From Desulfarculaceae bacterium (GTDB lineage Bacteria > Desulfobacterota > Desulfarculia > Desulfarculales > Desulfarculaceae), in NCBI GenBank assembly GCA_021737145.1, contig JAIPEN010000003.1, forward strand, positions 124,001-188,000: a DNA stretch of 64,000 nucleotides. The letters run 5' to 3'. This document shows positions 1-64,000 of this stretch, in pieces. How positions within the stretch are numbered: the first letter of the stretch is position 1; each line of letters starts with the position of its first letter. Both the position numbers and the translations under genes were made by a program. The notes under the pieces are model-generated. The model was not told where the DNA came from. It made no database searches and was given only the letters and a program-made list of their open reading frames with translations.

Positions 1-411
1 GGCGGTCAGGGCGGCGCGCAGCTCGGGGTCCGAGATGTGGGCCAGGCCGGCGGCCAGCTCGGCCTCCTCTTCCGGGCCCAGCTCGGGCAGGGGCGGAGCG
101 GGCGGCTTGGGCGGAGGCGGAGTGGGCGCCTTGACCAGCTTGAGGCGGGCCACATCAAAGCCGGCCTCCTGCAAGCGGGCGCAGAGCTGAGGCCCGGCCA
201 GGGAAAGCTCCTGCAGCCAGGCCGAACCGCTTACCGCCACCACCAGCACCCCGCCCTGCTCCAGGGCCACGGGCAGGGCCCGCCGGGCGATGGCCCGCCC
301 GGCCGCCTCGCGCCAGGCGGCCAGCAGCTCCGGCGCGGGCAGACGCCGGGCCAGGGCCCCGGGCAGGGCCCCTCCCAACAACTCTCGAATGCTGATCGGC
401 TCTCGCGGCAT
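1..411 (-). CDS. DUF721/DciA-like protein (partial, C-terminus off the left edge)
   Basis: An open frame starts with ATG at 411 and runs off the window after 137 codons. The N-terminus (MPREPISIRELL) and the following segment with a W-REAAG-like motif (AWREAAGRAIARR, about residues 32-44), then VLVVAVSGSAWLQELSL (about residues 54-70), match the DUF721 pattern, whose members include the DnaB helicase loader/operator DciA. A proline-rich linker follows (about 96-107), and the last visible residues (ISDPELRAALTA) look like the usual end of the family, so little is probably missing. DNA-replication role is inferred from family only; many short DUF721 proteins are uncharacterised. The head-to-head region to the next gene holds a dispersed repeat. 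Confidence 0.7.
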   Translation of the reverse strand, partial: MPREPISIRELLGGALPGALARRLPAPELLAAWREAAGRAIARRALPVALEQGGVLVVAVSGSAWLQELSLAGPQLCARLQEAGFDVARLKLVKAPTPPPPKPPAPPLPELGPEEEAELAAGLAHISDPELRAALTA

Positions 412-706
412 GCCCCCAGTATATCCATAGCCCGCGTATTTCACGAGTGCCGTGTGTCCGGCCGCGCCAGCCAGCGTGTCGCCGGACCCAGAGCGGGCCG
501 GGCAGACGGATGCCCTGGCTGAACATCGTTGCTCCCAAAATGCCCCTTTGGCGGCCCGAACCTTGGGCCGGCGCACTGCGTTGCTGGCCGCGCCCGGCCT
601 CGATGTAGCCTCGTCTACACTCCCTTGCCAGACGCCTTGTCTCCGGCCGCGCCAAAAGGCTAGACTAGTTTCCTGATCTGCCCTCCACTTTTACTGGGGG
701 ATTGCC
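412..706. other. Gene-free stretch with a degenerate dispersed repeat
   Basis: No convincing gene was seen in these 295 bases between the divergent DUF721 and MFS genes. The right half (about 560-660) shares a core with two other intergenic spots of the window, listed separately. No clear promoter for the MFS gene was identified. Confidence 0.5.
560..660 (+). repeat. Dispersed intergenic repeat, degenerate copy C
   Basis: Shares, in the same order, GCGTTGC (579-585), GCCTCGATGTAGC (598-610), a short GTAG...CTAC hairpin (606-618) and GCCTTGTCT (633-641) with copies at 37785-37905 and 44768-44887. It is more diverged than the other two. It lies in a non-coding spacer, carries no open frame, and resembles a REP/MITE-like intergenic element rather than a transposon. 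Confidence 0.45.
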
Positions 707-1996
707 ATGCCCGCCGCTACGCGTCCTTCGCCCTACCGCTGGCTGCTCTTCGCGGTGCTAGCCGCCGCCTATCTGCTGGTCTACTTCCACCGTACCTGCC
801 CCGCGGTGGTGGCCTCGGATTTGATGCGCGATCTGGAAGCAGGAGCCACCTCGGTGGGCCTGTTGGGCGCGGCCTATTTCTACCCCTACGCCCTGATGCA
901 GATACCGGCCGGCCTGCTCTCGGACTCCTGGGGCCCGCGCAAGACCATGACCCTGTTTTTTTTGCTGGCGGGCATCGGCTCTATCTGGCTGGGCCTGGCC
1001 GGCTCCATCGGCCCGGCCATCGCCGCCCGCACCCTGGTGGGCATCGGGGTGGCCATGGTCTTCGTGCCCACCATGAAGGTGCTCACCCACTGGTTCAGGC
1101 GCGAGGAGTTTGCCACCATGACCGGCATCCTCATGGCCCTGGGCGGGGTGGGAGCCTACACCGCGGCCCAGCCCCTGGCCTGGCTCAGCGTGGCCATCGG
1201 CTGGCGGGGCAGCTTCATGCTCATCGGGGTGGTGACCCTGGCCCTGGCGGTCGTCATCTGGGTGGTGGTGCGCAACCGGCCCGAGGAAAAGGGCCTGCCC
1301 CCCATTGTCGACGAGGCCGCCGGACCGGCCGGGGCGGAGACCATCTCCCTGGGCCAGGGCATGAAGATGGTCCTGACCAACGGCCGTTTCTGGGCGGTGG
1401 CCATCTGGTTTTTCTTCGCCCTGGGGATCTTCTTCACCCTGGGCGGCCTGTGGGGCGGGCCCTACCTCATGCAGATCTACGGCCTGAGCAAGCCCCAGGC
1501 CGGAGGGCTCTTGTCCATGATCGCGGCGGGCATGGTGGTGGGAAGCCCCCTGCTCTCCTGGTTCTCCAACAAGGTGCTGGTCTCGCGCAAAAAGGTGATC
1601 ATCCTGGCCACGGCCATCCACCTGCTGCTCTTGACCGTGCTCTACCTCAAGCCCTCCGGGATGAACCTGGGCCTGCTCTACATCTGGTTCTTCCTGTTCA
1701 GCGTGTGCTCCAGCGCCATCGTGGTCATCGCCTTCACCACCACCAAGGAGCTGTTCCCCGTGGCCATCGCCGGCACCTCGGTGGGGCTGGTAAACTTGTT
1801 CCCCTTCCTGGGCGGGGCGGTGATGCAGCCGGTGAGTGGATGGCTGCTCAGCATGCAGGGCGGCCCCCAGGGCCCCTACACCCCGGCCATGTACGCCAAC
1901 CTGTTCCTGTTTTGGATGGGCTGCGCGGCGGTGGCGCTCATCGCCGCCTGCCTGGCCCAGGACACCTTGCCGGGACGCAAAGGGAAAACAGCGTGA
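707..1996 (+). CDS. MFS transporter
   Basis: A 429-residue hydrophobic protein with about 12 membrane segments and the MFS layout: an N-terminal half containing the cytoplasmic loop-2/3 signature region (GLLSDSWGPRKTM, about residues 69-81) and a polar central loop near residues 195-215. It would be an inner-membrane secondary carrier, probably for an organic anion; the substrate cannot be read from sequence. It resembles the MFS protein at 42405-43667 in length and in blocks such as MK-LTHWF-REEFAT versus MK-LFTNWFSPREFAT, so the two are likely paralogs. Its stop overlaps the GTG start of the thioesterase, indicating co-translation. Confidence 0.85.
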   Translation: MPAATRPSPYRWLLFAVLAAAYLLVYFHRTCPAVVASDLMRDLEAGATSVGLLGAAYFYPYALMQIPAGLLSDSWGPRKTMTLFFLLAGIGSIWLGLAGSIGPAIAARTLVGIGVAMVFVPTMKVLTHWFRREEFATMTGILMALGGVGAYTAAQPLAWLSVAIGWRGSFMLIGVVTLALAVVIWVVVRNRPEEKGLPPIVDEAAGPAGAETISLGQGMKMVLTNGRFWAVAIWFFFALGIFFTLGGLWGGPYLMQIYGLSKPQAGGLLSMIAAGMVVGSPLLSWFSNKVLVSRKKVIILATAIHLLLLTVLYLKPSGMNLGLLYIWFFLFSVCSSAIVVIAFTTTKELFPVAIAGTSVGLVNLFPFLGGAVMQPVSGWLLSMQGGPQGPYTPAMYANLFLFWMGCAAVALIAACLAQDTLPGRKGKTA

Positions 1997-2409
1997 GTGA
2001 ACTTGATAAGCGTCTGGCCTACGCCCGAGAGGCAGTGGGCGGAGACCCCTGGGCCCGTTTCCTGGGCCTGAAAGTGGAAGAGCTGAGCGAGGCCCGAGCC
2101 AGCATAAGCTTCGTGCCCGGCCAAAACCACCTGAACGCGGTGGGCCGGGCGCACGGCTCGGTGCTCTATGCCCTGGCCGACCAGGCCATGGCCGTGGCGG
2201 CCAACACCCTGGAGCGCCCCGCCCTGGTGGTGGAGGCGCGCATCAGCTTCGTGGGCAAGGCCGAGCCGGGCGTAAAGCTGGTGGCCGAGGCCCGCGCCCT
2301 GGACCTGGGGCGCACCCTCAGCCTGTGGGAGGTGCGCATCACCGACCCGGACGGCCGCCTGGTGGCCTTGGCCGGGGGCCGGGGCTACCACGCCGCGCCC
2401 AGGGCCTGA
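1993..2409 (+). CDS. PaaI/hotdog-fold thioesterase
   Basis: 138 residues, the usual size of the PaaI family. The hotdog signature is visible: HLNAVGRAHGSVLYALADQA (about residues 46-65), where the H-G-x-x-x-x-L-A-D segment packs against the acyl-CoA site, followed by strands with ISFVGKAEPG and RTLSLWEVRI. Such enzymes hydrolyse acyl-CoA thioesters in the cytoplasm. The GTG start at 1993 overlaps the MFS stop by four bases (GTGA), so translation is coupled. Pairing with a transporter may mean clearing of CoA-bound substrates; this is inference. Confidence 0.8.
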   Translation: MSELDKRLAYAREAVGGDPWARFLGLKVEELSEARASISFVPGQNHLNAVGRAHGSVLYALADQAMAVAANTLERPALVVEARISFVGKAEPGVKLVAEARALDLGRTLSLWEVRITDPDGRLVALAGGRGYHAAPRA

Positions 2410-2517
2410 ACCCGCCACGCCTAGTTACCCAGCCGATCCTGTGTTAGATTTCAGAGCTCAACGCCCGGGGATGCACCCGGAGCAAGGCAACAGGCAGGCC
2501 CCAAGGACGCAGCGCAG

Positions 2518-3426
2518 ATGAGAGCCCGAGACCTAATCATGATCGTGGTGGCCTTCACCGGCATCGCCGGCGGGGTCTTTGCGCCCGCCTGGGCCGGCTG
2601 GTTCTCCCCTATCACGGTCTACATGATGATGACCGTGCTTTACCTGTCCTTCCTGCGCATCGATTTCACGGCCCTTACCCGCATCAGGGGGGCGGACCTG
2701 GGCGAGTTGGCCCTGTGGGGCCTGCTCAAACTGGTGGCGCTGCCGGTGGGGCTGTGGGCCCTGGCCGCCTGGCTGGCCCCTGGCTGGGCCCTGCCGGTGC
2801 TCTTGCTCTCGGGCATTTCGGCCGGAGTCACCGCGCCCTTTTTCTGCCAGCTCCTGGGCGGCGACCAGGCCCGCGCCCTGCAGCTCACCGTGTTCACCTC
2901 GATCCTGGTGCCCTTCACCCTGCCCTCCCTGGTGGGTCTGCTGGTCGGGCACCAGATCAACCTGCCCCTGGTGGCCATGGGCCGCATGCTGGCCATGGTC
3001 ATCTTCGTGCCCCTGCTCCTGGCCTGGCTCACCCGCCGTCTGCTGCCCGCCCTGCTCGGACCCCTGGGGCGCATCCAGTTCCCCCTGGTGATCACCCTGT
3101 TCTTCCTGATCAACCTGGGGGTCTTCGCGCCCTTTGCCCAGTTCATCATGGAGCAGGCCGGCCAGGTGGCCACGGCGGTGGCGCTTTCCTGCCTGCTGGG
3201 CGCGGCCTACTTCGGGACGGTATGGGCCATGGGCTATCTGAGCGGCCACCGTCTGGACAATCTCTCTTACGGCACTGGCCTGATTTTCATCAACAACGTG
3301 TTGGTGGTGGTGGTTGCGGCCAAGTTCTTCGGCCCGCGCAGCCCTTTGTTGGCCGCGGCCTATATGCTGCCCTTTTTCCTGATGCTGCTGCCCTTCCGGC
3401 TGATCAAGCCCCACAGGGATGGCTAG
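2518..3426 (+). CDS. BASS-family (bile acid:sodium symporter-like) membrane protein
   Basis: 302 residues, nearly all in 9-10 predicted membrane helices. The layout, with polar breaks inside helices (GISAGVTAPF about residue 99-108; a GLIFINN stretch about 258-264), is that of the BASS/AEC-like secondary carriers. Substrate unknown; relatives carry organic anions or arsenite. It lies three bases upstream of the metallophosphoesterase gene, so the two probably form a transcription unit. The assignment is by overall pattern, not by an unmistakable motif. Confidence 0.6.
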   Translation: MRARDLIMIVVAFTGIAGGVFAPAWAGWFSPITVYMMMTVLYLSFLRIDFTALTRIRGADLGELALWGLLKLVALPVGLWALAAWLAPGWALPVLLLSGISAGVTAPFFCQLLGGDQARALQLTVFTSILVPFTLPSLVGLLVGHQINLPLVAMGRMLAMVIFVPLLLAWLTRRLLPALLGPLGRIQFPLVITLFFLINLGVFAPFAQFIMEQAGQVATAVALSCLLGAAYFGTVWAMGYLSGHRLDNLSYGTGLIFINNVLVVVVAAKFFGPRSPLLAAAYMLPFFLMLLPFRLIKPHRDG

Positions 3427-3429
3427 GCC

Positions 3430-4545
3430 ATGCGCTGGTTCCTGCCGATATTCTTCTCGGTCTACACCGGCCTGCACATAATCTTCTACCGCTCCGCCCG
3501 CTACCTCTTGCCTCCTGGGCGGGCTCCCCGCCTCATCGCCTGGTCCTGGCTGGGCTTGATGATCCTGGGCCCCATGCTCACCGTGCTGGCCTCGATGTGG
3601 GGGCATCCCCAGGCCTCGGGAGTCATCGGCACGGTGACCTATTGGTGGATGGGCTATCTGATGATCAGCCTGCTCTGCCTGCTGGGCTTGTCCCTGCTGC
3701 GCCTGTTGGCCTGGCCCTTTTCGCGGGGGCCCTGGGCCTGGCGGCGGCCGGTGGCCCTGGCCCTGGGCGCGGCCCTGATGCTCACCGCCTATGCCGGCTG
3801 GTCGGCCACCCAGGTGCGCCTCAAGCAGGTGGAGATCGCCACGGCCAAGCTGCCGGCGGGCATGGAGCGCCTGGACATCGCGGTGACCAGCGACCTGCAC
3901 CTGGGCCTGCCCGGCGGGGAGGCCCGCTTGAACCGGGCCATCAAGCTCATCAGGCAGGCCGAGCCCGACCTCTGGATCGACGCGGGCGACATGTGGGACC
4001 GGCCCCTGCTGGAGGCCAAGGAGCTCACCGCCCTGATGGCCACGGTGCGCCCGCCCCTGGGCAAGTACGCCGTGGGCGGCAACCACGAGAATTACGTGGG
4101 CCTGGCCACCTCCATGAGCCTGGACCGGGCGGCGGGCTTCGTGTTCCTGAACAACCGGGGCCTGGCTGTGGGCCGCGCCCTTAACCTGGCCGGGGTGGTG
4201 GACACCCGCAAGCCAGCGGCCCAACGCGACGCGGCCGCCCTCAAGGGCCTGGATTTCTCCCGCTTCACCCTGCTCCTGCGCCACCGGCCTGACTTCAACC
4301 CGGCCATGCGGGGCAAGATCGACCTACAGGTGTCGGGCCACACCCACGGCGGCCAGGTCTGGCCCTTCCACTATGTGGTCAAGAACCTCTATCCCCTGTT
4401 CGCCGGGCTCTATGACCTGGGCCAAGGCACCCGGGTGTACACCTCCCGGGGCACCGGCATCTGGGGCCCTCCGCTGAGGCTTCTCTCCCCGCCCGAGGTG
4501 ACCCTCATCCGCCTGGTGCGCTCCCCGGCCTCCCCTTCCCGCTGA
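3430..4545 (+). CDS. Membrane-anchored metallophosphoesterase (YkuE/YaeI-like)
   Basis: 371 residues. Four hydrophobic segments fill the first ~130 residues, then a calcineurin-like phosphoesterase domain with the full metal-binding set: SDLHLG (about 155-160), GDMWD (about 181-185), GNHEN (about 217-221) and a terminal SGHTHGGQVWP (about 303-313). This is the family of YkuE and YaeI, which remove phosphate from lipid substrates such as UDP-diacylglucosamine at the membrane. The catalytic domain should lie on the face opposite to or along the membrane depending on an even helix count. Starts three bases after the BASS-like gene. Substrate not determinable here. Confidence 0.8.
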   Translation: MRWFLPIFFSVYTGLHIIFYRSARYLLPPGRAPRLIAWSWLGLMILGPMLTVLASMWGHPQASGVIGTVTYWWMGYLMISLLCLLGLSLLRLLAWPFSRGPWAWRRPVALALGAALMLTAYAGWSATQVRLKQVEIATAKLPAGMERLDIAVTSDLHLGLPGGEARLNRAIKLIRQAEPDLWIDAGDMWDRPLLEAKELTALMATVRPPLGKYAVGGNHENYVGLATSMSLDRAAGFVFLNNRGLAVGRALNLAGVVDTRKPAAQRDAAALKGLDFSRFTLLLRHRPDFNPAMRGKIDLQVSGHTHGGQVWPFHYVVKNLYPLFAGLYDLGQGTRVYTSRGTGIWGPPLRLLSPPEVTLIRLVRSPASPSR

Positions 4546-4567
4546 GCCGTCTCTCCCTGCAAAACCC

Positions 4568-4616
4568 TTGACAAGCTCCCCGCGCGTATATTAAATGACG
4601 TTAACGTCAACGTCAT
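4568..4616 (+). promoter_or_regulatory. Promoter and palindromic operator of the merR-acyl-CoA operon
   Basis: TTGACA at 4568-4573 is followed 17 bases later by TTAAAT (4591-4596). Overlapping its downstream edge is a perfect 12-bp palindrome GACGTTAACGTC (4597-4608), immediately followed by AACGTCAT (4609-4616), so ACGTT/AACGT half-sites occur three times. ACGT-rich palindromes are, from memory, typical operators of LiuR-type MerR regulators of acyl-CoA catabolism. The adjacent gene codes for such a regulator, suggesting autoregulation. Confidence 0.6.
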
Positions 4617-4652
4617 AATTAGTTCGCTTGTAACGAGCGAGGAGGCCTGCCC

Positions 4653-5042
4653 ATGTGGAGCATCGCCGAACTGGCCGGGGAGCTGGAGATCAGCACCCGC
4701 ACCATCCGCTTTTACGAGGAAAAGGGCCTGATCAGCCCCCAGCGCACCCCGGGCAACCGCCGGGTCTACTCCAAGCGCGACCGGGCCCGCCTCAAGCTGA
4801 TCCTGCGGGGCAAACGCTTTGGATACTCCCTGGAAGAAATCGGCGAGATGATCGGCATGGGCGAGGTGGACCTGGACGAGAGGGAACAGATCACCCGCAG
4901 CCTGGCCTACGGCGAAAAAAAACTGGCCGACATCCGCCAGCGCATCGAGGAGCTGAAGATGCTGGCCCAGGACATCGAATCCATGCGGAACAAGCTGGAG
5001 GACCGGCTGCAACAATTGAATCAGGAGGGAGAGCGCTCATGA
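4653..5042 (+). CDS. MerR-family regulator, LiuR-like
   Basis: 129 residues: an N-terminal winged helix-turn-helix (about 1-70) with the family hallmark TRTIRFYEEKGLISP (16-30) and RRVYSKRDRARLKLILRGK, then a coiled-coil dimerisation helix (about 75-125) without the metal-binding cysteines of MerR/CueR. This form is the LiuR-like subgroup that controls branched-chain and fatty acyl-CoA catabolic operons. The start follows a GAGGAGG site seven bases away. It is the first gene of an operon with an acyl-CoA ligase (overlap ATGA) and an acyl-CoA dehydrogenase, which fits autoregulated control through the palindrome just upstream. Confidence 0.85.
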   Translation: MWSIAELAGELEISTRTIRFYEEKGLISPQRTPGNRRVYSKRDRARLKLILRGKRFGYSLEEIGEMIGMGEVDLDEREQITRSLAYGEKKLADIRQRIEELKMLAQDIESMRNKLEDRLQQLNQEGERS

Positions 5043-6547
5043 ACCTAGTGGATATTCTGGAGCTCAACGCTCGCAAGTTCGCGGACCGGGATTGCCTGCG
5101 CTACAACGGCCAGGGCACCACCTTTGCCCAGTTGGAGGCCCTGGCCTCCTCGGCGGCCGGGCTGTTGCAGTCCTGGGGCGTGGCCAAGGGGGACCGGGTG
5201 GGCCTGATGAGCTTCAACACCCCGGCCTACGTCATCGCCTATTACGGCGTCCTCAAGGCCGGCGGGGTGGTGGTGCCCATCAACCACAAGCTGCAGGCTC
5301 CGGAGGTGGACTACATCCTGGGACACAGCGGGGCCAAGCTGCTGTTGGTGGACGGCGCCCTGGCCCCGGTGGCGGCCAAGCTGAGCGTGGCGGTTAAAAC
5401 CGCGTCCCTGGACAGCGACGCCGAGGGCCTGGAGCGCTTTGAGGCCGCCCTGGAGGGCGCACCCGCTCCCCGGGCAATGGAGATCGGCCCGGACGACCCG
5501 GCCCAGATCCTCTACACCTCGGGCACCACCGGCAAGCCCAAGGGCTGCGTGCACACCCACCAGACGGTGCTGTTCGCGGGCATCACCGGGGCTTTGGTGG
5601 TCAAGATGGACTTCCGCGACCGCTTGCTCATGGCCATGCCCATCTGGCACTCCTCGCCGCTGAACAACTGGTTCATGGGCATCCAGTACGTGGGCGGCTG
5701 CACGGTGCTCATCCGCGAGTACCACCCCCTGCACTTTTTGGAGGCGGTGCAGGAGGAAAAGTGCTCGCTGTACTTCGGAGCGCCCATCAGCTACCTGCTG
5801 CCCATCCAGATGATCCCCCACTTCGACCAGTTCGATCTGTCCTCCATGCGCTGCTGGATCTACGGCGGGGGGCCCATCTCCGGCGACGTGGCCCTGAACC
5901 TGATCGAGCGCTATAAGAGCGACCAGTTCTACCAGGTCTACGGCATGACCGAGGCCGGGCCGACCGGCACCACCCTGTTCCCCTGGGAGCAGGTGGAGCG
6001 GGCCGGGTCCATCGGGGCCCAGGGCCTGCCGGGCGCGGACGTGAAGGTGATGGCCAGCGAGGGCCGGATCGCCCAGGCCGGCGAGGCGGGCGAGATATGG
6101 CTCAAGGCCCCCTCCATGATGAAGGGCTATCTGGACGACCCCGCCGCCACGGCCGAGGCCTTCGAGGATGGCTGGTACAAGACCGGCGACGTGGCCCGGG
6201 TGGATGAAGACGGCTACATGTACATCGTGGACCGCTCCAAGGACATGATCGTCACCGGCGGAGAGAACGTTTACTCCAAGGAGGTGGAGGACGCCCTGGC
6301 CACCCATCCGGCGGTCATGGAGAGCGCGGTGCTGGGCCGGCCCCATCACGAGTGGGGCGAGACGGTGGTGGCCTATGTGGTGCCCAAGCAGGAGGCCAAG
6401 CCCACGGCCCAGGAGCTGGAGCAGTATCTGGCCGACAAGCTGGCCCGCTACAAGATTCCCCGCGAATTCATCATCGTGGACGAGCTGCCCCACACCCCCA
6501 CCGGCAAGGTGATGAAATACAAGCTGCGCCAGGAGACCGGCGCTTAG
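5039..6547 (+). CDS. AMP-dependent acyl-CoA ligase
   Basis: 502 residues, ANL superfamily. The P-loop-like A3 motif YTSGTTGKPKG lies at about 159-169, the A5 motif YGMTEAGPTGT about 301-311, A7 YKTGD about 379-383, A8 with DRSKDMIVTGGENVYS about 397-412, and the C-terminal A10 lysine in PTGKVMKYKL. It should activate a carboxylic acid (fatty, aromatic or branched) with ATP to the CoA thioester in the cytosol. The ATG overlaps the merR stop (ATGA) and I chose it over a longer upstream reading because it gives the canonical N-terminus of the family. Substrate range is not determinable from motifs. Confidence 0.88.
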   Translation: MNLVDILELNARKFADRDCLRYNGQGTTFAQLEALASSAAGLLQSWGVAKGDRVGLMSFNTPAYVIAYYGVLKAGGVVVPINHKLQAPEVDYILGHSGAKLLLVDGALAPVAAKLSVAVKTASLDSDAEGLERFEAALEGAPAPRAMEIGPDDPAQILYTSGTTGKPKGCVHTHQTVLFAGITGALVVKMDFRDRLLMAMPIWHSSPLNNWFMGIQYVGGCTVLIREYHPLHFLEAVQEEKCSLYFGAPISYLLPIQMIPHFDQFDLSSMRCWIYGGGPISGDVALNLIERYKSDQFYQVYGMTEAGPTGTTLFPWEQVERAGSIGAQGLPGADVKVMASEGRIAQAGEAGEIWLKAPSMMKGYLDDPAATAEAFEDGWYKTGDVARVDEDGYMYIVDRSKDMIVTGGENVYSKEVEDALATHPAVMESAVLGRPHHEWGETVVAYVVPKQEAKPTAQELEQYLADKLARYKIPREFIIVDELPHTPTGKVMKYKLRQETGA

Positions 6548-6557
6548 GAGACAGGCG

Positions 6558-7805
6558 ATGTTCGATTTTCTGCTCAACGAGGAGCAAATAGAGCTGCGCG
6601 ACCAGGTGCGCGAGCTGGTGGCCTGGGTGCCCCGCGAGATGATCCTGGCCATGGACCGCGACGAGATCACCTTTCCCAAGGAGTTTTTGGCCGAGGCGGG
6701 CAAGCGCAACCTCATGGGCTGCCGCTATCCCAAAGAGTGGGGCGGCCGGGGCCTGGACTGGGTGAGCACCTGCATGGTCATGGAAGAGGTGGGCGTACTG
6801 GGCTACATCTTCGCCTGCGTGTTCGGGGTGGGGGCCGAACTGGTCTGCGACGCCATCATCCAGCACGGCACTGACCAGCAGAAGGAGCGCTACGTCAAGC
6901 CGCTGCTGGCCGGGGAGATGTTCGCGGCCGAGTGCCTCACCGAGCCCCGGGGCGGTTCCGACTTTTTCGGCACCACCACCGTGGCCGAGGACAAGGGCAG
7001 CCACTTCGTGCTCAGCGGCCAAAAGCGCTTTATCGTGGGCGCGGAAGGGGCCGACTACTTTTTGGTCTACGCCCGCACCGACTCGGACCCCAAGACCGAC
7101 CCGCGCAAGGCCCTGACCTGCTTTATCGTGGACCGGGGGCCGGGCGTGGAGGTGGCCTATCTCTACGGGCTCATGGGCTGCCGGGGCGGCGGAGCCGGGC
7201 GCCTGGTGTTCAAGGACGTGAAGGTGCCCAAGCAAAACGTGGTGGGCAGCGTGGGCGGGGCCTATGCGGTGTTCAACACCATGATGGTGCCCGAGCGCCT
7301 GGGAACCGCGGCCATGACCATCGGCGCGGCCAAGCCCGCCCTGGACGTGGCCACCGGCTACACCACCCGGCGCAAGGCCTTTGGCCAGACCATCAACCAG
7401 TTCCAGGGAGTGAGCTTCCAGGTGGCCGAGGCGGCCATGCTCTTGGACGCCTCCCGGTCCATGATTTACGCCACCGCCCGGGCGGTGGACTCGGGCACGG
7501 ACACCGCGCTCACCCGCCGGCTGATCAGCCAGACCAAGAAGTTCGTCACCGAATCCTGCCAAAAAGCGGCCAACCACGCCATGCAGGTCATGGGCGGCAT
7601 CGGGTATACTAGCATCTTCCCGGTGGAGCGCATCGTGCGCGACCTTCGCCTGGCCTCCATCTGGACCGGCACCAACGAGGTGATGAACCTGATCGCGGGC
7701 CACGAATGGTACCGCGCCTATCATGCCGCCAAGGACAGCGCGCCCCGGGACTTCGAGGCCGACGCCGAGGCGGCCGGACAGGACGAAGAGAAGATCTACG
7801 AGTAA
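6558..7805 (+). CDS. Acyl-CoA dehydrogenase
   Basis: 415 residues, slightly longer than the usual ~380. The family blocks are present: ECLTEPRGGSDFFG (about 128-141, FAD/substrate-binding loop), the mid strand region, GGIGYTSIFPVERIVRDLR (about 349-367) and a GTNEVMNL segment (about 372-379) near the C-terminus. It oxidises acyl-CoA to enoyl-CoA, passing electrons to ETF. It is ten bases behind the acyl-CoA ligase in the MerR-controlled operon, so the two likely perform activation and first oxidation of the same acid. The C-terminal ~20 residues are acidic and extra. Confidence 0.88.
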   Translation: MFDFLLNEEQIELRDQVRELVAWVPREMILAMDRDEITFPKEFLAEAGKRNLMGCRYPKEWGGRGLDWVSTCMVMEEVGVLGYIFACVFGVGAELVCDAIIQHGTDQQKERYVKPLLAGEMFAAECLTEPRGGSDFFGTTTVAEDKGSHFVLSGQKRFIVGAEGADYFLVYARTDSDPKTDPRKALTCFIVDRGPGVEVAYLYGLMGCRGGGAGRLVFKDVKVPKQNVVGSVGGAYAVFNTMMVPERLGTAAMTIGAAKPALDVATGYTTRRKAFGQTINQFQGVSFQVAEAAMLLDASRSMIYATARAVDSGTDTALTRRLISQTKKFVTESCQKAANHAMQVMGGIGYTSIFPVERIVRDLRLASIWTGTNEVMNLIAGHEWYRAYHAAKDSAPRDFEADAEAAGQDEEKIYE

Positions 7806-8350
7806 TGACCCCGTGGGAGACCCTGGCCGTGGCCGTGGCCCTGGGCTGCGACGCCTTTGCCGTGGGCCTGGCTCTGGGGGGGCGTTTCGGCGCCCCCCGC
7901 CAGGTCTTCCGCCTGTCGTTCCACTTCGGCCTGTTCCAGTTCGCCATGCCGCTCATCGGCTGGGCCCTGGGGGCCGGGCTGGCCTCGCTGACCGCCCGCT
8001 ACGCCCCCTGGCTGGCCGCGGCGGTGCTGGTGTTCATCGGCGGCAAGATGGCCTGGGAGGCCCTGCGCCCGCCGGACGAGCGCACCCACGGCATGGACCC
8101 CACCAGGGGATGGAGCCTGCTGGCCTTGTCTTTGGCCACCAGCATCGACGCCCTGGGGGTGGGCCTGAGCCTGGGTATGGTGGGGCAAAACGTGCTGGCC
8201 GCGGCGGTGGTCATCGGCATCGTGGCCGCGGCCATGACCCTGGCGGCCATGAAGCTGGCCGGCCTCATGAGCGCCCGCCTGGGGCACCGCATGGGCCTGG
8301 TGGGCGGGATCATCCTCATCGCCATCGCGGTCAAGCTGGTGGCCTTCTAA
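7805..8350 (+). CDS. mntP: Manganese efflux pump MntP-like
   Basis: 181 residues with six predicted membrane helices arranged as two repeats. The conserved acidic helix motifs are visible: GCDAFAVGLALG (about 14-25) in repeat 1 and TSIDALGVGLSLGM (about 112-125) in repeat 2, the aspartates being the metal-transport residues of MntP. It should export Mn2+ from the cytoplasm. The start codon shares one base with the acyl-CoA dehydrogenase stop (TAATG), so it is translated from the same message although its function is unrelated. No Mn riboswitch was seen directly upstream, as expected for an internal operon gene. Confidence 0.85.
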   Translation: MTPWETLAVAVALGCDAFAVGLALGGRFGAPRQVFRLSFHFGLFQFAMPLIGWALGAGLASLTARYAPWLAAAVLVFIGGKMAWEALRPPDERTHGMDPTRGWSLLALSLATSIDALGVGLSLGMVGQNVLAAAVVIGIVAAAMTLAAMKLAGLMSARLGHRMGLVGGIILIAIAVKLVAF

Positions 8351-8431
8351 GCAGGCGAATTTCCCCTTATTAATTTAAAATATTTACCACCCTGGCAATT
8401 GCTGGCAATCGAGCCGTTGCAATAAACCTCT

Positions 8432-8992
8432 TTATAATTTGCCGATATTCATATTATGGGTATGATTAATAAAAATCCTTAATAGTAAGGCCTCTAATTT
8501 GTCTCTCATTACCTTATCTGATATTTTATACAGAGAGTACCGATGACAAATTTCTTTGAGTTTGGGTTTTGAATTTACCAAAGGATCCCCGAGTCGGACA
8601 TCCACCGATATTTGCCTGTTCAGAGTTTGCCAAACCTCGCTATAAAAATTTTTTGCTTTTCCGATGTATTTGGCGTTACCTTCAGCGTCAAATAAAATGT
8701 ATACTCCAGCCTTCTTTGGTATGTCTTTTTGTTGTAATGGAATAGGCCCGATTTCAACAAGAGGCTCAACACTTTCCCAAACCGCACGTATAGCGATAGC
8801 CTGTGTGCAGGCTTTGAGCACTTTCTCGCCAGGGACGGAAGTTCCAGAGAGATAGTTTGTTATATTCGGTGTTTTCCTACCGCAGGCTTGCGCAAAATCT
8901 TTTTTAGCTCTATATTTATATCCAAACATATCTCTCAAACTATTAATAAATTCTACGCCTTTAATTTTGCGCCCCTTTTTAACTGCCGCCAT
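8432..8992 (-). CDS. HTH plus GIY-YIG nuclease-like protein in an AT-rich island
   Basis: 186 residues with base composition far below that of the neighbours. About residues 12-70 look like a helix-turn-helix of the Xre/Cro kind (KKDFAQACGRKTPNITNYLSG). About 93-186 carry the GIY-YIG fold marks: AGVYILF, then KYIGKAKNF, a candidate catalytic Glu in KLEALLLRIF, and a terminal NMNIGK resembling the N-x-GK end of GIY-YIG domains. Start is preceded by AGGGGG five bases away. Product could be a self-regulated DNA-binding nuclease or an inactive GIY-YIG regulator. AT-richness points to transfer. The fusion is not one I recognise as a named family. Confidence 0.6.
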   Translation of the reverse strand: MAAVKKGRKIKGVEFINSLRDMFGYKYRAKKDFAQACGRKTPNITNYLSGTSVPGEKVLKACTQAIAIRAVWESVEPLVEIGPIPLQQKDIPKKAGVYILFDAEGNAKYIGKAKNFYSEVWQTLNRQISVDVRLGDPLVNSKPKLKEICHRYSLYKISDKVMRDKLEALLLRIFINHTHNMNIGKL

Positions 8993-9011
8993 TTGAACCC
9001 CCTAAATTAAA

Positions 9012-9030
9012 AGTAGTTTCGGAAACAACT
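9012..9030. promoter_or_regulatory. Imperfect palindrome, likely operator of the HTH/GIY-YIG gene
   Basis: AGTAGTTTCGGAAACAACT is symmetric around the central G at 9021 apart from one position pair (GTTTC at 9016-9020, GAAAC at 9022-9026, AGT/ACT at the ends). It is 20 bases upstream of the start of a gene whose product has a helix-turn-helix, so autorepression is plausible. No experiment supports this. Confidence 0.4.
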
Positions 9031-9145
9031 TGCACTTAACCGACAAGTAAGGCCATTTAAAACCTGAACACATTAAATAGCCTCTCTCGGTAGCAACCAA
9101 ACAATGGGCAAATAATTGCATGCCAATGCAATATCCATCCTGACC

Positions 9146-10015
9146 TCACTTGCCCTTGATCAGCGATTCAATGACCTTTTGCAGCTGCTCCCGGCTCTGG
9201 GGCTGGCAGGGAGGCGGGCTCCAGGCGGGCGCGAACACCGGCGGGGCGTTCTCCTCGCCCAGCAGGTTCACGGTCTGAGTGATCTGGCTGCGGGTGGTCT
9301 TGCCCTTCTTGTCGGTCACCGCCTGCCTGACCCGCTTTTTCAGGATGGCTCCCTTGACCTCGGCCAGCCCCTGCTTGATCAGGCGGTCGATCGCGCCGTG
9401 CCCGGCCAATAGGGGCGCATCCACCAGCCAGTCCCGCAGCAGGGAGGGTTGCACCTGTTGGCAGGCCCACACCTCTATGTCCCGGGTGATGCGGTACTCC
9501 CAGGAGGAAAAGAGAAGTTTGGCCTTGAAGCCGAAGCTGACCCGATAGGTGTAGCGCCAGGTGGGCAGGCCCAGCATGGCCTCCCCCGGCTCCTCGCTCA
9601 GCTTGCGGAACTCCGGGGCCTCGATCTTCAGGCCGGCCCAGCGCTTGAGCTTGTGGACGTATCCGCTGATCACCGCGGCCATGTCCTGGTCGGTCCACCG
9701 CGCGCACTCGCCCTGGGCGGGATCGATGGCGTACCAGCTTTTCCCCTGGTCCCGGGTGAGCAGAAAGCTTCCCGCGCGGGAGTTGGGGGGCTGACTGGAC
9801 TTCAGGACATACTGGGCCATGTCGCCCTGGCTGGAGAGCACCAGTTGGTGGGTCTGGGCGGGCTCGCCTTCCCGCTGTATCTCCAGGGTCATGTGGGTCA
9901 CCCGGGCGGCCCGGGCCGCGCCGGGCGACAGCACCAGGCACAGGGCCGCCAGGGCCAGGCCCAAGGCCGCGCCCCGGCAGGGCCCCGAAAACCATCGCGT
10001 CAAACAGCCGGGCAT
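9146..10015 (-). CDS. Exported protein of unknown function
   Basis: 289 residues. A signal peptide is clear: positively charged start, hydrophobic run (about 15-31) and an AxA-type cleavage site (GAARA-ARV, about residue 36). The mature part has short beta-like segments (THMTLEIQREG, MAQYVLKSSQ, SFLLTRDQGKSWYAID) reminiscent of lipoprotein-like or DUF4412-type periplasmic folds, including one D-x-G-K-x-W-Y motif and two cysteines. I do not recognise the family. It probably acts in the periplasm. It is a lone gene on the minus strand with its own promoter candidate and sits downstream of the metF terminator. Confidence 0.65.
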   Translation of the reverse strand: MPGCLTRWFSGPCRGAALGLALAALCLVLSPGAARAARVTHMTLEIQREGEPAQTHQLVLSSQGDMAQYVLKSSQPPNSRAGSFLLTRDQGKSWYAIDPAQGECARWTDQDMAAVISGYVHKLKRWAGLKIEAPEFRKLSEEPGEAMLGLPTWRYTYRVSFGFKAKLLFSSWEYRITRDIEVWACQQVQPSLLRDWLVDAPLLAGHGAIDRLIKQGLAEVKGAILKKRVRQAVTDKKGKTTRSQITQTVNLLGEENAPPVFAPAWSPPPCQPQSREQLQKVIESLIKGK

Positions 10016-10044
10016 CGCTCCCCCTCCCCTGAGATGAGAGCCTC

Positions 10045-10074
10045 ATTATGGCAGGCGGCGCGTGGCCAGGCCAA
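10045..10074 (-). promoter_or_regulatory. Promoter candidate for the exported protein
   Basis: On the minus strand TTGGCC (10074-10069) and CATAAT (10050-10045) are separated by 18 bases, 30 bases upstream of the ATG, which is preceded by an AGGGGAGGGGG ribosome site. Confidence 0.35.
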
Positions 10075-10088
10075 GCCCGGCCAGCTAT

Positions 10089-10116
10089 AAAAAAGAGGGA
10101 GCCTCGAAAGGCTCCC
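10089..10116 (-). terminator. Rho-independent terminator of the hdrA-mvhD-metVF operon
   Basis: Minus strand: GGGAGCC, six-base loop, GGCTCCC, then TCTTTTTT. It lies 33 bases after the metF stop. Confidence 0.85.
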
Positions 10117-10148
10117 CCTGTATGGGCTATGTATGGGCGGCTTGGAGG

Positions 10149-11075
10149 CTAGTCAACCTCGGGCCGGGGCAGCAGGCCCGCGCCCTCGATGATCTCCTTG
10201 GCGCGGTGCTCCCACTCGATGGCCATGACGTGCACTCCGGACACGCCCTCCAGCTCCTTGAACTCCTCGATCTGCTCGATGGCGATCTTGATGCCCTCGG
10301 CGGCCTGCTCCTTCTTGTCCACCCCCTTGAGCCGCTTGACGATGTCGGCGGGCACGTCCATGCCGGGCACGAACTTGGCCATATAGTTGGCCATACCCAC
10401 CGACTTCATGGGGGTCACCCCGGCCAGGATGTAGCACTTCTCGTGCAGGCCCTTGTCCACGGCCCGTTTCATGAACTCGCGGAACTTGTCCATGTTGTAG
10501 ATGCACTGGGTCTGGACAAAGTCGGCCCCGGCCGCGATCTTCTTGGCCAGGCGGGGCACCCGGAACTCGAAGGGATCGGCAAAGGGGTTGGAGGCCGCGC
10601 CGATGAAGATCTCGGGCGCACCGTCCAGGTCCTTGTCGTTCAAAAACTTCTTCTCGTCGCGCATCTTCTGAAAGGCGGCTAAAAGCTGCACCGAGTCCAG
10701 GTCGTAGACGTTCTTGGACTCCGGGTGGGAGCCGAAGCGCTGGTGGTCGCCGCTCAGGCACAAGACGTTCTTGATCCCCAGGGCGGTGGCCCCCAGGATA
10801 TCGGCCATCAGGGCCAAACGGTTGCGGTCGCGGCAAACCATCTGGTAGTTGGGCTCCAGGCCCTCGTCGATGAGAATCTTGCAGGCGGCCCAGGAGGCCA
10901 TGCGCACCACCGCGGTCTGGTTGTCGGTGATGTTGACCGACTCCACGATGCCCTTGAGGAAACCGGCCTTGTGGCGCACCTCCTCGACATTGTTGCCCAT
11001 GGGCGGACCAAGCTCACCGGTGACCGCGAAGTGGCCCGCGGCCAGGACTTTCTCCAGATTGCTACCGGCTTTCAT
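10149..11075 (-). CDS. metF: Methylenetetrahydrofolate reductase, catalytic subunit
   Basis: 308 residues, TIM-barrel MTHFR. Visible marks are the N-terminal TGELGPPMG strand, SVNITDNQTAVVRM (the strand with the catalytic Glu/Asp region and folate-facing residues), LCLSGDHQRFGSHPE and GADFVQTQCIYN. It interconverts 5,10-methylene- and 5-methyl-tetrahydrofolate in the methyl branch of the acetyl-CoA pathway. I chose ATG 11075, which overlaps the metV stop (ATGA) and gives the standard family N-terminus; a longer reading would add 24 unlikely residues. As the last gene of hdrA-mvhD-metV-metF, it is probably the catalytic core of a multi-subunit ferredoxin- or pyridine-nucleotide-linked MTHFR. 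Confidence 0.92.
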   Translation of the reverse strand: MKAGSNLEKVLAAGHFAVTGELGPPMGNNVEEVRHKAGFLKGIVESVNITDNQTAVVRMASWAACKILIDEGLEPNYQMVCRDRNRLALMADILGATALGIKNVLCLSGDHQRFGSHPESKNVYDLDSVQLLAAFQKMRDEKKFLNDKDLDGAPEIFIGAASNPFADPFEFRVPRLAKKIAAGADFVQTQCIYNMDKFREFMKRAVDKGLHEKCYILAGVTPMKSVGMANYMAKFVPGMDVPADIVKRLKGVDKKEQAAEGIKIAIEQIEEFKELEGVSGVHVMAIEWEHRAKEIIEGAGLLPRPEVD

Positions 11076-11740
11076 TGCTTCAGATCCTCCCTGACCCGCT
11101 GGCGGGGTCCGCCGTCGCGCGCGGTGAGCCAGTTCTTGTTGGGCCACACCTGTTCCAGCTCATCCAGCCGGCCCATGGCGTCCATCTTCTTGACGATCTG
11201 GTCCCACACGCAGGGCACATCGGGGCTGATCTCGCAGTTGCCGCTGGCCGAACCGCCGCAGGGCCCGTTCATCAGGCTCTTGGAGCACCGGGCGATGGGA
11301 CACAGCCCGCCGAAGTTGTGCACCAGGCAGTTGCCGCAGCTCTGGCAGCGCTCGGTCCAGACTCCGTGTTCCAGGGCCCCGCCGATAAAGGTGGTGTTGA
11401 TGCCCGGAAACACCCGCGCGCCGGGAAAGCGCTCGGACACGAACTGGGGCCCCACCCCGCAGGCGATGGAGATGATGGCGTCGTAGTTCTCGGCCACCTC
11501 GGCCAGCTCCTCGATGTACTCGGGGTCGCACTGGCGCTCCAGGGTCATCTCTTCGATGCCGGGGGCCTGGCCGTTCTTCTTGCGGGCGATGCGCAGGGTG
11601 GAGGCCAGGATTCCCACCTCCTTCTCGCCGCCCACGTTGCAAACGGTCACGCATCCCCGGCAGCCCAACACCAGGACCTTTTCACGGCCCTCGATCATGG
11701 CCAATATTTCTTCCAGAGGCTTGCTGTCACCTACGATCAT
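11072..11740 (-). CDS. metV: Methylenetetrahydrofolate reductase accessory subunit MetV
   Basis: 222 residues of the MTHFR C-terminal zinc/Fe-S family. Conserved cysteines appear in VLGCRGCVTVCNVGG (about 25-39), SIACGVGPQ (about 91-99), and a dense cluster CQSCGNCLVHNFGGLCPIARC, with further cysteines in GPCGG, NCEIS and PCVWD. MetV binds MetF and carries zinc and Fe-S centres that bring electrons to the MetF flavin, as in acetogens such as Moorella. Translationally coupled to metF. Its place between mvhD and metF supports an electron path HdrA - MvhD - MetV - MetF. Confidence 0.9.
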   Translation of the reverse strand: MIVGDSKPLEEILAMIEGREKVLVLGCRGCVTVCNVGGEKEVGILASTLRIARKKNGQAPGIEEMTLERQCDPEYIEELAEVAENYDAIISIACGVGPQFVSERFPGARVFPGINTTFIGGALEHGVWTERCQSCGNCLVHNFGGLCPIARCSKSLMNGPCGGSASGNCEISPDVPCVWDQIVKKMDAMGRLDELEQVWPNKNWLTARDGGPRQRVREDLKQ

Positions 11741-11783
11741 CGTGACTTCCCTTCCTGGTCAACATGAACTTGCCGCGGCCGGA

Positions 11784-12215
11784 TCAAGCCGCCTTGGCTT
11801 TGGCCACCGGGCTGGGGCCCAACTCGGCGATGCGCTCGGTGAACTCGTTGGCCACCTGGGCGAATCGTGGTCCCTCGGCCGAGCTCATGTTGTACATCTC
11901 GATGCGTTCGGGCTCGATGCCCAGGGACTCCAGAACCTTCTTAACATACTCCACCTTGCGGCGGGCCTTGTAGTTGCCGGTCAGGAAGTGGCAATCGCCC
12001 TCCATGCAGCCGGCCACATAGACCCCGTCGGCCCCGTCCTCAAAGGCCTTGAGCAGATGCAGGATGTCCACCCGCCCGGAGCAGGGCAGTTGGATGACCC
12101 GGATATCGGTGGGGTACTGCAATCTCATCGAACCTGCCAGGTCCGCGGCTGAGTATGCTCAGTACTGGCAGCAGAAAGCTACGATTGTGGGTTCGAAGCT
12201 TGCGCTCAAGTTCAT
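11784..12215 (-). CDS. mvhD: MvhD-like hydrogenase/heterodisulfide reductase iron-sulfur subunit, selenocysteine-containing
   Basis: The frame is continuous from ATG 12215 to the stop at 11784 except for one TGA at 12161-12159. Read as Sec it gives 143 residues beginning MNLSASFEPTIVAFCCQY-U-AYSAADLAG. In ordinary MvhD proteins this segment is FCC-x-W-C-x-YAGADLAG-like, so the TGA falls exactly where a conserved cysteine ligand of the [2Fe-2S] cluster sits. The rest is normal: PCSGRVD (about 46-52), VYVAGCMEGDCHFLTGN (about 66-82). MvhD passes electrons between HdrA and a partner, here MetV/MetF. A SECIS-like hairpin follows the TGA. GAGGAGG abuts the ATG; the TTG two codons later is an alternative start with better spacing. 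A gene caller that stops at TGA would report only residues 30-143. Confidence 0.88.
12124..12153 (-). promoter_or_regulatory. Bacterial SECIS-like hairpin behind the mvhD TGA
   Basis: In mRNA sense, CGGACCU (12145-12139) pairs with AGGUUCG (12135-12129) in seven pairs including one G-U, around the loop GGC (12138-12136). An outer helix CUCA/UGAG (12153-12150 with 12127-12124) encloses it across an internal loop. The apical loop begins about 20 bases after the TGA, within the range used by bacterial SelB. Fold drawn by eye. Confidence 0.65.
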
Positions 12216-12297
12216 CCTCCTCTTTGGGGGCCTTCCGCGCGGAGCGCGGGTAACTCGCGAAACCGGGCCCGGGCCAAGAGCCGGAGCCCGCTTGTCT

Positions 12298-15200
12298 CTA
12301 ACCCATTGCCGCCTTTTCCTTGGCCAGGATCTGGGCGTCGGTGAAGTGTTGCAGGGTGATGGCCTTGCCCGGGCACTCGGCCGCGCAGGCGCCGCAGCCG
12401 TAGCACTGGGCCACCTCGATCTTGGCCGCGCCGTCGACGATCTTGGGCACCCCGTAGGGGCAGGTGCGCACGCAGGTCAGGCACACCGAGCACTTGTTGG
12501 GATCCACCGTGGCCACCACTCCGCCCACGCGGATGAGGTTCTTGGCCAAGACGGTGAGGGCCCGGCCGGCGGCCGCGTTGGCCTGGGCGATGGCCTCGTC
12601 GATGGGCTTGGGATAGTGGGCCAGGCCGGCCTGGTAGATGCCCTCGGTGGCGAAGTCCACCGGCCGGAGCTTGGCGTGGGCCTCCAGGAAGAAGCCCTCG
12701 GAGTTCAGCGGGGTCTTCATGGCCTCGGCCAGCTGGGTCACCTGGTTGGGCACGATGGCCGCGGCCAGCACCAGACGGTCCACCTCGAAGCTCACCGGCA
12801 CGCCCAGCACGTGGTCCGTGGCGGTGACCAGGATCTTGCCGTCCCCGGCGCTGACCTGGGGCTTGTCGTCAATCTTGTAGCGGATGAACAGCACCCCGGC
12901 CTCGCGGGCCCGCTTGTACAGGTCCTCGCGGACTCCGTAGGTGCGGATGTCGCGGTAGAGGATGTACACCTGGGCCTCGGGGTTGGACTCCTTGACCTTG
13001 ATGGCGCTCTCCACCGAGTGGGTGCAGCACAGGCGGGAGCAGTAGGGATGCTCCGGCTCGCGGGAGCCCACGCACTGGATGAAGCCCACCGACTCCCAGC
13101 TCTTGGGGGCGTCTGGGTTGCCCCGCAGCTCCATGTCCAGCTCCAGGGAGGTGACCACCCCGTCGTTGTCGCCGTAGAGGTACTCGCTGGGCCGCAGCTC
13201 GTGGCCGCCGGTGGCCAGCACCACCACCCCGTGCTCCACCACGGTCTCGCCGCCGCCCGAGGCGCTGATGGTGCTCACGTAGTTGCCCACGAAGCCCTTG
13301 AAGGCGGTGAGCTCGCTCTCCAGGTGCAGGGTGATGCTCTTGTTGTCCTGGACCAGGCTGACCAAATCGGCCAGATAGGGGGCCACGTCCTCGCCCTTCC
13401 AGGAGTTCAGGAGGTAGCGGGCGTTGCCGCCCAGCTCGCCCGTCTTTTCCACCAGATGCACCGGGTAGCCGGCCGAGGCCAGGTTGAGCGCGGCCACCAT
13501 GCCGGCCACGCCGCCGCCCACCACCACGCCGACCTTGTTGAGCGGCAACTCCACCTGGTGCAGGGGCTCGATGAGCGCGGCCTTGGCCACGGCCATGCGA
13601 ACCAGGTCCTTGGCCTTGTCCGTGGCCTTTTCGGGCTCGCCCTGGTGCACCCAGGAGTCCTGGTCGCGGATGTTGGCCATCTCGAACAGATACTTGTTCA
13701 GGCCGGCCTCGCGGATGGTCTCCTGGAACAGGGGCTCGTGGGTGCGGGGGCTGCAGGAGGCCACCACCACCCGGTTGAGGTTGTGCTCCTCGATCTTGTC
13801 CTTGATCTTGTTCTGGGTGTCCTGGGAGCAGGTGAACAGGTTGTCGTCCACAAAGGCCACGAAGGGCAGAGTGGCCGCGTACTCGCGCACCGCGGGCACG
13901 TCCACCACGCCCCCGATGTTGATGCCGCAGTTGCACACGAACACCCCCACCCGGGGCTGCTCCTCGCTGATGTCCTTTTCCAGGGGATAGGTGAGTTCCT
14001 TGGTCAGGGTCCCCCGGCTCTCGGCGATATCCAGGCTGGCCACGCAGGCCGCGGCGCTGGCTTCCATCACCGCCTGGGGGATGTCCTTGGGGCCGGCAAA
14101 GGCGCCGCAGGCGAAGATGCCTTCCCTGCTGGTGCCCACCGGGGCGAAGGAGCTGGTCTCGGTGAAGTTGTAGCCGGTGAGGTCGATGCCCAGGCGGTGG
14201 GCGGTCTCGATGGCCTCTGGACCGGTCTGCAGGCCCACCGACAGGACCACCATGTCGTAGTCCTCGGTAATGGCCTCGCCGTTTTCGGTGACGTACTCGA
14301 TGCGCAGGCGGTCGCCATCCACCGGGTCGACGCTGTGCACCCTGGAGCGGATGAAGCGCACCTTCTTTTCGTCCTCGGCCCGGTCGTAGTACTTCTCGAA
14401 GTCCTTGCCGTAGGTGCGCATGTCCATGAAGAAGATGGAGGTTTCCAGATCGCCGGAAGCATGCTCCTTGGCGATCACCGCCTCCTTGATGGCGTACATG
14501 CAGCACACCGCCGAGCAGTAGCCGTTGTCGCAGTGGTTGATGTCGCGGGAGCCCACGCACTGCAACCAGGCGATCTTCTTGGGCTCCACCCCGTCGCTGG
14601 GGCGCTGCAAATGGCCCTGATAGGGGCCGGAGGCGCTGAGGATGCGCTCGAACTCCATGGCCGAGACCACGTTGGGGTGGCCGGCGTAGGAGTAGGTGTC
14701 GAACAGGGTGGGGTCAAAGGAATCGAAGCCCGGCGCCAGGATCACGCTGCCCACGTTGAGGGTCATCTCGCTGGCGGTCTGTTCGTGGACCGGGGCCTTG
14801 GCCTTGCAGGCCTCCACGCACTGGAAGCACTCGCAGCACACCCCGCAGTTGAGACAGCGGTCGCCCTCGGCCTGGGCCTGCTCGGCCTGGAGGCCCAGCT
14901 CGAACTGGTCGAAGTCGCCCTTGCGGGCCTCGGCCTCGCGGAGCTCCATGTGGGCCCGGGGCGCGGTGGCCATGTCCAGGGGGATGGGATTGAACTCCTG
15001 CTCCTCTTCGGGGCGCAGGGTGGGCTTGATGCGGCCCTCGGCCAGATCCTGGCCCTCGAACTGGCGCAGCATGCTGCGGGCGGCCTCGCGGCCGGCGGCC
15101 ACGGCGCCGATGGCGATCCAGGGGCCGGTGACCGCGTCGCCGCCGGCGTAGACCCCTTCCAGGTTGGTGGCGGTGGTCACCTCGTCGGAGGCGATGGTGC

Positions 15201-16722
15201 CGCGCGGGGTCAGCTCCAGGCCGTGGTCCTCGCCCAGCCAGGAAAGGTCGGTGCGCTGGCCGATGGCGGTGATGATCAGGTCCGCGTCCAGCTCGATGGT
15301 GTCGGACTCGTCGAACTCGGGCGCGAAGCGGCCCTCTTGGTTGAACACCCGGGTGCACTGCTTGAGCACCAGGCCGCTGGCCTTGTTGCCCTCGGCCTTG
15401 ACCTCCAAGACACCCCGGCGGTGCACGAACTTGATACCCTCTTCCTCGGCCTCGGTGATCTCCCAAGGGCTGGCCGGGCACTCCTGCTCGGACTCCAGCA
15501 TGACCATGGTCACGTCGGTCGAGCCTTGCCTGAGAGCGGTGCGGGCCGCGTCCACGGCCACGTTGCCGCCGCCCACCACGATGACCTTGTCACCCTTGGC
15601 GGTCTCGTTGCCCAGGCTCACGTCCTGCAAATAGTCCAGGGCGGCCACCACCTGCTCGCTGTCTTCGCCGGGCGCGCCCAGCTTGAAGCTGGCCGGAGCG
15701 CCCACGCCCAAAAACACCGCGTCGTGGTCGTCGCGCAGGTTCTGGAAGGTGAGGTCCCCGCCGATGGGGGTGTTGAGCTTGATCTCCACCCCCAGGCCCT
15801 TGATCATGTCCACCTCGGCCTGCAGCACGTCCATGGGCAGGCGGTAGGAGGGCACCCCGGTGGCCAGCGCGCCGCCGGCCACGGGCAGGGCCTCGTAGAT
15901 CACCGGCTTCACCCCGGCCCGGGCCAGGTGGTAGGCGCAGGACAGGCCGGCCGGTCCGGCTCCCACGATGGCCACCTTTTCGCCGCGGGGCTCGCACTCG
16001 GGCTGGGGAACGTTGCCCACGCCCACCTCGTCGGCCACGAAGCGCTTGATGTCGCGGATGGCGACGGCCTCGTCCACCTCCATGCGGCGGCAGGAGTCCT
16101 CGCAGGGATGGGGGCAGATGCGGCCGATGACCCCGGGCAGGGGCAGGTCCTTCATTATGATGTTCAAGCTCTCGGCGAAGTTGCCGGTCTTGGCCATCTG
16201 CACGTAGCCCTGCACGTTCAGGTTGGCCGGGCAGGCCACCAGACAGGGGGCCCGGTCCAGCTTGGTGATGGAGTAGGCGTTGGGGAAGGCCTGGGCGTAG
16301 CGCTTGAAGGTGGCCTTGCGGTCGCTCAAGCCCTGGTCGAACTCGTTGGGCACCGACACGGGACAGGCCTCGATGCAGTCGCCGCAGGCGGTGCAGGCCT
16401 CCATGTCCACGTAGCGCGGCTCCTGGTGCACCTTGATCTCGAAGTCACCGGCCTCGCCCGAGATGGCCTGCACCTCGGCCTGGGTGATGATCTCGATGTT
16501 AAGGTGACGGCCGCACTCCACCAATTTGGGGGAGATGATGCACATGGCACAGTCGTTGGTGGGGAAGGTCTTGTCCAATTGGGCCATGCGGCCGCCGATG
16601 GCCGATGTCTTTTCCACCAGGTACACGTAGTACCCCGCGTTGGCCAAATCCAAAGATGCCTGCACGCCGGCTATGCCGGCGCCGACCACCATCACCGCCC
16701 CGACCTTCTTGCTTTGCGCCAT
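12298..16722 (-). CDS. hdrA: Giant HdrA-type flavin oxidoreductase with inserted NfnB/GltD-like module
   Basis: 1474 residues, roughly twice a normal HdrA. Domains in order: HdrA FAD-binding start (GAGIAG, 14-19) with Cys 58, 61 and 70; a CxxCxxCxxxCP ferredoxin motif (110-120); from about 160 a GltD/NfnB-like stretch (PCLVACPANLNVQGY, ICPHPCEDSC, GAGPAGLS about 254-261, GGGNVAVDAA); a cysteine-rich segment (CLNCGVCCECFQCVEAC); an HdrA-like part with CVGSRD and YCSAVCC; a VCNCGINIGG start of a second HdrA unit with its own FAD site (GGGVAG about 1069-1074) and CVGSREPEHPYCSRLCC; and two [4Fe-4S] motifs (about 1411-1450). Up to three flavins are expected, so electron bifurcation is plausible. 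HdrB and HdrC are not in this window. First gene of the mvhD-metV-metF operon. Confidence 0.9.
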   Translation of the reverse strand: MAQSKKVGAVMVVGAGIAGVQASLDLANAGYYVYLVEKTSAIGGRMAQLDKTFPTNDCAMCIISPKLVECGRHLNIEIITQAEVQAISGEAGDFEIKVHQEPRYVDMEACTACGDCIEACPVSVPNEFDQGLSDRKATFKRYAQAFPNAYSITKLDRAPCLVACPANLNVQGYVQMAKTGNFAESLNIIMKDLPLPGVIGRICPHPCEDSCRRMEVDEAVAIRDIKRFVADEVGVGNVPQPECEPRGEKVAIVGAGPAGLSCAYHLARAGVKPVIYEALPVAGGALATGVPSYRLPMDVLQAEVDMIKGLGVEIKLNTPIGGDLTFQNLRDDHDAVFLGVGAPASFKLGAPGEDSEQVVAALDYLQDVSLGNETAKGDKVIVVGGGNVAVDAARTALRQGSTDVTMVMLESEQECPASPWEITEAEEEGIKFVHRRGVLEVKAEGNKASGLVLKQCTRVFNQEGRFAPEFDESDTIELDADLIITAIGQRTDLSWLGEDHGLELTPRGTIASDEVTTATNLEGVYAGGDAVTGPWIAIGAVAAGREAARSMLRQFEGQDLAEGRIKPTLRPEEEQEFNPIPLDMATAPRAHMELREAEARKGDFDQFELGLQAEQAQAEGDRCLNCGVCCECFQCVEACKAKAPVHEQTASEMTLNVGSVILAPGFDSFDPTLFDTYSYAGHPNVVSAMEFERILSASGPYQGHLQRPSDGVEPKKIAWLQCVGSRDINHCDNGYCSAVCCMYAIKEAVIAKEHASGDLETSIFFMDMRTYGKDFEKYYDRAEDEKKVRFIRSRVHSVDPVDGDRLRIEYVTENGEAITEDYDMVVLSVGLQTGPEAIETAHRLGIDLTGYNFTETSSFAPVGTSREGIFACGAFAGPKDIPQAVMEASAAACVASLDIAESRGTLTKELTYPLEKDISEEQPRVGVFVCNCGINIGGVVDVPAVREYAATLPFVAFVDDNLFTCSQDTQNKIKDKIEEHNLNRVVVASCSPRTHEPLFQETIREAGLNKYLFEMANIRDQDSWVHQGEPEKATDKAKDLVRMAVAKAALIEPLHQVELPLNKVGVVVGGGVAGMVAALNLASAGYPVHLVEKTGELGGNARYLLNSWKGEDVAPYLADLVSLVQDNKSITLHLESELTAFKGFVGNYVSTISASGGGETVVEHGVVVLATGGHELRPSEYLYGDNDGVVTSLELDMELRGNPDAPKSWESVGFIQCVGSREPEHPYCSRLCCTHSVESAIKVKESNPEAQVYILYRDIRTYGVREDLYKRAREAGVLFIRYKIDDKPQVSAGDGKILVTATDHVLGVPVSFEVDRLVLAAAIVPNQVTQLAEAMKTPLNSEGFFLEAHAKLRPVDFATEGIYQAGLAHYPKPIDEAIAQANAAAGRALTVLAKNLIRVGGVVATVDPNKCSVCLTCVRTCPYGVPKIVDGAAKIEVAQCYGCGACAAECPGKAITLQHFTDAQILAKEKAAMG

Positions 16723-16860
16723 AAGATATCGTCCTTAACAAGCGGTTCTCCGCCAGGCCCAGCGCCAGGCGGTTCAGTGGCCGATCACCTGAGGCAGGGA
16801 TCTTGCCACCTTGTGAAAATCATCATTATTTCCCTCGGAAAGTTACCAGATTCCGTCGAT

Positions 16861-16894
16861 GGGCACTATAGACAAAAAAGTGCCCCTCTGGCAA
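16861..16894 (-). promoter_or_regulatory. Promoter of the hdrA-mvhD-metVF operon with an internal inverted repeat
   Basis: Minus strand TTGCCA (16894-16889), 18-base spacer, TATAGT (16870-16865). A perfect 6-bp inverted repeat GGGCAC (16861-16866)/GTGCCC (16880-16885) straddles the -10 and the spacer and could be an operator. The transcript would have a leader of about 135 bases before hdrA. Confidence 0.45.
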
Positions 16895-17028
16895 GTTTAG
16901 ATTCCGTGTTTGGTTTCGCCTAGTTATCCAATCGGTTTTGTGGGCCCTCCCCCATGGGGCCCGGCGCTTTTTTGCATTATAGCATTGCAACCGCTTGGCT
17001 AGGGAAGATCGGCGGGGGCGAAAGCCGC

Positions 17029-17063
17029 AAAAAAAGAGCCCGGGCCGCAATGGCCCGGGCTCT
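17029..17063 (-). terminator. Rho-independent terminator of fhs
   Basis: Minus strand: AGAGCCCGGGCC, five-base loop, GGCCCGGGCTCT (17063-17052 and 17046-17035), then a run of seven T (17035-17029, sharing the last stem base). It begins 28 bases after the fhs stop. Confidence 0.9.
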
Positions 17064-17090
17064 GAAGGCTCGAAAAAGGGAAAGTGTGGT

Positions 17091-18863
17091 CTAGAACACG
17101 CCCTTGACCTTGCCGGTCTCGGTGTCCACGTCCACGCGGCGGTAGGCCGGGTTGGAGCCGGTGCCGGGCATCAGGCTGATGTTGCCCGCCACGGGCACCA
17201 CGAAGCCGGCGCCGCCGTAGGTCAGGATGTCGCGCACGAACAGGCGCCAGCCCTTGGGAACGCCCTTGAGGGCCGGGTTGTCCGACAGGGACAGGTGGGT
17301 CTTGACCATGCAGGTGCCCAGGGTGGACAGGTAGTCGTCGCCCTCGATCTTCTTGGCCTTCTTGAGAGCCTCGTCGGAGTAGTCCACGCCGTCGGCCCCG
17401 TAGACCTCCTTGGCGATGAGATCGATGCGGTCGCGCAGCGGGGTCTCCAGCTCGTAGAGCAGCTTGAACTCGTTGGGCTCGTTGCAGGCGTCGATGACCG
17501 CGTCGGCGAACTCCAGAGCGCCTTCGCCGCCGTGCTCCCAGTGACGGGACAGGGCCACGCGGGCGCCGGCCGCCTCGCCCAGCTCGCGCACCTTGGCGAT
17601 CTCGGCGTCGGTGTCGGTGTAGAAGGCGTTGATGCACACCACCGGGTTGATGCCGGCCTTGCGCACGGTGTTGATGTGATGCACCAGGTTCTCGCAGCCC
17701 TTCTCGACCCACTCGACGTTCTCGCCGCTGTACTCATCGGGCATGGGCTTGCCGGGCACCGGGATGGGCGCGCCGCCGTGGCACTTCAGGGCCCGGATGG
17801 TGGCCACCACCACCGCGCAGTTGGGCTTGAGGCCGCTGAAGCGGCACTTCAGGTTCCAGAACTTCTCAAAGCCGATGTCAGCGCCGAAGCCCGACTCGGT
17901 CACGTGGTAGTCGCCCAGCTTCAGGGCCACGCGGTCGGCGATGATGGAGGACTGGCCGATGGCGATGTTGGCGAAGGGACCGGCGTGCACGAACACCGGC
18001 TGGCCTTCCAGGGACTGCAGCAGGTTGGGGTTCAGGGCCTCGACCATCCAGGCGGTCATGGCGCCGTCGACCTGCAGGTCCTTGGTGGTGATGGGGGTGC
18101 CCTGCTTGTTGTAGGCCACCACGATCCTGCCCATGCGCTCGCGCATGTCGGCCAGGTCGGTCGCCACGGCCAGGATGGCCATGACCTCGGAGCTCACCGC
18201 GATGCCGAACTTGGACTGCATGGTGAAGCCGTCGGTGCGGCCGCCCAGGCCCATGACGATGTTGCGCAGGCCCTGGCAGCAGAAGTCGATGATCCAGCCC
18301 ATTTCCACGTTGGTGGGGTCGATGTCCAGCCGCTCCATGTTGCTCAGGCGCATCAACTGCTCGTCAGTGTAGTTGCGCTCGTGCTGCATGCGGCTGTTCA
18401 GGGCCACCATGGCCAGGTTGTGGCTGTTCATAATGGCGTTGATGTCGCCGGTGAGACCCAGGGAGAAGGGGGTCAAGGGGATGCACTGGGCCAAGCCGCC
18501 GCCGGCCGCGGAACCCTTGATGTTCATGGTGGGACCGCCGGAGGGCTGACGAATGGCCGCGGTCACGTTGACCTTGCGCTGGCCCAGGCCCTCGACCAGA
18601 CCCATGGAGGAGGTGGACTTGCCCTCTCCCAAGGGGGTGGGGGTGATGGCGGTGACGTCGATGTACTTGCCGTCAGGGCGGTCTTTGAGCCTATCGAGCA
18701 ATTTCTTGAAGTCCACCTTGGCCACATAGTGACCGTGCAGGAGGAGTTCCTCCTCGGTTATCCCCAGCTCGCTGGCGATATCCTTGATGGGCTTCATGTA
18801 CTCTTCGGCTGCCTCTGCGATTACGTAATCCGGATTTTCTCTGGGATCTGGCAGCTTGGACAT
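17091..18863 (-). CDS. fhs: Formate--tetrahydrofolate ligase
   Basis: 590 residues, slightly longer than the usual ~555-560. The ATP-binding motif [10 protein letters not shown] lies at about 74-83, followed by [16 protein letters not shown] and the characteristic [16 protein letters not shown]. It makes 10-formyl-tetrahydrofolate from formate, ATP and THF (reversibly), the entry step of the methyl branch. I start at ATG 18863, which has AAGGAGGAG a few bases upstream; a GTG two codons earlier is possible. It is a single-gene unit with its own promoter and terminator, next to the hdrA-metVF operon and divergent from nfnAB. Confidence 0.95.
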
Positions 18864-19292
18864 AGTCACTCCTCCTTCGAATTCAAAGCAAAACGCGGCA
18901 ATGACAACGATCTGGCCCTGCCACCGGGCGGTTCCCGGCGGGAAAACCAGACCATATAGTTAAAGACCTCTCTATGGCACTAAATTGGCTGCTACCTGGC
19001 GACACCCGGCATGTGGCGGATATCACCAGTTATCTGGGGCAAATAGCATGTTTACCTTTCCGCGTCAAGAGAATTAAGTCACAAAGCCCCCCCAAAGGGG
19101 CCGCGCCCGGGCCCGGAGCGGGCGCACAGAGAAAATTTGACCAAAACCAAGAGGAATGATATGGCTGGTCTGCTACGGGGTGGGGCCCTCGCCGATCCCG
19201 GCGCGGTAAATTTTTCAGTTGAAACACCTGCTCACTTCAGGTATTAGCTTGGAGTCCATTCATCAGGCGTTTCCCTGCTTAAGAGGAGAGTC
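18864..19292. other. Divergent control region between fhs and nfnAB
   Basis: 429 bases without a gene. It holds the fhs promoter candidate on the minus strand and a weaker candidate for nfnA on the plus strand, TTGACC (19137-19142) and TATGGC (19160-19165) with a 17-base spacer. The fhs leader would be about 170 bases long, enough for an RNA element, but I could not match a known riboswitch. Confidence 0.4.
19040..19068 (-). promoter_or_regulatory. Promoter candidate for fhs
   Basis: Minus strand TTGACG (19068-19063), exactly 17 bases, TATTTG (19045-19040). It is the best sigma70-like match in the divergent region. Confidence 0.5.
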
Positions 19293-20144
19293 ATGCACAA
19301 GATTCTTTCCAAGCGGGAGCTGGCCCAAGGCACCGTGGTTGAAAACGAAATCGAAGCTCCCCGTATCGCTGCAAAGGCCAAACCCGGCCAATTCATCATC
19401 CTTAGGGTCAATGAGACCGGTGAGCGCATCCCGCTGACCATGGCCGATTCCGACCCCAAGCGCGGCACCATCACCATCATCTACCAGGTGGTCGGCAAGA
19501 CCACCGCCCTGCTCAAGAGCCTGGAGGTCATGGATTCCATCATGGACATCGCCGGGCCCTTGGGCACCCCCACGCCGATCGAAAACAAGGGCACCGTCAT
19601 CTGCGTGGGCGGCGGCACCGGCGTGGCCGTGTTGCACCCCATCACCCGGGGCATGCACCAGGCGGGCAACAAGGTCATCGGCATCATCGGGGCGCGCACC
19701 AAGGATCTTCTGATCATGGAAGACAAGATGGAAAAGGCCACCGACGAGCTTTACGTCTGCACCGACGACGGCTCCTACGGCCACCACGGCTTTGTCACCG
19801 ACGTGCTCCGCGAGCAGCTCACCAAGCTGGGCTCGGCGGTCAAGGAGGCGGTGTGCATCGGGCCGGTGCCCATGATGAAGTTCTGCTGCGCGGTCACCAA
19901 GGAGTTCGGGGTGCCCACCATGGTCAGCCTCAACGCCATCATGGTCGACGGCACGGGCATGTGCGGCTGTTGCCGGGTGCAGGTGGGCGAGGAGACCAAG
20001 TTCGCCTGCGTGGACGGCCCGGAGTTCAACGGCCACAAGGTGGACTTCGATGGGCTTTCCAAGCGCCTGACCGCCTACACGCCGCAGGAAAAAGAGGCCA
20101 TGAACCTCTACGAGAAAAAATGCGCCTGCGAGACTCAGGGCTAA
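19293..20144 (+). CDS. nfnA: NADH-dependent ferredoxin:NADP+ oxidoreductase subunit A (NfnA/SudB-like)
   Basis: 283 residues of the ferredoxin-NADP reductase-like family used as NfnA. An FAD-binding beta barrel (about 1-100) with FIILRVNETGERIPLTMAD, an NAD-binding Rossmann part starting GTVICVGGGTGVAVLHPITRG (about 106-120), and a C-terminal [2Fe-2S] motif CGCCRVQVG...CVDGPEF (about 228-245). With NfnB it couples NADH and reduced ferredoxin to two NADP+ (or the reverse) by flavin bifurcation in the cytoplasm. A GAGGAGAG site precedes the ATG. Followed 12 bases later by nfnB. In sulfate reducers the same pair is sometimes annotated sulfide dehydrogenase. Confidence 0.9.
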   Translation: MHKILSKRELAQGTVVENEIEAPRIAAKAKPGQFIILRVNETGERIPLTMADSDPKRGTITIIYQVVGKTTALLKSLEVMDSIMDIAGPLGTPTPIENKGTVICVGGGTGVAVLHPITRGMHQAGNKVIGIIGARTKDLLIMEDKMEKATDELYVCTDDGSYGHHGFVTDVLREQLTKLGSAVKEAVCIGPVPMMKFCCAVTKEFGVPTMVSLNAIMVDGTGMCGCCRVQVGEETKFACVDGPEFNGHKVDFDGLSKRLTAYTPQEKEAMNLYEKKCACETQG

Positions 20145-20156
20145 GGGAGGTAGATC

Positions 20157-21560
20157 ATGGCTGAAAAGAAAGAGCAAGTCCCCCGCACTCCCATGCCCGA
20201 GCAGAAGCCCGAGGTGCGCCGCCGCAACTTCGAGGAGGTGCCCCTGGGCTACGCGGCCGAGGTGGCCCGCATCGAGGCCAGCCGCTGTTTGCAGTGCAAA
20301 AAGCCCTCCTGCGTGCAGGGCTGTCCGGTTAACGTGAACATCCCCGCCTTCATCCAGCACATCGCCGAGGGCGACTTCGCCAAGGCCGTGTTCCAGCTGT
20401 GGGAAGACAACTCCCTGCCCGCGGTGTGCGGCCGGGTGTGCCCCCAGGAAAACCAGTGCGAAGGCAAGTGCATCCTGGGCAAAAAGGGCGATCCGGTGGC
20501 CATCGGCAACCTGGAGCGCTTCACCGCCGACTGGGCCCGAGCCGAAAAAGACCTGCCCCTGCCGCCGGTGGCCCCCAAGACCGGCAAGAAGGTGGCCGTG
20601 GTGGGCTCTGGCCCCGGCAGCCTCACCGTGGCCGGCGACCTGATCCGCAAGGGCCACGAGGTGACGGTCTACGAGGCCTTCCACAAGCCCGGCGGCGTGC
20701 TGGTCTACGGCATTCCCGAGTTCCGCCTGCCCAAGGAGATCGTGGCCTCGGAGGTCAACTTCCTGGAGCGCCTGGGCGTGAAGGTGGAGTGCAACGTGGT
20801 GGTGGGCTCCACGGTGACCGTGGACGAGTTGCTGGAAGACGAGGGCTTCGACGCGGTGTACTTGGGCGTGGGCGCGGGCCTGCCCCGCTTCGTGGGGGTG
20901 CCCGGCGAGAACCTCATCGGGGTCTACAGCGCCAACGAATACCTGACCCGGGCCAACCTGATGAAGGGCTACCTCTTCCCCGAGTACGACACCCCCCTGA
21001 TCAAGGGCGATCACGTGTGCGTGTTCGGCGGGGGCAACGTGGCCATGGACAGCCTGCGCACCGCCATGCGCATGGGCTGCGACGACGTCAAGTGCGTGTA
21101 CCGCCGCTCCGAGGAGGAGCTGCCCGCCCGCGGCGAGGAAATCCACCACGCCAAGGACGAGGGCATCCAGTTCTTCATCCTGCACGCCCCGCTCCGGTTC
21201 ATCGGCGATGACGACGACCGCCTGGTGGCGGTGGAGTTGCAGGAGATGGAGCTGGGCGAGCCCGACGAGAGCGGCCGCCGCCGTCCCGAGCCCATCCCCG
21301 GCTCGGTCAAGACCATCGACTGCGACCTGGCCATCATCGCCATCGGCTCCGGGGCCAACCCCCTGATCACCCGCACCACTCCGGGGCTGGAGGTGAACAA
21401 GTGGGGCTACATCGAGGCCGACGACGACGGCAAGACCAAGAAGGCCAAGGTCTGGGCCGGCGGCGACATCGTCACCGGCGCGGCCACGGTCATCAAGGCG
21501 GCCGGCGCCGGACGCACCGCGGCCAACAGCATGCACCGCTATCTGAGCTGGGGCTGGTAA
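20157..21560 (+). CDS. nfnB: NfnB-type NADPH oxidoreductase subunit (glutamate synthase small-subunit-like)
   Basis: 467 residues. N-terminal Fe-S region with CLQCKKPSCVQGCPVNVNIP (about 43-62) and CGRVCPQENQCEGKC (about 90-104), then an FAD Rossmann motif (VVGSGPGSLTVAGDL, about 148-162), a second NADPH-binding motif (FGGGNVAMDS, about 289-298) and the terminal AGGDIVTGAATVI segment (about 438-450). As NfnB it houses the bifurcating FAD and two [4Fe-4S] clusters and handles NADPH. Adjacent to nfnA, which settles the assignment against a stand-alone GltD. Compare the related module inside the large HdrA and in the kor operon. Confidence 0.9.
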   Translation: MAEKKEQVPRTPMPEQKPEVRRRNFEEVPLGYAAEVARIEASRCLQCKKPSCVQGCPVNVNIPAFIQHIAEGDFAKAVFQLWEDNSLPAVCGRVCPQENQCEGKCILGKKGDPVAIGNLERFTADWARAEKDLPLPPVAPKTGKKVAVVGSGPGSLTVAGDLIRKGHEVTVYEAFHKPGGVLVYGIPEFRLPKEIVASEVNFLERLGVKVECNVVVGSTVTVDELLEDEGFDAVYLGVGAGLPRFVGVPGENLIGVYSANEYLTRANLMKGYLFPEYDTPLIKGDHVCVFGGGNVAMDSLRTAMRMGCDDVKCVYRRSEEELPARGEEIHHAKDEGIQFFILHAPLRFIGDDDDRLVAVELQEMELGEPDESGRRRPEPIPGSVKTIDCDLAIIAIGSGANPLITRTTPGLEVNKWGYIEADDDGKTKKAKVWAGGDIVTGAATVIKAAGAGRTAANSMHRYLSWGW

Positions 21561-21595
21561 GCACCCCGGACAAGGCCGCGAGGCTGAAGTAAAAA

Positions 21596-21632
21596 AGCGG
21601 GGCGCGTTGCTTGCTAGGCGGCGCGCCCCGCT
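21596..21632. terminator. GC-rich hairpin after nfnB
   Basis: AGCGGGGCGCG (21596-21606) pairs perfectly with CGCGCCCCGCT (21622-21632). There is no T run on the plus strand, but six A precede it, so it has the form of a terminator on the minus strand, where no gene ends. On the plus strand it may still end the nfnAB message. Confidence 0.45.
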
Positions 21633-21639
21633 CTATAAT
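21611..21639 (+). promoter_or_regulatory. Promoter candidate for folE2
   Basis: TTGCTA (21611-21616), 17-base spacer, consensus TATAAT (21634-21639). The start of folE2 is about 27 bases downstream of the expected +1. The -35 lies within the loop of the hairpin behind nfnB. Confidence 0.6.
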
Positions 21640-21672
21640 TTGGGCTCCGCTAATCATTACTGGTCTGGTTTC

Positions 21673-22458
21673 ATGCTCGACGTGCAAAATCAACGCGACC
21701 ACCGCAACGTGGCCATCGACAAGGTGGGGGTGAAGAACATCCGCTACCCCATCACCGTGCTGGACCGCGCCGCCGGCTCCCAGCAGACCGTGGCCTCCAT
21801 CAACATGTTCGTGAACCTGCCCCACCAGTACAAGGGCACCCACATGAGCCGCTTCATCGAGCTCCTGAGCGAGTACAGCGGCAACATCAACATCTCCAAC
21901 ATCCCCGACATTCTGGAGGAGATGAAGTCCCGCCTGGACGCGGAGAGCGCCCACATCGAGGTGGAGTTCCCCTATTTCATCGAAAAGGCGGCCCCGGTGA
22001 GCAAGGCCCAGGGGCTCATGGAATATGCCATCGCCTTCCGGGGCAGCCTCAACGGCGCGGGCATGGACCTGGTGGTGGAGATCGGGGTGCCGGTGACCAC
22101 CCTGTGCCCCTGCTCCAAGGAGATTAGCGCCTCGGGCGCCCACAACCAGCGGGGCATGGTGCGCCTGGCCGTGCGCTTCAAGCGCTTCATCTGGATCGAG
22201 GACCTCATCCAGATGGCGGAAATGAGCGCCTCCTCCGAGGTTTTCAGCCTGCTCAAGCGCGAGGACGAAAAGTTCGTCACCGAGAGCGCCTACCAAAACC
22301 CCATGTTCGTGGAGGACGTGGTGCGCGAGGTGGCGGTGAAGCTCTCGGCCGACCCCAACATCGTCTGGTTCACCGTGGACAGCGAGAACTTCGAGTCGAT
22401 CCACAACCACTCGGCCTACGCCTTCATCGAGGTGGACAAGCGCGAGCCCGGAGATTAG
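21673..22458 (+). CDS. folE2: GTP cyclohydrolase I, type IB (FolE2)
   Basis: 261 residues. The family's signature segment TTLCPCSKEIS (about 138-148) contains the metal-binding/catalytic cysteine region, and the protein begins with the typical DVQNQRDHRNVAIDKVGVKN. FolE2 converts GTP to dihydroneopterin triphosphate, the first step of folate synthesis, and unlike FolE works with metals other than zinc. I chose ATG 21673, just after a consensus promoter; no strong ribosome site precedes it, suggesting a short leader. Located directly downstream of the C1/nfn genes, where folate demand is high. Confidence 0.92.
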   Translation: MLDVQNQRDHRNVAIDKVGVKNIRYPITVLDRAAGSQQTVASINMFVNLPHQYKGTHMSRFIELLSEYSGNINISNIPDILEEMKSRLDAESAHIEVEFPYFIEKAAPVSKAQGLMEYAIAFRGSLNGAGMDLVVEIGVPVTTLCPCSKEISASGAHNQRGMVRLAVRFKRFIWIEDLIQMAEMSASSEVFSLLKREDEKFVTESAYQNPMFVEDVVREVAVKLSADPNIVWFTVDSENFESIHNHSAYAFIEVDKREPGD

Positions 22459-22462
22459 GGCG

Positions 22463-22798
22463 GTGGAGCTGCCCCCGGGCATAGAGGAGCGCGACCTGGT
22501 CTGGGAGTTCGTGCGGGCCTCGGGGCCGGGCGGCCAGCACCGCAACAAGACCGAAACCGGGGTTCGCCTGAGCCATCTGCCATCCGGCATCGTGGTGCAG
22601 GCCACCGAGCGCCGCTCCCAGCACCAGAACCGCGAGGTGGCCCTTCGGCGCCTGGCCGACGCCCTGGCCGAAAAGCGCAAGCCCCCGCCCAAGCCCCGGC
22701 GGGCCACCAAGCCCTCGCGCTCGGCCAAGCGCCGCCGCCTGGAGTCCAAGCGCAAGCGGGGCAAGACCAAGAGCCTGCGCCAAAAGCCCGACTGGTAG
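22463..22798 (+). CDS. RF-1 domain peptidyl-tRNA hydrolase-like protein (ArfB/PrfH-type)
   Basis: 111 residues. The GGQ catalytic motif is present as ASGPGGQHRNKTETGVRL (about 19-36), followed by a lysine/arginine-rich tail (about 73-111) that can bind ribosomal RNA. There is no stop-codon recognition domain. Such proteins hydrolyse peptidyl-tRNA on stalled ribosomes. GTG start four bases after folE2, so likely co-transcribed. It is shorter than E. coli ArfB (about 140), so function as ArfB is likely but not certain. Confidence 0.75.
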   Translation: MELPPGIEERDLVWEFVRASGPGGQHRNKTETGVRLSHLPSGIVVQATERRSQHQNREVALRRLADALAEKRKPPPKPRRATKPSRSAKRRRLESKRKRGKTKSLRQKPDW

Positions 22799-22827
22799 CG
22801 GACGGCCATCCGCCCAAGGAGCAAGCC

Positions 22828-23421
22828 ATGTCCCAGGTACTGGCCATAGCCGGCAGCCCCCGCAAGGGGGCCAACAGCGCCAAGTTGGCCTCGGCGGTGC
22901 TGGAGGGCGCGGCCGAGGCGGGGCACCAGACCCGGCTAATCAAGCTGCGCGAGTATGAGTTCGCTTCCTGCCAGGGCTGCGAGCGCTGCCGCAAGGACCG
23001 GGCCTGCACCGGGCTCGACGACGGCATGCAGCAAATCTACCCCCTGGTGGAGAGGGCCTCGGGCCTGGTGCTGATCAGCCCCACCCACAACTACAACGTC
23101 ACCGCCTTGGTCAAGGCCTTCATCGACCGGCTCTACTGTTTTTACGATTTCAGCAAAGAGCGCCCCGGCCCCTGGTCCTCCCGCCTGGCCGGGCAGGGCC
23201 GCCTGGCCCTGGTGGGGACCACGGCCGAGCAGCGCAGCCCGGAGGATCTGGGCGTGGTGCTGCCGGCCATGCGCCTGCCCCTGGAGGCATTGGGCTACCA
23301 GGTGCGCGGCGAGCTGGTGGCGGCTGGGGTCTTCCCGCCCGGCGCGGTGGCCCGCCACGCGGAGATGCTGCAACAGGCCCGCGCGGCCGGGCGCGAGCTG
23401 GGCGCGGCCCTCAAGGGCTAG
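22828..23421 (+). CDS. NADPH-dependent FMN reductase / iron-sulfur flavoprotein
   Basis: 197 residues with the flavodoxin-like fold: an N-terminal phosphate-binding loop AGSPRKGANSAKL (about 7-19), a CQGCERCRKDRAC cysteine group (about 49-61) and SPTHNYNVTALVKAFIDR (about 87-104). The cysteine spacing C-x2-C-x2-C-x4/5-C is that of iron-sulfur flavoproteins, which carry FMN and a [4Fe-4S] cluster and transfer electrons in anaerobes; simple FMN reductases lack the last cysteines. Redox partner unknown. Starts 29 bases after the RF-like gene with a ribosome site AAGGAG. Confidence 0.78.
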   Translation: MSQVLAIAGSPRKGANSAKLASAVLEGAAEAGHQTRLIKLREYEFASCQGCERCRKDRACTGLDDGMQQIYPLVERASGLVLISPTHNYNVTALVKAFIDRLYCFYDFSKERPGPWSSRLAGQGRLALVGTTAEQRSPEDLGVVLPAMRLPLEALGYQVRGELVAAGVFPPGAVARHAEMLQQARAAGRELGAALKG

Positions 23422-23429
23422 GCCGGCCC

Positions 23430-24023
23430 ATGGCCCGCTACTTCTTCGTACCCGGCGGCAAGCGAACCGCCTCGGACTGGGACCAGGTGCGCGCCATCCT
23501 GGAGACGGCGGGGCACCAAACCAGGGCCATCACCCTGAGCGATCCCAAGCAAGCCAGCCTGGAGGGCCACGTGTCCGAGGTGGAGCGGGCCCTGGCGGCC
23601 TGGGGCCCGGAGCCGGTGCGCCTGGTGGGTCACAGCTACGCCAGCCTGGTGATCACCGGCGCGGCGGCGGCCAGGCCAACGGCCATCCAGGGCCTGGGAT
23701 ACGTGGACTGCCTGATTCCGGCAAGCGGCCTGTCCCTGTTCGATTTCTTTTGCCAGGCAGGCCAGGACCCGGCCGCTTCCGGAGTGCCGGCCTGGCCGCC
23801 CTTCACCCAGCCCCTGGTCTTTGACCAGAGCGCCGTCACTCCCCTGCCCAAGCTCTACGTGCACTGCCTGCGCAGCCAGTTCCTGAGCCTGACCCAGCAG
23901 CCGGTGCGCCGCGCCAAGGAGCACGCGCAGGACGAGCATTGGCAATACCGCGAGATCGACGCGGATCATTACGTGATGCTGAATCACGCCCCAAAGCTGG
24001 CCGCGATTCTAAAAGAAATGTAG
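23430..24023 (+). CDS. Alpha/beta hydrolase
   Basis: 197 residues of the alpha/beta-hydrolase fold. The nucleophile elbow is GHSYAS (about 68-73), the oxyanion region lies near the start (FVPGGKRTASDWD), and the catalytic histidine is probably in DADHYVMLNHA (about 177-187). It belongs to the small hydrolase/esterase group of the salicylate-esterase/MES type by pattern. Eight bases after the flavoprotein gene; substrate unknown. Confidence 0.72.
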   Translation: MARYFFVPGGKRTASDWDQVRAILETAGHQTRAITLSDPKQASLEGHVSEVERALAAWGPEPVRLVGHSYASLVITGAAAARPTAIQGLGYVDCLIPASGLSLFDFFCQAGQDPAASGVPAWPPFTQPLVFDQSAVTPLPKLYVHCLRSQFLSLTQQPVRRAKEHAQDEHWQYREIDADHYVMLNHAPKLAAILKEM

Positions 24024-24031
24024 GCTGCCGC

Positions 24032-24709
24032 TTAAACCAAGAGCGCTCCGCCATCGACGACCGCCACTGTGCCGGTCACATAGGGGCTGAGCATGAGGTG
24101 CAGATAGCTGGCCGCCGCTTCGCGGGCCGCGCCCAGGCGGCCGGCCGGGAAGCCCTGGGCCATGGCGGCCACCTCGTCCGGCTTGGGGGCCAGATAGCCC
24201 GGGCTCACCGCGTTGACCCGGATGGGGGCCAGCTCCACGGCCAGGGCCCGGGCCAGGGTCTCCACCGCCGCGTCGATCAGGGCCATGGCCGCGTGGCCGG
24301 GCGAAATCTTCTGGCCGACGATGCCGCTGGTCAGGGTGACGCTGCCCTGGGGGCTCATCCGGGGCAAGGCCGCCTGGACAAAGGAGCAGGCTCCCCACAG
24401 CTTGACGTCCATGCCCGCGCGGGCCTGGTCCAGCTCCAAGGAGGCAAAGGGCGCGGGCGTGAGCGCGGGCCGCACCGCCACCACCAGGTGGTCTACGGTC
24501 CCGGCCGCCTCCAGCAGGGGGCCGTAGGTGGCGGGATCGGTTATGTCGCAGGAAAACGCGCTCACCTCGGGGCCCAGCTCGCCGGCCAGCTCCCCGGCGG
24601 AGCGGGAGGCCACCACCACCCGCGCCCGGTTCTCATGGGCCAGACGGGCCACGGCCAGGCCGATGCCCGCGTTGCCTCCCAAAACCAACACCGTCCGCCC
24701 GTGCAGCAT
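24032..24709 (-). CDS. SDR-fold protein lacking the YxxxK catalytic pair
   Basis: 225 residues. The dinucleotide-binding start VLVLGGNAGIGLAVARLA (about 7-24) is classical SDR, as is the end of the core VELAPIRVNAVSPG. Where a catalytic Y-x3-K is expected, the chain reads MALID (in GHAAMALIDAAVE), so both residues are absent. Several SDR-like proteins have lost the pair and may act as non-redox binding proteins or use other residues. Convergent with the hydrolase (24023) and separated from the gamma-CA gene by a terminator. Confidence 0.75.
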   Translation of the reverse strand: MLHGRTVLVLGGNAGIGLAVARLAHENRARVVVASRSAGELAGELGPEVSAFSCDITDPATYGPLLEAAGTVDHLVVAVRPALTPAPFASLELDQARAGMDVKLWGACSFVQAALPRMSPQGSVTLTSGIVGQKISPGHAAMALIDAAVETLARALAVELAPIRVNAVSPGYLAPKPDEVAAMAQGFPAGRLGAAREAAASYLHLMLSPYVTGTVAVVDGGALLV

Positions 24710-24725
24710 GGCGGCTACCTCCCGG

Positions 24726-24759
24726 AAAAAAGGGGCCGGCCCTGGATTGGACCGGCCCC
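24726..24759 (-). terminator. Rho-independent terminator of the thiolase/gamma-CA unit
   Basis: Minus strand: GGGGCCGGTCC (24759-24749), short loop, GGGCCGGCCCC (24742-24732), then TTTTTT (24731-24726). Confidence 0.85.
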
Positions 24760-24787
24760 GGGGTTCAGCAATGCATGTTAAAGCGGC

Positions 24788-25315
24788 TCAGCCCATCTGC
24801 TCGAGATAGACCTTGGCCTTGGCGGCCAGATCGGCCAGCTGGCGCGAGACCTCCTCGCGCTCGGCGGGCTTGAGCTCGCGGATCACCTTGGCCGGCTGGC
24901 CCAGCACCAGCACCCCCTCGGGCACTTCCATGCGAGGCGGCACCACGGCCCCGGCCCCCACCAGGGCGCCGGAGCCCACCACCGCGCCGTCAAGCACGAT
25001 GGCCCCGATGCCCACCAGGGCGCCGGTTTTCACCGTGGCCCCGTGCAGGCAGACCTGGTGGCTCACCAGGGCGCCGGGCTCCACGATCACCGGCTTGCCC
25101 AGGGGGGCCTCCACCAGGGCCAGGTCCAGCACCGCGCTGCCCCGGCCGATCTCGATGCGGTCGTCATCGGCCCTGAGCACCGCGCCGGGCCAGACCATGG
25201 CCCCGTCGGCCAGATCGACCTGGCCCAGCAGGCGGGCCGAGGGGTCCACGAACACGCCCGCGCCCAAACGGGGGGAGTGTTCCCTGAAGGGAGTGAGCAA
25301 GGCTTTGTCGGCCAT
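24788..25315 (-). CDS. Gamma-carbonic anhydrase-like hexapeptide protein
   Basis: 175 residues built of left-handed beta-helix hexapeptide repeats (for example VKTGALVGIGAIVLDGAVVGSGALVGAGAVVPP). It matches the CaiE/PaaY/YrdA branch. Of the three zinc histidines of gamma-CAs, two are visible (SHQVCLHG, about 97-104), but the first, normally in the D-x4-H strand, appears as Glu in LDLALVEAP. Such proteins often sit beside CoA genes (PaaY is a thioesterase), and this one follows a thiolase by 17 bases. True carbonic anhydrase activity is therefore doubtful. Confidence 0.75.
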   Translation of the reverse strand: MADKALLTPFREHSPRLGAGVFVDPSARLLGQVDLADGAMVWPGAVLRADDDRIEIGRGSAVLDLALVEAPLGKPVIVEPGALVSHQVCLHGATVKTGALVGIGAIVLDGAVVGSGALVGAGAVVPPRMEVPEGVLVLGQPAKVIRELKPAEREEVSRQLADLAAKAKVYLEQMG

Positions 25316-25332
25316 GTCGCCGTCCTTTCGTT

Positions 25333-26592
25333 CTAGCGGCTGAAGATGGCCGCGATGCCCTGGCCGCCGCCGCCGCAGATGGTGACCAGGCCCTTCTTGG
25401 CGTCCTGGCGCTTCATCTGGTGCAGCAGGGTGGTGGTGCGCATCACGCCGGTGGCCCCGATGGGATGGCCCAGGGAGATGCCCGAGCCGTTCACGTTGAT
25501 CTTGCTGTCATAGTCTTCCTGGGGCACGCCCATGAGCTTGGCGTCGGCCAAAAGCTGCACCGCGAAGGCCTCCTGGATCTCGAACAGCTCGATGTCGGCC
25601 AGCTCCATGCCCGCCTTGGCCAGGGCGCCGTTTACCGCCACCGGCACGCCGGGGTAGGTCAGGGTGGGGTCGCAGGCGCCCACCGCCGCGCCCTCGAACC
25701 AGGCCAGGGGGGTGAGGCCCAGTTCCTTGACCTTGCTCTCGGACATGAGCACGATGGCCGCCGCCCCGTCGTTCTCCGAGGAGCTGTTGCCCGCGGTGCA
25801 TACGCCGTCGGGATACACCGTGCCCAGCTTGGCCAGCTTTTCCGCCGTGGTGCCGGGCCGGGGGGTCTCGTCGGCGTCCAGGCTGGCCGGGCCCTTCTTG
25901 CTGGGCGGCAGAGGCACCGGCACCAGCTCGTCGGCGAACAGCCCCTTTTCCATGGCCGCCACCGCCTTGGCATGCGACCGGGCCGACCACTCGTCGGCCG
26001 CCTCGCGGGTGATGCCCTCTTGCTTGGCCGCGGTCTCGGCCCAGGCCATCATGGAGTTAAGCTCGCCGTAGCGGTCGATGGGCTGGGACATGACCCGGGC
26101 CCGCTGGATGCGGTCATAAAAAGGCACGCCCCACATGGCCATGGCGCCGTGCCCCCGGGGCATGAAGCCCCACTTGGGGTCCTTCTTGCCGCCCAGGCCC
26201 CATTTGATGTCGCCGGGCAAATACATCTCGGCCCGGCTCATGCTCTCCATGCCCGCGGCCACGGCGACCTCGGCGTTGCCGGTCTGGATCTTCATGGCCG
26301 CGATCCAGATGGCGTCCACCCCGGAGCAGCAGCGCCGGTCCAGGGTCAGGGCGCCCACCTTGTCGGGCCAGCCGGCCTCCAACAGGGCCACGCGCCCCGC
26401 GTTGGCGCATTCGCCGTTCTGATAGGCCTGGGCGGTGACCACCTCTTCCACCGCCTCGGGCTTGAGGCCGATCTTGTCCAGGGCGGCGTTGAGCACCAGG
26501 GCGCCCAGGGTGGATACGGGCACCTCCTTGAGCGCGCCGCCGTAACGGCCGATGGGGGTGCGGACCGCGGAAACCAATGCTACTCTTTCCAT
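25333..26592 (-). CDS. Acetyl-CoA C-acyltransferase (thiolase)
   Basis: 419 residues. The covalent cysteine lies in LDRRCCSGVDAIWIAA (about 87-102), the second block with NVNGSGISLGHPIGATGVMR (about 347-366) contains the active-site histidine, and the C-terminal CGGGGQGIAAIF (about 405-416) carries the acid/base cysteine. It cleaves 3-oxoacyl-CoA with CoA to acetyl-CoA and a shortened acyl-CoA, or condenses two acetyl-CoA. It is slightly longer than the usual 390. Upstream are two CoA-transferase genes on the same strand, so beta-ketoacid breakdown is a likely role. Confidence 0.92.
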   Translation of the reverse strand: MERVALVSAVRTPIGRYGGALKEVPVSTLGALVLNAALDKIGLKPEAVEEVVTAQAYQNGECANAGRVALLEAGWPDKVGALTLDRRCCSGVDAIWIAAMKIQTGNAEVAVAAGMESMSRAEMYLPGDIKWGLGGKKDPKWGFMPRGHGAMAMWGVPFYDRIQRARVMSQPIDRYGELNSMMAWAETAAKQEGITREAADEWSARSHAKAVAAMEKGLFADELVPVPLPPSKKGPASLDADETPRPGTTAEKLAKLGTVYPDGVCTAGNSSSENDGAAAIVLMSESKVKELGLTPLAWFEGAAVGACDPTLTYPGVPVAVNGALAKAGMELADIELFEIQEAFAVQLLADAKLMGVPQEDYDSKINVNGSGISLGHPIGATGVMRTTTLLHQMKRQDAKKGLVTICGGGGQGIAAIFSR

Positions 26593-26657
26593 GTTTTTCT
26601 CCTCGGGGAGGCCGGCCGCCTCCGGTGCTGTTTCGGTTGAAAGTCCTTGTCTCCGGG

Positions 26658-27419
26658 TCAGCCCAGGATAAGGCGGCCTGGATCGATGTCCCGCCGAAGG
26701 GTGGTCAACTCCTTCTCGTTGGGAGGCTCGGCCTCCCGGGCCTGGGACACGTCCAGCTCGAAGCCGGTGTTTTCCCGCACCTGCTCCGGTGCCACGCCGG
26801 GATAATACTGCTCCAGATACATGTATTTGGTTTGCTCGTCGAACTTCATCACCCCCAGATCGGTGACCACGGCCATGGGGCCGCCCCGCTTGAAGCCGGC
26901 CTTTTGGCGGGAGTCGCCGCCGCTGAGCCAGCCCGGGCTGGAGAGATAGTCCACCTGGGGCACGAAGCGCCGCTTCTGGTGGGCCATGAAGATGATGGAG
27001 CCATAGGCCAGGCTGGCCGCGTCCAGGGCCCCTCCCGCGCCGGGGAAGCGGGCGCTGGGGCGGTGGTAGTCGCCCAGGGCGGTGGAGTTAAGGTTGCCGT
27101 GGGGGTCTATCTGGGCCGCGCCCAAAAAGGCGATGGTCCTGAGCCGCCGGTGCACCAGCACCGCGAAGGCGTCTATCAGGCCGGTGTTCAGGCAGGTCCC
27201 GGACATCACCCGGGGGTCGGCCACGGCCAGGGGCAGCTCGTGCAGGGAGGGGTCGATGCCGCCGGTCTCGAAAAACACCACCGAGTTGGGGGCGTAGATG
27301 TGCTTGGCCACGGTGGCGGCCAGCATGGACAGGCCGGTGCCCGCGAAGAGGATGTCCCCGTCGTTTACCAGGCGGCCGGCGCTGATGGCCATGATCTCTT
27401 TTCTGGTGTAGTCGGACAT
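26658..27419 (-). CDS. CoA-transferase subunit B (glutaconate-CoA-transferase-like)
   Basis: 253 residues of the class I CoA-transferase beta-subunit family. Visible: MSAGTG-like opening replaced by DILFAGTGLSMLAATVAKH (about 22-40), VVFFETGGIDPSLHELPL (about 47-64, the glutamate here is the candidate covalent residue), and a downstream GGALDAASLAYGSI block. It pairs with the alpha subunit 15 bases upstream. The relatives IpdAB are hydrolases of the same fold that lack a catalytic Glu; retention of Glu here favours transferase activity. Substrate unknown. Confidence 0.85.
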   Translation of the reverse strand: MSDYTRKEIMAISAGRLVNDGDILFAGTGLSMLAATVAKHIYAPNSVVFFETGGIDPSLHELPLAVADPRVMSGTCLNTGLIDAFAVLVHRRLRTIAFLGAAQIDPHGNLNSTALGDYHRPSARFPGAGGALDAASLAYGSIIFMAHQKRRFVPQVDYLSSPGWLSGGDSRQKAGFKRGGPMAVVTDLGVMKFDEQTKYMYLEQYYPGVAPEQVRENTGFELDVSQAREAEPPNEKELTTLRRDIDPGRLILG

Positions 27420-27434
27420 TGTCTGCTCCTCGCG

Positions 27435-28412
27435 CTAGCGCCGGTCCAGGCCCGGGGCGTAGCCCAGCACCCGGTTGGCCTTGATGCGTTCCAGGTCCGG
27501 GGCGCCCACCTTGGCCAGGTATTCCTCCTGGGTCTGGAAAGGCAGCACCCACTCTTCCAGGTAGCGCTGGAAGCCATCGTCGCTGGAGGCGTAGTCCCGG
27601 TAGAGCTTCAAATGGGTGGGGTCGTAGTCATAGTATTGGTGGCAGGCGGTGGGATGGGCCCCCACGGGCGCCGGAATCACCGCGTCCACCAGGAAGGAAG
27701 GCAAGGTGTTCTGGTCCGGGTCCTGGCGCAGGTAGTCCTCGGGCACGATCTCCTCGCAGGTGACGATCACCGCGTCCGAGGCCCGGGCCTGCTCCACGTC
27801 CAGGAAGGTGAGCCCCTTGATGCGCACCGTGCCCCCGGTGCCCACGCACTGGGCGTGCAGCAGGGTCACGTCCGGCTCCAGGGCCGGCAGCAGCACCACC
27901 GGGTCTTCCTCCTCGGCAAAGGGGTTCTGGTCCACCACCATCTTTTTCTCGGGTATCTTGCCCTGGCCGCGCACCTCGGGGCCGAAGCCCCATTTTTCCA
28001 GCACGTCGGTGCCCAGGCCGGAGCGGCTGGGGATGAAGGGCAGGCCCAGGGAGCCGGCCAGGAACCGGAGGCTCATGTGGAAGTTGGAGTAGTCCTCCAC
28101 CAAGATATCGCCCCGGCTGGCCGCGGCCCGGAAGCGGATGCCGGTGGGCGCGAAACGGGCCACCCCGCCGTAGGCCAGCTCCACCTTGGACACGCAACCT
28201 GCTCCTATAAGTAGGTCCAGGGCCTGGCCGTGGGAGTGCACCGCCAGGTGAAGATCGCGGCGCCCGGCGCGTATGATCTCCCGGGTGATGAGCATGGGGT
28301 TGCGGTTTACCGTGAAGCCACCCAGGGAGACCATGGCCCCGTCGGGCACGAAGCGCTCCACCGCCTCGGCGGTGCTCATGAGCTTTTTTTGCATGGATGG
28401 TGTGAATTCCAT
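27435..28412 (-). CDS. CoA-transferase subunit A (glutaconate-CoA-transferase-like)
   Basis: 325 residues, size of GctA/IpdA. Marks: VPDGAMVSLGGFTVNRNPM (about 22-40), LHLAVHSHGQALDLLIGAGCV, VEDYSNFHMSLRFLAGSLGLPFIP (start about 106) and SGLGTDVLE. Forms a hetero-complex with subunit B that moves CoA between a donor thioester and an acid. It is 22 bases downstream of the IclR gene on the same strand. In this order (iclR-gctA-gctB-thiolase-gammaCA) the unit looks like an IclR-controlled acid-degradation operon. Confidence 0.85.
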   Translation of the reverse strand: MEFTPSMQKKLMSTAEAVERFVPDGAMVSLGGFTVNRNPMLITREIIRAGRRDLHLAVHSHGQALDLLIGAGCVSKVELAYGGVARFAPTGIRFRAAASRGDILVEDYSNFHMSLRFLAGSLGLPFIPSRSGLGTDVLEKWGFGPEVRGQGKIPEKKMVVDQNPFAEEEDPVVLLPALEPDVTLLHAQCVGTGGTVRIKGLTFLDVEQARASDAVIVTCEEIVPEDYLRQDPDQNTLPSFLVDAVIPAPVGAHPTACHQYYDYDPTHLKLYRDYASSDDGFQRYLEEWVLPFQTQEEYLAKVGAPDLERIKANRVLGYAPGLDRR

Positions 28413-28433
28413 AGATTGATCAATCCTTAAAGG

Positions 28434-29240
28434 TCAATGAAGCGTCCCGGGCTCCGGCCCCAGGGCCGGATAGGGTCCCTTGTATCCCATGAGGCTGCTC
28501 AGGTGGCGGCCCTGGTTCACCAGCTCGGCGGAGACTTTTTCCTGGTTGAGCTCCTCCACCCCCACGGGCAGCGACGCGCTGATGGCCGCGACCACCCGGC
28601 TCTTGGAGTCCAGCACCGGCGCGGCCAGGGAGTGCAGGGCCAGGGAGGCCTCGCGGTCGCTCTCGGCCAGGCAGACGCGGCGTATGGCCGCCAGGTTTTC
28701 CTTGAGGGCCTTGCGGTCGGTGATGGTGTGGGTGGTGAGCCGCTCCAGCTTCAGGCTGCCCACCAGGGCGTTTAGCTCGCGCTCGGGCAAGGCGGCCAGC
28801 ATCAACTTGCCCATGGAGGTGCAATAGGCGGGCAGGCGCGATCCCTCTTGCAGGTCGAACTTGAAAAAGCGCTCCACCTCGTGGCGGTAGATGATGACCA
28901 CCTCGTGGCCCTCGAGCACCGAAAGGTTAACGGTGCAGCCCTGGTGGCGCGAAAAACCCTCCAAAAGGGGCTCGGCCATGCGCCTGAGGTCCGAGCCGCC
29001 GCTGAAGGCCTGGCCCAGGGCCAGCACCCGGGGAGAGAGGAAAAAGCGCTTGTGCCGGTCGCGGCCCAAGTAGTCCAGGGTGACCAGGGTGTGGGTGAGC
29101 CGCTGCACGGTGGCCAGGTTCATGCCGGTCACCCCGGCCAGCTCGGTGAGGGTGAGGCGGGGCCGCCTCGGGCTGAAGGCCTCCAGCAGGCGCATCCCCT
29201 TGGCCAGGGATTTCACGAATAAGCGACCTGTTTCCGCCAT
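28434..29240 (-). CDS. IclR-family transcriptional regulator
   Basis: 268 residues: winged helix-turn-helix (about 8-70; LTLTELAGVTGMNLATVQRLTHTL) and the C-terminal GAF-like ligand domain (about 80-255) with PAYCTSMGKLMLAALP and DREASLALHSLAAPVLDSKSRVV. I start at ATG 29240. It heads the gct-thiolase unit on the minus strand and is divergent from a Zn-alcohol dehydrogenase, with operator-like repeats in between. It likely senses an intermediate of the nearby catabolic pathway. A longer upstream reading was rejected because it runs into the divergent gene. Confidence 0.88.
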   Translation of the reverse strand: MAETGRLFVKSLAKGMRLLEAFSPRRPRLTLTELAGVTGMNLATVQRLTHTLVTLDYLGRDRHKRFFLSPRVLALGQAFSGGSDLRRMAEPLLEGFSRHQGCTVNLSVLEGHEVVIIYRHEVERFFKFDLQEGSRLPAYCTSMGKLMLAALPERELNALVGSLKLERLTTHTITDRKALKENLAAIRRVCLAESDREASLALHSLAAPVLDSKSRVVAAISASLPVGVEELNQEKVSAELVNQGRHLSSLMGYKGPYPALGPEPGTLH

Positions 29241-29264
29241 GCCCGGTCCCGCCTTCCTTGTAAT

Positions 29265-29330
29265 TGTCGCATTGCGATAATTATAATTGCATTGCAACTG
29301 CAATATAGACCGATGTATGCTGCCGGTCAA
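29265..29330 (-). promoter_or_regulatory. Promoter and operator cluster between iclR and the alcohol dehydrogenase
   Basis: Minus strand TTGACC (29330-29325), 17 bases, TATATT (29307-29302), an excellent sigma70 match. Just downstream, around 29269-29305, ATTGC/GCAAT pentamers recur about the palindrome AATTATAATT (29278-29287), with TTGCATTGCAA (29287-29297) an inverted repeat of its own. This fits IclR self-control and control of the divergent gene. Confidence 0.55.
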
Positions 29331-29420
29331 GTCCAGTTCACCTAGTGGGCGGCGGGAGCTTTCGCCTTTGGGCCGGGTGTGATAAACCGGGGGCGTATCT
29401 TTTTGTCGGGAGGCAACAGC

Positions 29421-30521
29421 ATGATTCAGAGCAAGGCCATGGTGGTCACGGGACCCAAGCAGATGGAGATGAGAAGTTTTCCCCTGCCCGAGCTGGGAGC
29501 GGACGACGCTATCTTGAAAATGGAGTTGGCGGGGGTGTGCGGTTCGGACCCGGGCATCTTCAAGGGCAAGGCGGGGCGGGCTCCCCGGCCCTACCCCATC
29601 ATCCTGGGCCACGAGATCGTGGGGCGCGTCGAGGCGGCTGGCGATGAGTTCCTGGCCCGGCGCGGCCTGGAGCTGGGCGAGCGGGTCATCGTGGAGTATG
29701 CCTTTGGCTGCGGCAACTGCGCCCCCTGCCGGGCGGGCCGCTACACCCTGTGCGACGAGCTCAAGTACTACGGCTCCATGGTCAGCTGCAAGGAGCCTCC
29801 CCACCTTTTCGGCGCTTATACCCAATATCTCTACCTCCCGCCCCGGGCCATGGTGCACAAGGTCGGCGACGAAACCTCCCCCGAGCAGGCGGTGCTCATC
29901 TCGGCCATCCTGGGCAACGCGGTGCGCTGGCTCACCCGGGTGGGCGATCTCAAGGGCGGCCGCAGCGTGGCCATCGTGGGACCGGGCCAGCAGGGCCTGG
30001 CCGCCACCATGGTGGCCCGGGCCTGCGGGGCCAGCCCCATCATGGTCCTGGGCCTGGAGCGCGACGCCGACCGCCTGGACATGGCCGCCAAGCTGGGGGC
30101 CGACGTGACCATCATGTCCGACCGCGAGGACCCGGAGGCCGCGGTGGCCCGGGCCACGGACGGCCAGATGGCCGAGGTGGTCATGGACGTGAGCGGCCAC
30201 CCCTCGGGCGCGCCCCTGGCTCTGAGCCTGTGCGGCCTGGGGGCCACCCTGGTGCTGCCTGGTCTCTACGGCATGACCACCGAGATTCCCCTGCTGCTGG
30301 ACAAGGTGGTGGTCAAGGAGCTGAAGGTGCTGGGGGCCTATTCCCAGGACTACGAGGCCGTGGAAGCGGCCATCAAGCTGGCCCGCCGCCACGATCTGCC
30401 CCTGGCCGACCTGATCAGCCACCGCTTCCCCCTGGCCGAGGCCGAGCACGCGGTGCACCTGGTGGGGGGCGACGTGCCCGGCGAGGTGCCCATGAAGGTG
30501 GTCCTGGAACCCTGGAGCTAA
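29421..30521 (+). CDS. Zinc-dependent alcohol dehydrogenase family protein (MDR)
   Basis: 366 residues. Catalytic zinc site GVCGSDPGIFKG (about 37-48) and GHEIVGRV (about 60-67), structural zinc loop CGNCAPCRAGRYTLC (about 96-110), and an NAD-binding Rossmann motif VAIVGPGQQGLAA (about 183-195). It oxidises or reduces an alcohol/aldehyde or sugar-alcohol type substrate with NAD(P). I chose ATG 29421, with GGGAGG seven bases upstream, over an earlier in-frame start 14 codons before. Divergent from iclR, so probably part of the same regulon. Confidence 0.85.
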   Translation: MIQSKAMVVTGPKQMEMRSFPLPELGADDAILKMELAGVCGSDPGIFKGKAGRAPRPYPIILGHEIVGRVEAAGDEFLARRGLELGERVIVEYAFGCGNCAPCRAGRYTLCDELKYYGSMVSCKEPPHLFGAYTQYLYLPPRAMVHKVGDETSPEQAVLISAILGNAVRWLTRVGDLKGGRSVAIVGPGQQGLAATMVARACGASPIMVLGLERDADRLDMAAKLGADVTIMSDREDPEAAVARATDGQMAEVVMDVSGHPSGAPLALSLCGLGATLVLPGLYGMTTEIPLLLDKVVVKELKVLGAYSQDYEAVEAAIKLARRHDLPLADLISHRFPLAEAEHAVHLVGGDVPGEVPMKVVLEPWS

Positions 30522-30528
30522 GCTCCGG

Positions 30529-31518
30529 CTAGTCCAGCTCCCGGAGCAGGCGGCTGATGGCCAGCAGGGCCCGGTCGCGGCGGCTCACCGCGGCCTTGGT
30601 CTTTTCCGGGCCCCAGTCGTAAAAGCCCTGGCCGCTCTTGAGGCCCAGCTCGCCGCGCTCCACCTTTTCCCTGAGCAGGGGCGAGGCGGTGGTGCGGTTG
30701 TCCAGGCGGGGCAGCAGATAGTCCTGCACCTTGAGGGTCACGTCCAGGCCGCCCATGTCGGCCCGCTCCAGGGGCCCCAAAAAGGCCAGGCGCAGGCCGA
30801 AGCCGTACTTGACCACCCGGTCCACGTCCTCGGCCGAGGCCACCCCGGACTCCACCAGGGACATGGCCTCGCGCTGCAAGGCGTGCTGCATGCGGTTGCC
30901 CAAAAAGCCGGGGATGTCCTTGTTCACCCTCACCGGCTCCTTGCCCAAACGCTCCACCAGGGCGGCGGCCTCTTCGAAGACCTGGTCCGTGGTCAACTCT
31001 CCCTTGACCACCTCCACGCAGGGCACCACCTGAGGCGGGTTCCAGAAGTGCAGCCCCACCAGGCGCTCGGGCCGGGCCATGTTGGCCGCGATCTCGCTGA
31101 TGCGCAGGGCCGAGGTGTTGGACACCAGCAGGGCCCCGGCCGGGGCGGCCTTTTCCAGGCGCGCGAAGAGCCCCTGTTTCAGGGACAGATCCTCGAAAAC
31201 CGCCTCGATGACCACCTCGGCCTCGGCGCAGGCATCCTCCAGGCTGGCGGCCGGAGCTATGTTGTCCAGGCAGGCCGCGGCCTGCTCCGGGCTCACCAGG
31301 CCCATGTCCTTGAACACGGCCAGGCTCTCGTCCACCCGCTGCTTCAGACGCTCCAAGGAGGCCGGGCTCTCGTCCCACACCAGCACCGCATGGCCGGCCA
31401 GGGCCAGATCCTGGGCGATGCCGTGGCCCATGGTCCCGGCCCCGATCACCGCGGCCTTGGGCGCCGCGCCCCTTTCCTCCTTGGCCTGGGGGCTGGCGCC
31501 CCCTTTTCCTTCGGACAT
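30529..31518 (-). CDS. 3-hydroxyacyl-CoA dehydrogenase family protein
   Basis: 329 residues. The NAD site is AAVIGAGTMGHGIAQDLALAG (about 23-43), the substrate side has VGLHFWNPPQVVPCVEVVKG (about 147-166; the active-site His and Asn-Pro are present), and KDIPGFLGNRMQHALQREA lies near the middle. It oxidises 3-hydroxyacyl-CoA to 3-oxoacyl-CoA. The N-terminal 20 residues (GKGGASPQAKEERGAAP) are an uncommon polar extension. Convergent with the alcohol dehydrogenase, and only five bases after the 56-residue membrane-protein gene on the same strand. Confidence 0.9.
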   Translation of the reverse strand: MSEGKGGASPQAKEERGAAPKAAVIGAGTMGHGIAQDLALAGHAVLVWDESPASLERLKQRVDESLAVFKDMGLVSPEQAAACLDNIAPAASLEDACAEAEVVIEAVFEDLSLKQGLFARLEKAAPAGALLVSNTSALRISEIAANMARPERLVGLHFWNPPQVVPCVEVVKGELTTDQVFEEAAALVERLGKEPVRVNKDIPGFLGNRMQHALQREAMSLVESGVASAEDVDRVVKYGFGLRLAFLGPLERADMGGLDVTLKVQDYLLPRLDNRTTASPLLREKVERGELGLKSGQGFYDWGPEKTKAAVSRRDRALLAISRLLRELD

Positions 31519-31522
31519 AGCG

Positions 31523-31693
31523 TCAGGACCTCGGCTTCCAGAGGATGCGGTAGAACACGATGACGACCAGGCTCCAGGCCAGCAGGCCCAGCAGGAACAG
31601 GTTGTAGTGGGTCACCCCCACGTTGGTCACGCGGGCGTACCACATCAACATGGCGGTCACCACGATGGGAATCCAGGCCAGTATCTTGCTCAT
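31523..31693 (-). CDS. Small membrane protein coupled to the TRAP permease
   Basis: 56 residues, starting ATG 31693 (overlapping the permease stop as ATGA) and ending TGA 31525-31523. It has two hydrophobic segments: about 3-19 (ILAWIPIVVTAMLMWYA) and about 30-48 (LFLLGLLAWSLVVIVFYRI), separated by a polar loop, and a basic tail. The coupling suggests a partner of the fused TRAP permease. I do not recognise a family. Too short for many gene callers. Confidence 0.6.
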   Translation of the reverse strand: MSKILAWIPIVVTAMLMWYARVTNVGVTHYNLFLLGLLAWSLVVIVFYRILWKPRS

Positions 31694-33654
31694 GCCACCA
31701 CCTCCGGAGCCAGCGCGGTGTCGCTTTTATGCTGCCGCCAATGGAAGAAGAACACCACCACGGCCAGGACCCCACCCGCCAGATCGGTGAGGATGTCGGG
31801 ATGGAACATCATCAGGGCGGCGATGCCCATGAGGATGCGCACCGGCCAACCGGTTCTGCCGAGCATCCAGCCCTCGGTGGTGACGGTGAGGGCGTAGATG
31901 CCCACGAAGCCTCCGGTCACGGCGGATACGATGTGGTACCAGTCGCCCACGAAGACCATGGCCGGGTTGAACACGAATACAAAGGGCAGGATGTATTTGG
32001 CTATCCCCAGCCGGAATGAGTGAAACCCCGTCTGCATTGGGTTTGACCCTGCTATGCCTGCCGCCGCGAACGAGGCCAGGGCCACCGGCGGGGTGATTGC
32101 CGAAACCAGGCCGAAGTAGAAGGCGAACAGGTGGGCCGAGATGGGAGCCACGCCCATCTTGGTCAGGGCCGGGATGACCAGGGCGGCCAGGGTGATGTAG
32201 ACCGCGGTGGTGGTCAGGCCCATGCCCAGGATCAACGAGGCGATCATGGTCAGGATAAGGGCGATCCACAGCTCGCCCCCGGCCACGGTCACGATGACGT
32301 TGGTGAACTTGAGCCCCAGGCCGGAAACGAACACGCAGCCGATGATGATGCCCGCGGTGGCGCAGGCCACCGACACGCTCACCGCCTGGCGCGCCCCCTC
32401 TTCGAGGGCCGAGAATATCTCCGTGGGGCTCATGCGGGTTTCCTTGCGCAGGGAGCTGAGCACCAGGATGGAGATGATGGCCCAGAAGGCGGCGAACATG
32501 GGGGTGTAGCCGATGATCATCAGCACCACGATCACCAGGATGGAGATGAACAAATGGCCGCCCCGCTTGAGCTCTTGCTTCAGGTTGGGCAGCTCCTCCT
32601 TGGGCACCGTGGCCAGGTTTTTCTTGCGCGCCTCGAAGTGCACCATGATGAAGATGCTGAAGAAGTAGATAAGGGCCGGGAACAGGCCGGCCAAGGCCAC
32701 GTAGAGATAAGGCACGTTCATGAACTCGGCGATGACGAATGCCGCCGCGCCCATCACCGGAGGCATGATCTGCCCGCCGCTGGAGGAGCAGGCCTCCACC
32801 GCCCCGGCGAAGTAGGGCTTGTAACCGATGCGCTTCATCAGGGGGATGGTGAAGCTGCCGGTGGTGACCACGTTGGCCACCGCCGAGCCCGACACCGAGG
32901 CCATGAGGCAGGAGCTGACCACCGAGGCCTTGGCCGGGCCGCCCACCCGGCTGCCGGTCAGGGCCAGGGCCACGTTGATGAAAAACCGCCCCGCTCCCGA
33001 GCGGACCAGAATGGACCCGAAGAGGATGAACAGGAAGATGTAGGTGGCCATCACCATCAGGGGGATGCCGTAGATACCGTTCTCGCGCATGAACAGGTAA
33101 TCGATGATGGTGAACCAGTCGCTGGGCGGGCCGTAGAACAGGCCGAAGAAATAGTCGGAGAAAGTCGTCTGCACCAGGAAAAAGGCGGCGATGATCACCA
33201 TGGCCCAGCCCACCACCCGGCGGGTGACTTCCAGGAGCAGGATGATCATTATGGTGCCGGCCCAGATATCCATGTCGGTCAGGTCGCCCCGCCGGAAGAT
33301 GAAGGCGTCCAGATCCCACAGGGTGTAGACCTGAATGGCTATGGTCAGGGCCACGAAAAACAAATCCAACCCGAACCAGGCGTTCTTGGGCGCGGTCCAG
33401 GAGGAGCGCCCCAACGGCCTGAGCATGAAGCACAGCACCATCACGAAGGCCAGGTGGGTGGAGCGGAAGGCGTGGGCCTCCAGGGAGCCGGCATAGGCCA
33501 CATACAGGTGGTATATGCTCAGGGAGACCGACAGCAGACAGACAAACAGCTCCAGGGGATGAGCCAGAAGGCCTTTTTTCTGTTTAAGCAACCATTCGAG
33601 GATGCTTTCCTTCTTACCCTCTTCGTATTCCAGTTTTTTTACTTCGGTGGACAA
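31690..33654 (-). CDS. TRAP transporter fused permease (4TM/12TM, TAXI-type)
   Basis: 654 residues, with a small DctQ-like membrane part joined to the large DctM-like part in one chain, as in TAXI-family TRAP systems. The DctM core shows SGSAVANVVTTGSFTIPLMKR and ACSSSGGQIMPPVMGAAAFV. It imports an organic acid with Na+/H+ using the binding protein encoded upstream (33744-34712). I place the start at TTG 33654, preceded by GGGAG; an upstream GTG at 33699 falls inside a hairpin and is unlikely. Transport direction and substrate unknown. Confidence 0.85.
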   Translation of the reverse strand: MSTEVKKLEYEEGKKESILEWLLKQKKGLLAHPLELFVCLLSVSLSIYHLYVAYAGSLEAHAFRSTHLAFVMVLCFMLRPLGRSSWTAPKNAWFGLDLFFVALTIAIQVYTLWDLDAFIFRRGDLTDMDIWAGTIMIILLLEVTRRVVGWAMVIIAAFFLVQTTFSDYFFGLFYGPPSDWFTIIDYLFMRENGIYGIPLMVMATYIFLFILFGSILVRSGAGRFFINVALALTGSRVGGPAKASVVSSCLMASVSGSAVANVVTTGSFTIPLMKRIGYKPYFAGAVEACSSSGGQIMPPVMGAAAFVIAEFMNVPYLYVALAGLFPALIYFFSIFIMVHFEARKKNLATVPKEELPNLKQELKRGGHLFISILVIVVLMIIGYTPMFAAFWAIISILVLSSLRKETRMSPTEIFSALEEGARQAVSVSVACATAGIIIGCVFVSGLGLKFTNVIVTVAGGELWIALILTMIASLILGMGLTTTAVYITLAALVIPALTKMGVAPISAHLFAFYFGLVSAITPPVALASFAAAGIAGSNPMQTGFHSFRLGIAKYILPFVFVFNPAMVFVGDWYHIVSAVTGGFVGIYALTVTTEGWMLGRTGWPVRILMGIAALMMFHPDILTDLAGGVLAVVVFFFHWRQHKSDTALAPEVVA

Positions 33655-33696
33655 GGTGTAAGCTCCCTGGGCTGAAATCCACTGTTTGGGTTTGGG

Positions 33697-33727
33697 CACG
33701 GCCCGGCCGGATAGCGGCCGGGCCGTG
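33697..33727. promoter_or_regulatory. Intercistronic hairpin between TRAP binding protein and permease
   Basis: CACGGCCCGGCCG (33697-33709) pairs perfectly with CGGCCGGGCCGTG (33715-33727) around a five-base loop. No T run follows in either direction, so it is more likely an RNA-stability or attenuation element. Such hairpins raise the level of the upstream binding-protein transcript over the permease. Confidence 0.55.
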
Positions 33728-33743
33728 GGTTGTCGGCTTTAGC

Positions 33744-34712
33744 CTACTTGGTGATGTGCTTCTCGTCGTAGTAGCGCATGGCGCCGGGGTGCACCGGAAT
33801 GCGGGCGCCGGCCAGGGCCCTGTCGGGCTTGGAGGCCTCGATGGCCGCCTTCTTGACCTTGGCCAGCTCGGGCCAATGGGCGTACAGGGTCTTGACGATG
33901 TTGTAGGCCATGTCGTCGGGCACGTCCTTGTTGGCCACGATGCAGGTCACCGTGCCCACCGCGGGCACGTCGGCCTTGAGGCCCTTGTAGGCGCCCACCG
34001 GGATCACGGTGGACATCAGGCCGGGCTCCAGCTTGAGGATCTTGGCCATGTGCTTGCCGTCGATGGGCAGGAAGCGGATGCCGGGGCGGAAGTTGAGGTC
34101 GATGATGGTGGACTGGGGGCAGGAGGTGACGGCCATGTAGGCGTCGGAGTGCCCGTCCTTCATCAGGGCGGCGGAGTCGGAGTAACCCACGAAGCTCACC
34201 GAGCCGCCGTTTTGCTTGATGCTGGAGAAGGTGATGTCATAGGCCTTGAGCACCAGCTCGGCGATGACCGTGCCCGTGAAGCCGACCTTGCCCGGCACGA
34301 TGCGCTTGTTGCTCAGCTCGGAGATTTTGAAAACCTTGCTGCTCTTGGGCACCACGATCTGGAACACGCCAGGGTACAGGCTCATCAGGTGGCGCAGGTT
34401 GGTGTTCTTTTTGCGGAACTTGCCGCGTCCCTCATAAGCGTTGTAGGCGGTGTGGGTGTAGGTCCAACCCAGATCCGCGCGGCCGCTGTTGACCGCCTTG
34501 CAGTTGCCCACGCCGCCGCCGGGACCGTTGGAGGTGGAGACTTTGATGTTCTTTTCCACGATGCTCATCATGGCCGAGCCCAGGGGGTACCAGGAGCCGC
34601 CCTCGGGGCCGGAGAACATGCGCAGGAACTTTTTGTCGGCGGCCACGGCCGGCACCACCAGGCACAGACTCAACAAGGCCACCACGGCGAACAGCCACAA
34701 TTTCTTAGGCAT
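33744..34712 (-). CDS. TAXI-family TRAP transporter solute-binding protein
   Basis: 322 residues. Signal peptide about 1-24 (PKKLWLFAVVALLSLCLVVP, AxA-type site at AVAA). Mature part begins with FLRMFSGPEGGSWYPLGSAM (family-typical glycine-rich N-terminus) and contains a VPGKVGFTGTVIAELVL hinge-like block. It is periplasmic and delivers a substrate, perhaps an organic acid, to the fused permease. Start ATG 34712 is preceded by GAGGAGGG. A longer reading was rejected because it would extend the protein before the signal peptide. Regulated likely by the neighbouring GntR protein. Confidence 0.88.
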   Translation of the reverse strand: MPKKLWLFAVVALLSLCLVVPAVAADKKFLRMFSGPEGGSWYPLGSAMMSIVEKNIKVSTSNGPGGGVGNCKAVNSGRADLGWTYTHTAYNAYEGRGKFRKKNTNLRHLMSLYPGVFQIVVPKSSKVFKISELSNKRIVPGKVGFTGTVIAELVLKAYDITFSSIKQNGGSVSFVGYSDSAALMKDGHSDAYMAVTSCPQSTIIDLNFRPGIRFLPIDGKHMAKILKLEPGLMSTVIPVGAYKGLKADVPAVGTVTCIVANKDVPDDMAYNIVKTLYAHWPELAKVKKAAIEASKPDRALAGARIPVHPGAMRYYDEKHITK

Positions 34713-34797
34713 TATTCCCTCCTCAAATAAGGTGTAAGAAAAAATCAACTCGCTTATTTCCGCTTGCCTATGTTTTCGCAACCACCGGCCGGGCCGG

Positions 34798-35478
34798 TCA
34801 GGCCCATAACTGGACCCGGTTGCGCTCTTGCACCATCTGTTCGATGCCCTTGAGCATGCGCTTCTGGCCCATGCCCACGTGCTCTTTCATTATGCGTCCG
34901 GCCGCCGGGGCGTCGTTGGCGGCCAGGGCCTGGAACAGCTCCTCGTGCTGCTCCTCGGCCTCGCTCAGGCGCTCGGTGCTCAGCCGCTCGGGCCGGTAGC
35001 GCAGGTAGATGCGGTCAAAGAGCTGGCGCAGATAGATGGCGCCGTTCTTCTGCCCGCTCATCTTGGCTATGGCCAGATGGATGCGCGCGTCGCACCAGAG
35101 CCGCTCCCTACAGTAGACCTCGCCGCGCACCGAGCGGTGGGTCTGCAATAATTCCCGCAAATCGGCCAGGCTCTGTTCGTCGGCCCTTTCGGCGGCCTTG
35201 CCGGCCAAGAACACCTCCACCAGCAGCCTTAGCTCGTATAGCTCCCGGGCCTCTTCCAGGTCCAACTCGGGCACCGCATAGCCCTTGTTGGCCTCCGAGC
35301 AAACCAGGCCCTCGTTCTCAAGCCTGGAAAGAGCCAAAATAACAGGCGTTTGGCTCATGCTCAGCTTTTTGGCGATGTCCTGGTAGCGCAGCTTCTGGCC
35401 AGCCACCAGCTCGTCATGCAGCAGCATGAGCTTGATCTGTTGGTACGCCCTTTCCGCCAAAGTTCCTGAATGCTTCAT
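34798..35478 (-). CDS. GntR-family (FCD) transcriptional regulator
   Basis: 226 residues: GntR winged helix (about 1-72; MSQTPVILALSRLENEGLV) followed by an all-helical FCD ligand domain with the metal/ligand-binding pattern (LRLLVEVFLAGKAAE, ARIHLAIAKMSG, EEQHEELFQALAANDAPAA). It probably responds to an organic acid and controls the TRAP genes 85 bases downstream on the same strand. The upstream spacer is AT-rich and shares a 13-base word with another control region at 42272-42284. Confidence 0.85.
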   Translation of the reverse strand: MKHSGTLAERAYQQIKLMLLHDELVAGQKLRYQDIAKKLSMSQTPVILALSRLENEGLVCSEANKGYAVPELDLEEARELYELRLLVEVFLAGKAAERADEQSLADLRELLQTHRSVRGEVYCRERLWCDARIHLAIAKMSGQKNGAIYLRQLFDRIYLRYRPERLSTERLSEAEEQHEELFQALAANDAPAAGRIMKEHVGMGQKRMLKGIEQMVQERNRVQLWA

Positions 35479-35753
35479 TTGCCCATTCGAGCTGTGGTGT
35501 TATCCATTGCTCCCCCCTCCTCATTGTGTCAGCGGCATCATGTACCGCCACGGGACGGCCCAAAAAAATATTGTTTTTTACAAATAATAAAATTATATTT
35601 TTCATAATATGGTTATGCGATAAGTGTCAAGACTAGATTTGGGTTGGATGCGTTTTTCATGCTCCAGCCCGGCCGCGCCGCCCTGGTCCGTGCTATTATC
35701 CCAACCCGAAGGTTCCCATGGGCCGTCCGGCGGCCCTCATTTTGGAAGATGCC
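35479..35753. other. AT-rich control region between gntR and lhgO
   Basis: About 275 bases without a gene. Around 35561-35625 the composition falls sharply (AAATATTG, TTTACAAATAATAAAATTAT). The 13-base AATATTGTTTTTT at 35567-35579 recurs on the opposite strand at 42272-42284. Probable divergent promoter/operator zone. Confidence 0.45.
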
Positions 35754-36923
35754 ATGTCCGATGCCATAGGGCTCACCATCATCGGAGCCGGAGTCGTGGG
35801 CTGCGCCGTGGCCCGGGAGCTGGCCCGGGCCGGCGAGGACGTGCTGGTCTTGGAGCGCAACCCCGGGGTCACCCAGGGGGAGAACCAGTCCTCGCGCAAC
35901 TCTGGGGTGATCCACTCGGGCCTGTACTACGACCAGGCCACCCGGCCCCTCAAGGCGGCCATGTGCGTCGAGGGCAACCGCCTGCTGCACGAGTTCTGCG
36001 CCGAGCGCCAGGTGCCCGCCCTGGCCTGCGGCAAGCTGGTGGTGGCCACCCAACCGGAGCACCACGAGGTGCTCGAACTCTATGAGCAGCGCTGCCACGA
36101 GAACGGGGTGCCGGTGGAACTGATCAGCGGGGAGCGGGCCCGGGAGCTGGAGCCCCGGGTGGCCTGCTTGGAGGCCCTGCTCCTGCCCAGCGCGGGAGTG
36201 GTGGACGCCCCGGCCCTGGTGCACCGGCTCTATGCCCTGGCCTCGGGCCACGGGGCCCAGTTCATGACCCAGACCGCCCTGAGCGGGGCCAAGGCCACCC
36301 CCGAGGGCCTGGAGTTGAGCATCACCTACCGCGACGGGGCCAAGGACGCCTTTTTGACCAAGCGCCTGGTCAACTGCGCCGGGCTCTATGCCGACGAGGT
36401 GGCCCGCCTGCTGCACCCGGAGTCGCCCCATGTGGTGGACCCCACCCGCAGCGAGTCGGTGAAGTTCTACCGCGCCAAGCGCCCCGAGCTGGGCCTCCAG
36501 AACATGAACGTGTACCCCACCCCCACGGTGATCCAGACCGACAAGGGCACCCACTTCACGGTGGGGGTGCACCTGACCCCCACCCTGGCCCCCGGCCCGG
36601 ACGGCAAGCCCGCCCTGGGACCGGAGGTGACCATCGGACCCTTGGGTCATGCCTCCCGCTCCAAGGAGGACTACGGCGGCGACTACCCGCCCATGGAGGA
36701 TTTCCACGCCCGGGTGGCCCCCTTTTTCCCGGGCCTCCGGGCCGAGGATCTGCAGGAGCACCAGGTGGGCATCCAGCCGCGCCTGGTTAACACCCCCGAT
36801 TTCGTGGTGGAGCTCTGCCCGGCCGAGCCCCGCCTGCTCAGCCTGGTGGGCATCGACAGCCCGGGCCTTACCAGCAGCCTGGCCCTGGCCAAGCTGGCCA
36901 AGAAAATGCTAGGCCTGGCCTAG
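35754..36923 (+). CDS. lhgO: L-2-hydroxyglutarate oxidase-like FAD enzyme
   Basis: 389 residues. FAD-binding motif IIGAGVVGCAVARELARAG (about 9-27), the second FAD block NPGVTQGENQSSRNSGVIHSG (family-typical SSRNSGVIH), and a C-terminal HQVGIQPRLVN/GIDSPGLTSSLA segment. It oxidises L-2-hydroxyglutarate (or a similar hydroxy acid) to 2-oxoglutarate, passing electrons to the membrane or an ETF-like acceptor. I chose ATG 35754 over an in-frame start 12 codons earlier. It faces the kor operon at a distance of two genes, which could oxidise its 2-oxo product. Confidence 0.82.
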   Translation: MSDAIGLTIIGAGVVGCAVARELARAGEDVLVLERNPGVTQGENQSSRNSGVIHSGLYYDQATRPLKAAMCVEGNRLLHEFCAERQVPALACGKLVVATQPEHHEVLELYEQRCHENGVPVELISGERARELEPRVACLEALLLPSAGVVDAPALVHRLYALASGHGAQFMTQTALSGAKATPEGLELSITYRDGAKDAFLTKRLVNCAGLYADEVARLLHPESPHVVDPTRSESVKFYRAKRPELGLQNMNVYPTPTVIQTDKGTHFTVGVHLTPTLAPGPDGKPALGPEVTIGPLGHASRSKEDYGGDYPPMEDFHARVAPFFPGLRAEDLQEHQVGIQPRLVNTPDFVVELCPAEPRLLSLVGIDSPGLTSSLALAKLAKKMLGLA

Positions 36924-36947
36924 CTTCAAGCTTCCGGAGGAGACACC

Positions 36948-37781
36948 TTGCAAAAGCTGATCATCAACGTCGCGGTCTGCGGCTCGGCCCCCACCCGGGA
37001 GATGAACCCGGCCATACCCCACACCCCCCGGGAGATCGCCGAGGAGGCCCTGCGCTGTTGGCGGGCCGGGGCCACGGTGGTGCACGTGCACGTGCGCGAG
37101 CCCGAAACCGGGGAGCCCGCTTTCCGCAAGGAGCTTTTCGCCGAGGTGCTGGAGCGCATCCGGGCCGAGAGCGACATGCTGGTCAACCTGACCACCTCGG
37201 GCTTCAACCTGCAGGGCGACGACCCGGGCGAGGAGCGCCTGGCGCCGGTATCGCTGGGGCCGGACCTCTGCTCCCTGGACGTGGGCTCGCTCAACTTCCG
37301 GGGCCGGGTGTTCATCAACCCCACCGACTGGGTGGACAAGGCGGCCCAGCGCATGCGCCAAAACGGGGTAAAGCCCGAGATCGAGGTGTTCGACCTGGGG
37401 CATTTGCGCCAAGCGGTGGACATGCTGGGGCGCGGCCTGGTGGCCGACCCGCCCTACTTCCAGTTCTGCCTGGGCGTGCCCTGGGGCGCGCCGGCCGATC
37501 TGCCCACGCTCATGGCCTTCAAGGAGCGCCTGCCCGAGGGCATCCTCTGGTCCGTGCTGGGAGTGGGCGCGGCCCAGCTTCCCCTGACCACCCACGCCAT
37601 GCTCCTGGGCGGCCACGTGCGGGTGGGCTTTGAGGACAACATCTACCTGAGCAAGGGAGTGCCGGCCGACAGCAACGCCCGCTTTGTGGAGCGGGTGGTG
37701 GATCTGGCCAAAATCCTTCAGCGCGAGGTGGCCACCTGTGACGAGGCGCGGGAGATGCTGGGCATTCCGCCCAAGGCTTAG
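36948..37781 (+). CDS. BKACE family beta-keto acid cleavage enzyme (DUF849)
   Basis: 277 residues of the DUF849 fold. The zinc ligands appear as [14 protein letters not shown] (about 44-57; H-V-H), with a downstream E-V-F-D block ([11 protein letters not shown]). The N-terminus [22 protein letters not shown] is characteristic. BKACE enzymes combine a 3-oxo acid with acetyl-CoA to give acetoacetate plus an acyl-CoA. The start is TTG at 36948, preceded by GGAGGAG. Twenty-four bases after lhgO, so probably the same transcript. Substrate unknown. Confidence 0.85.
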
Positions 37782-37784
37782 ACG

Positions 37785-37905
37785 GCTTCGCCAGACGCGG
37801 CTATGCTGCGTTGCGGGCCTCGCTCCAGCCTCGATGTAGCTTTTGCTACGCCTACGGCTGTCGCTCGCCCGACGGCTTGCCTAACCACGCCTGGCTGTGC
37901 CGTGG
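37785..37905 (+). repeat. Dispersed intergenic repeat, copy A
   Basis: Copies A and B (44768-44887) share GCCAGACG, GCGTTGCGG, CTCCAGCCTCGA, CGGCTGTCGCT, GCCTGGCTGTGCCG and other blocks in the same order, with about four in five bases alike by eye. The copy contains the hairpin GTAGC-tttt-GCTAC. It begins right after the BKACE stop. Copy C lies at about 560-660. Confidence 0.7.
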
Positions 37906-38017
37906 ACCGAGGCGGGCCGGGGCTTTCCTATACTGGCGAAGCTTTCTAGGGAGCATTTTGAAAGGCGGATTGCTGCTTTTCCTTCCCAACCTCTTATTTC
38001 TTCCTGCTCGCCCCATA
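37906..38017. other. Rest of the gap between BKACE and the kor operon
   Basis: Together with the repeat and terminator this completes a ~310-base gap. It has no gene and no further structure that I could support. Confidence 0.4.
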
Positions 38018-38057
38018 AGACAAAGGCCGCGACCACACCCTGAGGTGCGTCGCGGCC
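38018..38057 (-). terminator. Terminator of the kor operon
   Basis: Minus strand: GGCCGCGAC (38057-38049), 15-base loop region, GTCGCGGCC (38033-38025), then TTTGTCTT. It lies 38 bases behind the ferredoxin stop. Confidence 0.75.
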
Positions 38058-38094
38058 CTAAATTATGTTTCGCGTCTGGCGCAGCCGGCCTACT

Positions 38095-38370
38095 CTACCC
38101 CCGATCCATCTCCATGCTGATGGCGCCCTTGGGGCAGAGGTGGGCGCAGAGTCCGCACCCCTTGCAGAACTTCAGGTCGATCACCGCCCGTCCGGTGTCC
38201 GGATCCTTGGTGATGGCCAGGTCCGGGCAGAGCAGCATGCATATCTCGCAGCCGTCGCAGGCGTGGCTGGACAGGCAGCGCTGGGCCTCGGCCTGGGCCT
38301 GTTCCATGGTCATCTCACCCGCGCAGGCGGCCGGGTGCTCGGGTACTTCACAGGGGGGCCGCAGGCTCAT
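38095..38370 (-). CDS. 2x[4Fe-4S] ferredoxin-type subunit of the kor operon
   Basis: 91 residues. Two CxxCxxCxxxCP motifs: CDGCEICMLLCPD (38-50) and CKGCGLCAHLCPK (69-81). It is the delta/ferredoxin-like subunit of 2-oxoacid:ferredoxin oxidoreductases, which passes electrons from KorAB to an acceptor. ATG overlaps the upstream gene stop (ATGA). An acidic N-terminal extension with MEQAQAEAQRCL is present. Last gene of the operon. Confidence 0.85.
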   Translation of the reverse strand: MSLRPPCEVPEHPAACAGEMTMEQAQAEAQRCLSSHACDGCEICMLLCPDLAITKDPDTGRAVIDLKFCKGCGLCAHLCPKGAISMEMDRG

Positions 38371-39707
38371 GATTGCACCTCTTCCAGGATGGCCCGGGCC
38401 GCGGCGATGCCGCCGGCCATGGCCTCCACCACGGTGGCCGGCCCGGTGACCAGGTCGCCGGCCGCGTATAGCCCGTTGGCCAGCCTGCCCTCCGGGCCGG
38501 GCTCCAAGCCGCTCAAGCCCAGCCCGTCGGCCCAGGAAGCGGCCTCGGAGTCCTGGCCCAGGGCCAGGATGACCGTTGCGGCCGGGATGACCTCCTCGGC
38601 GCCCGCCTGGGGCGCGAACACCACCCGGCCGTCGGGGCCGGGCGCGCCCGGCTCGGTGGCCCGCACCTTGAGGCCGGCCGCCGCGCCCTCGCCTTCCACA
38701 CCCACCGGCTGGGCCCGGAAGCGGAACTTCATGCCTTCGGCCTCGGCGGCCGCGACCTCCTCGACATAGGCGGGCATCTGTTCGCGGTCGCGGCGGTAGA
38801 CGAGGGTCACCTCGGCTCCCTGGCGCAGGGCCCAGCGGGCCGCGTCCAGGGCCACGTTGCCCCCGCCCACCACCACCACCGGCGAGGCCAGGGAAGGCGC
38901 GGGTCCCAAGGCCGCGTCGCGCAGCAGGTCCAGCCCGAGCCACACGCCGGCGAGATCGTCGCCGGGCAGCCCGGCCGCCTTGGCTCTCGACGCGCCGCAG
39001 GCCAGGACCACCGCGTCGCATTCCTGGCGCATTTTCTCCACATCCCGGGGCGACAGGGCTTTGCCCAGCTCGAAGGCCACCCCATGGGCCTTTACGTAAT
39101 CCAGATCGGTCTGGAGCGCCGCCCGGGGAAGGCGGAACTCGGGGATGGCCCAGGCCAGCATGCCGCCGGCCACCGGCTTGGCGTCATACACCGTTACCGT
39201 GGCCCCGCTTTTGGCCAGCTCCCAGGCCGCGGCCAAGCCGGCCGGGCCCGACCCCACCACCGCCACCTGGGCCTTGACCGGCTCCTGGGCGGGCTCCACC
39301 GTTGGGCGGGGAGCCGAGGCCGCGAAGCGCTTGAGGTCGCGGATGGAGGGCGGCGACTGGAACTGGCCGGACAGGCAGGCCTGCTGGCAGGGATGATGGC
39401 ACACGTGGCCCAACACGCTGGGCAGGGGGTTGTCCCGGAGGATTATCTCCAGGGCCCCGGCCTGGTCGCCCTTGGCCAGGCAGGCCAGATAGGCGTTGAT
39501 GTCCTGGCCGATGGGGCAGGCCGCCTGGCAGGCGGGCGGCTGGTCCGTGGCCTTGGCCGGGGCTCCGGGGGCCAGGGCGGCGCGCATGGTCTCGCTCTCG
39601 CCGGCGGCCAGGTCCGGGCTGGCCAGGGCCGGGCAGGCTCCCCGGCACACTCCGCAGAAGCCGCAGACTTCCTCGTTCACCTGGGGTACGTGGGTTCTGC
39701 CTTCCAT
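38367..39707 (-). CDS. GltD/NfnB-like FAD-dependent oxidoreductase in the kor operon
   Basis: 446 residues. N-terminal Fe-S region: CGFCGVCRGACP (15-26) plus CQAACPIGQDIN and the CHHPCQQACLSG set typical of glutamate-synthase small subunits. FAD motif AVVGSGPAGLAAAWELAKSG (about 148-167) and NAD(P) motif VVVGGGNVALDAARWAL (about 278-294) follow, and AAGDLVTGPATVVEAMAGG closes the protein. The extra N-terminal cluster and the location make it the likely NAD(P)H link of the 2-oxoacid:ferredoxin oxidoreductase. Overlaps the ferredoxin gene by four bases and is two bases from the gamma-subunit gene. Confidence 0.85.
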   Translation of the reverse strand: MEGRTHVPQVNEEVCGFCGVCRGACPALASPDLAAGESETMRAALAPGAPAKATDQPPACQAACPIGQDINAYLACLAKGDQAGALEIILRDNPLPSVLGHVCHHPCQQACLSGQFQSPPSIRDLKRFAASAPRPTVEPAQEPVKAQVAVVGSGPAGLAAAWELAKSGATVTVYDAKPVAGGMLAWAIPEFRLPRAALQTDLDYVKAHGVAFELGKALSPRDVEKMRQECDAVVLACGASRAKAAGLPGDDLAGVWLGLDLLRDAALGPAPSLASPVVVVGGGNVALDAARWALRQGAEVTLVYRRDREQMPAYVEEVAAAEAEGMKFRFRAQPVGVEGEGAAAGLKVRATEPGAPGPDGRVVFAPQAGAEEVIPAATVILALGQDSEAASWADGLGLSGLEPGPEGRLANGLYAAGDLVTGPATVVEAMAGGIAAARAILEEVQS

Positions 39708-39708
39708 C

Positions 39709-40251
39709 TCAGGCCTCCCCCCAGGCGCGGCCCATATCCAGTCCCAGGGCCAGGGCCTTTTTGTTCAGCTCCAAGAAACGCTCGGGCACGAACTCGGCCA
39801 TGGCCTGGGCGGCCACCGATTCGTCCCACCATCCGGTGGCCCCCACGATGAGCCCCACCCAGATGACGTTGGCCACCTGGCGGTTGCCCAGCTCGTTGAG
39901 CGACAGGGCGGTCACGTCGGCCCCGTAGCGGTCGTGCGGGGCCTGGGGGGTCACCAGGCCGGAGTCGAAGAGCACCATGCCTCCCCCGGCCACGCCGGCC
40001 ACGTAGAGGTCATAGGCCCCCTGGCTCATGGCCACCAGCAGGTCCGGGTGTTCCACGTGGGGGAAGTCGATCTCCTTCACGTCCAGCACCAGGTCGGAGC
40101 GGGCCCCCCCGCCCCGGGCCTGGGCCCCGTAGGAGTTGGAGCCCGCCGCGTACAGGTCTTGCTTTACCGCCGCCTCGCCCAAGAGGGCTCCGGCCAGGAC
40201 CACGCCCTGGCCGCCCAGGCCGGCTATGCGGATTTCCTTGCGCTCAGTCAT
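39709..40251 (-). CDS. korC: 2-oxoacid:ferredoxin oxidoreductase gamma subunit
   Basis: 180 residues, family PorG/KorC. Marks: IRIAGLGGQGVVLAGALLGEAAV (about 7-29) and SYGAQARGGGARSDLVL (about 42-58), both conserved in gamma subunits. It helps bind CoA in the Kor/Por complex. It overlaps the korB reading frame by eight bases, showing tight co-translation. Assignment to oxoglutarate or branched-chain substrate not certain. Confidence 0.88.
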   Translation of the reverse strand: MTERKEIRIAGLGGQGVVLAGALLGEAAVKQDLYAAGSNSYGAQARGGGARSDLVLDVKEIDFPHVEHPDLLVAMSQGAYDLYVAGVAGGGMVLFDSGLVTPQAPHDRYGADVTALSLNELGNRQVANVIWVGLIVGATGWWDESVAAQAMAEFVPERFLELNKKALALGLDMGRAWGEA

Positions 40252-40996
40252 GGTTGAACTCCCCCAGGGGCAAGGCCCCCTCGGGCAAGGGGCAGGAGGC
40301 GTCGCTGAAGCTGCCGCAGAGCTCGCCCAGGCGGTCGTACATGGCCCCCGGCGAGTCGTACTTGTTGCGGCGGCCGTACTGGGTGGGACAGGGGCTCATC
40401 ACCTCCACGAAGGAGAAATCGGTGGAGGTGATGGCTTTTTTCAGATAGCCGATCAGCTCATAGGGCCGGACCACCGCTCCCCGGGCCACGTAGGGCGCGC
40501 CCGCGCCCTTGACCAGCTTCACTAGGTCAAAGGGGCGGTAGGGGTTGCCCTTGACGCTGGTGGCGGTCAGGTGCCCCTGCGGCGTGGTGGGGGCCATCTG
40601 CCCGCCGGTCATGCCGTAGATCATGTTGTTGGCGCAGATGACCGTGAGGTCCAGGTTGCGCCGGGCGGCGTGGATCAGGTGGTTGCCCCCGATGGAGGCC
40701 AGGTCGCCGTCGCCCGAGACCACGATCACCTTCAAATCCGGGTTGGCCTTTTTCACCCCGCTGGCAAAGGCCACCGCCCGGCCGTGCAGGGTGTGCAGGG
40801 TGTCGGCCGCGAAGTTGGGGCTGGGAATCCAGGCCGCGCAGCCGATGCCCGAGACGAACACCGTCTGGTCCATGTCCACCCCGAGCTGGTCTATGGCCCG
40901 GAGCAGCGAGCCCATGAGCACCCCGTGGCCGCAGCCGGGACAGAAGGGGGTGGTGACCACTTCGGGCCGCAGGTATTTCTCCATGGAGCGGGCCAT
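40244..40996 (-). CDS. korB: 2-oxoacid:ferredoxin oxidoreductase beta subunit (TPP-binding)
   Basis: 250 residues. Cys ligands of the [4Fe-4S] cluster in TPFCPGCGHG (about 16-25) and SGIGCAAW, and the thiamine-diphosphate motif VVSGDGDLASIGGNH ... ICANNMIYGMTGGQ (about 93-132). The enzyme oxidises a 2-oxo acid with CoA to acyl-CoA and CO2, reducing ferredoxin. I start at ATG 40996, which shares a base with the korA stop (TGATG). A longer reading is a shadow of korA. Confidence 0.9.
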   Translation of the reverse strand: MARSMEKYLRPEVVTTPFCPGCGHGVLMGSLLRAIDQLGVDMDQTVFVSGIGCAAWIPSPNFAADTLHTLHGRAVAFASGVKKANPDLKVIVVSGDGDLASIGGNHLIHAARRNLDLTVICANNMIYGMTGGQMAPTTPQGHLTATSVKGNPYRPFDLVKLVKGAGAPYVARGAVVRPYELIGYLKKAITSTDFSFVEVMSPCPTQYGRRNKYDSPGAMYDRLGELCGSFSDASCPLPEGALPLGEFNHD

Positions 40997-42141
40997 CAGC
41001 TCATCTCCTTGAGGGCGGCCAGGATGCCGGCCGGGCTGATGGTGCTGCCGTTGACCTGGGTGAGCGAGCGCACCGGGGTGGCCCCGGCATAGGCCCGCAC
41101 CAGGCCGTCCACCTGGCCCAGGTTCATCTCCGGCACCAAGAAGCCCTTGGCCCCCTCGGCCACCCGGCTGATCAGCTCGTTGTCGAAAGGCCAGATGGTT
41201 ATCAGGCGCAGCAGGCCCGCCTTGATGCCCGCCGAGCGGGCGGCGCGCACCGCGCTCAGGGCGGAGCGGGCGGTGAAGCCGTAGGCCACCACCACCAGCT
41301 CGGCGTCGTCCAGGTGATAACCATCGTGGCGGCAGATCTCGTTCTTGCGGCTCAGGACCTTTTGGCTGAGCCGGCGCACCAGGGCGTCGTGGAAGGCCGG
41401 GCCCTCGGTCTTGCGGAAACCCCACTGGTCATGGGTGGAGCCGGTGACCAGCAGCTTTTCGCCGTCGCCGAATGAAGGCATGGAGGGGATGCCGGCCGGG
41501 TCGTCGGCGCCGAATGGCGGCTGGCCGGGCTCGTAGTCCCGCGTGTAGATTTCCACCGTCTCGGGCATGTCCACCCGCTCGCGCAGGTGGCCGGTGGCCT
41601 CCTCGGCCAAAAGGAAGGCCGGCACCCGGAGGCGCTCCGAGAGGTTGAAGGCCTCGATGGTCAGGGAGAACATCTCCTGCACCGACCAGGGCGAGAGCGC
41701 CACCACCTGGTAGTCGCCGTGGGAGCCCCACTTGACCGCCATGATGTCGCCTGAGCCGACCTTGGTGGCCTGTCCGGTGCAGGGGCCGGCCCGCTGCACG
41801 TCCACCACCACCACCGGGGTCTCGGTGAAGGCGGCGTAGCCCAGGCACTCCTGCATGAGGCTCACGCCCGGACCGCTGGTGGCGGTCATGGCTTTGGCCC
41901 CGGTCCAGGATGCGCCCACCACCGCGGAGATGGAGGCGATCTCGTCCTCCATCTGCAGGAAGGCGCCGCCGCGCTCCTCCAGCTCCCGGCTCATGTATTC
42001 CATGATCTCCGAGGAGGGAGTTATGGGATAGCCGCCATAAAAACGGCACCCAGCGGCTATGGCCCCCTCGGCGGCCGCGTCATTGCCGGACAGGTAGCGC
42101 CGCCCTGCCTGTACGGGATTGCTCACTTTGCTTAATGGCAT
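40996..42141 (-). CDS. korA: 2-oxoacid:ferredoxin oxidoreductase alpha subunit
   Basis: 381 residues. Typical KorA features: GNDAAAEGAIAAGCRFYGGYPITPSSEIMEYM, starting about residue 19, with MTATSGPGVSLMQE (about 84-97) and a C-terminal domain with FTARSALSAVRAARSAGIKAGLLRL. It forms the dimer interface and TPP pocket with KorB. The start is ATG 42141; an upstream extension of 36 residues is not part of the family. First gene of korABC-FAD-Fd, reading away from an AT-rich control region. Substrate (2-oxoglutarate versus branched-chain 2-oxo acids) not decided by sequence; nearby LhgO-like enzyme favours 2-oxoglutarate. Confidence 0.9.
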   Translation of the reverse strand: MPLSKVSNPVQAGRRYLSGNDAAAEGAIAAGCRFYGGYPITPSSEIMEYMSRELEERGGAFLQMEDEIASISAVVGASWTGAKAMTATSGPGVSLMQECLGYAAFTETPVVVVDVQRAGPCTGQATKVGSGDIMAVKWGSHGDYQVVALSPWSVQEMFSLTIEAFNLSERLRVPAFLLAEEATGHLRERVDMPETVEIYTRDYEPGQPPFGADDPAGIPSMPSFGDGEKLLVTGSTHDQWGFRKTEGPAFHDALVRRLSQKVLSRKNEICRHDGYHLDDAELVVVAYGFTARSALSAVRAARSAGIKAGLLRLITIWPFDNELISRVAEGAKGFLVPEMNLGQVDGLVRAYAGATPVRSLTQVNGSTISPAGILAALKEMS

Positions 42142-42404
42142 GCCCGAACCTTTTCGCGCCCCCTTGAAAGAGTTATCCCGGCACAAAACCGGGTGTATAA
42201 GCTTGGACTGCTTGCAAAGGCGCCCGGGGCAGACAGTGCAAGTAGTCAAAACAACTACTTAATAGCGTCACAAAAAACAATATTTGTTTTTTTATAACAT
42301 TTGCCATAAAAAGGTGCAATGCTTTTTGCGGGCCTGGGAGGGCCTTTTCGCCTGCCGGATTCGAGCATATTCCTCTTCCCAACCTCAGGCAAGGGGGGGC
42401 ACGC
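42142..42404. other. AT-rich divergent control region korA / MFS
   Basis: No gene in 263 bases. AAAAAACAATATT at 42272-42284 is the reverse complement of the 13-base word at 35567-35579 and is part of a near palindrome with TTTGTTTTTTT. It may be a shared operator; see the findings. Confidence 0.45.
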
Positions 42405-43667
42405 ATGGTCACGAGCACCCAGGGTTCCTTCAGGCGTCCAGGCCGCCGCTGGCTGGTATTCGCCCTGTGCGCCGCCCTGTTCATGTGCTCCCAGTTCTTC
42501 CGGGTCTCCGGGGCGGTGATCGCCCCCCAGCTCCAGTCCGACCTGGGCCTGGACCCCGAGCAGCTCGGCTTCTTGGGGGCCTGCTTTTTCTACGCATTCG
42601 CCACCGCCCAGATCCCCCTGGCCCTGTATCTGGACCGCCTGGGGGCCCGCGTCACCATGACCGGCCTTTCGCTGCTGGGCGGGGTGGGCGCGGTGGTCTT
42701 TTCCATGGCCGACACCATGACCGGCGCGGCGGTGGGGCGGCTCTTGATCGGCCTGGGCATGGCCGGCAACCTCATGGGCCCCATGAAGCTGTTCACCAAC
42801 TGGTTCAGCCCCCGCGAGTTCGCCACCCTCTCGGGGCTGATTTTTTCCATCGGCACCATGGGCAACATGATGGCCGCCACCCCCCTGGCCCTGATGGCCG
42901 ACGCCCTGGGCTGGCGCTGGGCCTTCCGGGCCATCGGCCTGGCCACCGTGCTCATCGCCCTGATCTTCTGGTGGCTGGTGCGCGAACATCCCGAGGGAGC
43001 CTCCCAGACCGAGCTCAAGGCCGACGCGGGCTCCACCATGTCCACCATGCAGTGCATCAAGACCCTGCTGAGCAACCGCAACTACTGGTTCGCCTCCTGG
43101 GGCACCTTCTGCCGCTACGGCACCTTCGTGGCCATCCAGGGCCTGTGGGCCGGGCCTTATCTCATCGAAGGCCTGGGCTACAGCAACGTGCAGGCGGGCA
43201 ACTTGCTGGTCCTTTTGAACCTGGGCCTGATCATCGGCTCGCCCCTGGGCGGCTGGCTCTCGGACCGGGTGTTGAACACCCGCAAGTGGATGGCGGTGAT
43301 CGGCATGGCCGCGCTCTGCCTGGCCGAGCTGTGGCTGACCATGGGCTGGGGCACCTCCAGCGAGATGATCCTGGGCACCGGGTTCTTCGCCGTGGGCCTG
43401 TCCGCCTCCTGGGGCAACATCATCTACGCCCACATCAAGGAAGTGATGCCCTCCCAGATGACCGGCATGGCCCTGACCGGGGTGAACTTCTTCACCATGG
43501 CCGGGGGCGGCTTCTTCCTGCAATTCATGGGCACCGCGGTGCAGTCCTTCGCGCCGGAGGGGGCCACGGGCATCGCGGTCTACGCCCCGGCCTTCGGGAT
43601 GGCCTTCGGGGCCATGGCCCTGGCCACCCTGCTCTATCTGTTCAGCCAGGACGCCCCCCGCCGGTAA
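42405..43667 (+). CDS. MFS transporter
   Basis: 420 residues and about 12 membrane helices. The loop-2/3 signature region is ALYLDRLGARVTMTGLSLLGG (72-92; family pattern G-x-x-x-D-R-x-G-R-R). It resembles the MFS protein at 707-1996. It sits divergent from korA across an AT-rich region, so it may import the acid that Kor and neighbours consume. The start ATG 42405 follows an AAGGGGGGG run. Confidence 0.85.
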   Translation: MVTSTQGSFRRPGRRWLVFALCAALFMCSQFFRVSGAVIAPQLQSDLGLDPEQLGFLGACFFYAFATAQIPLALYLDRLGARVTMTGLSLLGGVGAVVFSMADTMTGAAVGRLLIGLGMAGNLMGPMKLFTNWFSPREFATLSGLIFSIGTMGNMMAATPLALMADALGWRWAFRAIGLATVLIALIFWWLVREHPEGASQTELKADAGSTMSTMQCIKTLLSNRNYWFASWGTFCRYGTFVAIQGLWAGPYLIEGLGYSNVQAGNLLVLLNLGLIIGSPLGGWLSDRVLNTRKWMAVIGMAALCLAELWLTMGWGTSSEMILGTGFFAVGLSASWGNIIYAHIKEVMPSQMTGMALTGVNFFTMAGGGFFLQFMGTAVQSFAPEGATGIAVYAPAFGMAFGAMALATLLYLFSQDAPRR

Positions 43668-43704
43668 AACCGAGACCCGGGCCCGAACGGCGTGTTCTCG
43701 CGGT

Positions 43705-43733
43705 TTGACAGCAACGCCAGATGCGTTTAGTTT
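43705..43733 (+). promoter_or_regulatory. Promoter candidate for the outer-membrane protein gene
   Basis: Consensus -35 TTGACA (43705-43710), 17 bases, TAGTTT (43728-43733). The -10 is weak; a start about 30 bases further is expected. Confidence 0.4.
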
Positions 43734-43770
43734 CTATTAAATAGCCAACTTCACACTGGAGAGCCTAGCC

Positions 43771-44766
43771 GTGAGACGACTCAGCCGCCTTGGCCCAGCC
43801 CTCCTGGGATTCATTTGCTGCCTGTTCCTGGCCGGCACGGCCCAGGCTCAGGGCATAGCCGCCTGGTTCGACCCCACGCTGGGGGACCTCAAACACAACA
43901 TCATCTATGACCTGAACTACTCTCCGGACCGCGCGGTGGAGGGCCAGGAAGTGGACATGGGCTATTTGCAGAACTCGGTGCGCTTCGTGCTCCCGGTTTG
44001 GCAAAACTCCCGCCACGAGTTCTCATTCAACGGCCGCGCCGCCCTCATGGCGGTGAACACCGACGCCATTTTGCCCCAGAGCAACCGCCCCTTTCCCGAC
44101 GACCTGTGGGATCTGCGCGCCGGGGCCACCTACCGTTACAAGCTGGAGCGGGGCTGGGTGGCCGGGGGCAACCTGACCGTGGGCTCGCCCAGCGACAAAC
44201 CCTTCAACAAGCTCGACGACACCTCCATCAATGCCACCGCCTCGTTGATGGTCCCCCAGAGCAAGCGCCATTACTGGCTGTTTTTTATCAACTACTCCAA
44301 CACCCGCGACTTCCTGGCCGGCATACCCATTCCCGGCGCGGCCTATTCCTATCGCCGGGGCAAGGAGCTGTGGCTGCTCCTGGGCCTGCCCCTGGCCATC
44401 GTGCGCTGGCAGCCCACCCCCAAGTGGACCCTGGCCGGCACCTACATCTACCCGCGCAGCATCATCACCCGCGTCGGTTACCGCATCCTGCCCTGGCTGG
44501 AGCCCTACGTGGGGTTCGACTGGACCTATGAGCGCTGGTTCCTCAGCGACCGCACCGACGACAAGGACCGCTTGTTCTTCTATCAAAAACAGATCAAGGC
44601 CGGAATCAAGCTGCCCTTCAGCCGGGACATGAGCCTGAACCTGTCCGGAGCCTATGCCTTTGACCGGCTGTGGTTCGAGGGCAACGACTACGACGACCGC
44701 GACCAGGACCGCATCAACTTAGAAAATGGCCTGGTGTTCAGCCTGGCCCTGAAGTGGAGCTTCTAG
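43771..44766 (+). CDS. Outer-membrane beta-barrel protein, unknown function
   Basis: 331 residues. Signal peptide about 1-26 (PALLGFICCLFLAGTAQAQG). The mature part is an alternation of amphipathic strands rich in Trp, Tyr and Phe, and the last residues (LALKWSF) give the terminal aromatic typical of outer-membrane barrels recognised by BAM. No known family is evident. It could be a pore or adhesin-like protein. GTG start with GGAGAG seven bases upstream. Single-gene unit ended by a bidirectional terminator. Confidence 0.75.
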   Translation: MRRLSRLGPALLGFICCLFLAGTAQAQGIAAWFDPTLGDLKHNIIYDLNYSPDRAVEGQEVDMGYLQNSVRFVLPVWQNSRHEFSFNGRAALMAVNTDAILPQSNRPFPDDLWDLRAGATYRYKLERGWVAGGNLTVGSPSDKPFNKLDDTSINATASLMVPQSKRHYWLFFINYSNTRDFLAGIPIPGAAYSYRRGKELWLLLGLPLAIVRWQPTPKWTLAGTYIYPRSIITRVGYRILPWLEPYVGFDWTYERWFLSDRTDDKDRLFFYQKQIKAGIKLPFSRDMSLNLSGAYAFDRLWFEGNDYDDRDQDRINLENGLVFSLALKWSF

Positions 44767-44767
44767 G

Positions 44768-44887
44768 GCGGCTCGCCAGACGGCGGGATACGGCGTTGCG
44801 GACTTCACTCCAGCCTCGACGTAGGCTTTGCTAGGCCTCCGGCTGTCGCTTGCCCGCGCCTTGTCTGCCGCCGCCTGGCTGTGCCGC
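44768..44887 (+). repeat. Dispersed intergenic repeat, copy B
   Basis: Matches copy A (37785-37905) over its whole length; see that entry. It follows the outer-membrane gene stop by two bases, as copy A follows BKACE. Both copies therefore lie in a transcribed trailer. Confidence 0.7.
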
Positions 44888-44910
44888 TTAAGGCGGGCGC
44901 ATTGTAGGGG

Positions 44911-44974
44911 CAAAAAAAATAAGCGCCCGCCGCGCAAGCCCCATCAAGGGCCCGCCGGCGGGCGCCGGTTTTTT
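44911..44974. terminator. Bidirectional terminator
   Basis: GCGCCCGCC (44923-44931) pairs with GGCGGGCGC (44957-44965). On the plus strand it is followed by CGGTTTTTT, and on the minus strand by TTATTTTTTTTG, so it can end both the outer-membrane gene and the ferritin-like gene. Confidence 0.75.
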
Positions 44975-44992
44975 CGCCTCAACAGTACAGGG

Positions 44993-45334
44993 CTACTTTT
45001 TCTTCTTCACGGCCTTTTTCTTGGCCGGCTTCTTCTTGAGCTTGGCGGCCATCTCGTCCACCTCTTCGGCGCCGTTGGCCAGCCACTTTTCCTCGTCCGG
45101 CCACAGAATCTTGATCAGGCGCTGAAACTCGCCGGCATGCTCTTTTTCCTCGTCCGCGATGTCCTGGAGCACCGCAGCGGCCAGCTTGTTGCTGGTGGCG
45201 TCGGCCAGGGCTTCGTAGAGATGGATGGCTTCCTGCTCGGCGGCCAGGGACAGGCGCAGGGCACGGGCCAGTTCGCGGTTGGTAAGCTTGCGTCCGGGTT
45301 TAACCCCCACAAAGGGGTCCATGAAATCAGGCAT
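44993..45334 (-). CDS. Ferritin-like (rubrerythrin/encapsulated-ferritin type) protein
   Basis: 113 residues. After the MPDF-x-DPFVGVKPGRKL opening, the helices contain AAEQEAIHLYEALAD (about 31-45) and DIADEEKEHAGEFQRL (about 58-73), the E..x..H-type di-iron ligand set. Short stand-alone ferritins of this type occur with encapsulin shells in other bacteria; no shell gene is in this window. The lysine-rich end (KKKPAKKKAVKKKK) is odd for the family. I chose ATG 45334 with AAGGAG upstream rather than the longer start at 45352. Expected role: iron storage or peroxide/iron handling. Confidence 0.75.
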   Translation of the reverse strand: MPDFMDPFVGVKPGRKLTNRELARALRLSLAAEQEAIHLYEALADATSNKLAAAVLQDIADEEKEHAGEFQRLIKILWPDEEKWLANGAEEVDEMAAKLKKKPAKKKAVKKKK

Positions 45335-45500
45335 GAATCTTCTCCTTTCCATGAGGGCGCGCCCCCGCGCGCCCCTGCGATGTAGCCATGCTGTCTATAC
45401 ATTATAGGCGCCAAGCGGGGGGGATTTCAAAATCCTCCCGGCTTGACGCCTCCCCGGCCCTGGCCTACAGTAGCCGCACCAAGCGCGAAACGGAAAAAGC

Positions 45501-46145
45501 ATGAGCCCCGAGCAAGCACAACCGCCCCTGGATTTGGCCGCCTTCCGAAAGGCCCTGGAGCAGCTATGGTCCCAGGCCGACCAGGCCTTTGCCCAGGTGG
45601 CCCAGGCCTTTGCCAAGGAAGTACGCTGCGGCTCGGGCTGCGACGACTGCTGCCACGCGGTGTTCGACCTGACCCCGGCCGAGGTGCTGGGCCTGGCCCT
45701 GGCCTTTCGCGCCCTGCCCCGGGCCGAGCGCCGCGAGGCCCTGCGCCGGGCCGAAAAGGCCGCCGCCGAGTTCGACCAGATCGCCAAGGCCGCCCTTAGC
45801 CAGCCCGAGCAGGAGCGGCTCACCACCTTCTCGCGGGCGCGCATCGCCTGTCCCCTGCTGGTCAAGGGCCGCTGCCTGCTCTACGCGGTGCGCCCCCTGA
45901 CCTGCCGCATCTACGGGGTGCCCGTGGCCGCGGCGGGCGGAGGCCACGCCTGCCCCCGCTCGGGCTTTGACCAGGGCGAGTCCTATCCCACCGTGGACTG
46001 GGACCTGGTGCAGCAGGCCCTGAACCAGATCAGCGCCGTGGCCGTGCAGCTGGCGCCCGCGCTGCCCCGGGAGCGCATCGACCTGGCCCGCGCCCTGACC
46101 TGGGCCTCGGACCAGGCCTTGACCCTCGCGGCGCTGGAAGCCTAG
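45501..46145 (+). CDS. YkgJ family cysteine-cluster protein
   Basis: 214 residues. Cysteines characteristic of the family: CGSGCDDCCHAVFDLTPAEV (about 44-63) and ARIACPLLVKGRCLLYAVRPLTCRIYGVP, which bind a metal or Fe-S/zinc centre. The function of YkgJ proteins is unknown. It lies between a ferritin-like gene and polA. An N-terminal acidic stretch is present. No conflict with other readings. Confidence 0.8.
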   Translation: MSPEQAQPPLDLAAFRKALEQLWSQADQAFAQVAQAFAKEVRCGSGCDDCCHAVFDLTPAEVLGLALAFRALPRAERREALRRAEKAAAEFDQIAKAALSQPEQERLTTFSRARIACPLLVKGRCLLYAVRPLTCRIYGVPVAAAGGGHACPRSGFDQGESYPTVDWDLVQQALNQISAVAVQLAPALPRERIDLARALTWASDQALTLAALEA

Positions 46146-46198
46146 GCTGACCCCAGGGGCGTTCGCCGCCCCGCCCACCCATCAACCGGAGAGCGGCC

Positions 46199-48871
46199 GT
46201 GGCCACCAAGCCCACCCTATATCTGCTGGACGCCTCCAGCTACATCCACCGCGCCTTCCACGCCATCAAGAACCTCTCCACCAGCGGCGGGGTGCCCACC
46301 GGCGCGGTGTACGGCTTCGTGCAGATGGTCCTGAAGGTGCTGGCCGACGCCCAGCCCGAGTACGTGGGCGTGATCTACGACGCCAAAGGCCCCACCTTCC
46401 GCCACCAGATGTACAAGCCCTACAAGGCCAACCGCCCGCCCCTGGACCCGGCCCTCAAGACCCAGTTCCCCTTGGTTCGGCAAGTGGTCACCGCCTTGGG
46501 CCTGCCGGCCATGGAGATGGAGGGCTACGAGGCCGACGACCTCATGGCCACCCTGGCCCGCCAGGCCGAGGAACAGGGCTACAAGGTGGTGCTGGTCTCG
46601 GGCGACAAGGACCTGTACCAGCTTGTCGATGACAACGTGACCCTGTGGGACACCATGAAGGACCTGCGCTACGGTCCGGCCGAGGTGAAGGACAAGCTGG
46701 GGGTGGGCCCCGAGCGGGTGGTGGACTTTCAGGCGCTCACCGGCGACAGCGCCGACAACATCCCCGGCGTGCCCGGGGTGGGGCCCAAAAAGGCGGCCAA
46801 GCTGCTGGAGGATCACCAGGACCTGGAAGACCTGCTGACCGCCGCGCCGGACATGAAAAAGTCCAAGATGCGCGAAAACCTCATCGCCCACGCCGACGAC
46901 GCCCGCATGAGCTGGAAGCTGGCCAAGCTGGCCACCGACGCGCCGGTGAAGTTCGTGCCCGAGGCCTTCCGCTTCGAGGAGCCCGACCCCGAGGTGCTCA
47001 CCCCGGTGCTGGCCCAGCTCGAGTTCTCATCGTTGGTCAAACAGTTCGCGCCCGAGGCCAAAAAGGGCGAGGGCGACTACCGCCTGGTGACCGATCCGGC
47101 CGAGCTGAAAAAGATCATCGCCCAGGCCGAAAAAAAGGGGCGCGTGTCCATCGACACCGAGACCACCAGCATCGACGCCATGGAGGCCGAGCTGGTTGGC
47201 TTTTCCCTGTGCTGCAAGTCCGCCGAGGCGGTGTACGTGCCCGTGGGGCACCAGCTGCCGGACGGCGAAAAGCAGATGGCCCGGGACGAGGCCCTGAAGC
47301 TCCTGAAGCCCCTGTGCGCCGACGCCAAGGTGGCCAAGGTGGGTCAGAACCTCAAGTACGACCACATCGTGCTCACCCGGGCGGGCGCGCCGCTCAAGAA
47401 CATCGCCTTTGACACCATGGTGGCCTCCTACCTGCTCAACCCCGGCAAGACCTCCCACGGCCTGGCGGCCATCGCGGCCGAGTTTTTGGGGCGCGGGGTC
47501 ATCTCCTACGAGGAGGCCACCGGCGGCAAGAACCAGAGCTTCGCCTTTGCCAGCCTGGATCAGGCCACGCCCTACGCGGCCGAGGACGCGGACGTGGCCT
47601 GGCAGGCCTCCGAGGTGCTGGAGCCCCGCCTGGAAGAGGCCGGCTTGGAGCCCCTGTTCACCGATTTGGAAATGCCCCTGGTGCCGCTGCTGGCCCAGCT
47701 GGAGATGAACGGGGTCAAGCTGGACGTGCCGGCCCTGAACGACCTGAGCAAGGAGCTGGCCGAACAGCTGGCCCGGATCGAGGACACCTGCTACAAGCTG
47801 GCCGGGCATAAGTTCAACCTGAACTCGCCGTCGCAGCTGGCCAAGGTGCTCTTCGAGGAGCTGGGCCTCACCCAGGTGAAAAAGACCAAGAAAAAGACCG
47901 GCTACTCCACCGACGTGACCGTGCTGACCATCCTGGCCGCCGAGCACCCATTGCCCGCCGAGGTCCTCAACTACCGCACCCTGACCAAGATCAAGGGCAC
48001 CTATGTGGACACCCTGCCCGCCCTGGTGCACCCGGAGACCGGGCGGGTGCACACCAGCTTCAACCAGGCGGTGACCGCCACCGGCCGCCTGAGCTCGTCC
48101 GACCCCAATTTGCAGAACATCCCCGTGCGCTCCGACCTGGGCCTCAGGATACGCGAGTGCTTCGTGCCCGAGGCGGGCAGGCTCATGCTCAGCGCGGACT
48201 ACTCCCAGATCGAGCTTCGGGTGCTGGCCCACCTGAGCCAAGACCCGCTGCTGCTGCAAGACCTGTCCCAGGGCCTGGACGTGCACACCCAGACCGCGTC
48301 GCGCCTGTTCGAGGTGGAGCCCGGAGAGGTTACCAAGGCGATGCGGGCGAGGGCCAAGACCGTGAACTTCGGGGTGCTCTACGGCATGAGCGCCTTCCGC
48401 CTGGCCCGCGAGCAGGGCGTCAGCAACTCCGAGGCCCAGGAGATCATCTCCAAGTACCTGGGCCGCTACGCGGGCATCGCCGCTTTTCAGCAGGCCAACC
48501 TGGCCGGGGCCCGCGACAAGGGCTACGTGACCACCCTGCTGGGCAGGCGGCGCTTTTTGCCCACCATCAACTCCAGCGACCGGGTGGCCCGCGAGGCGGC
48601 CGAGCGGGTGGCGCTCAACACCCCCATCCAGGGCACGGCCGCGGACCTGATCAAGCTGGCCATGCTCAAGGTGCAGGCCATGCTGGACGCCGAGCACCCC
48701 GACGCCCTGATGATCTTGCAGGTGCACGACGAGTTGGTCTTCGAGGTGCCCGAGAAGCAGGTGGAGCCGTTCGCCGAGCGGGTGCGCTCGGAGATGGAGG
48801 GGGTGTACCGGCTGGCCGTGGAGCTAAAGGTGGACCTCGGCTGGGGGGCCAACTGGGCCGAGGCGCACTAG
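46199..48871 (+). CDS. polA: DNA polymerase I
   Basis: 890 residues with three domains: 5'-3' exonuclease (about 1-290; YLLDASSYIHRAFHAI, EGYEADDLMATLA, VSGDKDLYQLV), 3'-5' exonuclease (about 295-490) with its metal residues present (SIDTETTSIDA; YDHIVL; YAAEDADVAW), so proofreading should be active, and the family A polymerase (about 515-890; DYSQIELRVLAHLSQD, palm LQVHDELVFEV). Repair and Okazaki-fragment processing enzyme. GTG start. Downstream gene begins 22 bases later. Confidence 0.97.
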   Translation: MATKPTLYLLDASSYIHRAFHAIKNLSTSGGVPTGAVYGFVQMVLKVLADAQPEYVGVIYDAKGPTFRHQMYKPYKANRPPLDPALKTQFPLVRQVVTALGLPAMEMEGYEADDLMATLARQAEEQGYKVVLVSGDKDLYQLVDDNVTLWDTMKDLRYGPAEVKDKLGVGPERVVDFQALTGDSADNIPGVPGVGPKKAAKLLEDHQDLEDLLTAAPDMKKSKMRENLIAHADDARMSWKLAKLATDAPVKFVPEAFRFEEPDPEVLTPVLAQLEFSSLVKQFAPEAKKGEGDYRLVTDPAELKKIIAQAEKKGRVSIDTETTSIDAMEAELVGFSLCCKSAEAVYVPVGHQLPDGEKQMARDEALKLLKPLCADAKVAKVGQNLKYDHIVLTRAGAPLKNIAFDTMVASYLLNPGKTSHGLAAIAAEFLGRGVISYEEATGGKNQSFAFASLDQATPYAAEDADVAWQASEVLEPRLEEAGLEPLFTDLEMPLVPLLAQLEMNGVKLDVPALNDLSKELAEQLARIEDTCYKLAGHKFNLNSPSQLAKVLFEELGLTQVKKTKKKTGYSTDVTVLTILAAEHPLPAEVLNYRTLTKIKGTYVDTLPALVHPETGRVHTSFNQAVTATGRLSSSDPNLQNIPVRSDLGLRIRECFVPEAGRLMLSADYSQIELRVLAHLSQDPLLLQDLSQGLDVHTQTASRLFEVEPGEVTKAMRARAKTVNFGVLYGMSAFRLAREQGVSNSEAQEIISKYLGRYAGIAAFQQANLAGARDKGYVTTLLGRRRFLPTINSSDRVAREAAERVALNTPIQGTAADLIKLAMLKVQAMLDAEHPDALMILQVHDELVFEVPEKQVEPFAERVRSEMEGVYRLAVELKVDLGWGANWAEAH

Positions 48872-48893
48872 GGAGCGATGTCGGGAGGAGACG

Positions 48894-50507
48894 ATGGCCG
48901 ACTTTCAGCGCTACATAGGTATCGATTACTCCGGGGCCGCAGCGCCGGACAAGCGCCTGCCCGGCCTGCGGGTCTATACGGCAGAGGGCGACGGGCCTGC
49001 GGAAGAGGTTCGGCCTGACCCTGAAAACTCCGCCAAGAACTGGGCCCGCCGCAGGCTGGCGGAATGGCTGCTGGGGCAGTTAAAGGAAGACAAATCCGCA
49101 CTGGTTGGCATTGACCATGCCTTCTCCTTTCCCGAAGAGTATTTCGCACGCCACAACCTCCCGCGTAACTGGGACGCCTTCCTCACTGACTTCCACAAGT
49201 ATTGGCCCACGGACGAGCCAGAGGCCGTGGCGGGTAAGCTCAAAGAAGAGGCAGGAAAGGGAAAGGAGCGCGGGGGCGAGACCCGCTGGCGGCGGCTCAC
49301 TGAGCAGCAATGCGGGGCCAAGTCGGTGTTCCAGTTCAACGTCAACGGCACGGTGGCCCACTCCACTCACGCCGGACTGCCCTGGCTGCTCCACCTGCGC
49401 AAAGAGCTGGGAAGGAAAATTCACTTTTGGCCCTTTGACGGCTGGGAGGTCCCGGCCGGCAAGTCGGCGGTGATCGAAGTTTACCCTGCTCTTTTCAGGC
49501 CTGATTTTCCCCTGAGCGGCGTCTCCCTGGATCAACACGACGCCTACGCCGTTGCCAAATGGATGCAACAAAAAGACTTGGATGACACCCTTAAAGACTT
49601 CTTACAGCCCAACCTCACTCGCCACCAACGCCGGGTCGCGGAGTACGAGGGCTGGATTCTGGGGGTGATGGGCGAGGCGACAGGCATGAGCGACAACCTC
49701 AACCCTCTCCTCCTCCCCGACGGCCAAGTGCTCGGCCAGTCCGGCGACTATTTAGTCATTGATGGCATCAAGACCTACTACGAGGTGCACGGGACGGGCG
49801 AGCCCCTGCTCTTGCTCATGGGCGGCCTGGTCACTTTGGAGTCTTTGGCCGGCATCCTGCCCGGGCTCATGGAGCGCTACCGGGTTTGGCTGCCCGAGCG
49901 GCGGGGCCACGGCCGCTCCCACGATGGCGACGCGCCCCACTCCTATGCCCTGTATGCGGCCGACGCGGCCGGATTCATGCAGGCCGTGGGCCTGGGGCGG
50001 GCCCCGGTGGTGGGCTGGAGCGACGGCGGGGGAGCGGGGCTTTACCTGGCCCTTGAGCACCCCGAGCTGGTGGAGCGTTTGGCCCTGATCGGCACGGCCG
50101 CCCATGTGACCGGCTATGACGCGGGGTTCTACAACCTGGCCAAGGAGATGACGGTTGACACCCTGCCCGCCGAAGACCGCCACCTGCTGAGCAGCCTCAC
50201 CCCCCTGGGGCCGGAGCACCTGCCCCGCCTGGTGGCCGCGGTCAAGCGGATGTGGCTCACCTCACCCGTTCTGCTGGACCAGGACCTGGCCAAAATCAAG
50301 GCTCCCTGCCTGGTGCTCATCGGCCAGCACGACCTGGTGCGCCTGGAGCACGCCGCGGCCATGGCCCGGGCCCTGCCCCAGGGGCAGTTGGCCGTGGCGC
50401 CGGGGGTGAGCCATTACGGCCCAACGGAGCGGCCCTGGCTGATCAACTCCCTGCTTCTGGACTTCCTGGAGGGCGCTCCCTCCCTGGGCCTGGAGCCGGG
50501 CGAATAG
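48894..50507 (+). CDS. Fusion of DUF429-like (RNase H-fold) domain and alpha/beta hydrolase
   Basis: 537 residues in one continuous frame. Residues about 1-265 begin RYIGIDYSGA, then VGIDHAFSFPEEYF and IEVYPALFRP and end EGWILGVMGEA, the pattern of DUF429 predicted nucleases. From about 282 an alpha/beta hydrolase starts (YLVIDGIKTYYEVHGTGEPL), with a nucleophile elbow GWSDGGGAG (about 373-381; Asp in place of the usual Ser), an acid near LVLIGQHD and a final His in VSHYGP. The first half is less GC-rich than the second. Either a true fusion or an insertion that removed the stop. Function unknown. Confidence 0.7.
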   Translation: MADFQRYIGIDYSGAAAPDKRLPGLRVYTAEGDGPAEEVRPDPENSAKNWARRRLAEWLLGQLKEDKSALVGIDHAFSFPEEYFARHNLPRNWDAFLTDFHKYWPTDEPEAVAGKLKEEAGKGKERGGETRWRRLTEQQCGAKSVFQFNVNGTVAHSTHAGLPWLLHLRKELGRKIHFWPFDGWEVPAGKSAVIEVYPALFRPDFPLSGVSLDQHDAYAVAKWMQQKDLDDTLKDFLQPNLTRHQRRVAEYEGWILGVMGEATGMSDNLNPLLLPDGQVLGQSGDYLVIDGIKTYYEVHGTGEPLLLLMGGLVTLESLAGILPGLMERYRVWLPERRGHGRSHDGDAPHSYALYAADAAGFMQAVGLGRAPVVGWSDGGGAGLYLALEHPELVERLALIGTAAHVTGYDAGFYNLAKEMTVDTLPAEDRHLLSSLTPLGPEHLPRLVAAVKRMWLTSPVLLDQDLAKIKAPCLVLIGQHDLVRLEHAAAMARALPQGQLAVAPGVSHYGPTERPWLINSLLLDFLEGAPSLGLEPGE

Positions 50508-50525
50508 GCTAAATAATCGGCTGCC

Positions 50526-50554
50526 TTGACGCTTTGGCGGCCCCCCGCTATAAA
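50526..50554 (+). promoter_or_regulatory. Promoter candidate for waaA
   Basis: TTGACG (50526-50531), 17-base spacer, TATAAA (50549-50554), about 50 bases upstream of the waaA ATG. A strong match to the housekeeping consensus. Confidence 0.6.
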
Positions 50555-50604
50555 TGGAGCAACCCTAGGAGCCATGGGGGCTTTCGGCGGGCAAGCGGGC
50601 GGGC

Positions 50605-51903
50605 ATGAACCAATCTCTCATCACCTATAATCTGGCCCTCACTCTGGCCGGGACGGCGTTGCCTGTCCTGTGGCTGGGTTCCGGTTTGGCCGGACGCTGG
50701 GACGAGCTGTGGACCCGTCTGGGGCTCTATCGCCAACAGCCGCTGGCCGGCCCCGGACCCCGGGTGTGGCTCCAGGCGGTGAGCGTGGGCGAGGTGGGGG
50801 TGGCCCAGGCCATTGCCGCCGAGCTGTGGCGCGAGCGTCCGGAGATCAACCTGAGCGTCAGCTCCTCCACGGCCAAGGGCCTGGAGCGGGCGGCCCAGGT
50901 CTTCGCGGACCGGGCCAGGGTGTTGCCCTTCCCCCTGGAGGCGCCCTGGGCCGTGGCCGCTGCCGAGAGCAAGGTGCGGCCCCATGTCTACGCCTCCTTG
51001 GAGACCGAGCTGTGGCCCAACTTCCTGGCCTGGCTGGAGCATCGCGGCACTGAGCTGCTTTTGCTCAACGGCCGCATCAGCCCGCGCAGCTTCCCGCGTT
51101 ACATGAAGATCCGTCCCTTGGTGGCCGGGTGTTTGGACCGCTTCGCGCGCTTGGGCATGATCGGCCCGGAGGACGCCGAGCGGGCCGTGGCCCTGGGCGC
51201 GCCGCCCCACAGGGTGGCGGTGGACGGCAATGCCAAGTATGCCGGCATGATCCAACGGGCGGACGCCTGCGACACCGGCGAAGCGGCCGGCCGCCTGGCC
51301 CTGGGCGAGGCGCCCCTGCTGGTGGCGGGCAGCGCGCGCAGCGGCGAGGAAGAGCCGGTGCTATCGGCCTTGCAGCAGGTTTTGGCCTCGCATCCGGAGG
51401 CCGTGTTGGCCGTGGCCCCGCGCCACGTGGAGCGGGCCCCCCGCTGGCTGGAGCTGGCCAGGGGCAAGGGCCTGAAGGCCGCGCTCTGGAGCGAGCTTTC
51501 GCCCGAGCGCCCCCGCCAGGCCGCCACCTCGGTGGTGGTGATGGACGTGATGGGTCAGCTCATGGCCTTGTACGGTTTGGGCGAGGCCGCCTTTTTGGGG
51601 GCCTCGCTGGTGGAAATGGGCGGCCAGAACCCGGTGGAGCCCGCCGCCTGGGGCAAGCCCCTGGCCTTTGGCCCGGACATGGCCGACTTTTTGGACGCGG
51701 CCCGGGAGCTGAAAGCCCAAGGCGCGGCCCAGGAGGTGGCCGGGGCGCAGGAGTTGGCCGCCTGGTGGAGCCGCATGCTGGCCGAGCCCAACGAGGCCCG
51801 GGAGCGGGGCCGGGCCGCCCTGAGCGTGGCCCAGGGCTTTGCCGACGCGGCCAAGGCGGCGGCCGGGCGCATCCTGGAAGCCCTGGAACGCAAGGGAGTC
51901 TGA
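50605..51903 (+). CDS. waaA: 3-deoxy-D-manno-octulosonic acid (Kdo) transferase
   Basis: 432 residues. N-terminal membrane anchor (about 1-30), then the Kdo-transferase N-domain (GPRVWLQAVSVGEVGVAQAI with the E of the catalytic site) and a C-terminal GT-B part with VETELWPNFL-like (SLETELWPNFLAWL), NGRISPRSF and GGQNPVEPAAWGKP. It attaches Kdo to lipid A at the inner membrane, confirming an LPS-bearing Gram-negative. The next gene starts six bases after. Confidence 0.93.
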   Translation: MNQSLITYNLALTLAGTALPVLWLGSGLAGRWDELWTRLGLYRQQPLAGPGPRVWLQAVSVGEVGVAQAIAAELWRERPEINLSVSSSTAKGLERAAQVFADRARVLPFPLEAPWAVAAAESKVRPHVYASLETELWPNFLAWLEHRGTELLLLNGRISPRSFPRYMKIRPLVAGCLDRFARLGMIGPEDAERAVALGAPPHRVAVDGNAKYAGMIQRADACDTGEAAGRLALGEAPLLVAGSARSGEEEPVLSALQQVLASHPEAVLAVAPRHVERAPRWLELARGKGLKAALWSELSPERPRQAATSVVVMDVMGQLMALYGLGEAAFLGASLVEMGGQNPVEPAAWGKPLAFGPDMADFLDAARELKAQGAAQEVAGAQELAAWWSRMLAEPNEARERGRAALSVAQGFADAAKAAAGRILEALERKGV

Positions 51904-51908
51904 GCGCC

Positions 51909-53137
51909 ATGGCCCGCCCCCAAACAACTCCCCGCCCCCTGGTGAGCCAGGCCGATCTGTCCCGCCTGGGCCGGGGCCTGGACCCGGAGACCAAGCGCCG
52001 CCTCACCCGGGTGGTGCGTTTGTGGAAAAAGATCAAGCAAAGCGGCGGCAAGGTGGTGGTGGCCACCGGCTCGGGGCCCAACCTGCACGAGGGGGTCACC
52101 TGCCAGGTGGCCGAACTGGTGCGCCTGGGCCTGGTGGACGGGGTGCTCACCTCCAGCGCGGTGGCCGGCCACGAGATGGCCGGGGTGCTGGAGAGGGTGC
52201 GCCGGGTGGACGGGGCCAAGCTGGGCCTGGACCCGGCCGGGTTGCCGGCTGACGGCAAGGTGGAGGTGGCCCTCTTGGGAGCCGGCCCCCTGGCCAATCT
52301 GGCCAAACAGACCAACCTGGACCGCGACTACTACCGCAGGCTGCTTTCGGCGCCTGGCAAGGAAATCATCAAGGTGGCCGGCAACTTGGCCTACCCCACC
52401 GGCCTGTGGCTGGAGCGGGTGGCCCGGCGGTTGGAGCCTTTGGCCCGCTCCCTGGGCCAGCCCTTGGAAGCCCTGGCCGGGCGGGGCTGCGACCCCCTGA
52501 CCATGCTGGGGGCCTGCGCCCGGCGCAAGGTTCCCTGCCTGGTCACCGTGCCCCAGCTGGTGGGCGGGGGCCAGCTGGGCCTGGCCGTGGGCGACAGCAT
52601 CAGCATCTCGGCCCGTTCGTCCCGGGTGGCCGCGCTTCTGGCCTCGGCCGACCTTATAATCGAGAGCGGGGTGGCCCTGACCCAGGAGATCCACGACGGG
52701 CCTTTCGAGCTCTACACCGGCCACGGCATGTGGGCCCGCCACGAGGGCCAGGCCACCTTCAGCCTGGGCGGCAAAAGCGTGGTGCGCATCGACCTGGACC
52801 CCAACCTGGAGCGGGCCTGGGCCTTGCAACGCAGCAAGGACGCGGTGGGCTCGGCCATCGACCAGGGCAAGCCCAAGGCGGTGGGGCTCAAGATGCCCTT
52901 CCGCATGGAGATGTCGGGATTTGCCCGCCTGCCCGGAGCCCTGCCCCTCACCGGCGACCTGGGGGTGATCTGGCCCCTTTTGGCCAGCCGCGTGATGCGG
53001 GCCATGGGTGTAAAATCAGGCTTTCTGTGTTACAAACAAGGCACGCCGCCCGGCGAGGCGGTGCGTGAACATATTGTGAAGAACGTCAAGCCCCTGGACC
53101 CCGATATGGCGGTGCGGGGGCTCAAGGAAAGCGGCCA

Positions 53138-53147
<10 letters not shown>
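51909..53147 (+). CDS. Conserved-looking protein of unknown function between waaA and carA
   Basis: 412 residues and not recognised. It has several glycine-rich loops ([20 protein letters not shown] about 49-68; [50 protein letters not shown]), a pattern compatible with a nucleotide- or sugar-binding Rossmann-like fold, and two cysteines in [17 protein letters not shown]. The deoxyhypusine-synthase fold came to mind but I cannot support it. The gene follows waaA by six bases and overlaps carA by ten, so it is translated with both. Start ATG 51909. Confidence 0.7.
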
Positions 53148-54298
<1,151 letters not shown>

Positions 54299-54327
54299 GG
54301 CCGGCCTGCAGGGATGCCGCCATTCGC

Positions 54328-55224
54328 ATGAGCGCCGCCAACCAAAGCTTCAGCCTCCGGGGGCTCACCTCGCTTATGAGCGGGGCGGGCCTGTTGGTCA
54401 TGGGCCTCAGCGGCCTGGTGGCCTACTTCATGCCCCAGGGGCGGGTGGCCTACTGGACCGACTGGCACTTCCTGGGCCTGACCAAGACCCAGTGGGGCGA
54501 CATCCACATCATCAGCTCCATCCTGTTCCTGGTGGCCGCCGGCTTCCACCTGTACTTCAACTGGAAGCCTTTCCTGAACTATATCAAGGGCAAGGCGGCC
54601 AAGGTCCGGGGCCGCAAGCGGGAGCTGATCATCACCCTGGCCGCCCTGGTCCTGGTGGTGGCCGCGGGCATCAAGCCCTTCCCGCCGCTGAGCTGGATCA
54701 CCGAGCTAAACGCCTTTCTCAAGGACTCCTGGGTGACCAGCCCGTCCCACGAGCCGCCCTTTGGCCACGCCGAGGAGCTCAAGCTCACGGTGTTTTGCAA
54801 GAAGATGGGCATCCCCCTCTCGGCGGCGACCAACCTTTTGAGCAGCCGGGGCCTGCAAGGGGTCTCGCCCCAGGCCCGGCTCCTGGACATGGCCCGGGCC
54901 AACCGCATCTCGCCCATGGAGCTCTACGCCATCATCCAGCCCCTGGAAACGCCGCTCACCCCGGCCGCTCCGGCCGGGCACGCCTTCAGCGCCCAGGAGG
55001 TGGAGGAGCGTTTCGCGGGCACGGGCATCGGCAACAAGACTCTGGCGGGCGTGGCCCAGGCCTCGGGCCAGAGCCCCACGGCCATCCAGGCCCGTCTGGA
55101 CCGGGCGGGGCTGAAGATGGCGCCCCAACAGACCCTAAAGGCGGCGGCCGATGCCAACGGATTGGAAACGCCCCTGGAGATGCTAAAGGCCATGCTGGTG
55201 GACGGCTACCAGCCACGGCGATAA
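54328..55224 (+). CDS. DUF4405-like membrane protein with a duplicated C-terminal module
   Basis: 298 residues. The first ~120 hold four hydrophobic segments with histidines in HIISS and FHLYFNW, typical of DUF4405 (haem-like membrane) proteins. The remaining ~170 residues contain two helical copies of about 50: one begins LTVFCKKMGIPLSAA, the other LAGVAQASGQSPTAI; each is followed by SRGLQGVSP / RAGLKMAP and a second helix pair ARANRISPMELY / ADANGLETPLEM. It sits between carA and carB, which are otherwise adjacent. Function unknown. Confidence 0.65.
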   Translation: MSAANQSFSLRGLTSLMSGAGLLVMGLSGLVAYFMPQGRVAYWTDWHFLGLTKTQWGDIHIISSILFLVAAGFHLYFNWKPFLNYIKGKAAKVRGRKRELIITLAALVLVVAAGIKPFPPLSWITELNAFLKDSWVTSPSHEPPFGHAEELKLTVFCKKMGIPLSAATNLLSSRGLQGVSPQARLLDMARANRISPMELYAIIQPLETPLTPAAPAGHAFSAQEVEERFAGTGIGNKTLAGVAQASGQSPTAIQARLDRAGLKMAPQQTLKAAADANGLETPLEMLKAMLVDGYQPRR

Positions 55225-55299
55225 TAGTTAGGTTTAGGGCCCGGCGAGGCCCTTGGATTGCAACCCACCGGCCACGGCCGGGAAGAGACAGCAAGCAAG

Positions 55300-58563
<3,264 letters not shown>

Positions 58564-58572
58564 GCAAGCTCA

Positions 58573-59286
58573 ATGGAGCCAGACAAGGCACAGCCAGGCG
58601 ACATAATTTCGTATCTGGAAATGTGCCAACTCGAAGGCAACACCTCTCTGCAAAGAGGGATGAACTACCGCCTTCACCACAACGTGAGTGTCGTGCTGAT
58701 GAGCCAGCGACGCGGTGCCCCCTACGAAGACCGGGTTGAAGAAAACGGCAAGATTCTGATCTATGAAGGTCACGACGTTCCTAAAAGCAGCGCCGTGACC
58801 AACCCCAAAGAACAGGACCAGCAGGCCGCCACTGCTTCGGGCACCCCGACCCAAAATGGTCTATTTTTCCAGGCCGCCAAACACTCCAAACAAAAGAAAC
58901 AGACTCCGGAACTGGTCCGGGTATATGAAAAAATCAAACAAAGTATCTGGGTGTACAACGGGTTGTTCCAACTAATCGATGCCTGGCAGGAAAAATCAGG
59001 GCCGAGGAAAGTTTTTAAGTTCAAGCTCGAGCTAACAGACAAAGACTTTGAGATAAAAAAAGAGCAGCAGCCGACCCAGCTCCCTCATGAACGTCTTATT
59101 CCTTCTTCTATAAAATTAGAGGTTTGGAAAAGAGATGGCGGGAGGTGTGTTATATGCGGTAATGATCAAAACCTGCACTTTGATCACATAATTCCCTTTT
59201 CCCGTGGAGGGTCGTCGTTAGTAGCGGACAACATCCAACTACTATGTGCCAAGCACAATCTCTTAAAACGCGATAAGATTCAATGA
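58573..59286 (+). CDS. SRA-like/HNH endonuclease, likely horizontally acquired
   Basis: 237 residues with AT-richer codons than neighbours. N-terminal half resembles bacterial YDG/SRA-like modified-base readers (GMNYRLHHNVSVVLMS, GAPYEDRVEENGKILIYEGHD; about 30-75). C-terminal HNH nuclease: KRDGGRCVICGNDQNLHFDHIIPFSRGG starts at about 187, with later CAKHN (CxxC and CxxH zinc-binding, HxxD/N-type active site). A modification-dependent (type IV-like) restriction enzyme is the likely role. It is inserted between carB (ten bases upstream) and purF and has its own terminator. Confidence 0.7.
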   Translation: MEPDKAQPGDIISYLEMCQLEGNTSLQRGMNYRLHHNVSVVLMSQRRGAPYEDRVEENGKILIYEGHDVPKSSAVTNPKEQDQQAATASGTPTQNGLFFQAAKHSKQKKQTPELVRVYEKIKQSIWVYNGLFQLIDAWQEKSGPRKVFKFKLELTDKDFEIKKEQQPTQLPHERLIPSSIKLEVWKRDGGRCVICGNDQNLHFDHIIPFSRGGSSLVADNIQLLCAKHNLLKRDKIQ

Positions 59287-59299
59287 GACGAGATAATGG

Positions 59300-59330
59300 C
59301 GGGTTACGACTTAGGCGGACCCGTTTTTTT
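59300..59330 (+). terminator. Terminator of the carB/HNH unit
   Basis: CGGGT (59300-59304) pairs with ACCCG (59319-59323), followed by seven T. The stem is short, so efficiency is uncertain. Confidence 0.5.
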
Positions 59331-59382
59331 CATATACTCCTGATTGAGGCAGACACCGATGCATTGTGATAGGATGGGCGCC

Positions 59383-60789
<1,407 letters not shown>

Positions 60790-60799
60790 GGTCCGCGCA

Positions 60800-61795
60800 T
60801 TGAGCGAAATCCTTAAAATCGCCCGCGAGGTCCTGGCCATCGAGGCCGAGGGCATCGAGCGGCTCAAAAAACGCCTCAACTCCAGCTTCGAGCAGGCGGT
60901 GGAGCTTATATTGGCCTCGCCGGGCAAGGTGATCACCACCGGCATCGGCAAGAGCGGCATCGTGGCCCGCAAGATTCAGGCCACCCTGAGCTCCACCGGC
61001 ACCACCGCCCTGTTCCTGCACCCGGTGGAGGCCCTGCATGGCGACCTGGGGGTGGTCATGAAGGGCGACGTGGTGCTGGCGCTCAGCCACAGCGGGCGCA
61101 CCGACGAGTTGGTGATCCTGGTGCCTCAGCTCAAGCGCCACGGGGCCAAGGTGGTGGCCTTCACCGGCGGGCTGGACTCGCCCCTGGCCCAGGTGGCCGA
61201 CCTGGTGGTGGACTGCGGGGTGGAACGCGAAGCCTGCCCCCTGGGCCTGGCCCCCACCGCCTCCACCACCGCCGCCCTGGCCATGGGCGACGCCTTGGCC
61301 GTGGTGCTCATCGAAAAGCACCGCTTCAAGGTGGAGGACTTCCGTTTGCACCACCCCGGAGGCAACCTGGGCCACCGCCTGTCGCTCAAGGTGAGCGAGG
61401 TGATGACCCAAGGCGAGGCGGTGCCCACGGTGCGCCCCTCCACCCCCATCGCCGAGGCGGTCAAGGCCATCGACCTGGGCGATCTGGGCACGGTGCTGAT
61501 CACCAGCCGGGGGCTGCTCAAGGGCATTTTCACCGACGGCGACGTGCGCCGGGCGGCCGCGGCCGGGGTGGAACTGGGCCAGGCGCCGGTGAGCAGCCTG
61601 ATGAGCCCGGCCCCGCTGACCGTGAGCCCAGAGGTGCAGGCGGCCGAGGCCCTGCACCTGATGGAGGACAAGCAGGTCACCGCCCTGGCCGTGGTCAACC
61701 CCAAGGGCCGGGTGCTGGGCCTGGTGCACCTGCACGACCTGCTGGGGCGCGGCGCGGTGAGCCTCAACGGAATGCTGCCCTCCCCCCGGGAGTAG
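60800..61795 (+). CDS. kdsD: D-arabinose 5-phosphate isomerase (KdsD/KpsF)
   Basis: 331 residues: SIS domain (about 30-170; VITTGIGKSGIVARKIQATL, LALSHSGRTDELV) and two CBS motifs (about 200-325; VSEVMTQGEAVPTV, VSSLMSPAPLTVSPEVQ). It interconverts ribulose 5-phosphate and arabinose 5-phosphate for Kdo synthesis, in keeping with waaA nearby. TTG start at 60800, ten bases after purF stop. The DLGDLGTVLI and GNLGHRLSLKV segments are conserved. Confidence 0.93.
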   Translation: MSEILKIAREVLAIEAEGIERLKKRLNSSFEQAVELILASPGKVITTGIGKSGIVARKIQATLSSTGTTALFLHPVEALHGDLGVVMKGDVVLALSHSGRTDELVILVPQLKRHGAKVVAFTGGLDSPLAQVADLVVDCGVEREACPLGLAPTASTTAALAMGDALAVVLIEKHRFKVEDFRLHHPGGNLGHRLSLKVSEVMTQGEAVPTVRPSTPIAEAVKAIDLGDLGTVLITSRGLLKGIFTDGDVRRAAAAGVELGQAPVSSLMSPAPLTVSPEVQAAEALHLMEDKQVTALAVVNPKGRVLGLVHLHDLLGRGAVSLNGMLPSPRE

Positions 61796-61839
61796 GGCAA
61801 GGCGCCGGTTCCCCCGGCTCTCCCGCCGGGAAAAACCTT

Positions 61840-61853
61840 TGCTTAGTTAAGCA
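61840..61853. promoter_or_regulatory. Palindrome upstream of resB
   Basis: TGCTTA (61840-61845) and TAAGCA (61848-61853) form a perfect 6-bp inverted repeat with a two-base centre in the ~137-base gap before resB. It may be an operator; no evidence beyond symmetry. Confidence 0.3.
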
Positions 61854-61932
61854 TCCGGGCAAGTTGCCGCCCCCCTACCCCTGTGGTAGCCTTACTGCCC
61901 ATCTCTGAAACGCTCCCCAACAAGGAGGCGGC

Positions 61933-63294
61933 GTGAGCGCAGACCAGCCCCGCAAACCTATTTTAGAGCGCGCTTGGGACCTCTTCGCATCGGTGAAGCT
62001 GTCCTTTTTCTTGCTGTTGCTCTTGGCGGTCATCTCCATCGCGGGCACCCTGATCCCTCAGAAGGAGCCGGCCAGCGTCTACGTTCGCGCCTACGGCGAG
62101 GCGGGCTGGCGCCTGTTCAACGCCCTGGGCCTGGACGACATGTACCACGCCCCCTGGTTCGTGCTTATTTTGGCCCTGCTGGCCGCCAACCTGGTCATCT
62201 GCTCCCTTAACCGCCTGTCGCTGACCCTGCGCATTTTGGGCAAGGACCCGGCCGACGAGGCCGCGGCCATGCGCAAGCCCAAGCAAAGCCTCACCCTGGC
62301 CGGAAGCCCGGAGGCCAACCTGCCCCGGGTCAAGAAACTGCTGGCCTCCCTGGTGGGCAAGGTGAGCACCGCCCAGGACGAGGAGCGCACCACTTTGTTC
62401 GCCCAGCGGGGCGGCTGGTCCCGTTTCGGGGTCTACCTGGTGCACACCAGCGTGCTGGTGATCATGGCCGGAGGCCTGGTGGGCAACTTCTGGGGCTACG
62501 CGGGCCATGTGAACATCGTGCAGGGCCAGACCATAAGCCAGATCGTGCTGGACAACGGCCAACCCAAGGACCTGGGCTTCGCCCTGCGCCTGGACAAGTT
62601 CACCGTATCCTTTTACAAAAACGGCATGCCCAGCGAGTACCGCTCCGAGGTGACCTTCCTGGACCAGGGCAAGCCGGTCAAGACGGCCAGCCTGATCGTC
62701 AACGACCCGGCCGAATACCGAAGCATCGACTTTTACCAGGCGTCCTACGGCACCTCGGTCAAGGAGGTGCTGGCCAACTACATCGACCCCCAGGGCAAGA
62801 GCCACCAGGTGACCCTGCTCAACCAGCAGTGGAGCCCCCTGCCCGGCGGAGGCCAGGCCGGCATCATGGCCTTCCGCGAAAAGGTTCAGATGGGCTCCAT
62901 GTACTCCGGGCCCATCGCCCGCATCCTGTATCAAAAAGGCCAGGAGCAGCCCCAGCAGCTCACCGCCTTTGCGGCCGGGACCAAGATACCCATGAAAAGC
63001 GGCCCGGTGCGCTTCGAGCTCATCGAGGCCAAGGCCGCGCCCTACAGCGGCCTGCAGGTGAAATACGACCCCGGAGTGTGGCTGATCTGGGCGGGCTGCA
63101 CCCTGATGGTGCTGGGCTTTTTCATGGCCTTTTACTTCAGCCACCGCAAGCTGTGGCTGCGCCTGAGCCCCACCGGCCAGGGCCGCACCCGGGTCGAGCT
63201 GGCCGCGTCCACCAACAAGAACCGCCACAGCCTGGCCCGGCTGACCGCCCGCCTGGCCGAGCAACTGAGCGCCGACCAAAAGACGGGGGAGTGA
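61933..63294 (+). CDS. resB: Cytochrome c biogenesis protein ResB
   Basis: 453 residues. Three N-terminal membrane segments (about 17-37, 67-87, 160-180), a large extracytoplasmic domain (about 190-370) and a final membrane segment (about 383-403). The PQKEPASVYVRAYG opening of the loop and LVHTSVLVIMAGGLVG are family traits. With CcsA it forms the system II haem exporter/ligase for c-type cytochromes. GTG start. The next gene begins five bases after, completing the pair. Confidence 0.9.
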   Translation: MSADQPRKPILERAWDLFASVKLSFFLLLLLAVISIAGTLIPQKEPASVYVRAYGEAGWRLFNALGLDDMYHAPWFVLILALLAANLVICSLNRLSLTLRILGKDPADEAAAMRKPKQSLTLAGSPEANLPRVKKLLASLVGKVSTAQDEERTTLFAQRGGWSRFGVYLVHTSVLVIMAGGLVGNFWGYAGHVNIVQGQTISQIVLDNGQPKDLGFALRLDKFTVSFYKNGMPSEYRSEVTFLDQGKPVKTASLIVNDPAEYRSIDFYQASYGTSVKEVLANYIDPQGKSHQVTLLNQQWSPLPGGGQAGIMAFREKVQMGSMYSGPIARILYQKGQEQPQQLTAFAAGTKIPMKSGPVRFELIEAKAAPYSGLQVKYDPGVWLIWAGCTLMVLGFFMAFYFSHRKLWLRLSPTGQGRTRVELAASTNKNRHSLARLTARLAEQLSADQKTGE

Positions 63295-63298
63295 GCCC

Positions 63299-64000
63299 AT
63301 GGAAGCGATAAGCAACCAGATAATCCTGGGGGTCACCTTCGCCCTGCTGGCCACCTCGGTGCTCTATCTGTGCACCTGGGCCTTCAAGTCCCAGGCCTTC
63401 GGCTGGGCGGCCAGCATCCTCAACTGGGTCTGCTTCGGGGCCCTGACCGCGGCCATCATCCTGCGCTGGGTGGCCAGCCACCAGATGGGCATCGGCCACG
63501 CGCCGTTTTCCAACCTCTTCGAGTCCCTGGTGTTCTTCGCCTGGACCATCGCCCTGATCTACTTGATCATCGAGATGGCCACCTGGATACGCACCATCGG
63601 GGCCTTCGCGGTGCCCCTGGCCTTCTTGGCCATGCTCTACGCCCTCACCCTGGACCCGTCCATCAAGCCCCTGCTGCCCGCCCTCAAGTCCAACTGGCTG
63701 ATCGCCCACGTGATCACCTGCTTCCTGGGCTACGCCGGCTTCGGGGTCTCGGCCGCCTTGGGGGCCATGTACCTGGCCACCGGCCAGGCCAAGGACCCGG
63801 CCTCGCCCCGGGCGCTCCTTTTGGACAACCTCATCTACCAGACCGTGGTGGTGGGCTTCATCCTGCTCACCGCGGGCATCGTCACCGGCAGCATCTGGGC
63901 CAACAGCGCCTGGGGCACCTACTGGTCCTGGGACCCCAAGGAGACCTGGTCCCTGATCACCTGGCTGGTCTACGCCTCCCTGCTGCACAGCCGCTTCATG
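63299..64000 (+). CDS. ccsA: Cytochrome c biogenesis protein CcsA/ResC (partial, runs off the right edge)
   Basis: 234 codons are visible from ATG 63299. Six or more hydrophobic segments, and the WWD-like haem-binding block WGTYWSWDPKETWSL (about 207-221), identify the CcsA/CcmF/ResC family. It partners ResB in haem delivery to apocytochrome c. The chain should continue beyond the window; the C-terminal histidine and last helices are not visible. Confidence 0.88.
   Translation, partial: MEAISNQIILGVTFALLATSVLYLCTWAFKSQAFGWAASILNWVCFGALTAAIILRWVASHQMGIGHAPFSNLFESLVFFAWTIALIYLIIEMATWIRTIGAFAVPLAFLAMLYALTLDPSIKPLLPALKSNWLIAHVITCFLGYAGFGVSAALGAMYLATGQAKDPASPRALLLDNLIYQTVVVGFILLTAGIVTGSIWANSAWGTYWSWDPKETWSLITWLVYASLLHSRFM

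Follow-up and report, generated by a model that had tools for sequence, protein, structure and literature searches.

A predicted selenocysteine-containing MvhD encoded with HdrL, MetV and MetF in a Desulfarculaceae genome

Gene content of the locus and the mvhD reading frame

The window analysed here is a 64,000-nucleotide stretch of the genome of a Desulfarculaceae bacterium. On its minus strand the genes fhs, hdrL, mvhD, metV and metF follow one another in this order (Table 1), so that an hdrA-type gene, mvhD, metV and metF stand together in one cluster (10149-16722). Neither hdrB nor hdrC was found in the run metF-metV-mvhD-hdrL-fhs (10149-18869), in which no room is left for them. When opened at GTG 11147, the metF open reading frame begins inside the last part of metV (overlap 11072-11147), and the true metF start probably lies further in, at an internal ATG.

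Table 1. Features of the hdrL-mvhD-metV-metF region, in positions of the window
Feature	Position	Strand	Basis or remark
fhs, formate-tetrahydrofolate ligase, upstream of hdrL	17091..18869	-	profile match
hdrL, HdrA with inserted GltD-like module, 1474 aa	12298..16722	-	domain matches
Ribosome-binding sequence GGAGG	12216..12220	-	abuts ATG 12215; 6 nt ahead of TTG 12209
mvhD (PF02662 FlpD), selenoprotein reading	11784..12209	-	TTG start preferred; alternative ATG 12215
In-frame UGA, Sec reading	12159..12161	-	codon 19 from ATG 12215, codon 17 from TTG 12209
Putative SECIS core, codons 24-29 (GCG GAC CTG GCA GGT TCG)	12129..12146	-	frozen silent sites, fold
metV (PF12225)	11072..11740	-	profile match
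metF (PF02219)	10149..11147	-	profile match; listed GTG start

Read from ATG 12215 to the stop at 11784, the minus-strand frame of mvhD gives MNLSASFEPTIVAFCCQY-TGA-AYSAADLAG and contains a single in-frame TGA, exactly as the initial annotation had reported; the mvhD terminator (11786-11784) is also a TGA. The product matched PF02662 with 181.1 bits (cut-off 22.3) over the complete profile (1-123 of 123), and six solved MvhD-type chain sequences matched it at E <= 4.2e-40. With the NCBIfam VhuD model NF045873 it scored 167.2 bits, which is below the curated cut-off of 215. The list of open reading frames under table 11 opens mvhD at ATG 12128 and gives it 114 residues, in agreement with the earlier remark that a standard caller would lose the first 29. 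This cut includes the Cys positions 15, 16 and 19, and annotations made in this way would therefore be wrong there.

Two start codons were considered for the complete frame. The TTG at codon 3 (12209) was kept in all seven same-genus rows of the TGA form, with GGAGG 6-7 nt ahead, whereas an ATG at codon 1 (12215) was present in only four of the seven, the other three having ACG, GTA and TGG. For this reason TTG 12209 is preferred, and the product more likely has 141 residues with Sec at position 17. The gene had been described as coding for a 143-residue selenoprotein; the selenoprotein part of this description agrees with the homologs and the machinery presented below, while the length should be corrected. 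Residue numbers in the following (Sec19, site 70 and so on) count from ATG 12215.

Cysteine or UGA at column 19 of MvhD homologs

Homologs of mvhD were collected from relatives, from a phylum search and from named genomes, which together gave 132 rows; the 15 MvhD paralogs of the genome itself were kept out of these counts, and row L014 was left out of the column-19 alignment. The relatives in one search were the best 80 of 193, and the loci of the 60-genome and phylum searches were taken from the best ~30 matches each. When the U position was aligned with these homologs, as had been proposed, column 19 held TGA in 50 rows (42 distinct DNA sequences) and Cys in 82 (70 distinct) and no other residue, the rows being related and chosen as best matches so that the counts are not independent. 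The expectation that MvhD homologs carry a cysteine at precisely the place of the TGA was thus borne out. Among 60 genomes, comprising the genome itself and relatives, the 19 best matches each came from a different genome (the source genome of the window and 18 relatives) and had exactly one TGA apiece, always at column 19. The next-ranked matches taken as loci in this search had Cys at column 19; some lower-ranked ones contained a TGA, the placing in columns having covered the best ~30 loci. Since the TGA occupies the same column in 19 of 19 best matches and in 50 of 132 rows, it is not a product of chance.

The residues flanking the TGA are common to the Cys homologs (FEPxIxAFCCQY[U/C]AYSAADLAG), and the sequence before the TGA is as conserved as the sequence after it. 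Five cysteines were invariant in an alignment of 22 sequences (positions 16, 19, 45, 70 and 75), some of which are absent from the most divergent MvhD paralogs of the genome. A [2Fe-2S] cluster needs four of them, and the designation of position 19 as a cluster cysteine, implying a ligand role, is not supported as it was written.

A frozen sequence element downstream of the UGA

Behind the UGA, a stem of 7 bp can form between 12145-12139 and 12135-12129, enclosing the loop GGC (12138-12136) at a UGA-to-loop distance of 20 nt. This stem-loop agrees with the bacterial SECIS (bSECIS) model as given in PMC13188914, namely a loop of 3-9 nt, a stem of 4-16 bp, a G at one of the first two loop positions and a distance of 16-37 nt from the UGA. 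The SECIS-like hairpin announced at about 20 bases past the TGA is accordingly present; taken by itself, however, it carries little weight, as the 66-nt fold had a z of -1.48 and comparable hairpins were common among synonymous recodings. Our own hairpin rule asked for a stem of no fewer than 5 bp, a loop of 3-14 nt with G as its first or second base, and a distance of 16-37 nt from the UGA; it was satisfied by 346 of 2000 recodings. A fold over 51 nt as good as the native one or better was reached by 963 of 2000, and one as good over just the 18-nt core by a fraction of 0.0225 of 2000. In the best 51-nt fold, the rule hairpin was missing from 7 of the 50 TGA rows and present in 19 of the 82 Cys rows. 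Hairpin energy was rejected as a proof of a SECIS, since randomly chosen synonymous recodings perform no worse, and covariation was unusable as support because the element hardly varies. The outermost stem pair was broken in 14 of 50 TGA rows (13 with GCG/TCC, one with GCG/ACC), and the only double change at this pair, from GCG/TCG to GGG/TCC, was seen in 2 of 50. A search with Rfam over 11600-12500 returned no SECIS-type match.

The decisive evidence for a Sec reading is comparative, in that the silent sites of this element are frozen across genomes to an extent that exceeds chance. GACCTGGCAGGT was found downstream of the TGA in all 50 TGA rows (42 distinct DNA sequences), silent sites included, in one of the 82 Cys rows and in none of 2000 synonymous recodings. 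Codons 24-28 (GCG GAC CTG GCA GGT) were identical in 31 of 31 TGA rows and variable in 21 Cys rows. Likewise, the mean pairwise codon mismatch among TGA rows was 0.054 in codons 24-29 versus 0.486 elsewhere, the corresponding values for Cys rows being 0.593 and 0.568. The single Cys row with GACCTGGCAGGT (L102) belongs to a Desulfobacterales genome that has selB; here Sec seems to have been replaced by Cys recently, with a remnant of the element left behind. Putative SECIS remnants of this sort were shown in two sequences by Zhang et al. 2006 (PMC1794560).

Selenocysteine machinery in the genome

The genes selA, selB, selC and selD, named by the initial annotation as the machinery to look for, are all present in the genome. 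The matches to selA (610.8 bits), selB (402 bits) and selD (374.8 bits) each exceeded their cut-offs, and so did the best tRNA-Sec (selC) match at 73.2 bits, although the tRNA-Sec model is unspecific at its cut-off: 5 of 14 control genomes also gave a match above it, as did a second place in the same genome, at 47.1 bits. At E <= 1e-60, selB was detected in 19 of the 19 genomes of the best TGA matches versus 23 of the 41 others (Fisher p 2.4e-4, kinship being ignored and some of the 41 having a TGA in remoter MvhD copies).

The selD gene (L193, G000:C19:136000-141000, minus strand) is likewise interrupted by a TGA in frame, close to the N-terminal end of the product and in the context ...AAG-U-AAK. 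As UxxK is the motif listed for SelD in PMC13188914, SelD is probably a selenoprotein too.

Proposed function of the Sec-containing MvhD and alternative readings

The frame, the homology, the frozen SECIS element, the machinery and the gene cluster can be read directly from the DNA, and the support for the selenoprotein reading is the best that sequence by itself can give. It is therefore our strong expectation that the gene encodes a Sec-containing MvhD, that UGA19 is decoded as Sec by means of the downstream stem-loop, and that the protein belongs to an HdrL-MvhD-MetV-MetF methylene-tetrahydrofolate (methylene-THF) reductase. In solved complexes, MvhD is docked on HdrA. The actual insertion of Sec, the formation of the complex, the direction of electron flow and the chemical role of selenium are what we infer from these data, as follows. 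MvhD, also called FrhD/VhuD/FlpD, is the small [2Fe-2S] connector subunit docking on HdrA. At its UGA codon 19, SelB and tRNA-Sec would insert Sec under the direction of the stem-loop with the CCU-GGC-AGG apex 20 nt downstream, while the second UGA of mvhD, with no GACCTGGCAGGT behind it, would be taken as a stop. As the connector of an Hdr-type, HdrL-MetVF methylene-THF reductase in the Wood-Ljungdahl pathway, Sec-MvhD would pass electrons between the flavin/Fe-S core of HdrA and the partner of that core, and the CxxU site of MvhD is probably tuned or protected by its Sec. This would bring selenium into the probable route of electrons through a step of the pathway that is poorly understood. 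The exact place on the path from HdrA to MetV/MetF that had been assigned to it is not supported as written, its position relative to MetV/MetF being deduced.

The alternative that survives best accepts the insertion of Sec and gives MvhD another partner, such as a hydrogenase, a formate dehydrogenase or another HdrA, in place of the MetVF complex. MvhD homologs are described as serving several donors in the relevant parts of PMC6019823 and PMC12350162, and the genome holds 16 MvhD-like matches. However, gene order speaks against it. Sec19 occurred in 19 of 80 named loci, and in 18 of these 19 an adjacent HdrA gene lay upstream and, on the same strand downstream, an adjacent MetV and a nearby MetF; in the nineteenth the sequence ends too soon upstream. 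The record of the cultured relative Desulfocarbo indianensis (L081) has the TGA form together with the cluster. The 61 named loci without Sec19 showed the full order in 34 cases, no missing gene but a short sequence in 10 and at least one gene not found in 17, where adjacency and nearness mean distance limits set for the analysis. Furthermore, tagged MvhD of Sporomusa ovata pulled down HdrA, HdrB and MetF, according to the results cited from PMC9430772. Another partner is thus considered rather unlikely.

It is far less probable that mvhD starts at the internal ATG 12128, as in the mechanical list of open reading frames with its 114 residues, with the upstream TGA either acting as a genuine stop or having no bearing on the gene. 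The codons ahead of the TGA together with codons 20-29 encode the N-terminus of MvhD, which is conserved in the TGA rows as well as in the Cys rows, and a translation start at 12128 would leave the conservation ahead of the TGA unexplained. Moreover, the Met at 12128 is M30, a nearly invariant internal Met of the homologs, and GGAGG is located just ahead of codons 1-3.

For the idea of a sequencing error, or of a decaying pseudogene of a Cys mvhD, nothing was found, and we give it hardly any credence. The same TGA is present in 19 of 19 best matches of different genomes and in 42 distinct DNA sequences, and the silent sites behind it are strongly conserved; as the identical TGA recurs in separate genomes, a sequencing error is excluded. 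None of the three outcomes that the initial annotation had named as refuting it was thus observed. A reading of the UGA as another residue (e.g. Trp) by a variant code or a suppressor can likewise be dismissed as most improbable: the frame would be open under any sense reading, but the mvhD terminator is itself TGA, the first stop past the aligned end is TGA in 24 of 50 TGA rows, all 82 other rows have Cys at the aligned place and the Sec machinery is present.

Turning back to the Sec-containing MvhD, the residue is borne in the window's cluster by MvhD and not by HdrL, because HdrL reads CAMC at the CxxU site of HdrA; a paralog in the genome reads CAMU there. The genome also contains a second hdrL-mvhD-metV-metF cluster (L191, G000:C6:32000-42000), with Sec19 and the same SECIS core.

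Relation to known systems

Sec-containing members of the MvhD/VhuD family are known, as had been stated. Sec-FrhD, which equals MvhD (COG1908/PF02662) and is thus the same protein family as the window's MvhD, has been in print as a bacterial selenoprotein family since 2006, and the lists in PMC1794560 and PMC2702500 contain 19 bacterial members, eight of them in Syntrophobacter fumaroxidans. The Sec motif of FrhD is listed as CxxU (PMC13188914). For the sulfate reducer Desulfobacterium autotrophicum, the genome paper reports four mvhD selenoproteins and an mvhD behind nearly every hdrA/hdrL gene (Strittmatter et al. 2009, PMC2702500). Bacterial Sec-FrhD/MvhD, including that of sulfate reducers and that encoded beside hdrA/hdrL, is hence known already, and the gene in the window is a well-supported new example. 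The operons given in the Sec-FrhD passages of these papers combine it with HdrA, FrhG, FrhA, GlpC or HdrA/HdrL, whereas the window's gene stands with MetV and MetF, and the HdrL of the window has Cys rather than Sec at the HdrA site. Zhang et al. 2006 (PMC1794560) list a Sec-FrhD for Moorella thermoacetica, with no gene context in the passages concerned, and this may already represent the same arrangement. Neither a Sec in a MetVF-linked MvhD nor alternative bacterial Sec sites were found in the open-licence literature searched.

Archaeal VhuD of Methanococcus belongs to the same family and has the same role beside HdrA. According to PMC9622424, two TGA codons occur in vhuD of M. maripaludis, and the SECIS of this system is located in the 3' UTR, as that paper describes for fruA; in contrast, the window's gene has one Sec and a hairpin within the gene. 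As to the partners, the Hdr-type methylene-THF reductase HdrCBA-MvhD-MetVF of Moorella and Sporomusa is, as described in the relevant parts of PMC9430772 and PMC5736913, likewise encoded with MvhD, HdrA, MetV and MetF together, and the Moorella HdrA of 162.8 kDa is close to the 1474 residues of the window's HdrL, which suggests that it has the same fusion. Unlike these systems, the window's run is without hdrB and hdrC, and its MvhD carries Sec. The mechanism of electron transfer to HdrA was called unknown in the pertinent text of a structure paper of 2025 (PMC12350162).

A candidate second Sec site at column 70 and MvhD paralogs

A TGA at column 70 was detected in 10 of the 132 rows (L140, L143, L148, L149, L152 and L156-L160), all of which have Cys at column 19; in none of the 132 rows was there a TGA at both columns. 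The sources are five Dehalococcoidia, one Abyssobacteria, three deltaproteobacteria/Desulfobacterales and one other bacterium. Codons 76-81 (CAT TTC CTG GAA GGA AAT) were identical in 10 of 10 site-70 rows, with a mismatch of 0.0 versus 0.51 elsewhere, and this core was present in one of the 122 other rows, the Chloroflexota row L136 with Cys70. L102 at site 19 and L136 at site 70 are therefore candidates for recent Sec-to-Cys changes. When folded alone, the site-70 core gives a 7-bp stem with the loop GGA and has the apex CCUGGNAGG in common with site 19; the best 51-nt fold differed from this hairpin in 4 of 10 rows. Of the ten site-70 genomes, whose completeness is not given, five had selB and seven tRNA-Sec over the cut-off (best tRNA-Sec 66.9-78.2 bits), at least one of the two being present in nine and neither in G444.

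A tree of 109 distinct MvhD proteins required at least three changes for Sec19 and at least three for Sec70. As this tree has few columns and many unresolved forks, no claim is made on the direction of the Sec/Cys changes. In the solved chain 9sfi_K, annotated as F420-non-reducing hydrogenase subunit delta, an X stands in the column of site 19 and another in that of site 70, and both X residues are taken to be Sec, in line with the two TGA codons of M. maripaludis vhuD. No paper for entry 9SFI was found in the open-licence literature searched.

We put forward tentatively, with somewhat less than even confidence, that Sec may be placed at one of two alternative sites. In the lineage of the window, as in further deltaproteobacterial lineages, it would be site 19 (CxxU); in Dehalococcoidia and a small number of others it would be site 70, where the motif GCxxGxC has its first Cys. 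Either site comes with a frozen hairpin of its own inside the gene, with a CCUGG[C/A]AGG apex, and 0 of 132 rows combined the two, whereas an archaeal-type VhuD seems to have both. Positions 19 and 70 could then form a pair in a single redox site for which one selenium would suffice, and this selenium would directly tune the exit from the [2Fe-2S] cluster to the HdrA flavin. Such alternative Sec sites amount to a natural experiment on which MvhD cysteines matter for electron transfer to HdrA, and this two-site pattern (19/70) is the part worth following.

Four of the 16 MvhD-like matches in the genome have an in-frame TGA. One type of paralog (L017, G000:C7:27791-28186, plus strand, and L190) has a TGA at the site-70 Cys (GUHPGDCH) and Cys at site 19; the site-70 TGA of this type was present in 14 of 31 rows, 13 from the window's family and one from another family of the class. 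L017 comes after an HdrA gene with a TGA at residue 94 (CAMU). A further MvhD paralog (L016, G000:C17:22650-23057, plus strand), located directly behind a gene that is HdrA-like by its domains, has a site-19 TGA followed by a different downstream sequence.
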